Origin: Robiginitalea aurantiaca | GTDB taxonomy: Bacteria > Bacteroidota > Bacteroidia > Flavobacteriales > Flavobacteriaceae | Length of the DNA stretch: 64,000 nucleotides | Assembly: GCF_030380815.1 (NCBI RefSeq) | Contig: NZ_JAUDUY010000010.1 | Span: 1-64,000 of the forward strand | Direction of reading: 5' to 3' | Shown here: positions 1 through 64,000 of the stretch, in pieces | Position numbering within the stretch: position 1 is the stretch's first letter | Layout of the letters: every line of letters starts with the position of its first letter | Position numbers and translations under genes: made by a program | The notes under the pieces: model-generated | Database searches by the model: none | Told to the model about the DNA's origin: nothing | What the model saw: the letters and a program-made list of their open reading frames with translations, nothing else

Positions 1-707
1 CCCCCTAAAAATCCGATATAGGCGGCCAGGACGCCACCGGCTACCGTTGCCATCCCCCCGATCATGACCAGAAGAATCTCCGATCGGTTCATCTTTTCCA
101 AATAGGCTTTAATCAGTAGGGGTGCCTCGGTTTGTCCGAGGAAAATGTTCCCTGCAATGCTGAGGCTTTCAGGTCCCGAAATTCCAAGGGAGCGGGAGAG
201 CAACCAGGCCAAACCTCTTACAATGCGCTGAATGATGCCTAAATAATAGAGGACCGAAGTAAGGGCGGAGAAAAAGATAATGGTCGGGAGAATTTGAAAG
301 GCAAAAACATAACCGATGTTTGGGTTATCGAGATTCAAAAGGTTCCCAAAAATAAAGGTGCTCCCTGCAAGGGTGAATTCGAGGATGTTGTTAAAGAAAG
401 TACCCAGCAGATTAAAGAACCACTGAACGGCCGGGACTTTAAGCACGCCGATGGCCAGAAGTACCTGTATGGAAATACCCATGCCCACAGTTTTCCAGTT
501 GATCCGCTTTCTGTGTGAGCTAAAGGCAAAGGCTATGGCGAGTAATACGACCAATCCGAGGATGCCTCTGCCAAAAGAGTTTATGCTGAATCCCTGATTT
601 GGGATGAGGGTGTCTAAAGGTATTTCCTGCGTAAATCCCGAAATTGGAAAAAAGAGCAGAACCAGGAAGAGAAGGGTTGCGAAACTCGAATACCGCCCCT
701 TATTCAA
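1..707 (-). CDS. Concentrative nucleoside transporter (NupC/CNT family), N-terminal part; runs off the left edge
   Basis: Reading the minus strand from 707 gives an open frame to the window edge (about 235 residues). It should import nucleosides with H+ or Na+ across the inner membrane. It starts with a hydrophobic signal-like segment ending FPISGFTQ, followed by several membrane segments and the CNT signature GQTEAPLLIKAYLEKMNRSE near the end of the visible part. Flavobacterial CNT proteins often carry such an N-terminal signal. The start appears to be a TTG at 707-705, one base after the stop of the nuclease gene, so the two are probably co-transcribed; no upstream ATG exists in this frame. 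The C-terminal half is outside the window, so substrate preference cannot be judged. Confidence 0.85.
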   Translation of the reverse strand, partial: MNKGRYSSFATLLFLVLLFFPISGFTQEIPLDTLIPNQGFSINSFGRGILGLVVLLAIAFAFSSHRKRINWKTVGMGISIQVLLAIGVLKVPAVQWFFNLLGTFFNNILEFTLAGSTFIFGNLLNLDNPNIGYVFAFQILPTIIFFSALTSVLYYLGIIQRIVRGLAWLLSRSLGISGPESLSIAGNIFLGQTEAPLLIKAYLEKMNRSEILLVMIGGMATVAGGVLAAYIGFLG

Positions 708-708
708 C

Positions 709-1341
709 TCAGCTTTTGCGTTTGGATATTTCATCCCTGAGCTTGGCAGCTTTCTCATAATCTTCGCCTGTTACGGCCTTTTCGAGTTCCTTGTTGAGGT
801 CTTCCAAACTCATTTCCTTGTATGGGGCCGATGATCCCGGATCGATTTCAACAGCCTCTCCTTCCTGCAGGATTTCGTCTACCATGATGCTTTCGTCCCC
901 ATCCTCTTTTTCCTTGTCTTTTGACGAGAATTTAAGGAAGATACCCGCCTTGTCCAGGATGGCCTTATAGGTAAAAATAGGTGCGTCAAATCGGAGTGCC
1001 AGGGCAATGGCATCACTTGTACGGGCATCGATAATCTCCTCTACCTTATCTCTTTCCGAAATAATGCTGGAGTAAAAAACGCCGTCGACCAGTTTGTGGA
1101 TAATCACCTGTTTGATGACGATCTGGAATCGGTCGGCAAAATTTTTGAATAAATCGTGCGTAAGGGGTCTGGGAGGTTGAATTTCTTTCTCCAAAGCGAT
1201 GGCAATGGACTGTGCTTCAAAAGCTCCTATTACAATTGGGAGCTTGCGCTCCCCGTCAACTTCATTGAGAATAAGGGCATAGGCTCCATTCTGAGTCTGG
1301 CTGTAAGAAATCCCTTTAATTTTTAACCTGACAAGGCTCAT
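709..1341 (-). CDS. Bifunctional nuclease (BFN/DUF151) family protein with C-terminal UVR motif
   Basis: 210 residues. Residues about 1-140 form the BFN (DUF151) domain (MSLVRLKIKGISYSQ at the start, then GERKLPIVIGAFEAQSIA), named after plant proteins with reported RNase and DNase activity; the bacterial role is not well defined. An acidic linker leads to a UVR (UvrB/UvrC-type) helical hairpin at the C terminus (NKELEKAVTGEDYEKAAKLR), a protein-interaction motif. A TTG two codons upstream (1347) would also open the frame, but it lies inside a perfect TAAATTTG promoter -7 box, so the ATG at 1341 is preferred. It is followed after one base by the nucleoside transporter. Confidence 0.88.
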   Translation of the reverse strand: MSLVRLKIKGISYSQTQNGAYALILNEVDGERKLPIVIGAFEAQSIAIALEKEIQPPRPLTHDLFKNFADRFQIVIKQVIIHKLVDGVFYSSIISERDKVEEIIDARTSDAIALALRFDAPIFTYKAILDKAGIFLKFSSKDKEKEDGDESIMVDEILQEGEAVEIDPGSSAPYKEMSLEDLNKELEKAVTGEDYEKAAKLRDEISKRKS

Positions 1342-1344
1342 AGG

Positions 1345-1352
1345 CAAATTTA
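1345..1352 (-). promoter_or_regulatory. Bacteroidota -7 box directly in front of the bifunctional nuclease start
   Basis: On the minus strand the bases read TAAATTTG, a full match to the TAnnTTTG -7 consensus. Transcription would begin about 5-8 bases later, almost on the ATG at 1341, which would make the message nearly leaderless. I did not find a clear -33 TTTG at the right spacing, so the match may be fortuitous. Confidence 0.4.
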
Positions 1353-1427
1353 ATGCATGAGAGGACTGTTAAACAACAGGGAGCTCCGGTTATTTAACGG
1401 TCCCTAAGAACGACAAATTAACAAAAA

Positions 1428-2396
1428 TTAGCCGTTTTGTGCCTTAAATTCCTTTAATTTTTCGATCAATTCAGGAACCACCTCAAAGGCATCGCCAACC
1501 ACTCCGTAGTCCGCTGCTTTAAAGAATGGCGCCTCTGGATCCGTATTGATCACTACTTTGGTCTTGGAGGCATTTACCCCTGCAAGGTGCTGTATGGCAC
1601 CTGAGATTCCAATGGCGATATAAAGGTTGCTGGCTACGGGTTTTCCAGTCTGGCCAACGTGCTCGCTATGGGGTCTCCAACCCAAATCTGAAACCGGTTT
1701 GGAACAAGCAGTTGCCGCTCCCAGTACATCGGCGAGGTCCTCGATCAGATTCCAGTTTTCTGGTCCTTTCAGGCCACGTCCACCTGAAACTACGATCTCT
1801 GCATCTGCAATAGTCACTTTGTCCGATGCCTTGTCTACAGCCGTTGATTTGACCCCAAAATCGGAATCGGATACATTCGGGGAGAACGACTCCACGTTAG
1901 CAGTGACGGCATGCTCCCGGGCTCCGAAGGCATTGTTGGATACCCCGATAATGGCGGGTTCTCCTTTGAGTTCGGTGAAGGCAAATCCCTTATTGCTGAA
2001 GGCGGTCCGTTTTACTACAAGCGGTTCGGTGCTCTCGGGAAGACTCACCACATTATTTACGTATCCACCCTTCAACATACCGGCGAGGATGGCGGCGGCG
2101 TACTTTGTGTCTGTACTGGAACTTGTTACCACAACCGTCGCATTGGTTTCGGCTACAGCCTGACGCATAACCGATGCAATGGCCTTCGCGTTGAATGCGT
2201 CCAGCCGATCCTCAGTAACATTGAGTACGCGGGAAATACCAAAGGCACCGAGCTGATCGGGATTTTCGGCATTTACCGAAAGGGCTATGACCTCTGTCCC
2301 CATACTTTTAGCCAATTCACTGGCATAGCTCGCCACTTCAAAGGCATTTTTTTTGAAACCTCCTTTATCGGATTCTGTATATACGAGTACTGGCAT
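1428..2396 (-). CDS. etfA: Electron transfer flavoprotein alpha subunit
   Basis: 322 residues, normal for the family. It forms the EtfAB heterodimer, carries the redox-active FAD, and passes electrons from acyl-CoA and related dehydrogenases to ETF:quinone oxidoreductase. The C-terminal FAD domain is clear: GGRGLKGPENW, then WRPHSEHVGQTGKPV, the EtfA signature LYIAIGISGAIQHLAG and the closing NTDPEAPFFKAADYG. The N-terminal domain shows the ETF alpha/beta fold shared with EtfB. It lies 17 bases downstream of etfB on the same strand, as expected for a two-gene operon. No acyl-CoA dehydrogenase or ETF-QO gene is in the window. Confidence 0.96.
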   Translation of the reverse strand: MPVLVYTESDKGGFKKNAFEVASYASELAKSMGTEVIALSVNAENPDQLGAFGISRVLNVTEDRLDAFNAKAIASVMRQAVAETNATVVVTSSSTDTKYAAAILAGMLKGGYVNNVVSLPESTEPLVVKRTAFSNKGFAFTELKGEPAIIGVSNNAFGAREHAVTANVESFSPNVSDSDFGVKSTAVDKASDKVTIADAEIVVSGGRGLKGPENWNLIEDLADVLGAATACSKPVSDLGWRPHSEHVGQTGKPVASNLYIAIGISGAIQHLAGVNASKTKVVINTDPEAPFFKAADYGVVGDAFEVVPELIEKLKEFKAQNG

Positions 2397-2413
2397 TTTT
2401 CTCTGTTTTGCGT

Positions 2414-3160
2414 TTAAATTACTTTGGCTTCCTTGTGGAGCAACTGTATCAATTCGTCTATGTTTTCCGGATCTACAAGTTTAACGGCTCCTTTGGGTTC
2501 AGGCTTTTCAAACCGAACATCCAGGGTACCCTCTGCAGCATCTACCGGAGGTACTACTGTAAGTTTTTTCTGACGCGCCATCATAATACCTCTCATATTG
2601 GGGATGCGCAGATCACTTTCTTCAACGAGTCCTTTCTGGCCTCCGATAATCAAAGGCAATGAGGTTTCAAGGGTCTCTTTACCCCCGTCGATCTCCCGGA
2701 CCCCTATGGCCTTGTTTTCCTCCACCTCAAGGGAAATGCAGGTGTTGATGAAATTCATATCGAGCATGGCAGCCATCATTCCCGGAACCATACCTCCGTT
2801 GTAATCTATAGATTCCCTTCCTGCAATGATCAGGTCGTAACCCCCTTTTTGGACTATCTCCGATAGCTGTCGGGCTACAAAAAGACCATCTACAGGTTCG
2901 GCATCGATACGTATACCTTCATCGGCTCCGATGGCAAGGGATTTGCGGATTGTGGGTTCCACAGCCGCAGTACCTACAGTGGCTACATGCACGGTAGCCC
3001 CCTGCTTTTCTTTAAACCACATCGCACGGGTTAGCCCGAATTCGTCATTCGGATTGATTACAAACTGCACGCCTGTAGTGTCAAAGGCCTTTTGGTCGGC
3101 GGTAAAATTAATTTTAGAAGTGGTATCCGGCACGTTGCTGATACATACAAGGATCTTCAT
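2414..3160 (-). CDS. etfB: Electron transfer flavoprotein beta subunit
   Basis: 248 residues. It binds AMP structurally and pairs with EtfA. It starts MKILVCISNVPDTTSKINF and has the EtfB features DEFGLTRAMWFKEKQ and DLIIAGRESIDYNGGMVPGM, followed by the partner-recognition loop region ending in the conserved QKKLTVVPP stretch. The frame is intact and the ATG at 3160 is the only sensible start. It is the first gene of the etfBA pair and is divergent from pdhB, with 185 bp between them. Confidence 0.96.
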   Translation of the reverse strand: MKILVCISNVPDTTSKINFTADQKAFDTTGVQFVINPNDEFGLTRAMWFKEKQGATVHVATVGTAAVEPTIRKSLAIGADEGIRIDAEPVDGLFVARQLSEIVQKGGYDLIIAGRESIDYNGGMVPGMMAAMLDMNFINTCISLEVEENKAIGVREIDGGKETLETSLPLIIGGQKGLVEESDLRIPNMRGIMMARQKKLTVVPPVDAAEGTLDVRFEKPEPKGAVKLVDPENIDELIQLLHKEAKVI

Positions 3161-3291
3161 ATAAACGCGGTTTAATACGATTAAAAGTGGGTACTAAGAT
3201 AGCCAATAATTTTGAAAAATACTATGCATGCATAATAAAAATAGTATTGAATTTAATGAAGTTGAGGCCTCTTATTTGCACTATATTTTTC

Positions 3292-3299
3292 TATTTTTG
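3292..3299 (+). promoter_or_regulatory. Putative -7 box for pdhB
   Basis: TATTTTTG is a perfect TAnnTTTG match lying 46 bases upstream of the pdhB ATG in an AT-rich divergent intergenic region. Candidate -33 elements (TTTG at 3275, TTG at 3262) are spaced 13 and 27 bases away, neither ideal. A small hairpin (TCGC/GCGA around 3309-3320) would fall in the 5' leader. Confidence 0.5.
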
Positions 3300-3345
3300 T
3301 GGGCGATTCTCGCGTAAGCGAAAATGCATTGATTAAAATTTTGCC

Positions 3346-4323
3346 ATGAAGACCATACAATTCAGAGAAGCGATTGCAGAAGCCATGTCCGAGGAAATGC
3401 GAAGGGACGAATCCATTTATCTAATGGGTGAAGAAGTCGCGGAATACAACGGAGCATATAAGGCTTCAAAAGGGATGTTGGATGAATTTGGCCCGAAACG
3501 GGTGATCGATACTCCGATTTCCGAACTGGGCTTCGCGGGCATCGGAGTCGGTTCCGCAATGATCGGAAACCGGCCTATTATCGAATTTATGACCTTTAAC
3601 TTTGCCCTGGTAGGTATTGATCAGATTATCAACAATGCGGCCAAAATGCGACAAATGTCTGGAGGTCAGTTTAATATACCCATCGTTTTTCGCGGGCCTA
3701 CGGCCTCTGCTGGTCAGCTCGGGGCAACACATTCACAGGCCTTTGAAAGCTGGTTTGCGAATTGCCCGGGCCTCAAAGTAGTTGTCCCGTCGAATCCACG
3801 GGATGCCAAGGGATTGCTGAAATCTGCCATTCGCGATGACGATCCGGTGATTTTCATGGAATCCGAGCAGATGTACGGGGATAAAGGTGAAATGCCGGAG
3901 GGCGAATTCACACTCCCGATCGGTGTTGCCGAAGTCAAACGCGAAGGGAAGGATGTTACCATTGTTTCTTTTGGTAAAATCATCAAAGAGGCATTTGCTG
4001 CGGCTGAAGCGTTGGAGAAAGAGGGTATTTCATGTGAAGTTATCGACCTGATGACCATACGCCCCATGGATCACGAAACCATTTTAGCATCCGTACAAAA
4101 AACAAACCGCATGGTAATTCTCGAAGAAGCTTGGCCTTTTGGGAATATTGCTACAGAAATTATCTATCATGTTCAGTCCAGGGCTTTCGATTACCTGGAT
4201 GCCCCCATCGTAAAGCTCAATACTGCAGATACCCCTGCGCCTTACTCACCGGTACTCCTCCAGGAATGGCTGCCTAACCGGGAAGATGTAATAAAAGCGG
4301 TCAAGAAAGTGTTATACAAATAA
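3346..4323 (+). CDS. pdhB: Pyruvate dehydrogenase E1 component, beta subunit
   Basis: 325 residues, the usual size of the beta chain of an alpha2beta2 E1. With PdhA it decarboxylates pyruvate using thiamine diphosphate and acetylates the E2 lipoyl group. Typical blocks are MGEEVAEYNGAYKASKGM, DTPISELGFAGIGVGSAM, RGPTASAGQLGATHSQAFES and the C-terminal transketolase domain with VILEEAWPFGNIATEI. PdhA and the E2 gene are not adjacent: the upstream neighbour is the divergent etfBA pair and the downstream neighbour an unrelated outer-membrane gene. A branched-chain 2-oxoacid E1 beta is less likely because the sequence follows the PdhB pattern. Confidence 0.93.
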   Translation: MKTIQFREAIAEAMSEEMRRDESIYLMGEEVAEYNGAYKASKGMLDEFGPKRVIDTPISELGFAGIGVGSAMIGNRPIIEFMTFNFALVGIDQIINNAAKMRQMSGGQFNIPIVFRGPTASAGQLGATHSQAFESWFANCPGLKVVVPSNPRDAKGLLKSAIRDDDPVIFMESEQMYGDKGEMPEGEFTLPIGVAEVKREGKDVTIVSFGKIIKEAFAAAEALEKEGISCEVIDLMTIRPMDHETILASVQKTNRMVILEEAWPFGNIATEIIYHVQSRAFDYLDAPIVKLNTADTPAPYSPVLLQEWLPNREDVIKAVKKVLYK

Positions 4324-4475
4324 ACAGAAGCCGTGTGTAACGTTTCCTCTGCTATCCCGACCAAACAGAGGGCCGTGTTCAATTGATATTTTACGATTCA
4401 CTTATACTCCCATTTTCATTTAGAAAATAACGGGACCTCCAGGGTTATGGATCCCGGATTTTAAAACGTCTATAA

Positions 4476-6968
4476 ATGCAGCGACTGCTCGCAGTATTGG
4501 TTTTTTGGATTGCCGCCATTGGCATGGCCCAGACCAAGGTCGGCGGTGTTGTCGTGGACGAACTGGGGGATCCTATTGCTTTTGCAAATGTCCTTTTTAA
4601 GAACTCCACGGAAGGGACTATCAGTAATGACGATGGTCGCTTTTACCTCGAATCCGAAGAGCGCTACGACACCCTTGTCGTTTCCTTTGTAGGGTACGCG
4701 AGTCGTGAGATTCTGCTTACCTCCAGGGCGGACCTCAGGATGGAGATTGTACTGGCAGAAGGGGAACAGCTGGATGAGGTTATTGTTTTTGTCGGAAAAC
4801 AGCCCAAAAAGAACAACCCGGCCATTGAAATTCTGAGAAAAATATGGGCCAAAAAACGTTCCAACGGACTTCAGCTTTACAGGCAGTACCGGTACGATGA
4901 ATACGAAAAAACAGAATTCGACCTCAATACCATTGACAGTGCCCTGATGCAGAGCAAGTTGTTTGATGGAATGGAGTTCGTCTTTGAAGACCTCGATACC
5001 TCCCGGATTACAGGGAAAACCTACCTGCCGGTTTTTATCAATGAGAAGTTGACCAAGGTTTATGGAGACAACGACATGAATCTCGAAAAACGCATGGTGC
5101 TCGGGAATAAAAACTCAGGCTTTAGCAATAATCAGGCAATCATTGCCTTTCTGCAGGACCTGTATACCCAATATGATGTTTACGATAATTACATCAAAAT
5201 ATTCGACAAAAGCTTTACGAGCCCACTTTCTCGTACAGGAATCGATACCTACAACTACGTGCTTGCAGACAGTGCCTTTATTAAGGATAAATGGTGCTAT
5301 AACATCATTTACTACCCAAGACGGAAAAACGAGCTGACCTTCAAAGGGGATTTCTGGGTTAATGATTCCACATATGCGATTGCAGAAATTAACATGCAGG
5401 CCACCCGAAGCGCTAATGTAAACTGGGTTAAGGAACTTTATATCGAACAGGAGTTTGAAGTGCTCTCTGATTCTGTTTTCCTGCTTAAACGGGACTATCT
5501 GCTGACCGATTTTGCACTGAATAAAAAAGACAAGTCCAGGGGGGTGTACGGGAAACGGACCACGGTATACGACAATTACTTTTTTGATCAGCCCCAGACC
5601 AGGGATTTCTATAAGCAGAAGCAGGATCCATATAATCCTGTAATCCTTGAGCGTAGTGATACCTTCTGGGACAACAACCGCCTGGAGGATCTCAATAAGG
5701 ACGAGAAAGGAATCTATGCGATGCTGGATACCCTTAAAACCGTTCCTAAATTCAAAACCTTTTATTATTTGTCCAGCGTGTTGGGCTCCGGGTATATCGA
5801 AATAGATAAATGGAACATCGACCTGGGCGACATTTACAGTGCCTGGGGTTATAACGACGCAGAGGGCGTGCGCTTCCGAGGCGGGGCCCGGACCTTTTTC
5901 GGGCAGAATGACCCCTGGCGTCTTCAGGCCTACGGGGCTTATGGTTTTATGGATAAAAAGTTCAAGTACGGATTATCGGGAAAGATACTTTTGGACCGGA
6001 AGAACCGCCTGATCCTCTCCGGGGGTAACCGACGGGATATCGAACAATTGGGCTTAAACCTGACTGCAACCACAGACGTATTGGGGCGGAGTATAGCCTC
6101 TGGGAATTTTCTCACCGTGGGGTCAAATGACCGGCTGACGAACATCAACCTCAGTACGCTGATGCTGGAAATGGAACCCGTCAAAAACCTCCGGATGCGT
6201 TTTGGGACTTCTTTTCGCACCATGAAATCGGCTCTGCCGGACGCCTTCAGCCTGGATTACCTGGATCCGGATGCCCCTGGGGGTATATCCTCCCAGATAA
6301 AGCAGTTTGATCTGATTACGACACTGGTCTATACGCCTGGCAAACGCGTTATCGGTTACGGGGTAGAGCGACGGGATATCAATGATGACTACAGTACCCT
6401 GCTATTGAATTTCACCCATGGGGTACGTGGTTTTCTGGAGAGTGACTTCGACTACCGCAAGGTTCAGTTGTCCTATACCAAACCCTGGCAAATCGGTGGT
6501 CTGGGACGCCTTACGACATCTGTGGAGTTGGGGAAAACTTTTGGGGCTGTACCGCTCGGACTTCTCAATATTGTTCCGGGTAACCAGACATTCTTCACGA
6601 TTTTCAATGCGTTTCCCAACCTTGATTTTTACGAGTTTGTGACCGATACCTACACCTCCATGCATATGGAACACAATTTTAACGGTCGTCTGTTTTCGCG
6701 AATTCCCTTGCTCCGGGAGTTGAATCTCCGTGAGATCGTCGGATTAAGGGGTGTATGGGGCGAGCTCTCGGAGGAAAATCGCCTGCTGAGTTCCCCGACC
6801 AACATCCCCTTGCAGGCTCCGGATGACCGCATATACTGGGAGTACTCTTTTGGCATTGGCAACATCTTTAAGCTATTCAGGGTCGATTTCAACTTCAGGG
6901 GGAATTACCTGGAAAACCCCGGAGCCCGACCCTTCAGCGTTACAGGGACTTTTGGCCTTCAGTTTTAG
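4476..6968 (+). CDS. DUF5686 family outer-membrane protein with carboxypeptidase-regulatory-like domain
   Basis: 830 residues with a signal peptide (MQRLLAVLVFWIAAIGMAQ). Residues about 20-100 form a CarboxypepD_reg-like beta-sandwich (GGVVVDELGDPIAFANVLFK through LVVSFVGYASREI), the same module found at the N terminus of SusC-like proteins. The remainder matches DUF5686 and ends in a run of amphipathic strands with a final aromatic residue (SVTGTFGLQF), the pattern of an outer-membrane beta-barrel. It lacks a TonB box and plug domain, so it is not a TonB-dependent receptor. The function of the family is unknown. It stands alone between pdhB and hppA. Confidence 0.85.
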   Translation: MQRLLAVLVFWIAAIGMAQTKVGGVVVDELGDPIAFANVLFKNSTEGTISNDDGRFYLESEERYDTLVVSFVGYASREILLTSRADLRMEIVLAEGEQLDEVIVFVGKQPKKNNPAIEILRKIWAKKRSNGLQLYRQYRYDEYEKTEFDLNTIDSALMQSKLFDGMEFVFEDLDTSRITGKTYLPVFINEKLTKVYGDNDMNLEKRMVLGNKNSGFSNNQAIIAFLQDLYTQYDVYDNYIKIFDKSFTSPLSRTGIDTYNYVLADSAFIKDKWCYNIIYYPRRKNELTFKGDFWVNDSTYAIAEINMQATRSANVNWVKELYIEQEFEVLSDSVFLLKRDYLLTDFALNKKDKSRGVYGKRTTVYDNYFFDQPQTRDFYKQKQDPYNPVILERSDTFWDNNRLEDLNKDEKGIYAMLDTLKTVPKFKTFYYLSSVLGSGYIEIDKWNIDLGDIYSAWGYNDAEGVRFRGGARTFFGQNDPWRLQAYGAYGFMDKKFKYGLSGKILLDRKNRLILSGGNRRDIEQLGLNLTATTDVLGRSIASGNFLTVGSNDRLTNINLSTLMLEMEPVKNLRMRFGTSFRTMKSALPDAFSLDYLDPDAPGGISSQIKQFDLITTLVYTPGKRVIGYGVERRDINDDYSTLLLNFTHGVRGFLESDFDYRKVQLSYTKPWQIGGLGRLTTSVELGKTFGAVPLGLLNIVPGNQTFFTIFNAFPNLDFYEFVTDTYTSMHMEHNFNGRLFSRIPLLRELNLREIVGLRGVWGELSEENRLLSSPTNIPLQAPDDRIYWEYSFGIGNIFKLFRVDFNFRGNYLENPGARPFSVTGTFGLQF

Positions 6969-7037
6969 GGATTCTCAAAAATAGATTCCCTGGGATTCTT
7001 CCATTCTTTTCAGGTCCTCAGGCGTTCAAAAAAGTGC

Positions 7038-7068
7038 TTTCATATTCCAACCCCTTTCATTACTTTTG
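7038..7068 (+). promoter_or_regulatory. Promoter of hppA (Bacteroidota type)
   Basis: TTTC at 7038-7041, a 19-base spacer and a perfect -7 box TACTTTTG at 7061-7068, 30 bases before the hppA ATG. Spacing and sequence fit the primary sigma factor consensus of Bacteroidota (TTTG, 17-23 nt, TAnnTTTG). Confidence 0.65.
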
Positions 7069-7097
7069 CACCCGTTTTAAACTACTAAATAGCTGAC

Positions 7098-9518
7098 ATG
7101 ATGGAACAAATCGTGAATTATTTATGGGCCTTCGGACTGCTGGGCCTCGTCTTTGTGTTTTTTAAGAATGCATGGGTATCCAAGCAGGAGGAGGGAGATG
7201 CCAAAATGGCTCGCATCGCCAAGAATATAGCTGAAGGAGCGATGTCCTTCCTTAAGGCTGAGTACCGTATCCTCGCCATTTTTGTTGCAGCCGTTGCCAT
7301 TCTCCTCTATTTTAAAGGAGAGAATGAAGTTGGTTCCAATGGAATGGTTGCCCTTTCTTTTATAGTGGGAGCGATCTGTTCTGCCCTCGCAGGTTTTATT
7401 GGGATGAAGGTTGCCACTAAGGCAAATGTTCGTACTACGCATGCAGCAAGGACTTCCCTGGGGAAAGCCCTTGAAGTAGCATTCGCCGGAGGATCCGTAA
7501 TGGGGATGGGCGTTGTAGGTCTGGGTGTACTCGGACTCAGTGGTTTGTTTATGTTTTATAGCTCAATGGGATGGGCTGGTGGTACGGGTTCCGTAGATGG
7601 TATCGCTATGGTACTTAACGTACTTTCCGGTTTTTCTCTAGGAGCATCATCCATAGCCCTTTTTGCCCGTGTGGGCGGAGGGATCTACACCAAGGCGGCC
7701 GATGTAGGAGCCGACCTCGTGGGAAAAGTAGAAGCCGGTATTCCTGAGGACCACCCGTTGAACCCCGCCACGATTGCGGATAACGTAGGAGATAATGTTG
7801 GGGATGTCGCAGGAATGGGCGCTGACCTTTTTGAATCGTATGTGGGATCTATTATAGGGACCATGGTTCTCGGAGCTGCTTTTGTGGGACTTCCCGAATT
7901 TCAGGAGGCATTCAATGGTCTTGGAGCCGTTTACCTGCCATTGGCGCTGGCCGGTGCGGGGATTGTGATGTCCATTATCGGAACGTTCTTTGTCCGCGTT
8001 AAGGACGGAGGTTCTCCGCACAGGGCATTGAATATCGGCGAATTCAGTTCAGCGATTTTAACGCTGATCGTATCGTATTTTCTGATTGTCAATATGCTTC
8101 CTGAGACCTGGACAATGGGAGGAAAGGAATACTCCTCTCTGGGTGTTTTCTTTGCCACAATCGCTGGTCTTATCGCCGGTCTTCTTGTCGGTAAGGTGAC
8201 CGAATACTATACAGGTACAGGTACCAAGCCCGTAAATGCCATCGTGCGCCAATCGGAAACAGGGGCAGCGACCAATATTATCGCAGGTCTGGGCGTGGGA
8301 ATGATGTCTACAGCAATTCCAATTCTCCTTATCGCTGCAGCTATTTTGGTTTCGCACCATTTTGCCGGGCTATACGGTATCGCTATTGCGGCTGTGGGAA
8401 TGCTCGCCAATACAGGAATTCAGTTGGCGGTAGATGCCTACGGACCGATCTCCGATAATGCCGGAGGAATCGCAGAGATGGCAGAACTTCCCAAGGAAGT
8501 CCGCGAAAGAACTGATAAACTCGATGCTGTTGGTAATACCACCGCAGCCATAGGAAAAGGCTTTGCAATTGCTTCAGCGGCACTTACTGCCCTGGCCCTT
8601 TTTGCGGCCTTTATGCAGACTGCAAGAGTAACTGCCATTGACGTATCCCGTCCGGATATCATGGCCGGATTGCTCGTCGGGGCCATGCTTCCATTTGTCT
8701 TCTCAGCACTTTCCATGAATGCTGTGGGCCGAGCGGCTATGGCCATGATCGAAGAAGTGCGCCGCCAGTTCAGGGATATTCCGGAACTCAATAAAGCCCT
8801 CGCAGTGATGCGCAAGTACGACTCAGACATGTCTAAGGCAAATGCTGAGGACCGCGCGATTTTTGATGCTGCAGACGGCAAGGCGGAATACGACAAATGT
8901 GTGGAGATTTCCACCAAAGCTTCCATCCGTGAAATGGTTCTTCCCGGACTGCTCGCAATTGCAGTTCCCGTTGCTATTGGATTTATCGGTGGCGCTGAAA
9001 TGCTCGGGGGCCTGTTGGCCGGAGTTACTTCTGCCGGCGTTCTGATGGCCATTTTCCAGTCGAATGCCGGGGGTGCCTGGGATAATGCCAAAAAAATGAT
9101 CGAATCAGAAGGTCGCAAAGGAACGGATGCACATAAGGCAGCTGTTGTTGGGGATACGGTTGGGGATCCGTTTAAGGATACCTCCGGACCTTCCCTGAAT
9201 ATCCTGCTTAAATTGATCTCTGTTGTTGCCCTTGTTATTGCACCGAGTATCGCGCTTTCCTCTGACACAGCCATGGCATATGCCGAAGCAGGAGTTGGAT
9301 CTGAAATGAGCCAGAAGATTGAGGTGCATATGGAAACTTCTGAAGAAGGTAACCTTACAGCCCACATTACCACTACGACCGTCGAAAACGGAGAGAAAAA
9401 TGTGAATCAGCAAATAATTTCAGGCTCTGAGGAAGAGGTCAAAGCTAAGATTGAAAACCTCAAAGAGGTGACTGCAGACGGAAAGGTCATCAAGGAAGTC
9501 ATCGTAGAAGAAGAATAA
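7098..9518 (+). CDS. hppA: Membrane-bound cation-pumping pyrophosphatase, K+-stimulated type
   Basis: 806 residues with many membrane helices. It couples hydrolysis of cytoplasmic PPi to export of H+ and/or Na+. The active site motifs are [11 protein letters not shown] (about 202-212) and DNVGDNVGD (about 227-235), with the second acidic set at [14 protein letters not shown] near the C terminus. The loop [10 protein letters not shown] (about 478) has Ala where K+-independent enzymes have Lys, so a K+-dependent enzyme is predicted. Whether it pumps Na+, H+ or both I cannot decide from sequence. After the last helix (to about residue 721) there is a hydrophilic Glu/Thr-rich tail of about 85 residues that is not part of the catalytic core. 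A terminator follows. Confidence 0.95.
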
Positions 9519-9542
9519 ATATTCCTTCGAAAATTAAGTTTA

Positions 9543-9573
9543 AAAACCCGGGCCTCAGTGTCCGGGTTTTTTT
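9543..9573 (+). terminator. Rho-independent terminator after hppA
   Basis: Stem AAAACCCGG (9543-9551) pairs with CCGGGTTTT (9562-9570), with a 10-base loop and T-tract to 9573. It ends the hppA message and separates it from the App1-type gene. Confidence 0.8.
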
Positions 9574-9611
9574 GTGCTTTAAGGCAGTGCGGTAATTTGT
9601 AACTTAGCAAC

Positions 9612-10616
9612 ATGGCGTGGTTTGGAAAGAAGGATCCCCTACAGATTATCGGGTTTCAGACCTATGGAACTCAAGAGCATATTTATGCCCGGGGAAGGGC
9701 CCTGGAAGATGAGACCATAGATCTCGCCCAGAAGGGGACCATTCAATTACTACTCAATAGCTGGAAGCGTTTTGAAACGGATGAGATACGTCATGCGCCA
9801 TTGAGTATGCATCTTTCAGACGGACGCAGGATGGGTGTGACGACGGATGACCACGGGTATTTTGTGTTGGATAAAACGGTAGGCGATCTTGGAAAGTTGG
9901 TCAACCAGGAAAACTGGCTTACCTATGAGATCTCCTTTGATATGGAAAACACCCGTCATCAGATCCTGGGGTCTAACCGGTTTCCGGGATCCCTGCTGAT
10001 ACCTTCAGATGATGTTTCATACGGCGTGATCACGGATATTGACGATACCATATTACACACCGGGGTGACGTCCTATATGAAATGGCAGGTGATCGCCAAT
10101 ACCCTGTTCAAAAGAGCTCATAGTCGCATTCCCTTACAGGGTGCAGCGGAGTTGTACCATCAACTACACCGGGGGAAAACCGGTTTTGAGGCGAATCCCG
10201 TGTTCTATGTAAGTCACAGTCCCTGGAATCTCTACCGCTATTTGGAATTTTTCCTCAGTGCCAATGAGTTTCCAAAAGGGCCGATTCTGCTCAGGAGTAT
10301 GGCGAGTGTTTTGGGGATGGCGGCCGAAGGACACATTCCCCATAAGGAGCATGAGATTGGCAATATTCTTAAAACCTATCCAAAGATGACGTTTATCCTC
10401 ATCGGTGACAGTGGGGAAAAGGATGCGGATATTTACCTTAAGATCGCCAGGGAGTACCCGGGCCGAATCCGCGCTATTTATCTGCGTTCGGTAAGGCGCA
10501 GGTCCCGGACGGAACGCGTTCGAAGACTGACAGAGCAGGAAACCGATATCCCTATCCTGGTCGTAGACAGGAGCGAGGAAGTCGCGCAGCACGCTAAAAA
10601 AATGGGTTTTATCTGA
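9612..10616 (+). CDS. App1 family (DUF2183) phosphatase-like protein
   Basis: 334 residues, no signal peptide. The App1/DUF2183 family belongs to the HAD superfamily; the yeast member App1p is a phosphatidate phosphatase, but the bacterial substrate is unknown. The catalytic motif DIDDT is at about residues 142-146 (YGVITDIDDTILHTGVTSY), the family block FYVSHSPWNLYRYLEFFL follows, and the acidic HAD motif near the end is ILIGDSGEKDADIY. The C-terminal part (RAIYLRSVRRRS) is basic. It starts with ATG at 9612 after its own short leader and converges with the deoxynucleoside kinase gene, 14 bases apart. Confidence 0.85.
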   Translation: MAWFGKKDPLQIIGFQTYGTQEHIYARGRALEDETIDLAQKGTIQLLLNSWKRFETDEIRHAPLSMHLSDGRRMGVTTDDHGYFVLDKTVGDLGKLVNQENWLTYEISFDMENTRHQILGSNRFPGSLLIPSDDVSYGVITDIDDTILHTGVTSYMKWQVIANTLFKRAHSRIPLQGAAELYHQLHRGKTGFEANPVFYVSHSPWNLYRYLEFFLSANEFPKGPILLRSMASVLGMAAEGHIPHKEHEIGNILKTYPKMTFILIGDSGEKDADIYLKIAREYPGRIRAIYLRSVRRRSRTERVRRLTEQETDIPILVVDRSEEVAQHAKKMGFI

Positions 10617-10630
10617 GTTGAGACCGGCCT

Positions 10631-11245
10631 CTAGAATAAACCGTTGATCTCTGCATCGATCTTGTTGATCACCTCACCAAGGTGTTCCGGTTCGGAAACA
10701 AAATCCAGGTCATCAACATTGACGATCAGAAGTTTCCCCCCTTCATACCCTTCCGCCCAGGCTTCATAGCGTTCGTTGAGGCGACTCAGGTAATCTATGG
10801 AGATGGAGTTTTCGTACTCCCGCCCTCTTTTATGGATCTGATTGACAAGGTTGGGTATGGAACTCCTGAGATAAATGAGGAGGTCAGGTGGCTGAACCAG
10901 GCTTTCCATAAGGTCGAAAAGGCCGATGTAATTCTGAAAATCACGATTGGTCATCAGGCCCATCGCATGCAGGTTTGGGGCGAAAATAAATGCATCCTCG
11001 TAAATGGTCCGATCCTGAATGACATTCTTGCCGCTTTCCCGGATTTTGAGAATCTGCCGGTAACGGGTATTGAGAAAGTAGATCTGAAGGTTAAAGCTCC
11101 AACGCGCCATCTGGGTGTAGAAGTCGTCCAGATAGGGATTGTCGACTACATCTTCAAAATGCGCTTCCCACTTGTAGTGTTTGGCGAGCAGTTCGGTTAG
11201 TGTTGTTTTTCCCGCGCCTATGTTCCCGGCCACTGCAATATGCAT
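10631..11245 (-). CDS. Deoxynucleoside kinase (dNK/dGK-dCK family)
   Basis: 204 residues from the ATG at 11245. It phosphorylates deoxynucleosides to dNMPs for salvage. The P-loop GNIGAGKTT sits at residues 6-14, the DRTIYEDAFIFA block matches the substrate/lid region of the family (DRS/DRT motif), and LIYLRSSIPNLVNQIHKRGR carries the arginine-rich lid. An upstream ATG at 11299 would add 18 residues that do not look like the family, so the start directly before the P-loop strand (MHIAVAGN) was chosen. Specificity (dA, dG, dC or dT) cannot be assigned from sequence alone. Confidence 0.9.
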   Translation of the reverse strand: MHIAVAGNIGAGKTTLTELLAKHYKWEAHFEDVVDNPYLDDFYTQMARWSFNLQIYFLNTRYRQILKIRESGKNVIQDRTIYEDAFIFAPNLHAMGLMTNRDFQNYIGLFDLMESLVQPPDLLIYLRSSIPNLVNQIHKRGREYENSISIDYLSRLNERYEAWAEGYEGGKLLIVNVDDLDFVSEPEHLGEVINKIDAEINGLF

Positions 11246-11439
11246 ACAATTCTTTTTTTGCCCGGTCGATTTGACCAAATGTAGAAGCACAATATACAAA
11301 GTATCTGCACTTCGGGGAAATAAAAACGATGCAATGCACTCAGGGTTTAAAAGTTGATGAAATGCCCGGCTGCGGACCGGGTACCCGGGTTTTCTTTTTT
11401 TATTTTGCCGATTAGAACGGATACCCTATTTTTGAGGTC

Positions 11440-11515
11440 GATAACGAGGATAGATTTGACTGATTGCAACCTCGGAGTCCGGTAACCGGAATCCATAAAA
11501 TGCTAAAGCAGTATG
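11440..11515 (+). ncRNA. SAM-II riboswitch upstream of metK, with an inserted hairpin
   Basis: The region folds as the SAM-II (metA, RF00521) H-type pseudoknot. P1 is CGAGG (11445-11449) with CCTCG (11470-11474); the loop contains the conserved GATTTGACTGATTGC. Downstream lies the conserved AATGCTAAAG block, and loop bases ACTG (11459-11462) pair exactly with CAGT (11509-11512) to form the pseudoknot stem. An extra hairpin TCCGG/CCGGA (11478-11490) sits in the linker where typical SAM-II RNAs are short. The metK ATG is about 80 bases downstream. SAM-II is known from proteobacteria and some Bacteroidota; binding of SAM should reduce metK expression. Confidence 0.75.
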
Positions 11516-11594
11516 CTCCACCGCACAGGTGCTGGCTTTTCTACTGTTTAGTATTTCTTTTGCTTTTAGTCAGCTATCTCCAAAAATTAAGAAC

Positions 11595-12851
11595 ATGTCG
11601 TACCTGTTTACCTCCGAATCTGTGAGTGAGGGGCATCCGGATAAAATTGCCGACCAGATCAGCGATGCCTTGCTCGATAATTTCCTCGCATTTGACCCGG
11701 AAAGCAAAGTAGCCTGCGAAACCCTGGTGACTACCGGTCAAGTAGTTCTGGCCGGGGAAGTAAAAAGCCATACCTACGTAGATCTCCAACAGATTGCCCG
11801 TGAAACGATCAACAGCATTGGTTATACACAGGGCGCATATCGCTTCAGTGGGGATTCATGTGGAGTCATCTCCCTTATCCATGAACAATCTCCTGAAATC
11901 CTTCAGGGGGTAGACCGCGAAAGCAAGGAAGAGCAAGGGGCGGGTGATCAGGGAATGATGTTTGGATACGCCACACGGGAATCGGATAATTATATGCCGG
12001 TCGCCCTGGATATCGCACATAGAATTCTGCAAGAACTTGCGATGCTGCGTCGGGAGTCAAAGGAGATGACCTATCTCCGTCCAGATGCCAAGGCACAGGT
12101 GACCCTGGAGTATTCAGACGAGAATGTCCCACAGCGTATCGATACCATAGTGGTCTCTACCCAGCATGACCCCTTTGATGAATCAGATGAAGTTATGCTT
12201 CAGCAAATCGAGGCAGACATTCGAGGAATTCTTATTCCCAGAGTCGTGGCAGGCCTTCCGGAGCGGATTCAGAAGTTATTCGATTCAGAGATCACCTACC
12301 ATATCAACCCTACTGGTAAGTTCGTTATCGGCGGTCCCCATGGGGATACGGGCCTTACAGGCAGGAAAATAATCGTGGACACCTATGGGGGGAAAGGTGC
12401 CCATGGGGGTGGGGCTTTCAGTGGAAAGGACCCCAGTAAGGTGGACCGCAGTGCAGCGTATGCAGCCCGCCATGCGGCCAAGAATTTAGTTGCGGCAGGA
12501 GTAGCAGACGAAATCCTGGTACAGGTTAGTTATGCGATCGGGGTGGCTGAACCCACTTCAGTAAATGTAAATACCTACGGCACATCCAGGGTGCCAATGA
12601 CCGATGGAGCCATAGGTGAAAAAGTAATCGAACTCTTCGACATGCGGCCAGCTGCCATAGAAAGACGTCTTAAACTGAGGAATCCGATGTACCTGGAGAC
12701 GGCTGCATACGGCCATATGGGCAGGGAACCCCGAGTGGTGGAAAAAGTATTCGAATCCCCGTACAATGGGCGTGTTGAAAAGAAAGTAGAGCTCTTTACC
12801 TGGGAAAAGCTCGATCGTGTCGCCGAAGTAAAAAAGGCATTTAACCTATAA
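11595..12851 (+). CDS. metK: S-adenosylmethionine synthetase
   Basis: 418 residues. It makes SAM from methionine and ATP in the cytoplasm. Motifs are [18 protein letters not shown] at the N terminus, [12 protein letters not shown], and the P-loop-like [20 protein letters not shown]. The start [13 protein letters not shown] at 11595 agrees with the family; an in-frame ATG at 11529 would add a hydrophobic 22-residue stretch that lies between the riboswitch and the gene and is unlikely to be translated. A SAM-II riboswitch precedes it, so the end product controls its own synthesis. The next unit is also under a SAM riboswitch. Confidence 0.97.
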
Positions 12852-12908
12852 GGGCTGCCGGGAATCGCTTGAGATTTTACAGTCAAAACGTTCAGTAATT
12901 TTTTGTCG

Positions 12909-13020
12909 TTATCGAGAAAGGTGTAGGGAATAGACCCGTTAAAACCTTGGCAACCCTTGATCTCATAAGATTGAGAAGGTGCTACATTCTACCTGGGAAT
13001 ACCTTTCCCGGGAAAGATAA
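12909..13020 (+). ncRNA. SAM-I riboswitch (S box) upstream of the metX-thrA fusion
   Basis: Classic SAM-I aptamer: P1 TTATC (12909-12913) with GATAA (13016-13020). Conserved core segments are AAGGTGTAGGGA, GACCC, AAAACCTTGGCAACCC, GGTGCTACATTC and the closing GGGAAAGATAA. A P3-type hairpin CTCATAAGATTGAG and a P4 hairpin CTGGGAATACCTTTCCCGG are visible. No obvious T-tract terminator follows within the 105 bases to the start codon, so the expression platform may act on translation or on an unrecognised structure. Confidence 0.93.
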
Positions 13021-13125
13021 TTTCTGGCAATGGCCCTGCCTACTCCCTTTCCTTTAGCGCTTTTATATTCATCTCCCCGGAGCAAACTTTTGGATTTGAT
13101 CCGGCTGGAACAGCGCCTGAAAAAA

Positions 13126-16100
13126 ATGAAAACACATACATTACATGGGATTCAGTGGGATGCCTTTACCACCCTAAATGGGACCAAAATGCCCATCGCC
13201 CTGACCTATGAACAGTTTGGCAGGGAATTGCATACGGCTCCGGTAGTCCTGGTGAATCACGCCCTTACCGGTAATTCCAATGTAGCCGGCGCAGATGGTT
13301 GGTGGGCTTCCCTGGTCGGCCAGGGCAAATGTATTGATACAGACCGCTTCACGGTTTTGTGTTTTAATATCCCCGGCAATGGGTACGACGGTTTCCTGAT
13401 TGAGAATTACAGGGACTTTGTAGCCGCAGATGTTGCCAGGATATTCCTCATGGGATTGGATTACCTGGGTGTTTCCAGCCTGTTTGCCCTTATTGGGGGT
13501 TCGCTGGGGGGTGGAATTGCCTGGGAAATGGCAGCCCTGAAACCGGATCTGACCCGCCACCTGATCCCAGTGGCTTCGGATTGGAAGTCTACGGACTGGT
13601 TGATCGCGAATTGCCAGATTCAACAGCAATTTCTCGAAAATTCAAGCAATCCTGTACACGATGCCCGTATGCACGCCATGCTCTGTTATCGAACCCCGGA
13701 GTCGTTCAAGGCGCGTTTTAAGCGCAGCACCAATGAAGAACTTCAGGTATTCAATGTGGAGAGCTGGCTGTTGCATCACGGAAAGAGACTGCAGGAACGG
13801 TTTCAATTGGGGGCCTATAAGTTTACAAATCAATTGTTGAAAACCATTGATATTTCCCGGGGTGGCGGCGATCGTTTTGAGACCCTGAAGGGAAGTGATA
13901 CCTGTATTCATATTATAGGCGTGGACTCGGACCTGTTCTTTACCGCTTCCGAAAACAGAGCCACTTATCGGCAACTGGCGGAGTCCCGCAGCAATGTGAC
14001 CTATGGGGAGATTCAATCCCTGCATGGGCATGACGCGTTTTTGATTGAGCACGAACAGATGGAGGAATTGCTCCGGCCCATTTTTCAGCCCGAAGCGGCC
14101 TACAGCGCCTATAAGGTGCTCAAATTTGGCGGAACATCCCTGGCCAATGGGGAAGGCCTGGTTCGGGTCCTGGAGATCATAGAGGACAAGTACCGTAAAG
14201 GGGAACGGCTGGTAGTAGTGCTTTCCGCAAGGGGCAGGGCCACCGATGAGCTGTTAGACATGCTTGAGTACGCCGCAAAAGGAAGGGATTATTCCCAGCA
14301 GTTGCAAGCGTTTCGGGAATACCAAAGATATTCGCTGTCGGATTCGGAAATGGACAGCGCTTTTGAAGGGTTGGAGCGTCTTTTGGAAGGGGTGCGCCTG
14401 TTAGGCGATTACAGCCCCAAGATTCGGGATCAGGTTGTGGCCTACGGGGAAGTGCTATCCTCCCAACTTGTTGCCGGCCTCCTGAATAAAAGGGACGTTC
14501 CGGCCGAATTTATCGATGCCAGAGACTTCCTCAGGACAGATGCCCAATTCGGAAATGCCCATATCCTTGAGGCTCCTTCAAGCGAGCTGACCCGGAACTT
14601 TTTCGATAAACTCAAAGGGGATGTGGTGGGGGTTGTCACCGGTTTTATCGCCTCAACTACAAATGGGGAAACCACAACCTTAGGGAGAAACGGAAGCAAC
14701 TATACGGCAGCTTTACTGGCCAATTTCCTTAACGTGGATGAACTGGAAAATTACACCCATATTGACGGGATTTATACCGCAAACCCGGCCCTTGTGCCCA
14801 ATGCCAAAAGAATTGAGCGTTTGTCCTATGACGAGGCGAATGAGATGGCCAATTTCGGGGCGAGTATTCTGCATGCCAAGACGATAATCCCCTTGCTTGA
14901 GAAAAACATCCCCCTGAGGATTCTAAACACTTTTGAAAAGGAGGGGGAGAGCACGCTGATCAGTGCGGCCCGGACACAAGGGGGTGTCCGTTCCCTTTCG
15001 GTCATCGAGGATGAGGCTCTGGTTCATCTCGAGGGTCGCGGTCTCCTGGGGAAAGCGGGAGTGGACGCGCGTATTTTTCAGGCCCTGGGTCGCTCCGGGA
15101 TTAGTGTGGGAATGATTTCCCAGGGCTCCTCAGAACGCGGCATTGGACTGATCGTAAAAGCATCCGATGCAGACAGGGCCAGGAGCGTACTGGAACTGGA
15201 ATTCGAAGCGGACCTCAAGACCAGGGACATCAGCCGAATTTTCGTCACCCGGGGGGTTGCGGTCATATCCCTGGTGGGGCAGGATTTGAGCACCTTTCAT
15301 AAACCCTATAATGCGCTGATCCGCAATCAGATTGTGCCCCTTTTGTTTAACAATGCGGTGACGGGGCGCAACATCAGTCTGGTTGTGCACAAGACCGACA
15401 TGATCAAAGCGCTCAATGTGATGCACAGTCAGATTTTCGGGATTAGCAAAATCACAAATCTCGCCCTGTTCGGTGTAGGTCAGGTTGGCCGCACGCTTAT
15501 TGAACAGGTTCTGGCTTCGGCAGATCAGATTGAATCCCGCAAGGGGATACACCTAAAAATTGTGGCCATCGCCAATTCAAAAAAACTGCTTTTTGATCCC
15601 AATGGGATAGGGGAGGACTGGGAAATTCGTTTTAAAGACCAGAAAGATGGCTATACCCTTGAGGAGGTCTATCAGAAGACTTCGGCTTACCACCTGGAAA
15701 ACCTTATCGCAGTCGACAATACGGCGAGCCTGGAGTTTACAACCCATTACTTGGATTTTCTACGCAATGGCTTTGACCTGGTCTCTTCCAACAAGATTGC
15801 CAACACAGGTTCTTATGCCGGGTATCAGCATTTGAGAACAGAACTCCGAAGATGTCAAAAGCAGTATTTGTACGAGACCAATGTAGGGGCAGGGCTTCCG
15901 CTGATCGATACGATACGCCTCCTGCATTTGTCGGGTGAAAATATTACCCGAATCAGAGGGGTGTTCTCAGGGTCCCTCAGTTTTATTTTTAACACATTTT
16001 CTTCCCGGGATTCCCTTTTTTCCGATATCCTCAGCAGGGCTATGAAAGCCGGGTATACCGAGCCAGATCCGAGGGAAGACCTTTCGGGGAGCGATGTGGG

Positions 16101-16536
16101 CCGGAAATTACTGATACTGGCAAGGGAATTGGGATTGGAAAATGAGTTTGAGGATATCCTGATTGAAAACCTGATCCCTGAGGAACTCCGGGATAAATCA
16201 CTGACAGATTTTTTAAGCGCTTCCGAAACGCTGGATTCCCATTACAACACCCGGTTAAAAGGCGTGCCAGAAGGGCAGGTGCTTCGCTACATAGGAGAAC
16301 TTTCCGGTGACCTTCAGAAGGAAAAGGGCCGGTTGGAAGTTAAATTGGAGTCTGTGCCCCAGGCGAGCCCCCTGGGTAATGTACAAGGAGCAGATTCGCT
16401 GATTGAGATTTACACAGCCTCCTACGGGACCCATCCTCTGGTAATCCAGGGCGCCGGGGCGGGGGCAGCTGTGACCGCAAGGGGGGTTTTCGGGGACCTG
16501 CTTCGAATTGCCGAAAAAGGCCATGCCGAATTTTAA
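13126..16536 (+). CDS. Fusion of homoserine O-acyltransferase-like (MetX) domain with aspartate kinase/homoserine dehydrogenase
   Basis: 1136 residues from the ATG at 13126. Residues 1-325 are an alpha/beta hydrolase of the MetX type: oxyanion region NHALTGNSNVAGADGWW, nucleophile in GGSLGG (about 126), Asp in GVDSDLFFT (about 265) and His in LHGHDAFLIE (about 300). From about 330 an aspartate kinase begins (KFGGTSLANGEG, later GRNGSNYTAALLANF), then ACT-like regulatory repeats, and from about 775 a homoserine dehydrogenase (FGVGQVGRTLIEQ, catalytic-region SSNKIANTG, ETNVGAGLPLIDTI). One chain could thus catalyse three steps: aspartate to aspartyl phosphate, semialdehyde to homoserine, and homoserine activation. 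An upstream in-frame ATG (13030) adjoins the riboswitch and was rejected. The next gene overlaps by 14 bases. Confidence 0.93.
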   Translation: MKTHTLHGIQWDAFTTLNGTKMPIALTYEQFGRELHTAPVVLVNHALTGNSNVAGADGWWASLVGQGKCIDTDRFTVLCFNIPGNGYDGFLIENYRDFVAADVARIFLMGLDYLGVSSLFALIGGSLGGGIAWEMAALKPDLTRHLIPVASDWKSTDWLIANCQIQQQFLENSSNPVHDARMHAMLCYRTPESFKARFKRSTNEELQVFNVESWLLHHGKRLQERFQLGAYKFTNQLLKTIDISRGGGDRFETLKGSDTCIHIIGVDSDLFFTASENRATYRQLAESRSNVTYGEIQSLHGHDAFLIEHEQMEELLRPIFQPEAAYSAYKVLKFGGTSLANGEGLVRVLEIIEDKYRKGERLVVVLSARGRATDELLDMLEYAAKGRDYSQQLQAFREYQRYSLSDSEMDSAFEGLERLLEGVRLLGDYSPKIRDQVVAYGEVLSSQLVAGLLNKRDVPAEFIDARDFLRTDAQFGNAHILEAPSSELTRNFFDKLKGDVVGVVTGFIASTTNGETTTLGRNGSNYTAALLANFLNVDELENYTHIDGIYTANPALVPNAKRIERLSYDEANEMANFGASILHAKTIIPLLEKNIPLRILNTFEKEGESTLISAARTQGGVRSLSVIEDEALVHLEGRGLLGKAGVDARIFQALGRSGISVGMISQGSSERGIGLIVKASDADRARSVLELEFEADLKTRDISRIFVTRGVAVISLVGQDLSTFHKPYNALIRNQIVPLLFNNAVTGRNISLVVHKTDMIKALNVMHSQIFGISKITNLALFGVGQVGRTLIEQVLASADQIESRKGIHLKIVAIANSKKLLFDPNGIGEDWEIRFKDQKDGYTLEEVYQKTSAYHLENLIAVDNTASLEFTTHYLDFLRNGFDLVSSNKIANTGSYAGYQHLRTELRRCQKQYLYETNVGAGLPLIDTIRLLHLSGENITRIRGVFSGSLSFIFNTFSSRDSLFSDILSRAMKAGYTEPDPREDLSGSDVGRKLLILARELGLENEFEDILIENLIPEELRDKSLTDFLSASETLDSHYNTRLKGVPEGQVLRYIGELSGDLQKEKGRLEVKLESVPQASPLGNVQGADSLIEIYTASYGTHPLVIQGAGAGAAVTARGVFGDLLRIAEKGHAEF

Positions 16537-17725
16537 CATCACAAACCATATCATCGTGAAAAAACAACACACAGAAACCAGCGCCATACGTACACAGTTG
16601 CCGAGGACAGATTTTCAGGAGCATTCGGTTCCTTTGTACCTTACATCCAGTTTTGTCTTTGAAGATGCAGAAGACATGAGGGCTTCCTTTGCAGAAGAGA
16701 AAGCGCGTACCATTTATTCCAGGTATGCCAATCCGAATACGGATGAACTCATTGAAAAAGTATGTCTGATGGAAGGGGCGGAACGCGGGTTCGCCTTTGC
16801 TTCAGGAATGGCAGCCGTTTTTTCAACATTTGCCGCCCTGCTGGACAGCGGGGATCATATTGTGGCTTCCCGATCGGTATTCGGATCGACCCATACCCTG
16901 TTTACCTCGATTTTCCCGAAGTGGGGCATTTCCCATTCCTATTTCCCTTTTGATGCTCCTGAACAGATTGAGTCGCTGATCCGGCCCGAAACCCGAATTC
17001 TCTACGCCGAGTCACCGACCAACCCCGGGGTAGATATCCTCGACCTTGAACTTCTTGGAGAAATCGCCAGAAAGCACAATTTGCTGCTCGTGATCGATAA
17101 CTGTTTTGCAACCCCATACCTGCAGCAACCCATTCGTTTTGGTGCAGATGTGGTGATTCATTCCGGAACCAAGCTCATGGATGGACAGGGACGTGTGCTG
17201 GCGGGCCTGGCCGTGGGTGCGGAATCCCTGATCGATAGGATTTACCGTTTTGCCCGCATTACAGGACCGGCCCTCTCACCATTTAATGCGTGGGTTTTGT
17301 CTAAAAGCCTGGAGACGCTTCCCGTACGGGTGGACCGGCATTGTGAGAATGCCCTGCAGGTCGCGCGCTTCCTCGAATCACATAAAAAGGTGCATTGGGT
17401 GAAGTATCCTTTTCTTCCCTCCCATCCTCAATATGATCTGGCCAAAAAGCAGATGAAGGCCGGGGGCTGTGTAGTGGCCTTTGAGGTAAAGGGAGGCGTA
17501 GAAGGCGGGCGAAACTTCTTTGACCGGATCGGGCTTTTGTCCCTTTCTGCAAATCTTGGGGATTCCCGTAGTATAGTAACGCACCCGGCCTCCACCACAC
17601 ATAGTAAACTTAGTGCAAAGGAGCGGGCCCAAAGTGGGATAACAGACGGAATGGTGCGTATTTCTGTAGGACTGGAACACCCGGAGGACATAATTGCGGA
17701 CCTGGATCAGGCGCTGAGCGGTTAG
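16523..17725 (+). CDS. metZ: O-acylhomoserine sulfhydrylase / cystathionine gamma-synthase family PLP enzyme
   Basis: About 400 residues, Cys/Met-metabolism PLP family. It should use the activated homoserine made by the upstream fusion and sulfide (or cysteine) to form homocysteine (or cystathionine). Features: LPRTDFQEHSVPLYLTSSF, YSRYANPNTDELIEKVCLME, the phosphate-binding FASGMAAVF, and PLP lysine in HSGTKLMDGQGR; the MDGQGR context is typical of MetZ rather than MetB. The C-terminal LGDSRSIVTHPASTTHS is the substrate carboxylate-binding segment. The ATG at 16523 overlaps the upstream gene by 14 bases; an ATG 15 bases earlier is also possible. Same transcript as the fusion gene, hence under the first SAM-I riboswitch. 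The exact sulfur donor is inferred, not shown. Confidence 0.88.
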   Translation: MPNFNITNHIIVKKQHTETSAIRTQLPRTDFQEHSVPLYLTSSFVFEDAEDMRASFAEEKARTIYSRYANPNTDELIEKVCLMEGAERGFAFASGMAAVFSTFAALLDSGDHIVASRSVFGSTHTLFTSIFPKWGISHSYFPFDAPEQIESLIRPETRILYAESPTNPGVDILDLELLGEIARKHNLLLVIDNCFATPYLQQPIRFGADVVIHSGTKLMDGQGRVLAGLAVGAESLIDRIYRFARITGPALSPFNAWVLSKSLETLPVRVDRHCENALQVARFLESHKKVHWVKYPFLPSHPQYDLAKKQMKAGGCVVAFEVKGGVEGGRNFFDRIGLLSLSANLGDSRSIVTHPASTTHSKLSAKERAQSGITDGMVRISVGLEHPEDIIADLDQALSG

Positions 17726-17834
17726 ACCCAGGGAAGGCGGCTTTTAGGGTTGGCCAATCGCTTCACGGCGAGCAGGCGGATTTGAGCCATCGGGAGTATT
17801 TGTGGCCTTTTGGGCCAAAAAGCAAGAGGATTCC

Positions 17835-17865
17835 TTGTTTAAAAACTTTGTGTAGTCTTACTTTG
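17835..17865 (+). promoter_or_regulatory. Probable promoter of the metH-metF unit
   Basis: TTG at 17835-17837, a 20-base spacer and TTACTTTG at 17858-17865 (7 of 8 to TAnnTTTG). Transcription would begin about 17872, just before the SAM-I aptamer at 17891. The rest of the 17726-17890 stretch holds a short G+C-rich hairpin (TGGCC/GGCCA at 17803-17817) and nothing else recognisable. Confidence 0.5.
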
Positions 17866-17890
17866 CAGGAGTTCATTGTCAGATTGTGGT

Positions 17891-18028
17891 GTTATTGAGA
17901 AAGGTGGAGGGATTAGACCCTGTGAAACCTTAGCAACCCTTTTACCCATTTCGGGAAAAGAAGGTGCTACGTTCTAACCTGTACTTCGAGTTTGTCATCC
18001 GACAACTTCACAAGATGGGAAAGATAAC
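17891..18028 (+). ncRNA. SAM-I riboswitch (S box) upstream of metH
   Basis: P1 GTTATT (17891-17896) pairs with GATAAC (18023-18028). The conserved core is AAGGTGGAGGGATTAGACCC, GTGAAACCTTAGCAACCC, AAGGTGCTACGTTC and GGGAAAGATAAC. A P3 hairpin (CCCATTTCGGG) and a longer P4 arm including TGTCATCCGACA are present. About 100 bases separate it from the metH ATG; no clear terminator hairpin with T-tract is seen there. Confidence 0.93.
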
Positions 18029-18130
18029 ATTTGAGTTCGCCGAACCAATCCGGTTTACGCCTTCCTTTCCAATACATCCATTACATTTTTGATTCAAAAG
18101 CCTTTAGGGCAGGGGGTATAGATTTATAGC

Positions 18131-19177
18131 ATGGAAAACATTGAAAAAATACTGGAGGAGCGCATTCTCATACTCGATGGGGCCATGGGCACCATGTTGC
18201 AGCGCTACCAGTTCGGGGAAGCTGATTTCCGGGGATTGCGGTTTAAGGACTGGCCTCAGCCCCTTCAGGGAAACAACGACCTGTTGTCCCTGACACAGCC
18301 TGAAGCCATAGCCGAAGTTCACAGAAAGTACCTTCTGGCCGGAGCGGATATTATCGAAACCAATACCTTCTCTTCCACCTCCGTGGCCATGGCTGATTAC
18401 GGGATGGAGGACCTTGTCTATGAGCTGAACCTGGAATCAGCCAGAATAGCCGTTGAAGTCGCTGCTGAAGTCAGTAAGGACACCCCGGACAAACCTCGTT
18501 TTGTGGCGGGGAGTATCGGCCCTACTAACAAAACGACAAGCCTGTCCCCGGATGTCAATAACCCAGGGTTTCGCGCCATCACTTTTGAGGCCTTACGCCA
18601 GGCATACCGGGAACAAGTTGAAGGTTTGCTCGATGGAGGGGTCCACCTTTTACTGGTTGAAACCGTATTTGATACCCTCAATGCCAAGGCAGCCCTGATG
18701 GCCATTGGAGATGCCCAGGAACAACGACAGCGACAAGTACCTGTGATGGTCAGCGGCACGATCACAGATGCTTCCGGACGCACGCTATCGGGTCAGACAG
18801 CTGAGGCATTTTTGATTTCGATCAGCCATATGCCCTTGCTTACGGTAGGGTTTAACTGTGCTTTGGGGGCCAGTCAGCTGACACCCTACCTGCAAATCCT
18901 TGCCGACCGATGCAATGTGGGTGTTTCCGCCCACCCCAACGCCGGGTTGCCAAATGCATTTGGCGAATACGATCAGGGACCTTCTCAGATGGCCGGTCAA
19001 ATCCGGGAATACCTGGAAAAGGGACTTATCAATATTATTGGTGGCTGTTGCGGTACCACTCCGGATCATATTGAGGCCATTACCGCCCTGGCGGCCGAAT
19101 TTAACCCAAGGGTACTCCCGGAAGCCCAAAAGCAGGCTTCCACTTCTGCGAACCCAAATTCAAATCCATCATTGTGA
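18131..19177 (+). CDS. metH: Methionine synthase, homocysteine S-methyltransferase subunit (MetH N-terminal half)
   Basis: 348 residues, equal to the homocysteine-binding barrel of B12-dependent MetH. It has [12 protein letters not shown] at the start, [14 protein letters not shown], and the three zinc cysteines in [10 protein letters not shown] and [13 protein letters not shown]. Zn-bound homocysteine receives methyl from methylcobalamin carried by the second gene product. In many Bacteroidota MetH is split in this way. The TGA stop overlaps the GTG start of the second half (GTGA at 19174-19177), which points to translational coupling and equal dosage. Controlled by the upstream SAM-I riboswitch. 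Confidence 0.95.
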
Positions 19178-21858
19178 GCACTACTCAGGAACGTTATTTG
19201 AAGTTGGCGGGGCTGGAACCCCTTGTGATCACTCCTGAAAGCAATTTCATCAATGTTGGGGAACGGACCAATGTGGCCGGGTCCCGCCGTTTCCTTCGCC
19301 TGATTAAAGAAGGTGATTTTGAAACGGCCCTGGATGTGGCCAGGGACCAGGTCGAAGGCGGGGCTCAGATCCTGGACATCAATATGGACGATGGCCTGAT
19401 CGATGGAAAAGAAGCCATGGTGCGCTTCCTGAATCTGGTGATGGCAGAACCCGATATCGCGCGCATTCCAATGATGATAGACAGCTCCAGATGGGAGATT
19501 ATTGAAGCGGGTTTGCAGGTGGTACAGGGCAAGTGTGTTGTGAACTCAATCAGCCTCAAAGAAGGGGAGGAAACCTTTTTGTGGCAGGCGCGTCAGATCC
19601 GACGCTATGGTGCAGCAGTTATTGTTATGGCCTTTGACGAACAGGGACAGGCCGATACCCTGGAAAGGCGAATTGAGATCGCTTCCCGATCTTATGAGCT
19701 GCTGACGCAGCAGGCAGATTTTCCACCAGAGGATATCATCTTTGACCTCAATATATTTCCAGTGGGTACCGGTATGGAAGAGCACCGGAGGAATGCCGTT
19801 GATTTTATAGAAGCTACGCGATGGGTGCGTCAGAACCTTCCGTATTGCAGTGTCAGTGGTGGGGTGAGCAATGTATCGTTTAGTTTTCGGGGAAACGCCA
19901 GGGTAAGGGAAGCAATGCACTCCGCCTTTCTCTACCACGCCATAAAGGCCGGGATGAATATGGGAATTGTCAATCCAACACTGCTGGAGGTATACGACGA
20001 CATTCCCGAAACCCTTCTGAACCAAGTGGAGGATGTGCTGTTGAATCGGACGGAAGACGCTACCGAACGACTCCTGGAATACGCAGAAACCGTACAGGGA
20101 AATCATAAAAAAAGGGAGAAGGATGAATCCTGGCGAGAGCTTCCCCTGCAGGATCGGATCACCCGCGCACTGGTAAAGGGTATCGATCAATATATTGAGG
20201 CGGATGTGGAGGAAGCCCGAAAGGGATTCGATCGAACCATTGAAGTGATTGAAGGCCCTTTGATGCAGGGCATGAACGTTGTGGGAGATTTATTCGGGAG
20301 TGGAAAAATGTTCTTGCCCCAGGTGGTCAAGTCCGCCCGGGTAATGAAAAAAGCAGTGGCCTACCTCACCCCGTTTATAGAGGAAGAAAAGCGCTCGGGG
20401 GAGACCTCGGGGCCAGCTGGAAAGATTTTGATGGCTACCGTTAAGGGAGATGTGCATGATATTGGCAAGAATATTGTCAGTGTGGTCCTTGCATGCAACA
20501 ATTATGAAATTGTGGATATGGGTGTTATGGTCCCACCGGAGAAGATCATTCAGACCGCAAAGGAGCAAAATGTGGACATTATCGGTCTGAGTGGCCTGAT
20601 CACCCCGTCTCTGGATGAAATGGTATTTCTCGCCCGTGAGATGGAACGGCAGCACTTTCAAATCCCCCTGCTCATTGGGGGTGCAACCACGAGCAAGGCA
20701 CATACTGCGGTAAAGATAGATCCCAAATACAGTGCGGCGGTTGTACATGTAAATGATGCAAGTCGCGCCGTGACAGTTGTTGGTGACCTCCTGCAAAAAG
20801 ACCGGTCCGCAGCCTACAGGGATTCCATTAAACTCGATTATGAATCTTTCCGGGAAAAATTTCTGGCAAGGGGCAGGCAGAAATCCTACCTGCCTATCGA
20901 AGAAGCGAGGTCAAACAAATTGAGATTGGAATGGGATTCCGGAGAAATAGCTGTTCCCAGAATGTTGGGCGTACAGGAAACCGGACAGGTTGATTTAAGA
21001 AAATTGCTGCCCTACATCGACTGGTCCCCTTTTTTCAGGGCATGGGACTTGCACGGTAAATATCCTGACATCCTTTCAGATGCTGTGGTAGGTACCCAGG
21101 CCAGCGATTTGTATGCCGATGCGCAGCGAACTTTGAGAAAACTCATACGGGAGAGAAAACTCGTTGCCAAAGGGGTCTTCGGATTGTTTAAGGCAAATGC
21201 CGTAGGAGATGATATACAAATTGAAACCCCTGAAGGTCAAATCTCATTTTTCAGGACATTGCGGCAGCAGAGTTCAAAACGAAGCGGGGTTCCCAACATT
21301 GCATTATCGGATTTTATCGCTCCTGAGGCTACAGGAATGCAGGATTATATGGGGTGTTTTTGCGTGACCGCTGGTCTGGGAGTTGAACAGTTGGCTGCGT
21401 CCCTGAAAGAAAACCTGGATGATTATGAAAGCATTATGGTAAAAGCGCTGGCAGATCGGTTGGCAGAAGCTTTTGCAGAGTATCTGCACCGGGAGGTACG
21501 CATGAAATATTGGGGATACGCCCCCGACGAAAAATTGGACAACCAGGCCCTTATTAAGGAAGCATACCGGGGTATCCGTCCGGCACCCGGATATCCGGCC
21601 TGTCCGGACCATCTCGAAAAGGAGACCATTTGGGAATTGCTTCAGGTGGAAGAACGCATCGGCGTTCGCCTGACCGAGAGCCTTGCTATGTGGCCGGCCG
21701 CAAGTGTCAGCGGATACTATTTTGGCCATCCCGGGAGTCGTTATTTCGGATTGGGCAAAATAACCAGGGATCAATTGGTGGATTATGCCCTGAGGAAAAA
21801 TATACCTGTGGAGAAAGCCGAAAAATGGCTGAGCCCGAATCTGGCTGAGGAGTCTTAA
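19174..21858 (+). CDS. metH: Methionine synthase, folate/cobalamin/activation subunit (MetH C-terminal half)
   Basis: 894 residues with a GTG start. Domain order: pterin-binding barrel ([31 protein letters not shown]), helical cap, B12-binding Rossmann domain with DVHDIGKN (about 424; His ligates cobalt) and [13 protein letters not shown], and the AdoMet-dependent reactivation domain with [12 protein letters not shown] (about 799) and [15 protein letters not shown]. Together with the preceding gene product it transfers methyl from methyltetrahydrofolate to homocysteine. It overlaps that gene by 4 bases and is followed 46 bases later by metF, which supplies its methyl donor. Confidence 0.96.
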
Positions 21859-21904
21859 GGCATCTGTTCGAAGTGCCGGGAGCCCAGTGATGTAAACATA
21901 ATTT

Positions 21905-22855
21905 ATGAAAGTAACAGAACATATTAAGGCAGCAGGGGATACCCTGTTTTCCTTTGAGGTAATTCCTCCGGTAAAGGGGAAGCAGATCGGGGAACTGTAC
22001 AGGAACATCGATCCCCTGATGGAATTCAATCCGCCCTTTATCGACGTCACGACCTCCAGGGAGGAATACATCTATATCGATCGGGAAGGCCTGCTGGACA
22101 AACGCCGGACCCGGATGCGCCCGGGAACCCTTGGTATTTGCGCTGCGATTAAACACAAATACGATGTAGACACGATTCCCCACGTGCTCTGTGGTGGGTT
22201 TACCCGGGAGGAAACCGAATATCTATTGGTGGATTGCCAGTACCTGGGAATCGACAACGTTATGGCGCTCAGAGGAGATGCCATGAAGGAGGAAAAGTAT
22301 TTCACGCCAACCCCCGGAGGCCATGCGAATGCCTCTGAACTGGTTACCCAAATTGTCAACCTCAATAAAGGGCTTTACCTTCATGAAGTGGTAGAAACGG
22401 ATCAGTGTCCGGATTTCTGCGTCGGGGTTGCCGGATATCCGGAAAAGCATATGGAAGCCCCTTCTTTGAACACAGATTTAAAATGGCTGAAACACAAAGT
22501 TGAGCTTGGAGCGGAGTACATTGTGACTCAGATGTTTTTTGACAATCAGAAGTATTATAATTTTGTCGACAAGGCTCGAGCCATGGGGATTGAAGTGCCT
22601 ATAATCCCCGGGATAAAACCGATTGCCGTAAAAAAGCACCTGCAATTGTTGCCGCATGTTTTCAGAACGGACCTCCCCGAAGATCTCATTGAGGCTGTGG
22701 AAGGCTGCAAGGATAATAAGGCGGTGCGACAGGTGGGAATTGAATGGGCGATCCATCAGTCCCGGGAGCTCAAAGCATCCGGGGTTCCAGTTCTCCACTT
22801 TTACTCAATGGGTAAATCGGATAATATCAAGGCCATTGCTGAGGCGGTTTTCTAA
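21905..22855 (+). CDS. metF: 5,10-methylenetetrahydrofolate reductase
   Basis: 316 residues. It reduces methylene-THF to methyl-THF with FAD and NAD(P)H, feeding MetH. Recognisable are FSFEVIPPVKGKQIGELYRN (catalytic Glu near the N terminus), the barrel strand HVLCGGFTREETEYLLVDC, GIDNVMALRGDAM, VGVAGYPEKHMEAPS and GAEYIVTQMFFDNQKYYNF. The barrel is complete. It is the third gene of the unit begun at metH and should share its SAM-I control; no promoter is apparent in the 46-base gap. Confidence 0.96.
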   Translation: MKVTEHIKAAGDTLFSFEVIPPVKGKQIGELYRNIDPLMEFNPPFIDVTTSREEYIYIDREGLLDKRRTRMRPGTLGICAAIKHKYDVDTIPHVLCGGFTREETEYLLVDCQYLGIDNVMALRGDAMKEEKYFTPTPGGHANASELVTQIVNLNKGLYLHEVVETDQCPDFCVGVAGYPEKHMEAPSLNTDLKWLKHKVELGAEYIVTQMFFDNQKYYNFVDKARAMGIEVPIIPGIKPIAVKKHLQLLPHVFRTDLPEDLIEAVEGCKDNKAVRQVGIEWAIHQSRELKASGVPVLHFYSMGKSDNIKAIAEAVF

Positions 22856-22914
22856 GCGGAACCACCCCTGTGGAACCGATCCGACTTCTTTCAAAAAACT
22901 TACCTTTACCGCCC

Positions 22915-24018
22915 ATGAGAAAAAGGATTTGCTTTGTTCTTTTGGCCTTCTCCTGGTCAATGGTCGTTCACGCTCAAAAAACCAAGGCAGTCCGGAACCT
23001 GGATTTGAATCCTTTTTACGGATCCATTTTACTTCACAACCCCGATATTTCACATCTGATACGGGAGCATCCGGGGGGCGTCATACTTGGTTTTAACCGC
23101 AAGACATTCGGGGAAGAAGCCTGGGAGCAGCGCTTTGGATTTCCCGACGAGGGCATCTCCTTTATCTATCAGGATATGGGTACCTCTACCCTGGGGAAAA
23201 ATTACGGCCTGTACCTGCACTATAATTTTTATTTGCTCAAGCGGCATCTCAAGATGCGTATCGGGCAGGGAATAGCCTATGCATCCAGCCCCTATGACGC
23301 CATAACTAACTTCAGGAACAATGCGTATGGTTCCGATTTTATGAGCTCAACGTATTTGATGCTTCAATTCAACAAGGAGCGTATTTGGAACCGATTGGGA
23401 ATAAACGCCGGGATTACCCTGGTACACTATTCCAATGCGAATGTCAGGGCCCCCAACACCTCTACCAACACCCTGGGGCTAACGGCCGGGATACTCTATG
23501 AACTCCAGGCAGAGCAGCCCGGTATCGAGGAGTACAAACGCTGGCCAAAAGAGCCTGTAACCGAGGGTGTTCGGCTCAACCTGGTTTTTCGTTCAGGAAT
23601 TAATGAAAGTGATGTGGTCGGCTCAGGCCAATTTCCATTTTACATTTTTTCTGCCTATGCCGATAAACGGTTGGCCCAGGTGAGTGCAATACAGGTAGGA
23701 ACAGATGTGTTTTTCTCTAACTTTCTCAAAGAACTCATTGCGTTTCAGTCCAATTCATTCCCTGAAATGCCTGTAGATCCCAATGCAGATTATAAAAGGG
23801 TGGGTGTTTTTATCGGACATGAACTCTTTATAAACAAACTGACGGTTATCACCCAGTTGGGATACTATGTGTATTACCCTTTTGATTTTGAGGGCAGGGT
23901 CTATAACAGGGTGGGAATTAAAAGGTATTTTGGTTCGAAATGGTTCGGAGCTATCAGCTTGAAATCCCATGGAGCCAAGGCAGAGGGAATTGAATTCGGT
24001 GTCGGAATACGATTGTAA
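22915..24018 (+). CDS. Acyloxyacyl hydrolase / PagL-like lipid A 3-O-deacylase family protein
   Basis: 367 residues from the ATG at 22915, with a signal peptide ending AFSWSMVVHAQ. The region GITLVHYSNANVRAPN contains the H-x-S-N motif of the PagL active site (His and Ser of the catalytic set), and the flanking sequence alternates as barrel strands, consistent with an outer-membrane enzyme that trims acyl chains from lipid A. The protein is longer than PagL of proteobacteria because of an N-terminal region and extended loops. An upstream in-frame ATG (22870) would place 15 non-signal residues first and was rejected. Family membership is fairly safe; the activity is inferred. Confidence 0.75.
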   Translation: MRKRICFVLLAFSWSMVVHAQKTKAVRNLDLNPFYGSILLHNPDISHLIREHPGGVILGFNRKTFGEEAWEQRFGFPDEGISFIYQDMGTSTLGKNYGLYLHYNFYLLKRHLKMRIGQGIAYASSPYDAITNFRNNAYGSDFMSSTYLMLQFNKERIWNRLGINAGITLVHYSNANVRAPNTSTNTLGLTAGILYELQAEQPGIEEYKRWPKEPVTEGVRLNLVFRSGINESDVVGSGQFPFYIFSAYADKRLAQVSAIQVGTDVFFSNFLKELIAFQSNSFPEMPVDPNADYKRVGVFIGHELFINKLTVITQLGYYVYYPFDFEGRVYNRVGIKRYFGSKWFGAISLKSHGAKAEGIEFGVGIRL

Positions 24019-24031
24019 AGCAAATGAGCAA

Positions 24032-24790
24032 ATGAAAAGGCTATACCTGATATCACTCATACTACTGACGCTTCTCGGAGCGGGTTGCGGGGCGGACAGC
24101 CCCGACTGCTTCAAGGCTTCTGGCGACCTGGAACGCGTAACCCTCGAGGTTTCTGAATTTTCCAGGATCACCGTTTTTGAGAATATTCAACTGGTTGTAA
24201 AACACGGGTCCCGGCAGGAAGTAATTCTGGAAACGGGTAAAAATCTGAGGGCGGGAGTAACCGCCGAGGTCGTGGATGGAATACTGGAGCTCAGGGATGC
24301 AAATTCCTGCAATTTCTTCCGATCCTATGGCAAGACCATTTTTTATGTTACCACCCCGGACCTCGAAGCTATCAGAAGCAGCACCGGATGGCCCATTCGC
24401 AGCGAAGGAGTACTGCCCTTCGATACCCTCAGCCTTACTTCTGAAAGTTTTAATAATCAGGAGACAAACACAAACGATGGTTCTTTTGACCTCGACCTTG
24501 AGGTGAACCGACTCACGGTGGTCTCCAATGGAATAGCCTATTTCAAGCTGAGGGGGCAGGCCAGTCAGTTTTTGGTTACCATTGCATCGGGAGATTCCAA
24601 AGTAGATGCCCGGGAATTGCTGTCGGAAACGGTTCGGGTAAATCACAGGGGGAGTAATGATATTTCTGTGAGTCCAATAATGCGAATTTCGGGAATCATC
24701 AATGGATATGGGGATGTTCTGAGTTTTGAACGCCCCCCTGAGGTTGATGTGGAGGAAACCTTTAGGGGACGGCTTATATTTATGGATTAA
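24032..24790 (+). CDS. Head-GIN-domain (DUF2807) lipoprotein
   Basis: 252 residues. The signal sequence LISLILLTLLGAGC marks a lipoprotein. The rest is the DUF2807 right-handed beta-helix repeat found in Bacteroidota surface proteins: EFSRITVFENIQLVVKHGSR, then repeated short strands with the typical RSSTGWPIRSEG and NHRGSNDISVS turns. The function of the family is unknown (often called putative auto-transporter adhesin). It begins 14 bases after the PagL-like gene and ends one base before the next start, suggesting one transcript. A second family member lies at 39766-40455. Confidence 0.8.
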   Translation: MKRLYLISLILLTLLGAGCGADSPDCFKASGDLERVTLEVSEFSRITVFENIQLVVKHGSRQEVILETGKNLRAGVTAEVVDGILELRDANSCNFFRSYGKTIFYVTTPDLEAIRSSTGWPIRSEGVLPFDTLSLTSESFNNQETNTNDGSFDLDLEVNRLTVVSNGIAYFKLRGQASQFLVTIASGDSKVDARELLSETVRVNHRGSNDISVSPIMRISGIINGYGDVLSFERPPEVDVEETFRGRLIFMD

Positions 24791-24791
24791 A

Positions 24792-25874
24792 ATGCGAACG
24801 CCCTGGAATATCCTCCGCAGTATCTTGGATATCGGAAAATCCGATCCTTCCCCTTCTGGTACCTCCGGGCTGGAATTGGCGGATGCCCTTTTAAGCGATC
24901 TGATCGCCCGGGAAAAAGTTCCGGGGTTGTCGATAAAAGCACTTCTAAAGGGTAAGGAATGGTTCTCCGGGGGCTATGGCTACGCAGACCTGGGTGAACA
25001 GACAGGGGTAGACCCTGAAGCTTCAATTTTTCGGATTGCGAGTATTTCAAAACCGATTACCTCTTGTGCCCTCGCGAGTTTAGTCTCAGACGGAATCCTG
25101 GACCTTCAGGAGGATATCCGCGTTTTTGTTCCGGAATTTCCAGTGTCCCACGGAAGGGTTACCCTGGAACAACTCGCTTCTCATACTGCGGGTATCCGGT
25201 CCTACAAAGGGAAGGAATTTGCCCTGAACAAGCCAATGAGTATCTCGGATAGTCTTGAGTTATTCATCGGTGATCCTCTGGAATTTACACCTGGAAAGGG
25301 ATATAATTATACGAGTTTCGATTTTGTTCTCCTCGCCCTGGCCATGGAACGAGCAGTTGGAAAACCGTTTCATGAACTCGTGTTGGAACGGGTGCTGGAT
25401 CCACTTCAGATGGAGGCGACGGTTGTGGAAAATCCGGGGGCACCTTTAGCGGATCAGGTTACTTTTTATAGCAGGACGCCCCGGGGATTTCGCGAATCCG
25501 TACCCGTGGATACCCGTTTTAAACTGGCAGGAGGAGGGTATCTTTCAACGGTATCAGATGTTTGTCGCCTGGGTCTTGGCTGCCTGGATGGAAGGGCCAT
25601 CCCCAAGGTTCTGGAATCGGACTTTCTCACAGCTATGGAGGTTGATGGGACTTCAACCTTTTACGGTCTGGGATGGGAGGTTAGCTCAGATGCGAAAGGA
25701 CGTAATTTTTACGGGCATACGGGAAATGCCATTGGGGCTTATAGTAATTTTAAAGTGTTCCCGAAAGAGCAGCTGGTCCTGGGGATACTTATAAATGCTT
25801 CCGTGCCGGAAGTGCAACCCATCCTGGACGCTGTGATCGAGGCACTGCATCAGTCCATTCCTCCGAATGGCTGA
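24792..25874 (+). CDS. Serine hydrolase of the beta-lactamase (class C / penicillin-binding) superfamily
   Basis: 360 residues. The nucleophile motif S-x-x-K is RIASISKPITS, the second motif is in the GYNYTSFD segment, and the third is HTGNAIG near the C terminus. Members include esterases, D-aminopeptidases and carboxypeptidases; true beta-lactamase activity cannot be inferred. The start at 24792 lies one base after the stop of the GIN-domain lipoprotein gene, and the longer frame from 24726 overlaps that gene and was rejected. No convincing signal peptide is visible from this start, so a cytoplasmic location is possible. Confidence 0.85.
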   Translation: MRTPWNILRSILDIGKSDPSPSGTSGLELADALLSDLIAREKVPGLSIKALLKGKEWFSGGYGYADLGEQTGVDPEASIFRIASISKPITSCALASLVSDGILDLQEDIRVFVPEFPVSHGRVTLEQLASHTAGIRSYKGKEFALNKPMSISDSLELFIGDPLEFTPGKGYNYTSFDFVLLALAMERAVGKPFHELVLERVLDPLQMEATVVENPGAPLADQVTFYSRTPRGFRESVPVDTRFKLAGGGYLSTVSDVCRLGLGCLDGRAIPKVLESDFLTAMEVDGTSTFYGLGWEVSSDAKGRNFYGHTGNAIGAYSNFKVFPKEQLVLGILINASVPEVQPILDAVIEALHQSIPPNG

Positions 25875-25958
25875 TCGGTTCTCCGGATCAAATTTCGATT
25901 CTAAAGACCGGGAATTTCGTTTTTAATAGCCGTATCTTAAGCCCACAAATGTTTAATT

Positions 25959-27509
25959 ATGAGCAGATACACCACGTTTAAAAGCCTTACCCTCAGTCCA
26001 TTTATCCTGATATTTTTTTTCCTCACCTCGGTCACCGCCCAGGATAAACCCTTAGAAGAATCAGAAACACGCCCTATTCCGGCCCCAAAATCTTTTGTTA
26101 CCAATCATCAGATCCAGAACGGGAATCGAAAAATTGCATATAAAGCCAATGCGTCAGAACACTATATAAAAAATGATGCCGGGGAGCCTGTGGCCTCTAT
26201 CTGGTCTGTTTCATATAATGCCACGGAAACCGCAAATCCAGCCCAGCGGCCCGTGACCTTTATTTTTAACGGGGGACCGGGCTCTGCTTCTGTTTGGTTG
26301 CATATGGGCCTTTTTGGGCCGCAGTTGGTTCAAGTGGACTCTGATGCTACCAAAGATGATGGTGCCGCACCCTATAAACTCATAGAAAACCAGGAAGGAT
26401 TGCTGGATGTGTCCGATTTGGTTTTTATCGATCCGGTTGGGACAGGTTACAGTCGGGTTATCGGCAAAGGAAAGGTAGAAGACTTCTGGGGGTTGAATGA
26501 GGATGCCCGTTCAATAGCGACCTTTATCCGGGACTGGATAACCGAGCATAATCGCTGGATGTCCCCCAAGTTTATCGCAGGAGAAAGTTTTGGGACGACC
26601 CGTGCCGTAGCTGTAGCCCAGGAGCTGGAAGGGGGAGGGCAGAATATGGCATTGAATGGTCTGATCCTCATTTCACAGGCCTTGGATTATGGTGGGTCAA
26701 CTTCTGCCCATCACAATATCACCTCGTATATTACGTACCTCCCGAGTATGGCGGCCACAGCCTGGTACCATAAAAAAGCGGGGCAGGGAACTTCTCTGGA
26801 AACTTTTGTCCAACAGTGCAGGGAATTCACCTATAACACCTATATCCCTGCCTTGTACAAGGGATCTTTATTGACTCCAACGGAAAAAGAAGCCGTGGCT
26901 GCCGAAATGGCCAGGTTTACAGGCCTGAGTACCGGCTACATTCTCGAATCGGACCTCAGGGTTCTGGTTCCCCGGTTTCAAAAGGAGCTGCTCAGGGATA
27001 AGGGGGTAGCCCTGGGCCGTCTTGACGGGCGATTTATGGGCAATGAGATCGACGCTTTTTCCGATGGCCCCCATCTTGGGGATCCGTCGAGTTATCAGAT
27101 CAGCGGCGCGTATACCGCCGCCCTGAACCACTATTTGCGCAATGCGCTGGATGTTGAAATGGATCGTCCGTACCTGACCTCAAACGGTGAGATTGGAAGT
27201 AAATGGAACTGGAGACCCGTGCCCAAAGGGCAATATTGGGAGCCGGAACATGTAAATGTTGCCCATAAGCTGGGGGAGACCATGAGGCGGAATCCCGAGA
27301 TGCAGGTCCTGGTGGCCAATGGATATTACGACCTGATTTGTCCCTTCTTCGATTCGGAGTACACCTATTCCAGAAATGGAATTGAGACAGAAAGGATTCA
27401 GATGACCTATTATGAGGCCGGACATATGATGTATACCCATCATGAGGATTATTTAAAACTTGCAAAAGACATTCGAAGCTTTATGACTGGAGTTGCTTCG
27501 GAAAATTGA
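25959..27509 (+). CDS. S10 family serine carboxypeptidase
   Basis: 516 residues with a signal peptide (LSPFILIFFFLTSVTAQ). The S10 fold is evident: NGGPGSASVWLHMGLFGPQ (oxyanion and substrate carboxylate binding), nucleophile Ser in AGESFGTTRA at about 209, catalytic Asp in NGYYDLICPF and His in YEAGHMMY at the C terminus. It should remove C-terminal residues from peptides in the periplasm or outside the cell. It has its own leader of 84 bases. Confidence 0.93.
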   Translation: MSRYTTFKSLTLSPFILIFFFLTSVTAQDKPLEESETRPIPAPKSFVTNHQIQNGNRKIAYKANASEHYIKNDAGEPVASIWSVSYNATETANPAQRPVTFIFNGGPGSASVWLHMGLFGPQLVQVDSDATKDDGAAPYKLIENQEGLLDVSDLVFIDPVGTGYSRVIGKGKVEDFWGLNEDARSIATFIRDWITEHNRWMSPKFIAGESFGTTRAVAVAQELEGGGQNMALNGLILISQALDYGGSTSAHHNITSYITYLPSMAATAWYHKKAGQGTSLETFVQQCREFTYNTYIPALYKGSLLTPTEKEAVAAEMARFTGLSTGYILESDLRVLVPRFQKELLRDKGVALGRLDGRFMGNEIDAFSDGPHLGDPSSYQISGAYTAALNHYLRNALDVEMDRPYLTSNGEIGSKWNWRPVPKGQYWEPEHVNVAHKLGETMRRNPEMQVLVANGYYDLICPFFDSEYTYSRNGIETERIQMTYYEAGHMMYTHHEDYLKLAKDIRSFMTGVASEN

Positions 27510-27628
27510 TTCCGGCGGGCCATGTTTATTCTTTTTTTGATGAAAAAAGGAGGCTTGAATTTGGAACACGGCATTTATTAGTTGGAGATATTGGCTAAAT
27601 TTAGGGATCGCAAAACTCAAATGATCGT

Positions 27629-28450
27629 ATGAGCTCTAATGGATTAAAACGCACGGCATGGATCTTAGGACTGGCCCTGCTCACTGGACTTACCCAATGT
27701 AAGCCCTCTAAAGAAAAACCCGAACAAATGACAAGGATTCAGGAACAGGACTCCGTTCCTTTGGGGGATACCAGTCGTACCTCTGTAGATTGGAATGGTA
27801 CCTATTACGGTTTCCTGCCCTGCGCAGATTGCGGGGGAATCCTTACCGAGTTGGTGCTTGAATCAAATGGCAGTTATTTGATGAAGCGCGTCTACTGGGG
27901 GAAGGACCAACAGGTCATTAAGTCGGAAGGGACTTTTCAATGGGATGGATCCGGCGGAAAAATAAGACTTGGGGATTCCAAATCGAAGGATGAGGTCGTA
28001 TGGTATCAGGTAGGCGAAAACCGCCTCTTCCAGCTCGATCGAAAAGGGAATCGCAATGAATCGGATCTCGCGGAGAGATATCAGCTCAGCAAACAAAATA
28101 GTTTAACCGGTATAGAGGGGGTCTATTGGAAACTCGTCGAGTTAGGTGGACAACCCATTGAGGATGGAGCCCCTTCAGCACCTTTCTTAATGTTAGTCCC
28201 AGGGTCGGGCCGGGTCAATGGAAATGGCGGGTGTAATACAATTATGGGGGGATATGAACTCACCGATAACAACCGGATTTCATTTTCGCAATTTGCCTCC
28301 ACAATGATGGCCTGTCCGGGGGAGAACCCCGAGCAGGAGTTTTTAAAGGTTTTCGATCAGGTAGATAATTATACCTTGAAGCGAGATACCCTTTCACTTA
28401 ATAAGGCGCGCATGGCACCCCTGGCGCGCTTCGTGGCTGCTTTTCCGTAA
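27629..28450 (+). CDS. Lipoprotein with NlpE-like and META (HslJ-like) domains
   Basis: 273 residues. A hydrophobic signal ending LLTGLTQC suggests lipidation at Cys24, though Gln at -1 is unusual. Residues about 55-145 are NlpE-like (YYGFLPCADCGGILTELVLE, with the C-x-x-C of NlpE). Residues about 165-270 are a META/DUF306 domain (VYWKLVELGGQPIE, GNGGCNTIMGGYEL, FASTMMACPGENPEQEF). NlpE in E. coli senses envelope stress and lipoprotein traffic; here that is only an analogy. Another META-domain protein is encoded at 44113-44919. Confidence 0.85.
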   Translation: MSSNGLKRTAWILGLALLTGLTQCKPSKEKPEQMTRIQEQDSVPLGDTSRTSVDWNGTYYGFLPCADCGGILTELVLESNGSYLMKRVYWGKDQQVIKSEGTFQWDGSGGKIRLGDSKSKDEVVWYQVGENRLFQLDRKGNRNESDLAERYQLSKQNSLTGIEGVYWKLVELGGQPIEDGAPSAPFLMLVPGSGRVNGNGGCNTIMGGYELTDNNRISFSQFASTMMACPGENPEQEFLKVFDQVDNYTLKRDTLSLNKARMAPLARFVAAFP

Positions 28451-28595
28451 AATGGGATAGGTAACGGTTGGTTCCCCCGGTGTTTTTTGCGATCAGCAGG
28501 CCACGGTTCCAAACCAACCCAGTGCGGCCAACCTGAGGATAGTCCGAAGCCTTTGAGAGGATTTATTTGGCCAGGTCACGCGATAATTATAGAAA

Positions 28596-29321
28596 ATGCT
28601 CATTTTTTTCAGAAAAGTTCGCCAAAAACTAATTCCCGGAAATTCCACCGCGAAGTACCTGGGATATGCCCTTGGTGAAATCGTGCTCGTGGTGATTGGC
28701 ATTTTAATTGCCCTTGGCATTAACAACTGGAGTGAACAACGCAAAAGCAGGGTTTTTGAAAAGGAGATTCTTGTTCAGATTCGCGAAAATCTCAGAAAGG
28801 ACAAGGATAATCTCAAAAATATCATTGCCAATGCGAACAGGGCAGTCCAATGTTCTGAGAAAATCCTCGCCTTAGAAAGGGGGTCCCCTCCTCCGGATAG
28901 CCTGAAATACTGGTTGGGCAGTATTGCTCAGTTCGATCGGTTCCAACCCCTGACCAATGCCTATGAAGTACTGAAGTCCAGGGGACTGGATTTGTTGTCT
29001 GACAAGGAACTCAGATTCCTGATGGGTACCTATTACGACGACCAGGCCCATATAATCAGCAATGCCAATGAGGACCTCAAACAAACATTTGTTGAAGATT
29101 GGGTTCCGCTTATGCGGCAGGGGGTTGTCGAATTTAAATTCAAAGAATATTTAATCCTGCCCGACGAGCAGGCCTTTTTGGCTTCCGATAAACTCCGCAA
29201 CATTTTAATATTGAACCAATCGAATTACGATGGAAGCATTCAGTACATGGGGGAGGGCCTGCAGCTGATCAATAAGGTGCTGGAAATTGTGGAACGGGAA
29301 CTGGCAAAAGACGAATTATGA
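28596..29321 (+). CDS. DUF6090 family membrane protein
   Basis: 241 residues. The N terminus is MLIFFRKVRQKLIPGN, then a conserved helix block KYLGYALGEIVLVVIGILIA with INNWSEQRK, which defines DUF6090 and probably forms a single membrane span (about residues 22-42). The rest is helical and hydrophilic. The family is common in Flavobacteriia and of unknown function. The ATGA overlap with the ureohydrolase gene that follows implies co-translation. Confidence 0.85.
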   Translation: MLIFFRKVRQKLIPGNSTAKYLGYALGEIVLVVIGILIALGINNWSEQRKSRVFEKEILVQIRENLRKDKDNLKNIIANANRAVQCSEKILALERGSPPPDSLKYWLGSIAQFDRFQPLTNAYEVLKSRGLDLLSDKELRFLMGTYYDDQAHIISNANEDLKQTFVEDWVPLMRQGVVEFKFKEYLILPDEQAFLASDKLRNILILNQSNYDGSIQYMGEGLQLINKVLEIVERELAKDEL

Positions 29322-30094
29322 GTAAAATACGGATACGCGGCATATGTTATGATTCGGGGTCTTCCTTTTTAACGGGGCCGGCCGGCGCTCCTGCCTGTAT
29401 CCGGGAGCCCCTGCGCTCCGGGATGATGAATATGTATTCCGAATCTTTAAAGGATCTCGGGGATTGGGAAACTTTTGATGAAGGGGATTTTGAGATCGGG
29501 GCGTATCCCGATATTGAGTCCCTCACTAAAGAACATCTTTCAAAAGGTGACAAGCTTCTTACCCTTGGAGGGGATCACAGTATTACCTATCCGATTATCA
29601 AGGCCTATGCGGGCAAATACCCCGAACTGGATATCCTTCAGATCGACGCGCACCCGGACCTTTACCAGGACTATGAAGGAGATCCGTATTCCCATGCATG
29701 CCCATTTGCGCGGATTATGGAAGATGGACTCGCAAAGCGTTTGGTGCAGGTGGGGATTCGAACCCTCAACCCACATCAAAAAGAGCAGGCAGAGCGCTTT
29801 GACGTAGAAATGTATACCATGAATACCGGGTTGCCAGAACTTCCCCTGAGGTTTGCCAATCCCGTGTATGTCTCCCTGGACATGGATGCGATAGATCCGG
29901 CTTTTGCCCCCGGCGTGTCGCACCGGGAATCAGGCGGACTTACCCCCCGTGAGGTTATTAAAATAATTCAGGGTATCGAGGGTGAGGTGGTTGGCGTTGA
30001 CCTCGTGGAGTACAACCCCAATCGCGATCTGGAAGGAATTACTGCAGAATTGGGGGCCAAACTTTTCAAGGAACTTCTGGCGCTGGTCTACTAG
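29318..30094 (+). CDS. Ureohydrolase (agmatinase/arginase family)
   Basis: 258 residues. Binuclear Mn ligands are visible: GGDHSITYP, LQIDAHPDLY and SLDMDAIDPAFAPG. It should hydrolyse a guanidino compound to urea and an amine or amino acid. The short length and the SHACPFARIMEDG segment (agmatinases have SHGTPF-like) favour agmatinase, but arginase or guanidinobutyrase cannot be excluded. It overlaps the DUF6090 gene by 4 bases. A hairpin terminator follows. No other polyamine gene is near. Confidence 0.85.
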   Translation: MSKIRIRGICYDSGSSFLTGPAGAPACIREPLRSGMMNMYSESLKDLGDWETFDEGDFEIGAYPDIESLTKEHLSKGDKLLTLGGDHSITYPIIKAYAGKYPELDILQIDAHPDLYQDYEGDPYSHACPFARIMEDGLAKRLVQVGIRTLNPHQKEQAERFDVEMYTMNTGLPELPLRFANPVYVSLDMDAIDPAFAPGVSHRESGGLTPREVIKIIQGIEGEVVGVDLVEYNPNRDLEGITAELGAKLFKELLALVY

Positions 30095-30107
30095 GGGTAT
30101 GAGTTGC

Positions 30108-30133
30108 ACCGGGATGGTGGATACCCGGTTTTT
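30108..30133 (+). terminator. Probable terminator after the ureohydrolase gene
   Basis: ACCGGG (30108-30113) pairs with CCCGGT (30124-30129) with a 10-base loop and is followed by a T-tract of five. Moderate strength. Confidence 0.55.
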
Positions 30134-30167
30134 ACGTATCTTTTCTAAAATCTAAATCCGCTTAAAA

Positions 30168-30539
30168 ATGAAACTAGGTGCATTTTCCCTTAGTCTGGCC
30201 GTATCCGATTTAGCGGCTTCTAAAGCATTTTATGAAACCCTGGGATTTGAGGTATTTGCAGGTGAGGAAGCCCGAAACTATCTTATCATGAAAAATGGTG
30301 AAACCCTAATTGGATTGTTCCAGGGAATGTTTGAAGGGTCTATCCTTACCTTTAATCCGGGCTGGGACCAGGAAGCCAAAACCCAGACCGATTACGATGA
30401 TGTCCGGCAACTATACAAGACCGTTGAGAAAGCAGGGATTCCCGTAATCCAGAAGTCGTTAAAAGAAACTTCGGGTCCGGGAAGTTTTACCATTCAGGAT
30501 CCCGATGGCAATACCATCCTTTTTGACCAACATGTCTAG
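30168..30539 (+). CDS. VOC superfamily (glyoxalase/bleomycin-resistance fold) protein
   Basis: 123 residues. A beta-alpha-beta-beta-beta repeat is evident: LGAFSLSLAVSDLAASKAFY, LGFEVFAGEEARNYLIMKNG, and the closing TIQDPDGNTILFDQ. Such small proteins are metal-dependent lyases, isomerases or dioxygenases, or binding proteins; substrate unknown. It stands between a terminator and the DUF1643 gene. Confidence 0.85.
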   Translation: MKLGAFSLSLAVSDLAASKAFYETLGFEVFAGEEARNYLIMKNGETLIGLFQGMFEGSILTFNPGWDQEAKTQTDYDDVRQLYKTVEKAGIPVIQKSLKETSGPGSFTIQDPDGNTILFDQHV

Positions 30540-30616
30540 GAACGGAAATTGGGTTTGAAACTCCTGGTTTTTTGCAAACCTCTGCCCCTGAAACTGGACA
30601 TGCCTGATCTATCACT

Positions 30617-31165
30617 ATGCCATATTCATATCCCGGATTTGCGAAGGTTGTTTTGATTCAGGAGGAGGCGGGTAAACGCTACAGCCTGGAGGTGGAGCTG
30701 GATTTGGCTGGCCCGGATACGTGGTTGATCATCCAGAAAAACCCAAGTAAAGCCAATGCGGGAAATTCGGACCATACGATTAACAGGGTTCTGAATTACA
30801 TCCACAAAAACCAGGATCGTTATCCGGTCTTAAGTCAAGTCGGAAAAGTAGTTTTTTTGAATCTGATTCCCTGGTACGAAACGTATTCCAATCAGTTGAT
30901 CCATAAAGGGAAAACGCTGATAGATCCCCAAAACATAAGGACGATCGGAAAGTATCTTTCCGGGCAAAACCCTTGTATCATCGCATGGGGGAATCCGGCA
31001 GCCGGACTCACGCAGATACATGAGTCCCTTTCCAGAGAAGCCTGGGAACGGATGCGCCAAAATGAAAATCCCGTTTACCATGTAGGTTCTTTGACACGTC
31101 TTAAATTCCCCAGGCATGGCCAGATATGGGGATATTCAGATCCATTAATTTCAATTATTCCATGA
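30617..31165 (+). CDS. DUF1643 domain-containing protein
   Basis: 182 residues, soluble. The DUF1643 signature is present: WLIIQKNPSKANAGNSDHTI (the MxNPSxA pattern) and later VVFLNLIPWYETYSN. The function of the family is unknown. A long IR (AAAGATG 31176-31182 with CATCTTT 31195-31201) directly after the stop may be its terminator or a regulatory site for the next unit. Confidence 0.82.
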   Translation: MPYSYPGFAKVVLIQEEAGKRYSLEVELDLAGPDTWLIIQKNPSKANAGNSDHTINRVLNYIHKNQDRYPVLSQVGKVVFLNLIPWYETYSNQLIHKGKTLIDPQNIRTIGKYLSGQNPCIIAWGNPAAGLTQIHESLSREAWERMRQNENPVYHVGSLTRLKFPRHGQIWGYSDPLISIIP

Positions 31166-31256
31166 ACTTGCGATTAAAGATGTAACAAAATGATCATCTT
31201 TGCGTCTTTATAATAAAGTCCCCCCAATAACGTTTCACATTAAAGATATTTGCATC

Positions 31257-31337
31257 ATGACAACCTGTCGTCTCAATATCATCTACAAAGCACTTTTCGT
31301 GGGCCTTTGTGTTGTGATCTTTCTTCTTTGGTCCTGA
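31257..31337 (+). CDS. Candidate 26-residue hydrophobic peptide
   Basis: An ATG-started frame of 27 codons in a 301-bp gap between DUF1643 and a SIMPL gene. The peptide starts MTTCRLNIIYK and then has a single hydrophobic helix (ALFVGLCVVIFLLWS). It could be a membrane microprotein or the leader of the following gene; a weak stem (CCTGAT/ATCGGG) and a T-rich tract lie just after its stop. There is no homology evidence and it may be chance. Confidence 0.25.
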   Translation: MTTCRLNIIYKALFVGLCVVIFLLWS

Positions 31338-31384
31338 TCGGGGAATCGGGAACTACATCATTTTTTTAATACTTCTGCCAATTT

Positions 31385-31417
31385 TTTGTGCAGAAATCAT
31401 TTTTAGCATCATCTTTG
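31385..31417 (+). promoter_or_regulatory. Putative promoter of the first SIMPL gene
   Basis: TTTG at 31385-31388, a 21-base spacer and CATCTTTG at 31410-31417 (7 of 8 to TAnnTTTG). It is 50 bases before the ATG at 31467. The remainder of 31166-31466 contains the inverted repeat after the DUF1643 gene and the candidate small peptide. Confidence 0.4.
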
Positions 31418-31466
31418 ATAGTAGCAGGAGGGGCAGTCCCACCTTAAACCATTAATATGACCTAAA

Positions 31467-32162
31467 ATGAAGAAATTATGCCTTTTTCTGGCCTGTATAG
31501 CCATGTTTCAGACCGGATTTTCACAGACGAAAAATTTTATAGACCAACCCTACCTCGAAACCGCAGCTGAGGTGGATACCCTGGTTACCCCGGATCGGAT
31601 CTACCTGAGTATACGAATTCAGGAAAGTGACTCTAAGGGTCGCACATCCCTGGAATCGCTCGAGCGCAGGATGGGCGACAAACTTGTAGAACTGGGTGTG
31701 GACCTGGAAAAACAGTTGACAGTTTCCGATTTGGCCAGCGAATTTCAGAAATACTTTTTGCGCAAACAGGATATTCTCAAGGAAAAGGTTTTTGAATTGG
31801 TGCTATACGACGCGCAGACAGCCGGAAGGGTATTATTTGAATTGGAGAAAATCGGAATTTCGAACATTCAACTCGCAAAGACTGAATATTCAAAAATGAA
31901 AGCCCTTGAGGATACCCTGAGAATTCGGGCGGTCCAAAAGGCAAAGAAACAGGGTATTCTAATGGCTGAAGCCCTGGAACAGACGCTGGGTAAGGCGCTT
32001 CATATCAGTGATCGCGGTAGCAGTGTATATAACACTTCCATGGATGCGGGGGTCATGAGAATGGCCTCTGATCAGGCAGAGGATGTCTATGTCTCTTTGC
32101 CGGCCCAATTCGACCAGATTAAGGTACAGTTGGGTATACAGGCTAAATTCAAGTTGGAGTAA
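31467..32162 (+). CDS. SIMPL domain (DUF541) exported protein
   Basis: 231 residues with signal peptide MKKLCLFLACIAMFQTGFSQ. The SIMPL pattern follows: ETAAEVDTLVTPDRIYLSIR, a mid segment with LASEFQKYFLRKQ, and RIRAVQKAKKQGILMAEALE followed by LGKALHISDRGS. SIMPL proteins (YggE/BP26) form periplasmic ring- or channel-like oligomers of unclear function. A second, more divergent SIMPL protein is encoded at 33692-34402. Confidence 0.85.
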   Translation: MKKLCLFLACIAMFQTGFSQTKNFIDQPYLETAAEVDTLVTPDRIYLSIRIQESDSKGRTSLESLERRMGDKLVELGVDLEKQLTVSDLASEFQKYFLRKQDILKEKVFELVLYDAQTAGRVLFELEKIGISNIQLAKTEYSKMKALEDTLRIRAVQKAKKQGILMAEALEQTLGKALHISDRGSSVYNTSMDAGVMRMASDQAEDVYVSLPAQFDQIKVQLGIQAKFKLE

Positions 32163-32280
32163 TAGCCATAACCAAAGCTAAGGGCTTTTCCCAATGGGGC
32201 TTCCGGATAGGTGTTGTTTTTCGCCTAGGTGGATGGATAAAAACGCAATTACTTTAAATCTTCCTTTGTATTTTTAAGGG

Positions 32281-32715
32281 ATGCGGGCTACAGGCGTATT
32301 TTTTGCAATGTTTGTGCTTTTTGGTTTATGCGTGCGCGCTCAGGACCTGGAATCACTTCGCTGGAAAAACAGGGTGATTCTGCTCTATACCCATAGTCTG
32401 GATCACCCGGAGTATAAAAAAATGGAGACGGGACTCCAGGCAGATGCAGCCGGAGTAGCCACTCGGAAAATTATCATCTTTACGATTGTCGGAGAACAGG
32501 TATCACGCGGTTTGCCTGCTGAGATATGGGAAAAACTGGGACCCCGGGCGGGAAGGATTCCCGATTTGGCGGAAGGTTTTCGACTGGAATTAATCGGTTT
32601 AGATGGGGGGCTTAAATACACTACGACTACGGCAACCCCAAGGGAACAACTTTGGGCGCTTATCGACGGGATGCCGATGCGGAGGGAGGAACTGCGGACA
32701 AAAGGCAACCCCTAG
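32281..32715 (+). CDS. DUF4174 domain exported protein
   Basis: 144 residues; signal peptide to about residue 20 (FGLCVRAQ). DUF4174 hallmarks are SLRWKNRVILLY near the start and LIGLDGGLKYTTTTATPREQ then ALIDGMPMRREEL at the end, a thioredoxin-like core without the active-site cysteines. Function unknown; probably periplasmic. Confidence 0.82.
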   Translation: MRATGVFFAMFVLFGLCVRAQDLESLRWKNRVILLYTHSLDHPEYKKMETGLQADAAGVATRKIIIFTIVGEQVSRGLPAEIWEKLGPRAGRIPDLAEGFRLELIGLDGGLKYTTTTATPREQLWALIDGMPMRREELRTKGNP

Positions 32716-32817
32716 GGAGGTGGTTAACGCTGTGTAGGCCATATGCTTGGTGGTTGCAGCTTAAAAGATTAAGTTAATAAGGGGGGGACCCGCGAAAAAC
32801 CTTATTTATTACAAATC

Positions 32818-33579
32818 ATGTGTTACGATATTGCAGCAAGCCTTGAATCCCAACTAAAGCGTGCGCTAAGGCGGGGCGATAAGGAAGCTGCCCGACAGAT
32901 ACAAGAAGAGCTATTACCGCTGACCGATTTGCCACTGTATCACGCATCGGGTTTCAGCCATCCGAAATTACTCATATATACAACCCGAAGCCCCGACTTT
33001 CCGATTCTAGCCATTTGGGGGCTTTTGCCTCATTGGATACGCGATTGGGATCAGGGTAAAAAAATATGGAACAAAACCCTGAATGCCCGAGGGGAGACAA
33101 TTTTTGAAAAGCCATCATTTAGAAGCGCTGCCAGAGACAACCGGTGCCTGATTTATGTGGACGGGTTTTATGAACATCACCATCATTCAGGAGCCTCTTA
33201 TCCATTTTTTATTTATCGGTCGGATGGTCATCCGATGATTTTTGCAGGACTTTCCAGTGATTGGAGGGATCCCGATACGGGTAAGGTGCTGACCACTTTC
33301 AGCATTGTGACCACCGAGGGAAATTCATTGCTTTCGGACATACACAATAACCCAAAACTCTCTGGCCCTCGAATGCCGGTAATTCTTCCGGATGCGCTTG
33401 CCGACCAATGGTTGGATCCCATTGCGGATGAACGGGATCTCGCCGAGATTCAGCGCCTGATTACCCCGTATCCCGATGAGGGCCTAAAGGCTCATACCGT
33501 CGGGAGATTAAGAGGGAAGGCGTACGCCGGAAACAAACCTGAAATAAGTTCTGAGGTATTTTACCCGGAGCTCGCTTGA
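32818..33579 (+). CDS. SOS response-associated peptidase (SRAP/YedK/HMCES family)
   Basis: 253 residues. Cys2 after the initiator Met (MCYDIAAS) is the residue that crosslinks to abasic sites in single-stranded DNA and can self-reverse. Also visible are WGLLPHWIRDW, KTLNARGETIFEKPSFRSA, the catalytic-region Glu in VDGFYEHHHH and the SRAP segment DIHNNPKLSGPRMPVILP with its conserved His. It protects abasic sites during replication. It is not adjacent to other repair genes and I saw no LexA-type box. Confidence 0.92.
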   Translation: MCYDIAASLESQLKRALRRGDKEAARQIQEELLPLTDLPLYHASGFSHPKLLIYTTRSPDFPILAIWGLLPHWIRDWDQGKKIWNKTLNARGETIFEKPSFRSAARDNRCLIYVDGFYEHHHHSGASYPFFIYRSDGHPMIFAGLSSDWRDPDTGKVLTTFSIVTTEGNSLLSDIHNNPKLSGPRMPVILPDALADQWLDPIADERDLAEIQRLITPYPDEGLKAHTVGRLRGKAYAGNKPEISSEVFYPELA

Positions 33580-33593
33580 AAAAGGCACAAAAA

Positions 33594-33633
33594 AACTGGG
33601 TTTTCAAGGAGTTCGGGGAATCTGAACCCAGTT
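33594..33633 (+). terminator. Inverted repeat, possible bidirectional terminator after the SRAP gene
   Basis: AACTGGGTT (33594-33602) pairs with AACCCAGTT (33625-33633) over a 22-base loop. The run of seven A at its 5' side would be a T-tract for a minus-strand transcript, while on the plus strand only CTTAAT follows. Confidence 0.4.
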
Positions 33634-33691
33634 CTTAATCCGTATATCCTTTACACACTCTGTGCAGCCTTAATATTGTAATCGATAGTTT

Positions 33692-34402
33692 ATGACACGC
33701 CATATCTGGATTTCAGCAGTTCTGATTTCGCTCGCTCTGGCAACAGGGGGGTATTTCATCGGGAATATACAAGTGAACGGTAAAAAGTATGACCGGTACG
33801 TAACTGTAAAAGGACTTTCAGAAAGGGAAGTGGCCGCTGATCTCGCCGTTTGGCCTATCAATATTATTTTAACGGGAAATGACCTGCAGGAACTCAGACA
33901 GCGAATTGAAAGGCAGAACAAGACGGTAAACGCATTTTTCACCCAACAGGGATTTGGCCCTGAAGAAATTACGCGGGGTCCGGTAAATATTAATGATGCA
34001 CAGGCAAATCTGTATGGCTCAGGTCCGGGTACTCCTCCATACCGATACCTGGCAAAATCGGAGTTTACAGTCAGGACCTCCGATGTTCCCAAACTGCAAA
34101 AAGCGCTGACGGCATCGCTGGAATTGCTTTCCGGTGGAATTGTTATGGGTTCGAAAAATGAATGGCAGCCCATAGAGTATATTTTTACCGGACTCAATGA
34201 GCTCAAACCTGAGATGATTGAAGAGGCCACGAAAAATGCCCGCGAGGTGGCGGAGAAGTTCGCCAGGGATTCAAATTCCGAAGTCGGCCAGATAAGGGTG
34301 GCGCGTCAGGGCCTGTTCTCCATTTCCAACAGGGATGTAAATACCCCTCAGGTAAAAAAGGTCAGGGTGGTGACCACAATTGATTTTCAGCTCGAAGATT
34401 AG
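33692..34402 (+). CDS. SIMPL domain (DUF541) protein, membrane-anchored or exported
   Basis: 236 residues. The N-terminal hydrophobic segment (ISAVLISLALATGGYFIGN) is probably an uncleaved anchor. The SIMPL core follows: DRYVTVKGLSEREVAADLAV, ERQNKTVNAFFTQQGFGPEE and EATKNAREVAEKFARDSNSE. This version resembles the YggE-like group with a short N-terminal anchor. It converges with gldA, the two stops overlapping by 4 bases. Confidence 0.87.
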   Translation: MTRHIWISAVLISLALATGGYFIGNIQVNGKKYDRYVTVKGLSEREVAADLAVWPINIILTGNDLQELRQRIERQNKTVNAFFTQQGFGPEEITRGPVNINDAQANLYGSGPGTPPYRYLAKSEFTVRTSDVPKLQKALTASLELLSGGIVMGSKNEWQPIEYIFTGLNELKPEMIEEATKNAREVAEKFARDSNSEVGQIRVARQGLFSISNRDVNTPQVKKVRVVTTIDFQLED

Positions 34403-35304
34403 ACGGCCTGCCCTCCGGTAAGTTCGGTAAAGAGGTTTTCGAGATTCTTGGTCTTCCGGCTCAACTGAAGGGTTTTGAGCTGATTATCGTGGGCAAAATC
34501 AAAAACGACCCCACGCATATCTTTGGAGGTTGAGAAGCTTATTTCATAAACAAAACCACCTGTATTTACAACAGAAGCCACATTGGGTAATCGCTCCAGT
34601 AAAACTTCCTCGACCCTGTAATCGAATTCCACCTCTACCACCTGGGTTTCATCTTTGCGCAGCGCATCCATGGTAGCATCTGCGACAAGTTTTCCTTTGT
34701 TGAGGATCAAAACACGGTCGCACACGGCTTCAACTTCTTTCATGATATGGGTTGATAGCAAGATGGTCTTTTCAGATCCGACCTCGCGAATCAGTTTGCG
34801 GATTTCGAGGAGTTGATTTGGATCCAGTCCCGTGGTCGGTTCATCCAGGATCAGGACCTCGGGTTCATGGATCAGGGCTGCCGCAAGTCCCACCCGCTGG
34901 CGGTATCCTTTGGAGAGTTGCCCTATCTTTTTATGAACTTCAGGCTCAAGACCTGTCTGCCCGATCACAGCCTCTATCCTATTTTTGGAAACTCCATATG
35001 TGGATCTGCAGAATTCCAGGTATTCCCTTATGTAGAGATCCAGATACAAAGGGTTGTGTTCAGGCAGGTACCCAATACTGCGTTGAACTTCCCTGGGCTG
35101 GCTCACCACATCGTAACCATTGACCTCGGCTATGCCCGAATCCGCTTTGTGATTGGTCGTCAGGATTTTCATCAGGGTAGATTTCCCTGCTCCGTTGGGC
35201 CCGAGAAAACCGACTACTTCACCTTTGCGGGTTGCAAAACTGATGTCATCCAGAGCTGGTTGACTGCCAAAACGCTTGCTGATATGGGAAACCATTATAG
35301 ACAT
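34399..35304 (-). CDS. gldA: Gliding motility ABC transporter ATP-binding protein GldA
   Basis: 301 residues from the ATG at 35304. Walker A is FLGPNGAGKSTLMKIL, the signature loop LSKGYRQRVGLAAAL, and Walker B LILDEPTTGLDPNQL; the H-loop is STHIMKEVEAV. The C-terminal 80 residues fit GldA. With GldF and GldG it forms an ABC transporter required for gliding in Flavobacterium johnsoniae; gldF and gldG are not in the window. An extra 11 codons upstream (35337) were rejected since MSIMVSHISKRFG matches the family start. Confidence 0.9.
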   Translation of the reverse strand: MSIMVSHISKRFGSQPALDDISFATRKGEVVGFLGPNGAGKSTLMKILTTNHKADSGIAEVNGYDVVSQPREVQRSIGYLPEHNPLYLDLYIREYLEFCRSTYGVSKNRIEAVIGQTGLEPEVHKKIGQLSKGYRQRVGLAAALIHEPEVLILDEPTTGLDPNQLLEIRKLIREVGSEKTILLSTHIMKEVEAVCDRVLILNKGKLVADATMDALRKDETQVVEVEFDYRVEEVLLERLPNVASVVNTGGFVYEISFSTSKDMRGVVFDFAHDNQLKTLQLSRKTKNLENLFTELTGGQAV

Positions 35305-35324
35305 AGGGGGGGCTAATTTTCTGG

Positions 35325-35357
35325 TAAAAATACACAATGAACCTTAAGGAACTTCAA
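35325..35357 (-). promoter_or_regulatory. Putative gldA promoter
   Basis: On the minus strand TTG (35357-35355), 22 bases, then TATTTTTA (35332-35325), 7 of 8 to the -7 consensus. It lies 20 bases upstream of the gldA ATG at 35304. Confidence 0.45.
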
Positions 35358-35577
35358 AAAACTGGAAATCCCTCCTTCCGGAAACACAGGCTCGATGCGC
35401 TCCTTAAAGGAGGTAAAGGGGAGGATCTGTTTTCCCGATGACCTGCATTATTTCCAGCAATCGGGCATTTTTCCAGAAAAATATTCAGCATACAGAAAGA
35501 AATTTGAAATAATCCTAAAAAAAATGACAGGTCCATGGCCATTGAGAATTAATACCTACATTAGCTGCAAATCGTGA
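35337..35577 (+). pseudogene. Coding-like remnant, possibly frame-broken, upstream of the phenylalanine leader
   Basis: A plus-strand ATG at 35337 opens 34 codons (MNLKELQKTGNPSFRKHRLD onward) ending in TGA; the +1 frame then continues from the TTTTCCC run at about 35431 to 35577 with protein-like composition (DDLHYFQQSGIFPEKYSAYR). Dropping one T would join them into one frame of about 80 codons. I recognise no family. It overlaps the gldA promoter region and may simply be random. Confidence 0.2.
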
Positions 35578-35582
35578 ATTCG

Positions 35583-35654
35583 ATGAACACCACGTATTTC
35601 TGGAACGGATTTTATGCCTACTTCTTTTATTTAAGAAGTACGGGACCGCTTTAG
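35583..35654 (+). CDS. Phe/Tyr-rich leader peptide of the aromatic amino acid operon
   Basis: 23 codons from ATG to TAG. The peptide contains four Phe, four Tyr and one Trp, clustered as YFW, FY and YFFY (codons 5-7, 10-11 and 13-16). This is the hallmark of a ribosome-sensing attenuator for Phe and Tyr supply. Codons 20-22 (ACG GGA CCG) contain the antiterminator half CGGGACC (35641-35647). A ribosome stalled at the YFFY codons leaves this free; one that reaches the stop codon covers it. It precedes pheA, an aminotransferase, tyrA and DAHP synthase/chorismate mutase. Confidence 0.85.
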   Translation: MNTTYFWNGFYAYFFYLRSTGPL

Positions 35655-35706
35655 ATTACGTTTAAAGGTTGTAATGTAAGGTCCCGTTTTAACGGGATTT
35701 TTTTTT
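35641..35706 (+). promoter_or_regulatory. Attenuator of the pheA-tyrA operon: antiterminator and terminator
   Basis: Antiterminator: CGGGACC (35641-35647) pairs perfectly with GGTCCCG (35680-35686). Terminator: TCCCGT (35682-35687) pairs with ACGGGA (35692-35697), loop TTTA, followed by nine T (35698-35706). The two structures share 35682-35686, so only one can form. The pheA ATG is 19 bases after the T-tract. Confidence 0.88.
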
Positions 35707-35725
35707 GTTGTAAAACAAAATAAGA

Positions 35726-36556
35726 ATGAAGCCAATTCGAGTTGCCATACAGGGAATACGCGGGTCAAATCACCATCAGGTCGCAGACGATTTTTTTGGT
35801 GGGGAGGTTGAACTCGTCGAATGTATGTCCTTCCATACCCTCACCGATACCCTCCTTGAGGGGAGGGCAGACAAGGCTGTCATGGCTATAGAAAATTCAA
35901 TAGCCGGTTCCATAATCCCAAATTACGCCCTGGTTTGTGAGAACCACCTGCACATCATTGGGGAACACTATCTGAATATTCACCATCACCTGATGGCACT
36001 TCCGGGACAGAAGGTTTCCGAAATCCGGGAAGTGCACAGCCATCCCATGGCCCTGTTGCAATGCCGTGAGTTTCTCAAAAGGCATCCGCATATACGAATG
36101 GTTGAGGATGCGGATACGGCGGAAACAGCCCGCAGGATCCACCAGAAGCATCTCAAAGGAATAGCCGCCATAGCGCCACAGATGGCGGCAGGACTCTACA
36201 GCCTGGAAATACTGGCCAGTGATATTCAAACGATTCAAAACAATGCGACCCGCTTTATTATAGTCAAACCCACCAATAAGGAATTACCACATGATCAGAT
36301 CGATAAGGCATCACTTCGCTTTGTCACCGATCACAAAAGGGGGAGTCTGGCTACCGTATTAAACGTAATGAGTGATTGCAACCTGAACCTGACCAAGATC
36401 CAGTCTTTGCCCGTCATTGAGACACCCTGGAAATATTCCTTTTTTGTGGATGTGACCTTCGAAGAATACGCTCAATTCGAGAAGGCAAAGTCCCTGATTT
36501 CAATCTTAACTGAGGATTTTCAACTCCTCGGAGCCTATAAAAATGCGCGTTTATGA
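35726..36556 (+). CDS. pheA: Prephenate dehydratase
   Basis: 276 residues. It converts prephenate to phenylpyruvate. The catalytic domain is shown by GIRGSNHHQVADDFFG, ENSIAGSIIPNYALV and the NNATRFIIV motif (T-R-F). The C-terminal ACT domain, SLRFVTDHKRGSLATVLNVM then NLNLTKIQSLPV (the NLTKIESRP-like motif), predicts feedback inhibition by phenylalanine. It lacks the chorismate mutase domain, which is instead on the DAHP synthase. It is the first structural gene after the attenuator and overlaps the next gene by 4 bases. Confidence 0.96.
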   Translation: MKPIRVAIQGIRGSNHHQVADDFFGGEVELVECMSFHTLTDTLLEGRADKAVMAIENSIAGSIIPNYALVCENHLHIIGEHYLNIHHHLMALPGQKVSEIREVHSHPMALLQCREFLKRHPHIRMVEDADTAETARRIHQKHLKGIAAIAPQMAAGLYSLEILASDIQTIQNNATRFIIVKPTNKELPHDQIDKASLRFVTDHKRGSLATVLNVMSDCNLNLTKIQSLPVIETPWKYSFFVDVTFEEYAQFEKAKSLISILTEDFQLLGAYKNARL

Positions 36557-37740
36557 TACGTACTGCAGATCGATTACAAGAAGTACATGAGTACTATTTT
36601 TCGACCAAACTCAGGGAGGTTCGAAAGCTTAAGGAAGAAGGACACCCAATTCTCAATATGGGGATAGGAAGCCCTGATCTGCCCCCTTCTGAAACGGTCC
36701 TGAGCACCTTGAGGAATTCCCTGAAGGAACCCGGAGCCCATCAGTATCAGAGTTACCAGGGACTTCCGGAGCTAAGGGAAACGATTGCAGCGTTTTATCA
36801 GAATAAGTTCGGGGTTCTGCTCGACCCCAAAACTGAAGTATTGCCTCTGATGGGCTCTAAAGAAGGTATTATGCATATCAGTATGGCCTTCCTGAATCCG
36901 GGGGATCGCGTTCTCATACCAGATCCGGGCTATCCCACCTACGCATCGGTCACCCGTCTGGTAGGAGCTGAGGCCGTTCCTTACCGGTTGGCCGAGGACA
37001 CAGGCTGGTTTCCAGATCTGGAGCAACTTGAAGCCGGGGGACTTGAAAAAGTAAAACTCATGTGGGTAAGTTACCCGCACATGCCAACAGGTGCCACTGC
37101 GACACGCCGGCAGCTCACCGATCTGGTCGCCTTTGCCCGGAGGCACAATATTCTTTTGGTCAATGACAATCCGTATAGTTTTGTTCTCAGCCGGGATCCG
37201 ATCAGTATTCTTGGAATTCCGGAAGGGGAGGGATATGTTCTTGAATTAAACTCCCTGAGCAAGACCTTTAATCTGGCCGGATGGCGGGTTGGGATGCTTC
37301 TGGGGGCTGCTCCCCTTTTGGAGGCGGTACTCAAGGTAAAAAGCAATATGGACTCGGGAATGTTTTACGGAATACAGAAAGGAGCCATTGCGGCCCTTAA
37401 AAGCGGCTCGGAGTGGTTTGATTCCCTTGATGCGGCCTACAGGGTGCGCCGGGCCGGGATGTTTCAGATCGCCGATCGCCTGGGCTGTACCTACGATCGG
37501 AGAGCGGTGGGTATGTTTGTATGGGCCCGCCTGCCTGAGGGCAGTCCGGATGCGGTCACTTTCGTGGATCAGCTGTTATATGAAAAACACCTTTTCGTAG
37601 CCCCTGGAACTATTTTTGGGGCACAGGGAGAAGGATATATCCGGTTTTCGCTCTGCGTACCACAGGAGCAAATCCGGGAAGCGCTCAGGCGGCTCGATCC
37701 CGTGCCCAGTGAGCATAACGTTGTCAAAGAAAACGAATAA
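36553..37740 (+). CDS. Class I/II PLP aminotransferase (aromatic or aspartate type)
   Basis: 395 residues. PLP lysine is in LNSLSKTFNLAGWRVG; other family features are GIGSPDLPPSETVL, YQSYQGLPELRETIAAFYQ, NPGDRVLIPDPGYPTYASV and VNDNPYSFVL. Position between prephenate dehydratase and prephenate dehydrogenase suggests the final transamination of phenylpyruvate and 4-hydroxyphenylpyruvate to Phe and Tyr. Start ATG overlaps the pheA stop; its own stop overlaps the tyrA ATG by one base. Confidence 0.9.
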   Translation: MIRTADRLQEVHEYYFSTKLREVRKLKEEGHPILNMGIGSPDLPPSETVLSTLRNSLKEPGAHQYQSYQGLPELRETIAAFYQNKFGVLLDPKTEVLPLMGSKEGIMHISMAFLNPGDRVLIPDPGYPTYASVTRLVGAEAVPYRLAEDTGWFPDLEQLEAGGLEKVKLMWVSYPHMPTGATATRRQLTDLVAFARRHNILLVNDNPYSFVLSRDPISILGIPEGEGYVLELNSLSKTFNLAGWRVGMLLGAAPLLEAVLKVKSNMDSGMFYGIQKGAIAALKSGSEWFDSLDAAYRVRRAGMFQIADRLGCTYDRRAVGMFVWARLPEGSPDAVTFVDQLLYEKHLFVAPGTIFGAQGEGYIRFSLCVPQEQIREALRRLDPVPSEHNVVKENE

Positions 37741-38600
37741 TGAAAGTAGTTATCATAGGGGTTGGGCTCATCGGAGGATCCTTTGCACGAGATCTGCGAA
37801 AGGTGTTCCCGGGAGCTCAAATAACGGGAGCAGATCACAATGAGACGCATCTGAAACGGGCTGTTGAATTGGGATTAATCGACAGACCTGCTGAAGATTT
37901 AGATCTCCGGGAAGCCGATGTGGTTTTACTCAGCATTCCCGTGAATGGATTGTTGAAACAATTATCCGAAGTCCTCGATGCCATTGGGGAGGAGACCCTG
38001 GTGATGGATGCGGGCTCCACAAAAGCTGAAATCTGCCGAAAGGTAGCCGGCCATGAGCGCAGAAGGAACTTTCTGGCATGTCACCCGATAGCAGGAACTG
38101 AATTTACGGGTCCGGAAGCGGCAATTTCCGGTCTTTTTGAGGGCAAAACCAATATCATATGTGAAGTTGAGCAAACGGCCTTCCGAATTCAGGAACGGGC
38201 ACTTGAACTCTTTGGCAAAATGGGCATGCGAATCCGATACATGAACCCTGAGGCCCACGACCGGCATATTGCTTATGTGTCACACCTTTCCCATATCAGT
38301 TCCTTTATGTTGGGCAAAACCGTCATTGAAAAGGAACGGAATGAAAGAGATATCTTTGACCTCGCAGGAAGTGGTTTTGAGAGTACAGTCAGGTTGGCCA
38401 AAAGTTCGCCGGCCATGTGGACCCCTATTTTTGAACAGAATCGAAAAAATGTTCTGGAGACCCTGGATGAATATATCGGCAATCTTCAGGGATTTCGGCA
38501 GTTGCTGGACTCCGGGGATTACAAAGGCGTCTTCAGAGAAATGGAAGAAACCAACCGGATAGGTGAAATTTTAAATGGGATTCCTACCCAAAAAAACTAA
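37740..38600 (+). CDS. tyrA: Prephenate dehydrogenase
   Basis: 286 residues. The NAD-binding motif GVGLIGGSFARDL is at the N terminus, and the catalytic region HPIAGTEFTGPEAA and DRHIAYVSHLSHISSFML (conserved His residues) is present. It oxidatively decarboxylates prephenate to 4-hydroxyphenylpyruvate. There is no ACT or chorismate mutase domain, so feedback control probably lies at transcription and at the neighbouring enzymes. Third structural gene of the operon. Confidence 0.95.
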   Translation: MKVVIIGVGLIGGSFARDLRKVFPGAQITGADHNETHLKRAVELGLIDRPAEDLDLREADVVLLSIPVNGLLKQLSEVLDAIGEETLVMDAGSTKAEICRKVAGHERRRNFLACHPIAGTEFTGPEAAISGLFEGKTNIICEVEQTAFRIQERALELFGKMGMRIRYMNPEAHDRHIAYVSHLSHISSFMLGKTVIEKERNERDIFDLAGSGFESTVRLAKSSPAMWTPIFEQNRKNVLETLDEYIGNLQGFRQLLDSGDYKGVFREMEETNRIGEILNGIPTQKN

Positions 38601-38606
38601 GATAAA

Positions 38607-39689
38607 ATGGAAAATACGATCGCTTTGCGAAAATGGTTAGACGATTTGAAGTTGGCCCACCCGTTGGTAATTGCGGGGCCCTGCAGTGCAGAAACCGAGG
38701 AGCAGGTCATGGGAATTGCCCATGCCCTTAAGGATACAGATGTTAACTACTACCGTGCAGGTATCTGGAAACCCAGAACCCGTCCGGGTAATTTTGAAGG
38801 GGTAGGTGCCATTGGATTAAAATGGTTACAACGGGTAAAAGCGGAAACAGGCCTGAAGACTGCGACCGAGGTTGCAAACAGGAACCATGTAGATCTGGCC
38901 CTTGAACACGACATAGATCTTTTATGGATCGGTGCAAGGTCTACGGTAAGTCCATTTATCGTACAGGAAATTGCGGATGCCCTAAAGGGGACAGATAAGG
39001 TGGTCCTGGTGAAAAACCCCGTAAATCCGGATCTTTCGCTCTGGCTGGGAGCTATCGAGCGACTGAGGTCTGCGAATATCAAAAAGCTCGGCGTTATTCA
39101 CAGGGGGTTTTCCACCTATGAAAAAACGAAATATCGCAATATCCCGGAGTGGCAAATCGCTATCGAATTACAATCCCGCTTCCCGGATCTCCCCCTGATC
39201 AATGACCCTTCTCATATTACCGGACAACGCGATTTGATCTTCGATGTTTCCCAGACTGCCCTCGACCTGAATTTTGATGGGTTAATGATAGAGACGCACA
39301 CCAATCCCGATAAAGCCTGGAGCGATGCCGCCCAGCAGATTACTCCGGAACGGCTCGTTCAGATCATGAGGGATTTGCGGATTCGGAAGGAGACGGACCA
39401 GGAAGCGGAATACCGGCAGAACCTGAGTAATCTCAGAGCCCAGATCGATGTGATCGACAACCAGCTCATCGACACCCTGGGCAAACGCATGAAAGTAGCC
39501 GATGCCATCGGGTCCCTGAAAAAGCAACGCAATGTCGCTGTATTACAGACCAATCGATGGAATACAATCCTGGGTAAGATGATCCTCGAAGGTCAGGAGC
39601 ACGGCCTGAGCGAAGAATTTGTGCTTAAAATGTTCAAGGCCATCCACCAGGAGTCCATCAACCATCAGGAAACCATAATTAATTCCTGA
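38607..39689 (+). CDS. aroG: Bifunctional 3-deoxy-7-phosphoheptulonate synthase / chorismate mutase type II
   Basis: 360 residues. Residues about 1-265 form a DAHP synthase (PLVIAGPCSAETEEQVMGIA, YRAGIWKPRTRPGNFEGVG, HRGFSTYEKTKYRN, DPSHITGQRDLIFD). Residues about 270-357 form an AroQ-type chorismate mutase (LRAQIDVIDNQLIDTLGKRM, KVADAIGSLKKQRNV). The fusion places the first shikimate step and the branch point step on one chain. It ends the attenuated operon, so entry and both branches to Phe and Tyr are set by the same leader. Confidence 0.95.
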   Translation: MENTIALRKWLDDLKLAHPLVIAGPCSAETEEQVMGIAHALKDTDVNYYRAGIWKPRTRPGNFEGVGAIGLKWLQRVKAETGLKTATEVANRNHVDLALEHDIDLLWIGARSTVSPFIVQEIADALKGTDKVVLVKNPVNPDLSLWLGAIERLRSANIKKLGVIHRGFSTYEKTKYRNIPEWQIAIELQSRFPDLPLINDPSHITGQRDLIFDVSQTALDLNFDGLMIETHTNPDKAWSDAAQQITPERLVQIMRDLRIRKETDQEAEYRQNLSNLRAQIDVIDNQLIDTLGKRMKVADAIGSLKKQRNVAVLQTNRWNTILGKMILEGQEHGLSEEFVLKMFKAIHQESINHQETIINS

Positions 39690-39765
39690 GATTAGGAAAA
39701 AAGCGGGAATCTGGACTTTTTTTCGCAAAGGGTGTAACAATAGGATTTGGGTGATGTCTTTACAT

Positions 39766-40455
39766 ATGAAAAACACAATCATGAGAACACTACTAACTTT
39801 ATTTTTAGCCCTCTGTGCCACGGGAATAATGGCCCAGGGAATCGTGGATCGCGAGGTCGGAGATTTTCACGAAATCAAGGTCTATGATCTGATCGAGGTC
39901 AACCTGATCAAATCGGATGAAAACAGAATCCTTATTAAGGGAAAGAATACCCAGGATATCAATTTTGTGAATAAGGACGGAGTCCTGAAGCTAAAAATGC
40001 CCCTGGAGAAAAAATTCCAGGGAGAGGATACCTTTATCGAGGTGTATTACACAGACATTCGGGTCATTGACGCCAATGAAGGTGCGCGAATCATCGGAAA
40101 CGAACTATTTGTGCAGGATCGCATTGAACTTCGTGCACAGGAAGGATCGGAAATTGAGATTGGATTACAGGTGCAGGATGCGAAAATCAGGGCGGTTACC
40201 GGCGGAATCATCAATGCTTCCGGAATTGCCACAAACCAGGTTATCGTACTGAATACGGGGGGTGTTTTTGAAGGACGCAACCTTAAAACCGATTATACGA
40301 ACATTCGTGTGTCTGCAGGTGGCGAGGCCGAATTATTTGCGGCTGAAGAAGTTGAAGTACAAATTCGCGCCGGGGGAGATGTTCGAATTTACGGGGATCC
40401 CCAGCGCGTGAACAAAGATGTCATGATGGGTGGAAGGGTATATTTTCTGGACTAA
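39766..40455 (+). CDS. Head-GIN-domain (DUF2807) exported protein
   Basis: About 229 residues. The signal peptide is MRTLLTLFLALCATGIMAQ (an ATG 5 codons later, 39781, is equally plausible as start). The remaining sequence is a DUF2807 beta-helix with regular short repeats (EVNLIKSDENRILIKGKN, ASGIATNQVIVLNTGGVFEG, VSAGGEAELFAAEEVEV). No lipobox, unlike the paralogue at 24032. Function unknown. A strong terminator follows. Confidence 0.8.
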   Translation: MKNTIMRTLLTLFLALCATGIMAQGIVDREVGDFHEIKVYDLIEVNLIKSDENRILIKGKNTQDINFVNKDGVLKLKMPLEKKFQGEDTFIEVYYTDIRVIDANEGARIIGNELFVQDRIELRAQEGSEIEIGLQVQDAKIRAVTGGIINASGIATNQVIVLNTGGVFEGRNLKTDYTNIRVSAGGEAELFAAEEVEVQIRAGGDVRIYGDPQRVNKDVMMGGRVYFLD

Positions 40456-40480
40456 CCCATGACTATTCCAAAATCCGGAA

Positions 40481-40507
40481 GCCGGCACTCAGGTGCCGGC
40501 TTTTTTT
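40481..40507 (+). terminator. Strong terminator after the GIN-domain gene
   Basis: GCCGGCAC (40481-40488), loop TCAG, GTGCCGGC (40493-40500), then seven T. A perfect 8-bp stem. Confidence 0.9.
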
Positions 40508-40662
40508 GTTTGTGGCCATGACTTTTTGCCCAAAGGGGTGCTCTTACCTCAGGAATATTTAGGTCCTCAGGAGTATCCTCAATCTGTGACTGCATAATGC
40601 CCGGGAGGACTACCCGCGGTATCGGGAATATTAGTAATTTGCACTCCTATCCAATTGGAACA

Positions 40663-41613
40663 ATGCAGGGAACTGTTTATAAATCTACAGGCAGCTGGTA
40701 CCGGGTCAAATCCACGGACGGTACATTTTATAATTGCCGGATTAAGGGACGGTTTCGCATTGAGGGAATCAGGAGTACCAACCCCGTGGCAGTAGGAGAT
40801 GAAGTCAAATTCAACCTGCAAAAGGACGGAGATGAAACCGTGGGTCAGATTTATGAAATCCTGGAAAGGCGGAATTATTTGGTCCGCAAGTCTGTAAAAC
40901 TCTCCAAGCAATTACATATTATCGCGGCCAATGTGGACCTTGTTTTTTTGTTGGTCACCCTGGAAAACCCCAGGACTTATCCGGAGTTTATCGATCGCTT
41001 TCTCGCCACGGCTGAAGCCTATCGGGTTCCCGCCATTCTACTTTTTAATAAGGTAGACGCTATGGATGAACACCTGAAGGACGAGACCAAATATATGGCA
41101 GCCCTCTATCGGGATATCGGATATACCTGCATTGGGATTTCGGCAACTACAGGGAGAAATGTAGATCAGGTGATTGAACAGATGAAAGGGAAGACCTGCA
41201 TGTTTGCAGGGCATTCGGGTATTGGGAAATCGACGCTTATCAACCGCATAGCCCCGGATTTGGATTTAAAAACCGCCAAGACATCCGAGCAGCATAAACA
41301 AGGGCAGCACACTACGACCTTTGCCGAGATGTACGACCTGCCTTCTGGAGCGCGAATCATCGATACTCCGGGAATCAAGGGATTTGGCCTGGTCAATATG
41401 GAGAAGGAGGAAATAGGGGACTACTTCCCCGAACTTTTTGAGTTGAAGTCAGAATGCCGTTTTAACAACTGTTTGCACCTCGATGAACCGGGATGTGCCG
41501 TAAAGCAGGCCCTTGAAACCGGGGAGGTAGCCCTGAGCCGTTATAAATCGTATGTGCAAATGGTCACTGGTGAGGAAGATGTCTATCGCACCGGGATGAA
41601 AGAAGACGTATGA
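40663..41613 (+). CDS. rsgA: Ribosome small-subunit-dependent GTPase A
   Basis: 316 residues from the ATG at 40663. A circularly permuted GTPase: OB-fold first, then NKVD (G4) before the P-loop GHSGIGKSTLINRI (G1), then HTTTFAEMYDL (G2) and DTPGIKGFGL (G3). The C-terminal zinc motif is SECRFNNCLHLDEPGCAVKQA. It helps late 30S maturation at the decoding centre. An in-frame ATG 22 codons upstream was rejected on family grounds. Overlaps dtd by 4 bases. Confidence 0.96.
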   Translation: MQGTVYKSTGSWYRVKSTDGTFYNCRIKGRFRIEGIRSTNPVAVGDEVKFNLQKDGDETVGQIYEILERRNYLVRKSVKLSKQLHIIAANVDLVFLLVTLENPRTYPEFIDRFLATAEAYRVPAILLFNKVDAMDEHLKDETKYMAALYRDIGYTCIGISATTGRNVDQVIEQMKGKTCMFAGHSGIGKSTLINRIAPDLDLKTAKTSEQHKQGQHTTTFAEMYDLPSGARIIDTPGIKGFGLVNMEKEEIGDYFPELFELKSECRFNNCLHLDEPGCAVKQALETGEVALSRYKSYVQMVTGEEDVYRTGMKEDV

Positions 41614-42062
41614 GGGCAGTAATCCAAAGGGTGCGATCCGCTAGTGTAACCGTTTCCGGTAAAAAGGTATCCGAAATCGACTCAGGATTATTGATATTGT
41701 TGGGAATCAGCACTACAGATACGCAGGAAGACCTCAGATGGCTTGTCCCTAAAATTGGTAACATGCGTATTTTTAACGACGAGAACGGCGTCATGAACCG
41801 ATCCGTAACCGAGGTAAAAGGAGATGTAATAGTCGTCAGTCAGTTTACCTTAATGGCCAGTACAAAAAAAGGCAATCGTCCTTCCTATATCGGAGCCGCC
41901 AGGCCGGAAATGGCCATTCCGCTCTATGAGGGATTTGTTCAGGAATTCGAGAAATTGCTGGGACGCAAAGTGGGAACCGGTATTTTTGGAGCTGATATGA
42001 AGGTTGATCTATGTAATGACGGTCCTGTGACAATTATGATCGATTCCAGGAACCGGGAATAA
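41610..42062 (+). CDS. dtd: D-aminoacyl-tRNA deacylase
   Basis: 150 residues. It hydrolyses D-amino acids from mischarged tRNA. Motifs: MRAVIQRVRSASVTVSG, the active-site SQFTLMAS, and NDGPVTIMIDS (Gly-Pro motif). The start ATG overlaps the rsgA stop, so the two are likely co-translated. Confidence 0.96.
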   Translation: MRAVIQRVRSASVTVSGKKVSEIDSGLLILLGISTTDTQEDLRWLVPKIGNMRIFNDENGVMNRSVTEVKGDVIVVSQFTLMASTKKGNRPSYIGAARPEMAIPLYEGFVQEFEKLLGRKVGTGIFGADMKVDLCNDGPVTIMIDSRNRE

Positions 42063-42121
42063 CACTGGTGAAGACATTGATGTCTTTTTGCTTTAAATGC
42101 AATTGATTTTATACACGACCT

Positions 42122-42448
42122 ATGGATATTTCAAACGCGCAGCTGGCGGTGGACCAGTGGATAAAAACACACGGGGTCCGCTACTTTGACGAGCTCACGA
42201 ACATGGCCCAACTCACTGAGGAAGTAGGGGAGGTGGCCCGGATCATCGCCAGGCGATACGGGGAACAGAGTGAAAAAGAATCCGATAAGGATAAAGACCT
42301 GGGGGAAGAACTGGCGGATGTCGTTTTTGTGGTGTTGTGCCTTGCCAATCAGACAGGGATTGATTTACAGGCCGCTTTTGATCGCAAACTCGAGGTCAAA
42401 ACAAAACGCGACAGCGACAGACACCGAGATAATACGAAGCTCCGGTAG
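42122..42448 (+). CDS. MazG-like nucleotide pyrophosphohydrolase
   Basis: 108 residues, a single MazG domain. Acidic motif EEVGEVARIIARRYGE followed by LGEELADVVFVVLCLANQ gives the E-x-x-E and E-x-x-D metal-binding pattern. It probably cleaves non-canonical NTPs to NMP and PPi. The short single-domain form resembles the dUTPase/iMazG-type proteins rather than full MazG. Followed 37 bases later by aroA. Confidence 0.9.
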   Translation: MDISNAQLAVDQWIKTHGVRYFDELTNMAQLTEEVGEVARIIARRYGEQSEKESDKDKDLGEELADVVFVVLCLANQTGIDLQAAFDRKLEVKTKRDSDRHRDNTKLR

Positions 42449-42485
42449 CAGTACCAGGGTTGAACCTTCTAAAGGCCGAGGAAAT

Positions 42486-43715
42486 TTGAAACTACATCTC
42501 ACAGGGGTCAAATCCACCCAAATCGATAGTTCCATACGGATCACGGGATCCAAAAGTGAATCGAACCGTCTGTTGATCTTGCAGGCATTATTTCCAGGGA
42601 TCCAGATCGAAAATCTTTCCAACTCAGACGACTCTGCCGTCATGCAGAAAGCACTTGCCCGGTCGTCTGAACTCATTGATATACATCATGCCGGAACGGC
42701 AATGCGGTTTCTTACGGCATATTTTGCGTGCCAGGATGGCCGGGAAGTGATCCTTACCGGATCCGAGCGTATGAAACAACGCCCTGTACAGGTATTGGTT
42801 GAAGCCCTCAACGCCATTGGGGCCCATGTGGAGTATCTGGAGGACTATGGTTGCCCGCCCCTGCGTATAAGAGGCAAGCTTCTTACCAGATCTTCGGTAG
42901 AATTGCCGGCCGATATCAGCAGTCAGTACATTTCCGCCCTGCTTCTGATTGCGCCATCCCTTCCGGATGGCCTCAAAATCACCCTTAAAGGGGATATTAC
43001 CTCACTTCCCTATATTGAAATGACCCTTGGGCTTTTGAATCGCGTGGGAATCCGGACTCAAATGAAGGATTCCGTTATTGAGGTCTTTCACACCCGGGAA
43101 TTACCTGCAAAAAACTGCGTGGTGGAGTCGGACTGGAGTTCCGCCTCCTATTATTTCAGTATTCTTGCCCTTTCAGTTGTTGGAAGCAGGCTTGGGCTGA
43201 AAGCCTATCGCGAAGACTCCCTGCAGGGGGACCGGGTGCTTTGTGAACTATTCCGCCCCCTGGGAGTGGAATCAAAATTCGAAGGGGATACGCTTGTACT
43301 TGTGAAAAATGCCCTTCCAAATACAGATCACCTGGATCTGGATCTGAAGGAAGCACCAGACCTGGCCCAAACCCTGGCCGTCTGCTGTTTTGGCCTGGGA
43401 ATCGGATGTGACCTCAAGGGGTTGCATACCCTTAAGATCAAGGAGACGGATCGATTGGAAGCGCTAAAGGCCGAGTTGACCAAATTAGGGGCCCGTATTC
43501 GCGTTACCGACCGTTCCCTGCATTTAGAGGGAAATGCAGAAATGAAGGCCGGGGTCTCCATAGAGACGTATAACGACCATCGAATGGCCATGGCCTTTGC
43601 GCCGTTGGCATTGAAAAAAGACCTGTATATTGAGGATTCAGAAGTGGTTTCCAAGTCTTATCCCGGTTTTTGGGAAGACCTGTCCAAGCTGGGGTTTTTT
43701 ATGGATAAAGCCTAA
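42486..43715 (+). CDS. aroA: 3-phosphoshikimate 1-carboxyvinyltransferase (EPSP synthase)
   Basis: 409 residues from a TTG at 42486 (leading to KLHLTGVKSTQ). It condenses shikimate 3-phosphate with PEP. Motifs are ITGSKSESNRLLILQAL, HAGTAMRFLTAYFA, the SSQYISALLLIAPSL substrate loop, KETDRLEALKAELTKLG and YNDHRMAMAFAPLAL. The longer open frame back to 42270 overlaps mazG in another phase and gives no EPSP-synthase sequence, so the TTG was chosen. The gene lies apart from the aromatic operon at 35.7-39.7 kb. Confidence 0.94.
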   Translation: MKLHLTGVKSTQIDSSIRITGSKSESNRLLILQALFPGIQIENLSNSDDSAVMQKALARSSELIDIHHAGTAMRFLTAYFACQDGREVILTGSERMKQRPVQVLVEALNAIGAHVEYLEDYGCPPLRIRGKLLTRSSVELPADISSQYISALLLIAPSLPDGLKITLKGDITSLPYIEMTLGLLNRVGIRTQMKDSVIEVFHTRELPAKNCVVESDWSSASYYFSILALSVVGSRLGLKAYREDSLQGDRVLCELFRPLGVESKFEGDTLVLVKNALPNTDHLDLDLKEAPDLAQTLAVCCFGLGIGCDLKGLHTLKIKETDRLEALKAELTKLGARIRVTDRSLHLEGNAEMKAGVSIETYNDHRMAMAFAPLALKKDLYIEDSEVVSKSYPGFWEDLSKLGFFMDKA

Positions 43716-44059
43716 CTTTCGTCTTCGGACCAAACGGCGAGTTCATTTCCCGCCGGATCTTCGAAGTGAAAACGCTTCCCTCCCGGGAAGGCGAAGATGT
43801 CCTTTCGGATTTTGCCACCTTCCTTTAAAATGACATCCCGGATTTTAATGAGATCCTTATGGTAGAGTACGATCAGAGCACCTGCCGACGGCCCCGTATC
43901 TGACCGCTCAAAACCACCGGAAACCCCGCTGTTTTCAAATGCGGTATAATCCGGGCCGTAATCGGTAAACTCCCACCGGAAGCACTTGGTGTAAAACTTT
44001 TTCACAGCCTGCAGATCCCCTGCCTTGAATTCGATATAGTCGATATGATTGTTGGTCAT
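43712..44059 (-). CDS. VOC superfamily (glyoxalase-like) protein
   Basis: 115 residues, soluble. The pattern IDYIEFKAGDLQAVKKFYTK, AFENSGVSGGFE and FEDPAGNELAVWSED is the two-module VOC fold. Substrate unknown. Its stop overlaps that of aroA by 4 bases (convergent). Confidence 0.85.
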   Translation of the reverse strand: MTNNHIDYIEFKAGDLQAVKKFYTKCFRWEFTDYGPDYTAFENSGVSGGFERSDTGPSAGALIVLYHKDLIKIRDVILKEGGKIRKDIFAFPGGKRFHFEDPAGNELAVWSEDES

Positions 44060-44112
44060 AATGCCATGGTCTTTAGGAAGGAAGTTACGTTAAATCTGCG
44101 TGTGAAGTCGCT

Positions 44113-44919
44113 TCAATCTACTTTTTTGAAGACCATTTCGACGCCATTTGGGTTGGACAGGCGAAGCCGGTTTTCGCCCAGAGTATAGTGAATAGTGCTT
44201 TGTAGTGCTTTTAGAAATTCAGCCTCCAACGGGCCGGGGCACATTTTTCGGGTAGTGATCACATCTGTAAAACGCAACAGTTCCGGCTCAAAAAAAAGTT
44301 TACCCCGCATTTGATTGCAGGAAGTCGTCCCCAGAAATTCATTTGATTCCCTGTTTATTTCCATATGGGGGAGTTCCCGGCCTTCAGGGACTGCAATACC
44401 CTTCCCATTAAGGGACTCTAGTACCCAAATATCGTGGAGTCGGTAATCCAGGATGTATGAGCCACACCCCTCAAAGTTTGTGAAGTCAGGGTTTTCGGTG
44501 GCCCTGTATCGTATGGTGACCTTGTAAGGATACATCTTGTCTGAGTCAGAGCTAAAGGCCGATTGATTTATCTCGATAATCAATTCGGTGGATTCGGTTA
44601 TCACACGGTACCGTTTGACATTGGCATCCATAGCCCTATCTGGTTGGACATGGGGGGTGTAGATCGTATCCTGTTTTGTGGTGAGTTCAATACCGGTTTG
44701 CGAAATATTAAGGCTCCATTGCGGAGTTGATCCGGTTGCGTGGAAGTATGGGTTGTTCTCGGTCATTTGGGCTGGGCGGTTTGACCTCACGGGTTCTGAT
44801 GTTTGAGAAACAATAGCTTTTTCAGCCATCTCGTGGTCCTTTGATTTTTTAGCCTCCATGCATCCGTAGCAGGCAGAGAGCATCCAAAAAAGGACCAGAA
44901 AATATCGTGGTGTGCACAT
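44113..44919 (-). CDS. META-domain (HslJ-like) lipoprotein
   Basis: 268 residues. The signal sequence runs to LSACYGC or an earlier Cys, suggesting lipidation. The N-terminal 140 residues form an unnamed beta-rich domain of the COG3650/YbaY-like sort (CGSYILDYRLHD at its end). The META domain follows (DIWVLESLNGKGIA, TTSCNQMRGKLFFEPE, TRKMCPGPLEAEFLKAL). In E. coli HslJ-type META proteins are linked to heat shock and novobiocin resistance; here no function is assigned. Preceded by a good promoter. Confidence 0.8.
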   Translation of the reverse strand: MCTPRYFLVLFWMLSACYGCMEAKKSKDHEMAEKAIVSQTSEPVRSNRPAQMTENNPYFHATGSTPQWSLNISQTGIELTTKQDTIYTPHVQPDRAMDANVKRYRVITESTELIIEINQSAFSSDSDKMYPYKVTIRYRATENPDFTNFEGCGSYILDYRLHDIWVLESLNGKGIAVPEGRELPHMEINRESNEFLGTTSCNQMRGKLFFEPELLRFTDVITTRKMCPGPLEAEFLKALQSTIHYTLGENRLRLSNPNGVEMVFKKVD

Positions 44920-44945
44920 TAGAGTGATAATTATCGAATGATTTT

Positions 44946-44979
44946 CAAAGATAGTTTTTTATAGAAAAGAGACAGGCAA
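44946..44979 (-). promoter_or_regulatory. Promoter of the META-domain lipoprotein gene
   Basis: On the minus strand TTG at 44979-44977, a 23-base spacer, and TATCTTTG at 44953-44946, a perfect TAnnTTTG. It lies 27 bases ahead of the start at 44919. Confidence 0.6.
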
Positions 44980-45078
44980 TGCCTGTGGGCTATGGGCTGA
45001 AGGATTGTCCATCCCTAATTATGGCGGTTAGGGGAGTGCCCTGATTCTATGGCAACAGGTAGAATTAGTGTGTTTTAC

Positions 45079-45110
45079 TTGACAACCCCTGTTGCGGGAT
45101 CGTATATTTG
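45079..45110 (+). promoter_or_regulatory. Promoter of queA
   Basis: TTG at 45079-45081, a 21-base spacer and TATATTTG at 45103-45110, a perfect -7 match. It places transcription start near 45117, which rules out the longer open frame beginning at 45049 and supports the ATG at 45142. Confidence 0.7.
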
Positions 45111-45141
45111 CTGCCGCAAAACTGTAAACTCCCAGCACCTT

Positions 45142-46191
45142 ATGAAGCTATCTCATTTCAACTTTGAATTGCCAAACGACTTACTCGCGGAATACCCGGC
45201 TGACCATCGGGATGAATCAAAGTTGATGGTGATTCATCGGGATACCGGAAAGATTGAGCACAAGTTGTTCCGGGACCTGATCGACTATTTCGACGAAGGG
45301 GATGTGATGGTTTTAAATAACACAAAAGTGTTTCCTGCCCGTCTTTTTGGAAACAAGGAGAAAACGGGAGCGCGGATCGAGGTCTTCCTGCTTCGCGAGC
45401 TGAATCAGGATCAACGCCTTTGGGATGTTCTGGTAGATCCCGCACGTAAAATCCGAATTGGAAATAAACTCTATTTTGGTGAGGATGAAGCTTTGGTAGC
45501 CGAAGTTATCGATAACACTACCTCAAGGGGAAGAACACTGCGTTTTCTCTATGACGGATCTTACCCGGATTTCAGGCGTAAACTCCGCGAGCTGGGGCAA
45601 ACCCCGCTTCCGAAATACATCAAAAGGGAAGTTGAAGAATCAGATGAAGAGCGATACCAAACCATTTATGCAAAACACGAAGGAGCTGTAGCGGCCCCTA
45701 CAGCAGGACTCCATTTTTCAAAACACCTGCTTAAACGACTGGAGATCAAGGGTATTGATTTTGCCGAACTTACCCTGCATGTTGGTTTGGGAACCTTTAA
45801 TCCGGTGGAGGTTGAAGACCTTTCCAAACATAAGATGGATAGTGAGGAACTCATTATTGACGAAAGGGCAACGGAAATTGTAAACAATGCCAAAAGGGAG
45901 AAACGCAGGGTATGTGCAGTGGGAACTACTGTAATGCGCGGCCTGGAAAGCGCAGTTTCCTCTGAACATACACTGAATACGCATCAGGGATGGACGAATA
46001 AGTTTATCTTCCCGCCCTATGAATTCAGTATCGCCAATGCGATGATCACCAACTTCCATTTGCCGAAATCCACTCTTTTGATGATGGTTTCTGCCTTTAT
46101 CGGGCACGATCTTATGAAACGCGCCTATAAGGAAGCCATTCTTGAACAATACCGTTTTTACTCCTATGGGGATGCCATGCTCATCCTCTAG
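45142..46191 (+). CDS. queA: S-adenosylmethionine:tRNA ribosyltransferase-isomerase
   Basis: 349 residues from the ATG at 45142. It adds the epoxycyclopentane part of queuosine to tRNA using SAM. Motifs: [75 protein letters not shown] and [18 protein letters not shown]. Followed by rlmN on the same strand; other queuosine genes are not in the window. Confidence 0.96.
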
Positions 46192-46236
46192 GAAATTTGT
46201 TTTTTAGCATACTAAAACGGCTTACCTAAACCGGTC

Positions 46237-47286
46237 ATGGAAAAAGCCGAGAAAAGCGATATCAGAAAGTTGAGCAGGGAGGCCCTCCGCACCTTTTTTA
46301 CGGAAAAAGGTGAACAGGCATTCCGCGGCAACCAGGTGTATGAATGGCTATGGCAAAAAGGCGCACACTCCTTTGAGGGGATGACCAATCTCTCGAAAGA
46401 ACATCGGGAATTACTATCTACCCATTTTACGATCAACCATATTGCTGTCGATAAGATGCAGCGCAGCCAGGATGGCACCATAAAGAATGCAGTCCGTCTG
46501 CATGACGGTTTGATCGTGGAATCTGTTTTGATTCCAACCAAAAGCCGAACCACGGCCTGTGTTTCGAGCCAGGTGGGTTGCAGTCTGGATTGTCAGTTCT
46601 GCGCAACCGCCAGACTTAAACGCATGCGGAATCTGAATCCGGATGAGATTTTTGACCAGGTTGTGGTCATAGACCGGCAGAGCCGTCTGTATTACGGAAG
46701 GCCCCTGAGCAATATTGTCTTCATGGGTATGGGTGAGCCCTTGATGAATTACCCCAATGTGGTCAAAGCGATCCGGATGATCACCTCCGAGGAGGGCCTG
46801 GGAATGTCGCCCAAAAGAATCACGGTATCCACCTCCGGGGTGCCTAAGATGATTCGTAAACTGGCTGATGAAAATCTGCGGTGCAACCTGGCCGTTTCCC
46901 TTCACTCAGCGGTGGAAGCTACGCGAACCGGGATAATGCCTTTTAATGCTAAAATGCCGCTCCATGAACTCAGAGAGGCCATACAGTACTGGTATGATCG
47001 CACGCGAAGTCGGATTACTTATGAGTACGTGGTTTGGGAAGGGATTAATGATGGAGCGTCGGATATTCGCGCCTTTCTGGATTTTTGTAAAGCCACCCCC
47101 TGCAAAGTGAATCTTATTGAATACAATCCAATTGATGACGGGGATTTCCAACAGGCCTCGGAAAAATCGGTTCAGGATTATGTTCGTGCTTTTGAAGCGG
47201 CAGGGATAACGATCACCGTAAGGCGTTCCCGGGGGAAGGATATCGATGCCGCCTGCGGGCAGTTGGCAAATAAAGAGGCCCATTAG
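46237..47286 (+). CDS. rlmN: Dual-specificity 23S rRNA / tRNA adenine-C2 methyltransferase
   Basis: 349 residues. A radical-SAM enzyme: GCSLDCQFCATARLKRMRN carries the C-x3-C-x2-C cluster motif (about residues 115-122), preceded by the accessory helical N-terminal domain. The second cysteine acceptor is in RGKDIDAACGQL at the C terminus; the other catalytic block is FMGMGEPLMNYPNV. It methylates A2503 of 23S rRNA and A37 of some tRNAs. Confidence 0.96.
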   Translation: MEKAEKSDIRKLSREALRTFFTEKGEQAFRGNQVYEWLWQKGAHSFEGMTNLSKEHRELLSTHFTINHIAVDKMQRSQDGTIKNAVRLHDGLIVESVLIPTKSRTTACVSSQVGCSLDCQFCATARLKRMRNLNPDEIFDQVVVIDRQSRLYYGRPLSNIVFMGMGEPLMNYPNVVKAIRMITSEEGLGMSPKRITVSTSGVPKMIRKLADENLRCNLAVSLHSAVEATRTGIMPFNAKMPLHELREAIQYWYDRTRSRITYEYVVWEGINDGASDIRAFLDFCKATPCKVNLIEYNPIDDGDFQQASEKSVQDYVRAFEAAGITITVRRSRGKDIDAACGQLANKEAH

Positions 47287-47319
47287 TCTGGCCGGATCGG
47301 GCATTCCGTTCTTTTCAAA

Positions 47320-47333
47320 CGGGGGTGCCCCCG
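47320..47333 (+). terminator. Possible terminator hairpin between rlmN and the DUF202 gene
   Basis: CGGGG (47320-47324), loop GTGC, CCCCG (47329-47333), followed by CCCCTTTC. It lies in the 92-base gap between two convergent genes; the T-tract is short. Confidence 0.35.
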
Positions 47334-47378
47334 CCCCTTTCTCAAAACTAAAGCCTACCCCTGCAACCTCATTTCGCC

Positions 47379-47660
47379 TTACTTTTTACCTGTCAGTTCC
47401 GGGGGATAATAGTATTTCCGAACCTGGCGTTTCACATAAAGGAATCGAACAAGCCCGATAATCAGTAAAACCGGGGAAAGCAGGATGAGGAAATAACCTA
47501 CTTCGCGTATTTCCTGCAGGACCTCGATTTTCAGGATGGCAAATCCAGAGCTCAGGAAGACGATAAAGGTTCGGAAGTATGCGAGAAACGTCCGTTCATT
47601 GGCCAGGCGGGTTCGTTCAATCGCCAGGGCATCCGTCGGTTTAAGGTGGGATGTATCCAT
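47379..47660 (-). CDS. DUF202 (YidH-like) membrane protein
   Basis: 93 residues from the ATG at 47660 (100 if the ATG at 47681 is used). The DUF202 motif ALAIERTRLANERTFLAYFR precedes two membrane helices (about residues 33-52 and 64-84). The C-terminal tail is basic. The family is widespread and without known function. Confidence 0.85.
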   Translation of the reverse strand: MDTSHLKPTDALAIERTRLANERTFLAYFRTFIVFLSSGFAILKIEVLQEIREVGYFLILLSPVLLIIGLVRFLYVKRQVRKYYYPPELTGKK

Positions 47661-47894
47661 ATCAGATGGGATTAAATGCAATGCTTTAAAACTCTGGCGA
47701 AAGTATACATTTTAGCGGGCAATTCCTGTAACGTAAATTACACAGACACCGGGAGGTGGCGTACCTGGATTATAACCTCAACGGCCTGGGCTCCTGAGAA
47801 GGGGATTAAACCGAATACTTCCTCGGTATAACCTCTGTACAAAGGCAATTTTTGGCTAATTTTACAAGCTGACGAACGAAACAGATTCCTTCAT

Positions 47895-48872
47895 TTGAAA
47901 ATTAGCGCACAGATTCGTGAACCCATAGAAAAGGAAATGGAGCTTTTTGAAGCTAAGTTCCACGAATCCATGCGCTCCCAAGTGCCGCTTTTGAACCGGA
48001 TCACCTATTATATTGTGAATCGGAAGGGCAAGCAGATGCGGCCGATGTTTGTCTTTCTCACGGCAAAACTGCTCAATGAGGGGAATGTAAATGAGCGAAC
48101 GTACAGGGGTGCCTCGGTCATTGAGCTTATCCATACCGCCAGCCTGGTACATGACGATGTAGTCGATGAAAGCTATAAGCGACGCGGTTTTTTTTCCATT
48201 AATGCCCTTTGGAAAAATAAAATCGCTGTTCTGGTAGGGGATTTTCTCCTCGCCAGGGGAATGCTGCTTTCGGTGGACCACGGCGATTTTGACCTGTTGC
48301 AGATTATTTCTGTGGCCATGCGCGAAATCAGTGAGGGGGAACTGCTCCAGATCGAAAAGGCCCGATTACTGGACATTACGGAAGAGGTATATTACGAGAT
48401 CATCAGGCAAAAAACAGCCACACTTATTGCCGCCTGTTGCAGTCTTGGTGCCGCTTCGGTCCAACCGGACTCAGCGGAGGTTGAAGTATTTCGTAAATTC
48501 GGAGAGCTCAGTGGTATGGCTTTCCAGATAAAGGATGACCTCTTCGATTATGGAGAGCAGCGGATCGGAAAACCTACGGGGATCGATATCAAGGAACAAA
48601 AAATGACCCTGCCGCTTATTTATGTGCTGAATCAGGCTCCCCAGAAGCAGCGCAAATGGATTATAAATTCTATTAAGAATCACAATAAGGATAGAAAGCG
48701 CGTAAAGCAGGTGATTCAATACGTCAAAGATTCGGGGGGATTGGAATACGCCGAACAGCGTATGTGCGAATTTAGGGACCAGGCTTTGGAAATCCTCAAA
48801 CCTTATTCGGCATCCCCGTATAAACAGGCCCTGGAGCTCATGGTTAATTACGTGGTGGATCGAAAGATCTGA
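47895..48872 (+). CDS. Polyprenyl diphosphate synthase (IspB-like)
   Basis: 325 residues with a TTG start at 47895. First aspartate-rich motif SLVHDDVVDESYKRRG, second FQIKDDLFDYGEQ; GKQMRPMFVFLTAKLL and RQKTATLIAACCSLGAA support the family. It elongates isoprenoid diphosphates, probably to the side chain of menaquinone, the quinone expected in Flavobacteriia. Product chain length cannot be read reliably. An in-frame alternative ATG further upstream is absent. A TAATTTTA (-7-like, 47857) precedes it. Confidence 0.92.
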   Translation: MKISAQIREPIEKEMELFEAKFHESMRSQVPLLNRITYYIVNRKGKQMRPMFVFLTAKLLNEGNVNERTYRGASVIELIHTASLVHDDVVDESYKRRGFFSINALWKNKIAVLVGDFLLARGMLLSVDHGDFDLLQIISVAMREISEGELLQIEKARLLDITEEVYYEIIRQKTATLIAACCSLGAASVQPDSAEVEVFRKFGELSGMAFQIKDDLFDYGEQRIGKPTGIDIKEQKMTLPLIYVLNQAPQKQRKWIINSIKNHNKDRKRVKQVIQYVKDSGGLEYAEQRMCEFRDQALEILKPYSASPYKQALELMVNYVVDRKI

Positions 48873-48897
48873 TCCCATCCTTGCGTTTTCTTTTTTT

Positions 48898-48923
48898 TTG
48901 CCCATCCCGGGCAACCCTTTTTT
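48898..48923 (+). terminator. Terminator after the polyprenyl synthase gene
   Basis: TTGCCC (48898-48903), loop ATCCC, GGGCAA (48909-48914), then CCC and six T to 48923. An additional T-rich run precedes the stem. Confidence 0.65.
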
Positions 48924-48955
48924 GATTTCTCTCGTCTATAGAAATAGAAGCACTA

Positions 48956-49522
48956 ATGAAAGTGAAAATCATTTCATTACTCCAAAATGAGAAGTCTGAG
49001 ATCCGCAAGGCTGCAGAAGGCCATCGCGAGTCCCAGAAGGGTATCTATGAGCGCTATGCGCCGGGCATGCTTGCACTTTGTCAGCGATATGTGAAAGATG
49101 CGCATTATGCGGAGGATGTAATGATCGATGGTTTTGTAAAGGTGTTTCGTTCCCTAGCTGAGTTTCGCTCACAGGGCAGTTTTGAAGGTTGGATCCGAAA
49201 AATAATGGTTCGGGAGGCCATAGACTTTCTTCGCAAACGACCCTTTGTGGTTTACGATGAAACCAGAATGGAGGACCCGGTGACAGAATCCCCGTCATCA
49301 GATCCCTACCAGCTGGAGGCCCTGGAACAACTCATCGAAGCATTGCCAGAAGGGTATCGCCTAGTTTTTACACTCTATGCAGTAGAGGGTTATAAACATT
49401 CGGAAATCGCAGAATTGCTGGCCATTTCAGAAAGCACATCCAAATCGCAGCTATACAAGGCGCGTAAACTACTGCAAAAACAAATTAACGAATCTAGAAT
49501 CCCGCGTTATGGCACCCGTTGA
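48956..49522 (+). CDS. ECF RNA polymerase sigma factor
   Basis: 188 residues. Region 2 is YERYAPGMLALCQRYVKDAH followed by EDVMIDGFVKVFRSLAEF and GWIRKIMVREAIDFLRK; region 4 is LPEGYRLVFTLYAVEGYKHS followed by EIAELLAISESTSKSQLYKA. It belongs to the Bacteroidota ECF group that pairs with a short membrane protein. The next gene overlaps by 14 bases and has a single membrane helix, as expected of an anti-sigma partner. The target regulon is unknown. Confidence 0.94.
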   Translation: MKVKIISLLQNEKSEIRKAAEGHRESQKGIYERYAPGMLALCQRYVKDAHYAEDVMIDGFVKVFRSLAEFRSQGSFEGWIRKIMVREAIDFLRKRPFVVYDETRMEDPVTESPSSDPYQLEALEQLIEALPEGYRLVFTLYAVEGYKHSEIAELLAISESTSKSQLYKARKLLQKQINESRIPRYGTR

Positions 49523-50264
49523 ATTTGAAAAAGAATTACAAAAAAGAATACGCTCCAGGGAAGTAAAACCCAGGGCGGATTCATGGGATCGCATTGAAGC
49601 CCGACTGGACGCTGAAGCACCAGCAGTAAAACGAGGTTCAGTGAAGTGGAAGGTCCTGGCTGCGGCTTGTGTAGTCGCCCTTTTGGGATATTTCCTCCTA
49701 CAGGAACCGAGCGTGAAAATTCCGCAAACCGATGGGGTCGTTGAACGCCCTGAAGCTGATAAACCCGACCTTTTAAATAAGGGTGAGCAAAAGACAGATT
49801 TTGAGGTCTTCAAATCCGATTTGCCGGCCGGGGTTGCATCTGCACAACCGACGGATGAAGTGGAAGCAGATAAAAGAGCAACCGAAAAACAGACGGCGCC
49901 ATTGGTGGCTAAAAATAAATCGGAACCTGTAAAACAGGTTGATTTAGCGGATCAGACCCTCGAAGTCTTTCCCACAGATGTTCAGGAGGAGTTTAAGTCT
50001 GCAACGCCCGATTTGATCGCCGCTGCGGATGATGAAGAAAGTAAGGACGGGTTACGTGATTCGGAAGTGGACGCGCTTCTGACCCAGGCCATGCAGGTTG
50101 CGGATAACAAGGGTATTCCAACGGATACTGTAACTGTGAATCCGGCCAGGTTACTGGGTGAAGTTGAATCTGAACTGGATGAGTCCTTTAGGGAAAAGGT
50201 CCTTAAAAAATTGAAAACAGGCTATAATAAAGTGCGCACTGCCGTGGCAGATCGCTCTGAATAG
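49509..50264 (+). CDS. Probable membrane-anchored anti-sigma-like protein
   Basis: 251 residues. The N-terminal 45 residues are charged and helical (EFEKELQKRIRSREVKPRAD), which could hold the sigma factor in the cytoplasm. One membrane helix lies at about 47-63 (VLAAACVVALLGYFLLQ). The remaining 185 residues are low-complexity and acidic, likely periplasmic. Conserved ZAS (anti-sigma zinc) cysteines are absent. Function as the anti-sigma partner is inferred from gene order and topology only. Confidence 0.6.
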   Translation: MAPVEFEKELQKRIRSREVKPRADSWDRIEARLDAEAPAVKRGSVKWKVLAAACVVALLGYFLLQEPSVKIPQTDGVVERPEADKPDLLNKGEQKTDFEVFKSDLPAGVASAQPTDEVEADKRATEKQTAPLVAKNKSEPVKQVDLADQTLEVFPTDVQEEFKSATPDLIAAADDEESKDGLRDSEVDALLTQAMQVADNKGIPTDTVTVNPARLLGEVESELDESFREKVLKKLKTGYNKVRTAVADRSE

Positions 50265-50348
50265 CCAACAGGCAAGTTTTAAGTTACCCGGCTCACACAC
50301 CAAGTGAAAAGGGCGAAATTTATTCATCAATCAATAAAATCAATCACT

Positions 50349-51452
50349 ATGCACACACTAGTACGATTACTGATTCCAATTATGGTCCTCTGTTGCCTGC
50401 AACAGGTTAGCGGACAAGAAGCCTATCAGGAAAAAATTCGTGAGTTAAGGGCTCAGCGAGACCTCGTGGAGAAACAGGAAAAGGAAGCCCTTAAGAAGGA
50501 AGTTATCCAAATCGACGGTAGGTTTGAAGCCGGGGAAATCGACGAAGCAGAAGCACTTTTATTAAAGGAACAGGCAGCACAGCGAAGGGCGGCGAACATC
50601 AAAAACCGCCAGGCCATCATCGATAATGAAATTGCACTTCTGGAACGCAATAAGGATGAGACACTCGCCCTTAAGGACAGTATTTCCGAGAAGGAAGAAC
50701 GCGTTACCGTCTATAAGTATCCCGACGATGAGGACGAATTTGATTGTGAGTTTTTCGAGTTTGGTTGTGATTCCTGGGGATGGGATTGGGATTGGGAGGA
50801 CAATTACAGATACGACCGCCGTACGTATTCCGATCTGGTCATGTCCTTTGGATTTAGTAATGCCGACGTTCAGGGACTTTCTTTAGAAGCATCACCATAT
50901 AAAAAAGCGGGTAGTCGTTTTTTTGAAATTGGATGGTCCTGGCGAACCCGGGTATTCCAGAATTCAAACTGGCTTCGCTTCCATTACGGTTTTGCATTTC
51001 AGTTCAATGGTCTGAAACCTAAAGACAACCAATATTTCGTCAATGAGAATGGGCAAACGACCCTTGAGGTATTTCCGTACGATCTGCGAAAATCAAAATT
51101 CAGGATGGATAATCTCGTCGTCCCCGTATACTTTGAATTCGGACCCTCTCGCAAGCGGATATCAAAACACGGCGTTCGGTATTCGCTGAAGGATCAGTTC
51201 CGATTAGGGCTTGGCGCTTATGGAGGGCTCAATATCGGAGCCCGTCAGAAACTCAAGTATACACGGGATGGAAACAAGGTTAAGGACAAACTCAAAGGAG
51301 GCTATAACACCAGTGATCTGATCTACGGTCTAAATGGCTATATAGGCATTGGGGGAGTGCTCCTATACGCGAAATACGATTTAAACCCAATTTTCCAGAA
51401 TGCGGATGTGGAACAGCGTTTTGTTGCCTTTGGACTGCAGCTTCAAATTTAG
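50349..51452 (+). CDS. Outer-membrane beta-barrel protein with N-terminal coiled coil
   Basis: 367 residues from the ATG at 50349 (an upstream GTG at 50304 could add 15). A signal peptide runs to VSGQEAYQ. Residues about 20-105 are a strongly charged coiled coil (KEVIQIDGRFEAGEIDEAEA). A Glu/Asp/Trp-rich linker follows (FFEFGCDSWGWDWDWEDN), then about ten alternating strands to the terminal VAFGLQLQI, typical of a small barrel. It sits next to the sigma/anti-sigma pair and could be its target or sensor. Function unknown. A strong terminator follows. Confidence 0.65.
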   Translation: MHTLVRLLIPIMVLCCLQQVSGQEAYQEKIRELRAQRDLVEKQEKEALKKEVIQIDGRFEAGEIDEAEALLLKEQAAQRRAANIKNRQAIIDNEIALLERNKDETLALKDSISEKEERVTVYKYPDDEDEFDCEFFEFGCDSWGWDWDWEDNYRYDRRTYSDLVMSFGFSNADVQGLSLEASPYKKAGSRFFEIGWSWRTRVFQNSNWLRFHYGFAFQFNGLKPKDNQYFVNENGQTTLEVFPYDLRKSKFRMDNLVVPVYFEFGPSRKRISKHGVRYSLKDQFRLGLGAYGGLNIGARQKLKYTRDGNKVKDKLKGGYNTSDLIYGLNGYIGIGGVLLYAKYDLNPIFQNADVEQRFVAFGLQLQI

Positions 51453-51476
51453 AAACGCCGACACACGAAATCATAA

Positions 51477-51499
51477 GGGCTCATTTGAGCCCTTTTTTT
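51477..51499 (+). terminator. Terminator after the coiled-coil outer-membrane gene
   Basis: GGGCTC (51477-51482), loop ATTT, GAGCCC (51487-51492), then seven T. It overlaps the stop region of the convergent zinc-ribbon gene. Confidence 0.82.
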
Positions 51500-51770
51500 A
51501 TTCGTTTTTCAGCTTTTTTAAAGCCTCCTGCATTTCGTGGGAACAATCGCCCTTACTATATGCTTTTTTGCAGTGCCCGCATTGGATCAATTCGGAGGGC
51601 GATAACCTGTAAACGGGAATCCAGAATATATGGATGTACCTGGGCTGAATCCGGGCTTTAAGCTGGCCCGTCTGCGAGCAGAAAGGGCAGGAAACCCCTG
51701 GAAGGTGGGATTCCCTCGTTTTGCCCGGGCGGGTCCCGAAAAAAAGGATAAACATCAGATAGAGCTTCAT
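51498..51770 (-). CDS. Small zinc-ribbon protein
   Basis: 90 residues. Two C-x-x-C pairs (VSCPFCSQTGQ and IQCGHCKKAY) form a zinc ribbon; an additional Cys/His pair (DCSHEM) lies near the C terminus. The N-terminal segment is hydrophobic (YLMFILFFGTR). Its function is not recognised. Such genes are common in Flavobacteriia next to unrelated genes. Confidence 0.6.
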   Translation of the reverse strand: MKLYLMFILFFGTRPGKTRESHLPGVSCPFCSQTGQLKARIQPRYIHIFWIPVYRLSPSELIQCGHCKKAYSKGDCSHEMQEALKKLKNE

Positions 51771-51825
51771 ACGTTGGTTAAAGGTAATAAATCCTTCAGC
51801 ACATGGATTTGAATACCGGAATCCT

Positions 51826-51855
51826 TTTCAGTGGCCCTGGCTTTTCTTACTTTTA
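51826..51855 (+). promoter_or_regulatory. Putative promoter of dnaG
   Basis: TTTC at 51826-51829, an 18-base spacer, and TACTTTTA at 51848-51855 (7 of 8 to the -7 consensus), 22 bases upstream of the TTG start at 51877. Confidence 0.45.
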
Positions 51856-51876
51856 AGCCTTTAAATCCCGAAGCTC

Positions 51877-53853
51877 TTGATCTCCAGAAGTACAATTGAT
51901 AAAGTCTTTGAAGCGGCCCGCGTAGAGGAGGTAATTGGCGACTATGTTCAATTGAAGAAATCGGGTTCCAATTTCAAAGGACTCAGTCCGTTTACCGATG
52001 AGCGGACCCCGAGTTTTATGGTTTCCCCCGTGAAACAGATTTGGAAGGATTTCAGCAGTGGGAAAGGTGGGAATGCCGTGGCCTTTCTGATGGAGCATGA
52101 ACACTTCACATACCCTGAGGCCATACGATATCTGGCAAAGAAGTATCAGATTGAGGTCGAAGAAACCCAGCAATCCACGGAAGAGAAAGAGCATGCCAGT
52201 GAGCGGGAAAGTATGATGCTGGTCACCGAGTACGCTCAGGAATTCTACTCCGATACACTTTGGAATACAGAATCGGGCAAGGCTATTGGGCTCAGCTATT
52301 TTAAAGAAAGGGGGTTTTCCGAAGAGACCATAAGGCATTTTGGATTGGGGTACAATCCGGACCAGTGGGACGCTTTTACTTCAGCTGCCCTGGATAAAGG
52401 GTATAGCCTCGAGTTTTTAGAAAAAACCGGATTGACCATCGTCAAGCCGGCAACTGCGGAAGGCAGCTCAGAAAAGAGGTTCGATCGGTTTAAAGGACGC
52501 GTCCTTTTCCCCATCCATTCCATGAGTGGCCGGGTCCTCGGGTTTGGGGGCAGAACGCTGAGTTCACATAAAAAGCAGGCCAAATACCTGAATTCACCGG
52601 AGAGCGAAATCTATCATAAAAGCAAGGTGCTTTATGGGATATACTACGCCAAGCAAGCCATTGCCAGGGAAGATGTCTGTTATCTGGTCGAAGGCTATAC
52701 CGATGTCATCCAGCTTTATCAGAGTGGTATTGAGAATGTTGTGGCCTCAAGCGGAACTGCGCTTTCTTCTGAACAAATCCGTTTAATCCGCCGCCTTACT
52801 CAAAACATTGTGGTACTCTTTGACGGAGATGAGGCCGGTCTAAGGGCCTCTTTACGAGGGATAGACCTTATCCTTGAAGAGGGCATGAATGTGCGGATTT
52901 GCTCCTTTCCCCAGGGCGAGGATCCGGACAGTTTTGCCCGAAACAATTCCAAAGATGCGATTGAGGCGTATCTCACAGACAATGCTCAGGATTTTATTCA
53001 ATTCAAAGCCGCACTGCTTACGCGGGAAGCTGCCAATGATCCCATACGCAAAGCGGAAACGGTAAGGGACATCGTGGGTAGTATCGCCAGGATTCCGGAT
53101 CGCATCAAAAGAGAGATCTACGTGCAGGAATGCGCTTCCCTGCTCGGTGTCTCAGAGGGTGTCCTGTTCAGTACCCTGGCCCAATTGGGCAAAAAGCAGG
53201 CGCTGGACCAAAGCCGAAAGCCCGCTCCTGCACCCATGGAAGTCGTGCCGCCCCAACCCGAGGATGACCGTGTGGATCTTCAGTACGAACTGGAGCGAAA
53301 AATCATCGAGATGTTGTTGCTCTACGGTATGGAAACCCAGCAATTTGAGGACCTGGTACTGAAGGAAAACGAGGAAGGCGAACTTACCCTGGAGCCGGAA
53401 ATCTCTGAAGTCCGTGTTTTTGAGAAAGTGTATCTGGACCTGCAGGAGGATGAGATTGAACTCACGCATGAACATTTCCGGAAAATCTACTTCGCCCTGA
53501 TCGAGAAGCTTAACGAGGAAGGTGAATTTCAGATTCAGGACCTGATGCGGGATTCGGATCAGGAGTTGGCCTCCGAAATCTCAGCGATTTTGATGGAAGA
53601 AGAGCGCTATCAGCTCCATCAATGGGAGCGAAAGGATATCTATCCCAAACCAAAAAAGAATTCTATTGCCCAACTGGTGAGTGAAACAATCCTCTCACTC
53701 CGATGCTACCTGATTAAAAGGCGTATAGAAACGTTGCAAAAAAAGACTGAAGGGGCGGGCTCTGAAGATCATTCAGAAGTGCTGGAGGAAATTGTGAATT
53801 ACCTCCAACTCAATAAGCTGCTGAACACAAAGTTAAACAGGGTGCTTTCCTGA
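51877..53853 (+). CDS. dnaG: DNA primase
   Basis: 658 residues, TTG start (51877), synthesises RNA primers at the fork. N-terminal domain: IDKVFEAARVEEVIGDYVQL and FKGLSPFTDERTPSFMVSP. The normal CHC2 zinc ligands are absent: residues 33-62 read GLSPFTDERTPSF and WKDFSSGKGG where most DnaG have CPFH and CFGCG. Toprim motifs are intact: CYLVEGYTDVIQ (about 270) and VVLFDGDEAGL (about 312). A C-terminal helicase-binding region follows (FSTLAQLGKK onward). I believe other Flavobacteriaceae show the same loss, but this should be checked. Confidence 0.95.
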   Translation: MISRSTIDKVFEAARVEEVIGDYVQLKKSGSNFKGLSPFTDERTPSFMVSPVKQIWKDFSSGKGGNAVAFLMEHEHFTYPEAIRYLAKKYQIEVEETQQSTEEKEHASERESMMLVTEYAQEFYSDTLWNTESGKAIGLSYFKERGFSEETIRHFGLGYNPDQWDAFTSAALDKGYSLEFLEKTGLTIVKPATAEGSSEKRFDRFKGRVLFPIHSMSGRVLGFGGRTLSSHKKQAKYLNSPESEIYHKSKVLYGIYYAKQAIAREDVCYLVEGYTDVIQLYQSGIENVVASSGTALSSEQIRLIRRLTQNIVVLFDGDEAGLRASLRGIDLILEEGMNVRICSFPQGEDPDSFARNNSKDAIEAYLTDNAQDFIQFKAALLTREAANDPIRKAETVRDIVGSIARIPDRIKREIYVQECASLLGVSEGVLFSTLAQLGKKQALDQSRKPAPAPMEVVPPQPEDDRVDLQYELERKIIEMLLLYGMETQQFEDLVLKENEEGELTLEPEISEVRVFEKVYLDLQEDEIELTHEHFRKIYFALIEKLNEEGEFQIQDLMRDSDQELASEISAILMEEERYQLHQWERKDIYPKPKKNSIAQLVSETILSLRCYLIKRRIETLQKKTEGAGSEDHSEVLEEIVNYLQLNKLLNTKLNRVLS

Positions 53854-53911
53854 GAGGATACTGCAGGATTTGCAAAACAGGGATTACGGCCGGATATTAA
53901 ATCGAGCGGGA

Positions 53912-54547
53912 TTAATAGAGTTCCAGGGCCTTGGCTTGTTGCAAAAGGTCCACCAGGTTATCAACGTTGAGTTTTTTCATCAATCGTGCCTTATAAGTAC
54001 TAACTGTCTTTTCATTCAGGTTCAGACCCAGGGCAACTTCTTTATTGCGCTTCCCGTTGGCAAGCATTTTAAGGACTTCTACCTCACGGGTAGATAATTT
54101 TCTGAAAAAACGTCGGGGTTTCTGGCTGCCCTGGTCAAAAGCAAGACGCTGGGCCAGCTCATTGGTAATAAACATACTCCCCCGGGCTACTTTCTGTATA
54201 GCGGTGGCGAGATTTTCGGAATCAGAAGTTTTTGAAAGATAACCGCTGGCTCCCGCCCGTATGGTACTTAGGGCATATACATCTTCCGATTGGCCACTGT
54301 AGATGAGCACCTTGATATCGGGATAGGCTTCTTTAATATGCCTGAGGGCTGCGATGCCATTGATCTGAGGGATATCCAGTTCCAGAATAAGGACATCCGG
54401 GGTATACTCCTGGAGCATCTCAAACAAGGCATTTGTTGAGGGGACATCTCCGATAATCCGAATATCTTCTGCTCCTCTGAGAAGGGCCCTGATACCATAT
54501 CGGACAATGGGGTGGTTGTCCGCAACGATTACTTTGATCATTTTCAA
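53912..54547 (-). CDS. LuxR-type response regulator with atypical receiver domain
   Basis: 211 residues. Receiver domain about 1-120, LuxR HTH about 145-205 (FRKLSTREVEVLKMLANGKR then NEKTVSTYKARLMKKL). In the receiver the segment ADNHPIVRYG has Asn at one acid-pocket position, and ILELDIPQINGI has Glu56 where the phospho-acceptor Asp should be (Asp four residues before Pro). The Ser/Thr (YSGQ) and Lys (SKTSD) switch residues remain. No histidine kinase is adjacent. It may be locked on, phosphorylation-independent, or use a different signal. Reading frame confirmed from the bases at 54380-54382. Confidence 0.9.
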   Translation of the reverse strand: MKMIKVIVADNHPIVRYGIRALLRGAEDIRIIGDVPSTNALFEMLQEYTPDVLILELDIPQINGIAALRHIKEAYPDIKVLIYSGQSEDVYALSTIRAGASGYLSKTSDSENLATAIQKVARGSMFITNELAQRLAFDQGSQKPRRFFRKLSTREVEVLKMLANGKRNKEVALGLNLNEKTVSTYKARLMKKLNVDNLVDLLQQAKALELY

Positions 54548-54692
54548 TTGCTTTTGCTGATATTTTTGAGTTGTCTTAAACAGACATCCCCCGGATATAC
54601 AGTACTTGTCAGGGGAATAACAAAGGTGTCCATAAATTTCCGATGTGATGGAAAAGGACCTTTATTTTTCGAGATAATGACCTGATTGTTAG

Positions 54693-55490
54693 CTAAGAGG
54701 TAGATTTCAGGGAATCCGGGATTGTGCAGACCGGGATGGGAAGCATTTTATGCCGATTAACGGTATTGAATTTTTTATAGATTTTAAAGACTTCCTGTTC
54801 GCGACCTGTAAAATCTGAAGCGTTTTTACCCCTGGAATCCATTTCCATGGCCCATTCCAATTCGGGATAGGAGGCACCAATCTGGTCCTCGTCGGTGCGA
54901 TCGTCCCCCCAGAGCCCGTCGGTAGGTGGCGCCTGAAGGATGTCTTCGCCCACTCCCAGGAATTCTGCAAGTTGGTATACTTCTGTTTTCATCAGGTCGG
55001 CGATGGGGCTGAGATCAACACCTCCGTCCCCATATTTGGTATAGAAACCTACCCCGAAGTCTTCTACCTTATTTCCGGTGCCCGCCACTAACAGACCCTG
55101 CAGGGCAGCGAAGTAATACAGGGAAGTCATCCGGAGCCGGGCCCGTGTATTGGCGAGGGACATCAAACGGTCCTCTTCGTTATCCACGGGAGGGAAGGCC
55201 GCTATCAGATTATCGAAGACCGGTGTCAGGTCTATCCACTCTGATCTCACATTGGGATAGTGCTGCTTCAGCCAGAAAATGTGGTTTGCCGCCCGTGTGA
55301 TCTGGTATCGCGACTGGTGAATCGGCATTTCAAGACAAAGAAGCTCCAGGCCGGTGCGGGCACATAAAGTAGAGGTCAGTGCTGAGTCAATCCCTCCCGA
55401 AACCCCGATGACAAAACCCTTCATCCCTGCATCCTCAGCATAGGTTTTGAGCCAGTCTACAATATGGTTAATCACTTTTTCTGTATGCAT
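54693..55490 (-). CDS. nadE: NH3-dependent NAD+ synthetase
   Basis: 265 residues from the ATG at 55490. The PP-loop SGGIDSALT is near the N terminus (VIGVSGGIDSALTSTLCA), and VGFYTKYGDGGVDLSPIAD with KVEDFGVGFYT confirm the family. There is no glutaminase domain, so ammonia is the nitrogen donor. A longer frame to 55589 was rejected because it crosses into the divergent gldB region. It is divergent from gldB with a shared regulatory region. Confidence 0.95.
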   Translation of the reverse strand: MHTEKVINHIVDWLKTYAEDAGMKGFVIGVSGGIDSALTSTLCARTGLELLCLEMPIHQSRYQITRAANHIFWLKQHYPNVRSEWIDLTPVFDNLIAAFPPVDNEEDRLMSLANTRARLRMTSLYYFAALQGLLVAGTGNKVEDFGVGFYTKYGDGGVDLSPIADLMKTEVYQLAEFLGVGEDILQAPPTDGLWGDDRTDEDQIGASYPELEWAMEMDSRGKNASDFTGREQEVFKIYKKFNTVNRHKMLPIPVCTIPDSLKSTS

Positions 55491-55495
55491 AGGTG

Positions 55496-55526
55496 TTCGG
55501 ATTGAATTGGAAAAAGGGTAACTTTG
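55496..55526 (+). promoter_or_regulatory. Promoter of gldB
   Basis: A -33-like TTC (55496-55498), a 20-base spacer and TAACTTTG (55519-55526), a full -7 match. This would start transcription near 55533, after the longer open frame start at 55493, and supports the TTG at 55568 as translation start. Confidence 0.55.
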
Positions 55527-55567
55527 CCCTTGTAAAAATAGCATCTGATCCCTTAAATAAGAAAGAC

Positions 55568-56551
55568 TTGAAAGGAATTGTTGGGTCACTCCCCAAAACG
55601 ACCATTGGTATTGTAATGATAATCCTGCTCATTCAATGTGCCGGACCCGAGCCTGGGATCGAAGAAGCCGTGTTAAACACACCGATTTCTCTGCAGGTCA
55701 CCCGATTCGATCTCGACTTTGGAGCTTCGGCCCCGGAGGACCTTCCGCGCCTTAAGGCGGATTATCCCTACCTGTTTCCGCAACAGTTTCCGGATTCGGT
55801 TTGGATCTCCACCATGAGTGATACGCTTCAGCGACAGCTCCGGGAGGAAGTTCGGAAATCATTTTCGGATTTCAGGCCCTATGAGATGGAACTCGAACTG
55901 TACTTTAAGCATGTGGCCTACTATTTTCCTCAGGCCCCCATACCAGGGGTGCTCACCGTCACCTCAAATGTAGACTATAAGAACAGGGTTATCCTGACGG
56001 ATTCCCTACTTCTCATTGGCCTGGACAACTATCTGGGCCCGGACCATCCTTTTTATGAAGGACTGCCCAATTTTGTTTCTAAAGAATTGGATCCCGCCTT
56101 TATGGTGAGTGATGTGGCCGGGGCATTCAATCAGAAAAGTGTACCACCCCCCGGAGACCGCAGTTTTATTGCTCAGATGGTATATTACGGGAAGGGGTTG
56201 TATCTAAAGGATCGCATGATGCCTTTGGCGGCGGATTCCGTCAAGATAAAGTACTCCGCTTCCGAACTGGAGTGGGCTAAAGCAAATGAGAATCAGGTCT
56301 GGCGTTATTTCATAGAGCGGGAGTTGCTCTACAGCACCGATAAAAAACTCGGGCCTCGTTTTCTGGACACGGCGCCCTTCAGTAAATTCGGACTCTTGCT
56401 GGATAATGAATCCCCGGGGCGCATCGGACAATACATGGGTTGGCAGATTGTCCGTGCCTTTATGGAGAAAAAAGAGCTTGAACTCTCAGAACTGCTGGCT
56501 TTTCCTGAAGAGGAGCTTTTTAGGGAGTCCAACTACAAACCTCAAAAATAA
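55568..56551 (+). CDS. gldB: Gliding motility lipoprotein GldB
   Basis: 327 residues from the TTG at 55568. Lipoprotein signal IVMIILLIQC with Cys24. The body shows the GldB pattern: ISLQVTRFDLDFG, RLKADYPYLFPQQFPDSVW, KHVAYYFPQAPIPGVLTVTS, and GRIGQYMGWQIVRAFMEKKE. GldB is needed for gliding and for T9SS-related functions in F. johnsoniae. It is followed at once by gldC. GldB and GldC are paired in other gliding Bacteroidota. Confidence 0.9.
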   Translation: MKGIVGSLPKTTIGIVMIILLIQCAGPEPGIEEAVLNTPISLQVTRFDLDFGASAPEDLPRLKADYPYLFPQQFPDSVWISTMSDTLQRQLREEVRKSFSDFRPYEMELELYFKHVAYYFPQAPIPGVLTVTSNVDYKNRVILTDSLLLIGLDNYLGPDHPFYEGLPNFVSKELDPAFMVSDVAGAFNQKSVPPPGDRSFIAQMVYYGKGLYLKDRMMPLAADSVKIKYSASELEWAKANENQVWRYFIERELLYSTDKKLGPRFLDTAPFSKFGLLLDNESPGRIGQYMGWQIVRAFMEKKELELSELLAFPEEELFRESNYKPQK

Positions 56552-56552
56552 A

Positions 56553-56900
56553 ATGTCAAAACAAGAACATACCTCAGAGATTACGTTAACGGTAACCCTG
56601 GATGAGAACCGGGTTCCCGAAGGACTCACATGGTCAGCCGAGGATGGGGGGATTGAAGATCAGGAGGCCAAAGCCATGCTGCTTTCTGTTTGGGATCACA
56701 AATCCAAGGAATCCCTTAAAATCGATCTTTGGACCAAAGATATGCCCCTGGACGAGATGAAGGTCTTCTTTCATCAGACCCTTGTGGCCATGTCAGATAC
56801 GTTTATGAAGGCCACACAGGATGAAAAAATGACGGCCACCATGCGGGATTTTTGCGACTATTTTGCTGAAAAACTCGAGCTGGGTGGCATAAAGCCCTGA
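56553..56900 (+). CDS. gldC: Gliding motility protein GldC
   Basis: 115 residues. MSKQEHTSEITLTVTLDENR and IEDQEAKAMLLSVWDH match GldC. It is cytoplasmic, stabilises or supports GldB, and in F. johnsoniae its loss reduces gliding. The start is 1 base after the gldB stop; its own stop abuts the PFK frame at 56900. Confidence 0.92.
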   Translation: MSKQEHTSEITLTVTLDENRVPEGLTWSAEDGGIEDQEAKAMLLSVWDHKSKESLKIDLWTKDMPLDEMKVFFHQTLVAMSDTFMKATQDEKMTATMRDFCDYFAEKLELGGIKP

Positions 56901-56950
56901 TGGAGCACCTTTACCTGACGCTAACCTTCCATTCCAAAAAGAATCATCTC

Positions 56951-58270
56951 ATGAAAACTGACCGATTTAAGATAAAGACCCTGGGACCGGCGTCGCTTAC
57001 ATCCCCCTTACCGCTGAGCAGTGAGAAAGGCGATAAGCTTTTTAATTTTGTCACCGATGCCCAGAAGGTACTTTTTAATCCCGGTCTTGAAGCGTATTCC
57101 CTGGGCTTGAAGGAGGGAGGCATTCCTGCTGCCGTAGAGAAGGCCGGACCCCGAAAAAAAATCTTTTTTGACCCGGCCAAAACGACGGCTGCGATTGTTA
57201 CCTGTGGAGGATTGTGTCCCGGAATCAACAACGTAATCCGCAGTCTGGTAATGGGGCTCCACTATTTTTACGGAGTGCCGAGAATTATAGGGATTCCGTA
57301 TGGATATCAGGGTCTTGGACCTGATAATCCGCATCCATATCACGATCTAAACCCGGATAAGGTCAGGGATATACATCAATTTGGAGGTACGATCCTCGGT
57401 TCTTCCAGGGGAGGCCAGAAAGCCTCCGATATTGTCGATTCGCTTGTGCGGATGAACATTGACATGCTTTTTACAATCGGTGGTGACGGCACGTTAAAGG
57501 GATGTGAGGCTATTGGACAGGAAGTTGAAAAGCGCGGCCTGGATATTTCGGTGATTGGAATTCCCAAAACTATTGACAACGATATCGATCTAATCGATAA
57601 ATCCTTTGGCTTTGAAACGGCCTTTGATGTGGCATCACCTATAATCAGGGATGCCCATAATGAGGCTAAAGGGGCCTATAATGGGATTGCTATTGTAAAA
57701 TTAATGGGGAGGGACAGTGGTTTTATTGCGGCATCTGCCTCTATGGCCATGCCCGAGGTCAATTTCCTGTTGGTGCCCGAATTGCCTTTTCAACTGGAAG
57801 GGAAGGACGGGTTCCTGAATTTATTGAAGCGCCGGCTAAAGGCCAAACAACATGCCGTTATTGTGGTTGCCGAGGGGGCCGGACAGCATTTGTTTGAATC
57901 CGATTCTGAGATCAGGGATGCCTCGGGAAACATCAAGCACAAGGATATTGGCGTTTTGCTCAAGGAGCGGATCGACGCCTATTTTAAAGCCGAGCAGACA
58001 GAGGTCACCATCAAGTATATCGACCCGAGTTACATTATTCGATCTGCCCCGGCCAATGCCAGTGATAGTATTTTCTGCAATCGACTGGCCTATCAGGCTG
58101 TGCATGGGGCCATGGCGGGCAAAACCCGGTTTGTGGTTGGCCTGCTCAACAACCAGTTGGTCTACCTCCCGATAGATGAAGTGGTCATGCGAAGAAAGAA
58201 GATCGATCTTGAGGGCGAATTCTGGTTCGCTGCCCTTCAGAGTACAGGACAACCTTTTAACATGGGTTAA
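56951..58270 (+). CDS. 6-phosphofructokinase, group with GGDGT/PKTIDND active site
   Basis: 439 residues from the ATG at 56951. The PFK superfamily motifs are IVTCGGLCPGINNVIRSL, GGDGTLKG (about 177-184), GIPKTIDNDIDLIDKSFGF and MGRDSGFIAASASMA. Gly in GGDGT is ATP-type, whereas Lys in PKTIDND is the PPi-type residue; this combination is seen in ATP-dependent PFKs of the plant/trypanosome-like clade. ATP use is therefore more likely, but PPi use is not excluded. It is 50 bases after gldC and converges with the glucan phosphorylase gene (stops overlap by 4). Confidence 0.88.
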   Translation: MKTDRFKIKTLGPASLTSPLPLSSEKGDKLFNFVTDAQKVLFNPGLEAYSLGLKEGGIPAAVEKAGPRKKIFFDPAKTTAAIVTCGGLCPGINNVIRSLVMGLHYFYGVPRIIGIPYGYQGLGPDNPHPYHDLNPDKVRDIHQFGGTILGSSRGGQKASDIVDSLVRMNIDMLFTIGGDGTLKGCEAIGQEVEKRGLDISVIGIPKTIDNDIDLIDKSFGFETAFDVASPIIRDAHNEAKGAYNGIAIVKLMGRDSGFIAASASMAMPEVNFLLVPELPFQLEGKDGFLNLLKRRLKAKQHAVIVVAEGAGQHLFESDSEIRDASGNIKHKDIGVLLKERIDAYFKAEQTEVTIKYIDPSYIIRSAPANASDSIFCNRLAYQAVHGAMAGKTRFVVGLLNNQLVYLPIDEVVMRRKKIDLEGEFWFAALQSTGQPFNMG

Positions 58271-59916
58271 TCGCTGTAGAGCGTGTTGTAGTACTGGTCT
58301 GCCATGCGATGGCTTGAAAAATCAGGGTTTACTGCCGTTATTCCATTAAATACGCGCTGCATCCACTGTGTTTTGTCTGTATAGTACATCGGCATGACCT
58401 CATTTTCAAGTAGCTCATACAAATGACGGCTGTCCAGTTCGTCCTGTACGGAAATGGGCTGGCCCGGATCTACTTCGGGAAGAACAAATGAGTTCTTGTT
58501 TTTATCCGCAAATTCAGGTATCCAGCCATCGTTGACCGTCAGGTTTACAGTCCCGTTCATGGCGGCAGTCATCCCGCTGGTCCCCGAGGCTTCCCGCGTA
58601 ATCCTTGGGGTATTGAGCCACACATCCGAACCGCATTTCAGCAGACGGGACAGGGCAATTTCATAGCCTGTCAGCACGGCCAGGTTCGGAAAGCCTTTAC
58701 TAACCTCAACGAGTCGATTAAAGGTATTGATGGCGTTGAAGTCTTTGGGATAGGGTTTTCCGGCCCATATTATTTGTACGGCTTGTCCCTTCCGACGGAT
58801 TAATTCAACAAATCTTGGGAAATCATGGAGCAGCAGGTCCGGTCTCTTATAGGCCGCAAAGCGCCGTGCCCATACAATGGTCAGAACCTCCGGATCGAAA
58901 AGCTTTCCGGTCTGGTCGAGCACTTCTTTGAATAACTGGGTTTTCAGCTCCTTTTTCCTTTTTTGAAAGGATGCCGCCTTTTTTTGTTGGAAGGCTTTGC
59001 CGAGCGCAGGATCCGTCCAAAATCCCGGATGTTGCGCATTGGTAATATGTGTGATCTTCTGATCCAGACCAAACGACTGCCACATCCCCCGGGCCACCTG
59101 GCCATGCAGCCTTGAAACGGCATTGGCCTTGTTTGAAAGCCGGAGGGCAGCCACGGTATAATTCAGGCCTTCCCCAACCAATTCTTTCTGGAGCTCAGGA
59201 CCCGCAAGGGTGCGGCCAAAGAATCCGCGGGAATTCAAATGATACCCATTCCGCACTACGTTACCCGCCTGCACCGGAGTATGTGTGGTAAAAACAAACC
59301 TGGAAGGATCGACTCCTTCATTTTTGAGGTGGTAAAAGGCCGGGAGGGCATGGCCTTCATTGAGATGGTACTTATCAGCCCCGCCCAGGGCCTGGACGAC
59401 TTTGGCTCCTCCAATCCCAAGGACAATATTCTGGGAGATGCGGGTCTCGTCATTTGAGTCATAGAGGTTATCCGTAATGGTTTGTGAGAGGTAATCGTTC
59501 TCAGGGAGGTCCGTGGATAGAAGGTAGAGTGGCACAGTGCCAAATATCTCTGGTTTGAGCACATAGGCCCTGACGCGAACATCCGGATTATCATTAATAG
59601 TTATCCGCACCTCGATTCCCGTATCTTCCAGAAAGTTATAGCGTTTTTCACTCCTTCGGGCCACCATACTCTGATCTTCAGCACGTCCCTGGTCGTAGTA
59701 CCCATATTTCCAGAGCATGCCGATTCCGATCATATTTTGCTTCAGGTCAAATGCCGATCTGAGGTGGGATCCCGCAAGGAAACCAAGTCCTCCGGAATAA
59801 ATTTTTAACCCCTGATCAATTCCAAATTCCATACTGAAATAGGCGACCCGCTTGTTGTATTTCCGAGCGGGTTTGTAGGGGTGGTGCCAGGAGGCATATT
59901 GAGATGAAGGGTTCAT
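58267..59916 (-). CDS. Alpha-glucan phosphorylase family (GT35) protein lacking the PLP lysine
   Basis: 549 residues, the short type of the family. MEFGIDQGLKIYSGGLGFLA, HLNEGHALPAFYHL and FTTHTPVQAGNVV agree with alpha-glucan phosphorylase. Active enzymes have EASGTSGMKAALNG, where Lys binds PLP; here the sequence is EASGTSGMTAAMNG with Thr450 (codon ACT, minus strand, 58567-58569). Other parts of the core (VWARRFAAYKRPDLLLHDF, WLNTPRITREASGTS) are intact. It may be a catalytically changed glycosyltransferase, or this substitution may be conserved in Bacteroidota. I do not name it glgP for that reason. Confidence 0.85.
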   Translation of the reverse strand: MNPSSQYASWHHPYKPARKYNKRVAYFSMEFGIDQGLKIYSGGLGFLAGSHLRSAFDLKQNMIGIGMLWKYGYYDQGRAEDQSMVARRSEKRYNFLEDTGIEVRITINDNPDVRVRAYVLKPEIFGTVPLYLLSTDLPENDYLSQTITDNLYDSNDETRISQNIVLGIGGAKVVQALGGADKYHLNEGHALPAFYHLKNEGVDPSRFVFTTHTPVQAGNVVRNGYHLNSRGFFGRTLAGPELQKELVGEGLNYTVAALRLSNKANAVSRLHGQVARGMWQSFGLDQKITHITNAQHPGFWTDPALGKAFQQKKAASFQKRKKELKTQLFKEVLDQTGKLFDPEVLTIVWARRFAAYKRPDLLLHDFPRFVELIRRKGQAVQIIWAGKPYPKDFNAINTFNRLVEVSKGFPNLAVLTGYEIALSRLLKCGSDVWLNTPRITREASGTSGMTAAMNGTVNLTVNDGWIPEFADKNKNSFVLPEVDPGQPISVQDELDSRHLYELLENEVMPMYYTDKTQWMQRVFNGITAVNPDFSSHRMADQYYNTLYSD

Positions 59917-60076
59917 AGGGTAAATAGGTTTTTTAACCAGGGGGCAAAGTACATAATATTTGGGATCCCTGAATTTCTCGCCTGTTCAAAAAAATGTATC
60001 CGATAAAACAAGGGATTGGGATCCGTACGATTGATTCGGGCAGAACGCAGCACCCAAATTGAGGAATTAGAGGTTT

Positions 60077-60856
60077 CTAGTGTTCGATTGTGAGCAGGGG
60101 AGTTGAGGATTGTTGGGCCAGAATACGGGTAAGACGTCCCTCTGAAGGCGTTCCTTTTTTTACGTGTTTGTTGGGTAAAATCGTAACCAAGTCAATATCG
60201 TGGGCGTCTACGTAGTCAAAAATTCCTGCAACCACATCTTCATTCTTGATATAGACATGATGGGAATAAAATGATTCCAGATAGTATTCCAAAAGGTGTT
60301 CATTCCGCTCTTCCGGTTCCGTGTACCCAAAATGATCAGATTCCGAGGCAATGGTCAGTACGGTTACCGAAGCATTAAAACGTCGGGCAATCTGCAAAAG
60401 GGTGTGAAGCAAATTCGGATCATCGATTTCATTGGAACCCAGGACCAATGCAATCCGGCCTAATTTAAACTCCTCCTCTGTCCCTGAAGGAACCACAAGC
60501 ACGGGAAACATTGCCTTTAAAACCAATTCTGCAGTTTTTGTATTGGCATCAGCCTTGCTGGAACCCTCAGTGCCCATGATCACCATATCCGCCTTTTCTT
60601 CTGTACATTTCTCCAGTAACCCGTCAACAGAGCCTGGGATGAGCGTGGTCCATGATAATTCGCCCTGGAAGATTCTTGAGATTCCGGATGAAATCCGGGT
60701 TCGCGCTTCTTCAAATCGTTCAGGGTCTTCTTGGTCTGCGATCAGACAGAACTGCAAATCGACACCGGGAAGGGAACCCGCGTAATCAATAGCATACCGC
60801 ACCCCATGTTCAGATGCTTTAGAGAAATCATAGGGTACCAGGATTCTTTTATTCAT
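60077..60856 (-). CDS. Universal stress protein (UspA family)
   Basis: 259 residues, tandem Usp-type halves. The first starts MNKRILVPYDFSKASEHGVRYA and has the nucleotide-binding type MGTEGSSKADANTKTAELVL; the second covers the C-terminal part with DLVTILPNKHVKKGTPSEGR. It is a soluble, probably ATP-binding, stress protein. Isolated; no regulator adjacent. Confidence 0.88.
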   Translation of the reverse strand: MNKRILVPYDFSKASEHGVRYAIDYAGSLPGVDLQFCLIADQEDPERFEEARTRISSGISRIFQGELSWTTLIPGSVDGLLEKCTEEKADMVIMGTEGSSKADANTKTAELVLKAMFPVLVVPSGTEEEFKLGRIALVLGSNEIDDPNLLHTLLQIARRFNASVTVLTIASESDHFGYTEPEERNEHLLEYYLESFYSHHVYIKNEDVVAGIFDYVDAHDIDLVTILPNKHVKKGTPSEGRLTRILAQQSSTPLLTIEH

Positions 60857-60958
60857 GTGTTCAAGTACGTAAGGGTTAAAGACAGAGGTAAATCTAACAC
60901 CTCTTTGTATGAAATGACATGATAAAACTCATTTTTTTTACCCTTAACCGCTGATTAT

Positions 60959-61672
60959 TCAATTGGACATCGGTACTTCAATCAGCAATACCCTGCTGTC
61001 TTCCTCGAAGGCAAATTCAAGAGTTTCGGCATCCCAAATACCAAGGGCGTCTCTTCGATTAAGGGTTTCATCTGCCATTCTGAGCCTGCCTTCCAATAGA
61101 AAAACATATACCCCGTTTCCCGGTTCGCGGATTTTGTATGTCGTTGAAGTTGTGCCCTGAAAATCTCCCATATGGAACCAGGTATCCTGGTATACCCATA
61201 AGCCCTTGTGCTTTCCTTCCGGGCCAAGTATTGTATGCCAGGTTTTTTTGAGATCCTCAGGGTTAAGGGAAACTTGATCGTATCTGGGGGTAACATTGAC
61301 CTTATTTGGCACAATCCAGATCTGTAAAAAAGCGACTTCCCGGTCTTTGTTTTTGTTGTACTCACTGTGGCTGACTCCGGTTCCAGCACTCATTACCTGT
61401 ACATCGCCTTCCCGGATTACGGTAGTGTTTCCCATACTGTCTTTATGTTCGAGATCCCCTTGGAGTGGAATGGAAATAATCTCCATATTTCGGTGCGGAT
61501 GTGTGCCGAATCCCATACCCGGGGCAACACGATCGTCATTCAGTACGCGAAGTGTCCCGAATTGCATTCTCTCTGGATTGTAGTAATTTGCAAAACTAAA
61601 GCTGTGGTAACTTTCAAGCCATCCATGGTTCGCATGGCCCCTATCACCTGATCTTTGAAGCATTTTTTTCAT
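60959..61672 (-). CDS. Pirin family protein
   Basis: 237 residues from the ATG at 61672. Pirin Fe ligands are present: GFGTHPHRNMEIIS (His, His) and GVSHSEYNKNKD (His, Glu). The N-terminal cupin starts MKKMLQRSGDRGHANHGWLE followed by YHSFSFANYYNPERM. Some members act as quercetinases or as redox regulators; function here unknown. A longer frame from 61714 was rejected. Confidence 0.93.
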   Translation of the reverse strand: MKKMLQRSGDRGHANHGWLESYHSFSFANYYNPERMQFGTLRVLNDDRVAPGMGFGTHPHRNMEIISIPLQGDLEHKDSMGNTTVIREGDVQVMSAGTGVSHSEYNKNKDREVAFLQIWIVPNKVNVTPRYDQVSLNPEDLKKTWHTILGPEGKHKGLWVYQDTWFHMGDFQGTTSTTYKIREPGNGVYVFLLEGRLRMADETLNRRDALGIWDAETLEFAFEEDSRVLLIEVPMSN

Positions 61673-61900
61673 ATGATGTGGGTCTAATTGACGGACAAGA
61701 TACAAATCCGGCATGCGATTTGGTTATAAGGAAAGGTTAAAGGGAGCTGCCTGCAGTAGGAAGGGAATTGAGGATGCAATGCTGCAAGTGGGTTGCAAAC
61801 TGGAGATCGTGTTTGATGGGGAATTCCCCTCCCTCCCCAAGCCTAAGGTATTACCCTTGGCTGCATTAACCTATCAGCGGGATTTGTTAAGAAAAATAAG

Positions 61901-62302
61901 ATGCAACAAAGGCCTTCAGACATTGAAAAGAATCACCCGGAAGGCAGCCTGGTTTTTGTCTGGAATGCGGACGCCGGGATCCTCAATGCGGTAAAGGATA
62001 GCCTTCATAAATGGATTAGCCCCGAAACCTATTCCTGTCGCCTCTGTGAATTAACACATGGATTTGCAAAGGAAAAAAAAGCATGGAGGACGTTTTTGGA
62101 CTCCGTTGGAAAACCCGTCTTTTTCTACTATCGGGATACTTTTGATCAGACGGGCATTTCAGGTGACTTTCCCTATGCCTTCCCTCTTGTTTTGGAACGA
62201 AACAAGAGTCAGTGGAAGAAATTACTTGGCCCTGACCAATTTGTTGAAATTACAACGCTTGAAGGGTTAATCCGCGCACTGGAACAAAACCTTAGATCGT
62301 AA
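61901..62302 (+). CDS. Hypothetical protein (133 residues)
   Basis: 133 residues, no signal peptide. It shows HPEGSLVFVWNADAGILNAV, a C-x-x-C-like CRLCEL, and AFPLVLERNKSQW; composition and codon use look like a real gene. No family recognised. A competing shorter frame at 61713 has poorer composition. It converges with the engB gene (stops 78 bases apart). A hairpin with bulge (AGCC-AAGG with CCTT-GGCT, 61840-61862) lies in its upstream region. Confidence 0.6.
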   Translation: MQQRPSDIEKNHPEGSLVFVWNADAGILNAVKDSLHKWISPETYSCRLCELTHGFAKEKKAWRTFLDSVGKPVFFYYRDTFDQTGISGDFPYAFPLVLERNKSQWKKLLGPDQFVEITTLEGLIRALEQNLRS

Positions 62303-62380
62303 TGCAGTCAGAGTAGCAGGAATGTGAAAGGAAATTGCGTGAACAGATGTTATCTTGAATTAAGGGGTGGGGGGTACCCC

Positions 62381-63001
62381 CTAAAACCTGGATTGCGAAG
62401 CCCGAAACCCTTCATTAATTTCCCCTATATACTTCAACAATTCCTCTCCACCCAGTGTTTTGGAAGATGATGTGACAAAATGCGGGGGTACCTCTACCCA
62501 GCCGGCGGCCTGCATTTCTCCGAAATACATCTTAATGGCCTCATCCCTTGCGCCTGGTTTCAGTTTATCAGCCTTTGTAAAGACTAAGGCAAAGGGGATC
62601 CCTTTGGAATTGAGCCATTCCATGAATTCCAAATCAATAGGAAGGGGGGCATGGCGAATATCGATAAGAAGGAAGGCATTCAGGAGTTGGCTCCTTTGGG
62701 TAAAATAGCGGGTGATGAATTTCTGGAAGCGCGCTTTATCTTTTTTTGAGGTTCGCGCATATCCATATCCGGGTAAGTCGACCAAAAACCAGTTGTCATT
62801 GATTTTGAAATGATTGATCAACTGGGTTTTACCCGGACGGCCAGAGGTTTTTGCCAACCCTTTACGCTGGGTGAGCATATTGATCAGGGAAGACTTCCCT
62901 ACATTGGAACGCCCGATAAATGCGTATTCTGGTAAGGGCTCCGAAGGGCACTTTCCCACGTCTGTATTGCTGCAAAGAAATTCTGCTGAGGTTATTTTCA
63001 T
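62381..63001 (-). CDS. engB: Ribosome biogenesis GTP-binding protein EngB (YsxC/YihA)
   Basis: 206 residues. GTPase motifs: G1 GRSNVGKSSLINML, G2 and G3 with KTQLINHFKIN and DLPGYGYAR, G4 TKADK, G5 within TSSSKTLGG. It aids 50S assembly and septum formation in some bacteria. Followed on the same strand, upstream by 59 bases, by the alpha/beta hydrolase. A perfect palindrome GGGGTACCCC directly abuts its stop (62371-62380). Confidence 0.96.
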   Translation of the reverse strand: MKITSAEFLCSNTDVGKCPSEPLPEYAFIGRSNVGKSSLINMLTQRKGLAKTSGRPGKTQLINHFKINDNWFLVDLPGYGYARTSKKDKARFQKFITRYFTQRSQLLNAFLLIDIRHAPLPIDLEFMEWLNSKGIPFALVFTKADKLKPGARDEAIKMYFGEMQAAGWVEVPPHFVTSSSKTLGGEELLKYIGEINEGFRASQSRF

Positions 63002-63060
63002 ACTGCATTACCTTAGGAACCGGTTGGTGTTACCAGGTGTATTGATCGTAGATAACCCCT

Positions 63061-63825
63061 CTAGAAACCGCGTTGCTGTAACCAGGCATGCAGAATCGTA
63101 TTGAATTCTCCCGGATGCTCCATCATGGGAGCGTGGCCGCATTTGGGTATCCAGAACAAATCGGAATCCGGAAGTAACTCATGGAATTCTTCCGCTACAT
63201 TTGGAGGGGTTACGGAGTCGTTTTCACCCCATATAATACAGGTTGGGGTATTCATTTTCGGAAGGTCCTTGGCCATATTATGGCGAATAGCGCTCTTGGC
63301 AATCGAAAGGGTTTTAACCAGTTTCATCCGGTCGTTGACGGTTTCAAAAACTTCGTCGACTATTTCTTTGGTGGCAACCTCGGGATTGTAAAAAACATCC
63401 TGTGCCTTCTTCTTGATGAATTCGTAATCCCCACGTTTCGGATATCCATCGCCCATAGCACTTTCGTACAATCCGGAGCTCCCTGTAATTACAAGGGCTT
63501 TGACCATCTCAGGATAAAGCTTGGTATGTAATAAGCCAATATGCCCCCCCAGGGAATTCCCCAACAGGATTACATTTTCCAACCCTTTAAATTCGATAAA
63601 ACGCTCCAGGTACTTGGCAAAACTTTTGACATTGGTCTTCAGGAGCGGCATCCCGTATATCGGAAGCTCGGGAACCAAAACCTTATATCCTTTTTCAGGA
63701 AAGTAGTCTGTAACGCCGTGAAAGTTACTGAGGCCTCCCATTAAACCGTGTAAGATGATCAGTGGAGTACCTTCACCAGTTTCGATATACCGGTAATTTC
63801 CTTCTTTCTTAATCTGATTTCCCAT
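63061..63825 (-). CDS. Alpha/beta hydrolase
   Basis: 254 residues from the ATG at 63825. HGLMGGLSNFHGV (oxyanion region), nucleophile LLGNSLGGHIGLL, Asp in GENDSVTPP and His in GHAPMMEHP complete the triad. An in-frame ATG at 63864 lies upstream of a perfect TATATTTG promoter element, so the later start is favoured. The family is often found next to engB in Flavobacteriia. Substrate unknown. Confidence 0.9.
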   Translation of the reverse strand: MGNQIKKEGNYRYIETGEGTPLIILHGLMGGLSNFHGVTDYFPEKGYKVLVPELPIYGMPLLKTNVKSFAKYLERFIEFKGLENVILLGNSLGGHIGLLHTKLYPEMVKALVITGSSGLYESAMGDGYPKRGDYEFIKKKAQDVFYNPEVATKEIVDEVFETVNDRMKLVKTLSIAKSAIRHNMAKDLPKMNTPTCIIWGENDSVTPPNVAEEFHELLPDSDLFWIPKCGHAPMMEHPGEFNTILHAWLQQRGF

Positions 63826-63851
63826 GGGGTCTCTGCCTGCTTTTTCGTTGG

Positions 63852-63859
63852 CAAATATA
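63852..63859 (-). promoter_or_regulatory. Putative -7 box of the alpha/beta hydrolase gene
   Basis: The minus strand reads TATATTTG, a full -7 match, 27 bases ahead of the ATG at 63825. The last 136 bases of the window (63865-64000) contain no further gene I can support; an ATG at 63997 may begin the next one. Confidence 0.5.
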
Positions 63860-64000
63860 GACATTTCCCCCTAATGGCACTCCTTAGGGTCATGCATCAT
63901 TTGGGTATTGCGGTAGGACATTTAAGTAGCGATTTACCTGTGAAGGGTTTCTGAGGTCAATGTGATTTTAACAAAGAAGAAGGGGAAACGGGCTATATGG

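Follow-up and report, generated by a model that had tools for sequence, protein, structure and literature searches.

In the Phe_leader family (Rfam RF01859), a Phe leader is located 5' of a Phe gene together with a terminator and an antiterminator. The tyrA-aroF genes of E. coli are controlled by the TyrR repressor. The leader ORFs of Salmonella mgtCBR answer different signals, ATP and proline, and Bacteroid-trp (RF01692) is presumably a trp-operon leader. Attenuation was reportedly treated in a comparative study by Lopatovskaya et al. in 2010, which may already list cases from Bacteroidetes; for this reason, no first discovery is claimed here.

A structured 5' element was reported to precede pheA of Flavobacterium psychrophilum and to be conserved in other Flavobacteriaceae genera, along with strong clues for leader-peptide attenuation 5' of the amino acid operons of this species (PMC9723704). 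5' UTRs with leader-like ORFs were described for B. thetaiotaomicron (PMC7366714), and Bacteroid-trp was presented as a candidate cis-regulatory RNA of Bacteroidetes (PMC2864571). Two leader ORFs in one transcript, forming tandem attenuators, were reported for Salmonella mgtCBR (PMC3641672).

The locus described here belongs to Robiginitalea aurantiaca and was found in a window of 64,000 nucleotides, which is the whole stretch of DNA that was analyzed. It resembles the F. psychrophilum element in preceding the same gene in the same bacterial family; that element was, however, described without a leader peptide, Phe/Tyr sensing, or mechanism in the account itself, of which the supplement may say more (PMC9723704). 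The locus also resembles Phe_leader in having a Phe leader, a terminator, and an antiterminator 5' of a Phe gene, but it differs in that Tyr and Phe codons are equal in number and that the operon comprises both branches plus the entry enzyme. Membership in Phe_leader was rejected, as the score was 19.9 bits against a threshold of 55. No Rfam family, T-box included, was detected at the leader at the gathering score or with E-values up to 10, and the best sub-threshold match was rimP (24.7 bits against 47). Among the papers listed in the open-licence literature, no other one was found whose title or abstract opening describes a Phe/Tyr leader of Bacteroidota.

Leader ORF, Putative Promoter, and Predicted Hairpins

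The following features were assigned to the leader region, all on the forward (+) strand.

35557–35564, +, likely −7 promoter box TACATTAG, one base off the TAnnTTTG consensus for sigma-A
35583–35654, +, leader peptide ORF MNTTYFWNGFYAYFFYLRSTGPL, 23 codons from ATG at 35583 to TAG at 35652–35654, kept in relatives
35606–35648, +, hairpin 1:2 (protector), UACUUCUU at 35619–35626 with AAGAAGUA at 35633–35640, outer CGG/CCG
35619–35630, +, control codons Y-F-F-Y (codons 13–16), predicted stall site, of which the last begins 12 nt 5' of the antiterminator strand
35640–35647, +, antiterminator strand 2, ACGGGACC, within the last leader codons, pairing with 35680–35687
35680–35687, +, strand 3, GGTCCCGT, common to antiterminator and terminator
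35678–35706, +, intrinsic terminator, stem 35678–35701 (consensus scan), T run 35698–35706

The leader peptide carries Phe at codons 6, 10, 14, and 15, Tyr at codons 5, 11, 13, and 16, and Trp at codon 7. The original prediction, which had been made from the sequence of this region, described a 23-codon leader with four Phe, four Tyr, and one Trp codon and a YFFY run, and it was exact to the base. An aromatic score of 6.2 was obtained for this ORF, against a 99.5th percentile of 6.0 and a maximum of 7.8 for the best short ORFs in 995 shuffled upstream regions, pooled over 199 loci. Since the score barely exceeds that percentile, the window's leader ORF by itself is unusual but not unique.

The −7 box occupies positions −12 to −5 (PMC9723704), and transcription is predicted to start at approximately 35569, about 14 nt 5' of the leader ATG. 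No well-spaced −33 box was seen in the window upstream of the leader, and a sigma-70 scan gave no promoter 5' of the leader on its strand. The Bacteroidetes-type promoter box in the window is only a partial match. Across loci, a loose TTG-N16-24-TAnnTT pattern was observed 5' of the leader in 120 of 199, compared with 10% of mononucleotide shuffles that were 70 nt long against the 80 nt searched in the real loci. The strict TAnnTTTG was present in 21 of 199, compared with 0.5% of shuffles.

The pairing of CGGGACC (35641–35647) with GGTCCCG (35680–35686), postulated earlier as the antiterminator, is present and extends to 8 bp (35640–35647 with 35680–35687). The letters and positions given for the terminator, TCCCGT at 35682–35687 with ACGGGA at 35692–35697 and then nine T at 35698–35706, also proved right. 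Hairpin 1:2 was absent from that earlier, sequence-only reading; its 5' arm holds the Y-F-F codons, and its 3' arm overlaps antiterminator strand 2. The 128-nt leader gave a predicted fold of −36 kcal/mol against −23.3 ± 3.2 in 200 shuffles (z = −3.99). For its parts, the values were −19.4 kcal/mol for the antiterminator stretch (z = −3.75), −11.1 kcal/mol for the terminator (z = −3.23), and −12.3 kcal/mol for hairpin 1:2 when 35605–35652 was folded alone (z = −2.46; 3 of 200 shuffles were as stable). As these three hairpins fold, the window leader shows, in such predictions, the classic order of 1:2, 2:3, and 3:4. Without ribosome or terminator, the antiterminator strand was predicted to be mostly paired, its mean chance of being unpaired being 0.23. 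A small inverted repeat, GATTAC...GTAAT, lies in the antiterminator loop (35655–35677, between stop codon and terminator), and A+T-rich dyads resembling it seem, by eye, to be present in several relatives.

Operon Downstream of the Leader

About twenty bases separate the end of the T run (35706) from the start of pheA, which is followed by three further genes.

35726–36556, +, pheA, prephenate dehydratase (PF00800, E = 4.5e-58)
36553–37740, +, class I/II aminotransferase (PF00155, E = 6e-61), a family match that leaves substrate specificity unsettled
37740–38600, +, tyrA, prephenate dehydrogenase (PF02153 and PF20463; NF006307 above cut-off)
38607–39689, +, DAHP synthase fused to type II chorismate mutase (PF00793 and PF01817)

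The pheA product probably carries an ACT domain, for which the match (E = 0.00016) fell below the ACT cut-off. An operon of pheA, tyrA, and DAHP synthase had been proposed to stand 3' of the leader, and so it does, with the addition that a chorismate mutase domain (PF01817) is fused to the DAHP synthase. Of 78 named loci, 74 have the order prephenate dehydratase, aminotransferase, TyrA, and DAHP synthase, and the remaining ones (L043, L065, L090, and L102) extend past the end of the fetched stretch.

Conservation of the Module in Related pheA Loci

Loci were fetched with the pheA protein from its own family, from named genomes, and from the phylum and class. The own family provided 30 loci and 80 further upstream stretches drawn from 178 genomes with a pheA match. 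Named genomes provided the best 80 of 126 related loci, in which the highest pheA identities belonged to two Bacteroidetes MAGs (83 and 80%) and Robiginitalea marina (78%). The term Flavobacteriaceae-type is used below because some of the named loci are MAGs classed only as Bacteroidetes or Bacteroidia. Because relatives share ancestry, the locus counts given below are not counts of independent events.

A strict detector, requiring an F/Y-dense short ORF, a terminator, and a matching antiterminator at the right distance, recognized a single module at 178 of the 186 Flavobacteriaceae-type pheA loci, among them that of the window, and none in 558 shuffled upstream regions. The module was missing by this measure in L089, L104, L155, L169, L179, L185, L186, and L188. 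A leader with at least 6 aromatic residues was present in all but three of 216 loci (L001–L218 minus L032 and L033, duplicates included). One of the three, L169, has no leader whatever 5' of pheA. In the other two (L203 and L204, of one genus), pheA stands directly 3' of an ORF that was labelled by eye as EPSP-synthase-like, so that the stretch before pheA is coding; no convincing F/Y leader was seen in the fetched stretch 5' of that ORF. L115 and L142 retain both leader and terminator, but the spacer that follows the terminator is longer, and the leader begins 466 and 381 nt, respectively, 5' of pheA.

Further comparison used 199 distinct upstream stretches, in which a leader is present by selection and identical stretches are counted once; L169, L203, and L204 are omitted, as are L001 (a duplicate) and L032 and L033 (both truncated). 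The terminator was found automatically in 196 of these 199 selected regions, and visual inspection revealed one in L016 and L191. Leaders of close relatives include MTKQYFWNGFYFYFFFKRGTGLL and those of others MTVHYTYFNNWFYFFFSKRNEALYV; they were picked for F/Y content, and part of the peptide conservation stems from this selection. Phe and Tyr both occur inside the densest eight-codon segment of all 199 leaders, with at least two of each in 197. The proposal that one leader serves both amino acids accordingly holds at the sequence level.

The nine aromatic positions of the 83 leaders that are exactly 23 codons long comprise 747 codons, of which 737 were TTN or TAN. The third base was T or C in all 737, none having drifted to Leu or stop, and selection of leaders by F/Y content does not by itself fix this base. 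The aromatic codons, whose comparison among relatives had been suggested earlier, are therefore conserved and constrained in the third base.

Covariation of the Stems and Spacing of the Control Codons

The antiterminator was found in 193 of 196 loci and beat at least 98% of 50 spacer shuffles in 145 of 196. Its six core positions were followed in 191 loci, which are the 196 minus L089, L129, and L155 (without antiterminator) and L183 and L212 (odd core). At core position 4, where none of the 191 loci has a mismatch, strands 2, 3, and 4 read G-C-G in 135, A-T-A in 30, and A-T-G in 21; at the outermost position, the antiterminator was mismatched in 35 of 191. A change in all three strands is exemplified by CGGGAC/GTCCCG/CGGGAC becoming CGAGAC/GTCTCG/CGAGAC, and the alignment shows a strand 2 change matched by a strand 3 change in L028, L059, L060, and L079. 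In 77 relatives, paired cells amounted to 92.5% for the antiterminator, with changes on both sides at 5 of 8 pairs, and to 93.5% for the terminator, with such changes at 7 of 10 pairs. Each covariation score was matched by 0 of 500 shuffles and by none of the slid controls, which scored far lower. Compensatory changes, which the original prediction had proposed to seek in relatives, were found in both stems.

For hairpin 1:2, 92.3% of cells in the 77 close relatives were standard pairs, compared with 44–64% in slid controls, and two of five covariation measures were not above shuffles (92 and 85 of 500). The folding z-score from leader to antiterminator had a median of −1.0 and lay below −1 in just 97 of 193 loci. 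Hairpin 1:2 is likely to be a step of the switch.

Counted from the first base of the last clustered aromatic codon, strand 2 begins after a median of 13 nt (interquartile range 12–14). This distance fell within 9–18 nt in 187 of 193 loci, against 23% expected under uniform placement; the remaining six were L122, L185, L188, L208, L215, and L218. Relative to the stop codon, the start of strand 2 varied between 30 nt upstream and 18 nt downstream, apart from one outlier. When strand 2 began less than 9 nt before the stop (13 loci), the control-codon distance still had a median of 13 nt, and when it began at or beyond the stop (10 loci), the median was 14.5 nt. Distant families with unlike terminator sequences mostly gave 10–17 nt, for example, 14 nt in L254 (ATGAGAACTTC with GGAGTTCTCAT); exceptions include L208 (21 nt) and L215 (22 nt, with poor pairing). 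Such a steady spacing is what the front edge of a stalled ribosome would demand. A ribosome was reported to cover up to 12 nt past the stop codon (PMC4833913), and the observed spacing fits both a stalled ribosome that frees strand 2 and a ribosome at the stop codon that covers it. The median of 13 nt, which holds although the position of the stop codon varies, reads like evolution's own gauge of where the front edge of the ribosome lies in such switches.

Proposed Mechanism and Alternative Explanations

From the comparison, that is, the parts, their conservation, the codon constraint, the three-strand covariation, and the spacing, the leader very probably belongs to the trp/phe/his type of ribosome-mediated transcription attenuators and responds jointly to the charging of tRNA-Phe and tRNA-Tyr. 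The stalling, the polymerase timing, the untranslated state, and the response to amino acids are what we infer for its operation, as follows. When either tRNA-Phe or tRNA-Tyr is poorly charged, the ribosome would halt on the Y/F cluster at 35619–35630 and break hairpin 1:2, leaving 35640–35647 free to pair with 35680–35687. The paired antiterminator would block the terminator, and polymerase would continue into the genes for the two branches, chorismate mutase, and pathway entry. When both tRNAs are plentiful, the ribosome would reach the stop codon, which lies 12 nt 3' of where strand 2 begins, and cover this strand; the terminator at 35678–35706 would then halt RNA polymerase approximately 138 nt after the predicted start. 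If the leader is not translated, hairpin 1:2 would keep the antiterminator strand and the terminator would form.

We consider it unlikely that the leader additionally senses Trp and so reads all three aromatic amino acids. Such sensing would make sense for an operon that includes the shared pathway's entry enzyme, and Trp does occur in 115 of 181 distinct leader peptides, mostly where the F/Y cluster begins or immediately ahead of it; it lies inside the densest segment, however, in only 43 of 199 leaders. The Trp of the window (codon 7) starts 39 nt 5' of the antiterminator strand, outside the 9–18 nt range, and this codon is Y, F, or N rather than Trp in 27 of 83 close leaders. Although Trp is more frequent in the leaders (2.9% of residues) than in the best short ORFs from shuffled sequence (1.6%), and its codon TGG is not AT-rich, the genome has a separate leader with a WWW run 5' of a trpE-like gene. 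That the leader senses mainly Phe, with Tyr codons present only through the resemblance of TAT/TAC to TTT/TTC, is quite unlikely. The occurrence of Tyr in every densest segment, nearly always at least twice, argues against it, as does codon 13, which is TAC or TAT in 73 of 83 close leaders, and so does an operon that encodes both the Phe and the Tyr branches. In its favor are the greater share of Phe (25.1%, against 14.8% for Tyr, of residues in the 181 distinct peptides) and two leaders with one Tyr each (L020 and L190).

The structures might also be regarded as an ordinary intergenic terminator or a stable 5' structure of pheA that lacks ribosome control, the short ORF being incidental. A terminator-like site alone is not rare, since the scan gave 26 in 16 kb against 19 expected. 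Conservation of the third base at aromatic codons, a codon-to-antiterminator spacing that is fixed across unlike leader sequences, and the covariation of all three strands make this explanation extremely improbable. The attenuator sensing Phe and Tyr together indicates a textbook coupled transcription–translation switch, in which one RNA serves the whole Phe/Tyr supply of a large bacterial group; the group was described as being without Shine-Dalgarno signals (PMC9723704). The collection of pheA leaders assembled here constitutes a ready comparative data set.

Other Families and Tandem Modules

Many, though not all, of the families sampled outside Flavobacteriaceae have the leader: an F/Y-rich one was recognized by reading in 21 of 36 further loci (L219–L254), and 15 were without; L251 was set aside, as it passes the residue count and is not dense. 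None of the four loci outside class Bacteroidia (L255–L258) had an F/Y leader. For the 48 other-family loci in L203–L254, the strict detector, which misses terminators with interrupted stems (L234 and L240, by eye), reported one module in 24, two in 1, and none in 23.

Two complete modules in series were detected strictly in 8 of 27 loci of family f5 and in 1 of 3 of family f66, against 0 of 186 Flavobacteriaceae-type loci. These tandem loci are L294 (from the same genome as L250), L299, L300, L302, L303, L304, L307, L308, and L310. In L294, each antiterminator fits its own terminator (GGAAGG/CCTTCC, then GGCAGG/CCTGCC). In family f9, represented by the best 30 of 46 matches, the strict detector gave two modules in 0 of 30, one in 26, and none in 4. 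A looser reading gave two F/Y-rich leaders in 13 of 27 loci in f5 and in 10 of 30 in f9, where the program mostly failed to recognize one of the two terminators, usually that of the second module. These tandem loci of other Bacteroidia families resemble Salmonella mgtCBR in having two leader ORFs per transcript, but differ from it in that both leaders are Phe/Tyr-rich and each has its own terminator. No description of same-input tandem attenuators was found among the matches listed in the open-licence literature. It is about as likely as not that control of the pheA-tyrA-DAHP synthase operon by a Phe+Tyr attenuator dates back to early Bacteroidia and that some families doubled it with the same input. 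If true, two same-input gates in series would make the response sharper or reduce leakage, and the tandem copies offer a testable case of such an arrangement.

Other Leaders in the Genome

The R. aurantiaca genome contains a leader with a WWW run (MKKNIHTAWWWNSKPVRL, L259) 5' of the trpE-like gene, whose score of 441 bits falls short of the family cut-off (517.7). The Bacteroid-trp model had no match in this genome, although this leader adjoins the trpE-like gene. A leader with an HHH run (MKKTRLHHHFTIGAQAW, L262) stands 5' of hisG, and each of the two is followed, by eye, by a hairpin and a T run. Given these leaders, the Phe/Tyr leader is probably one of a set of attenuators in the genome. 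At the gathering score, the only Rfam matches listed for the window were one SAM-II and two SAM-I riboswitches, which share a strand and span about 6.6 kb (11440–11516, 12906–13023, and 17889–18030).
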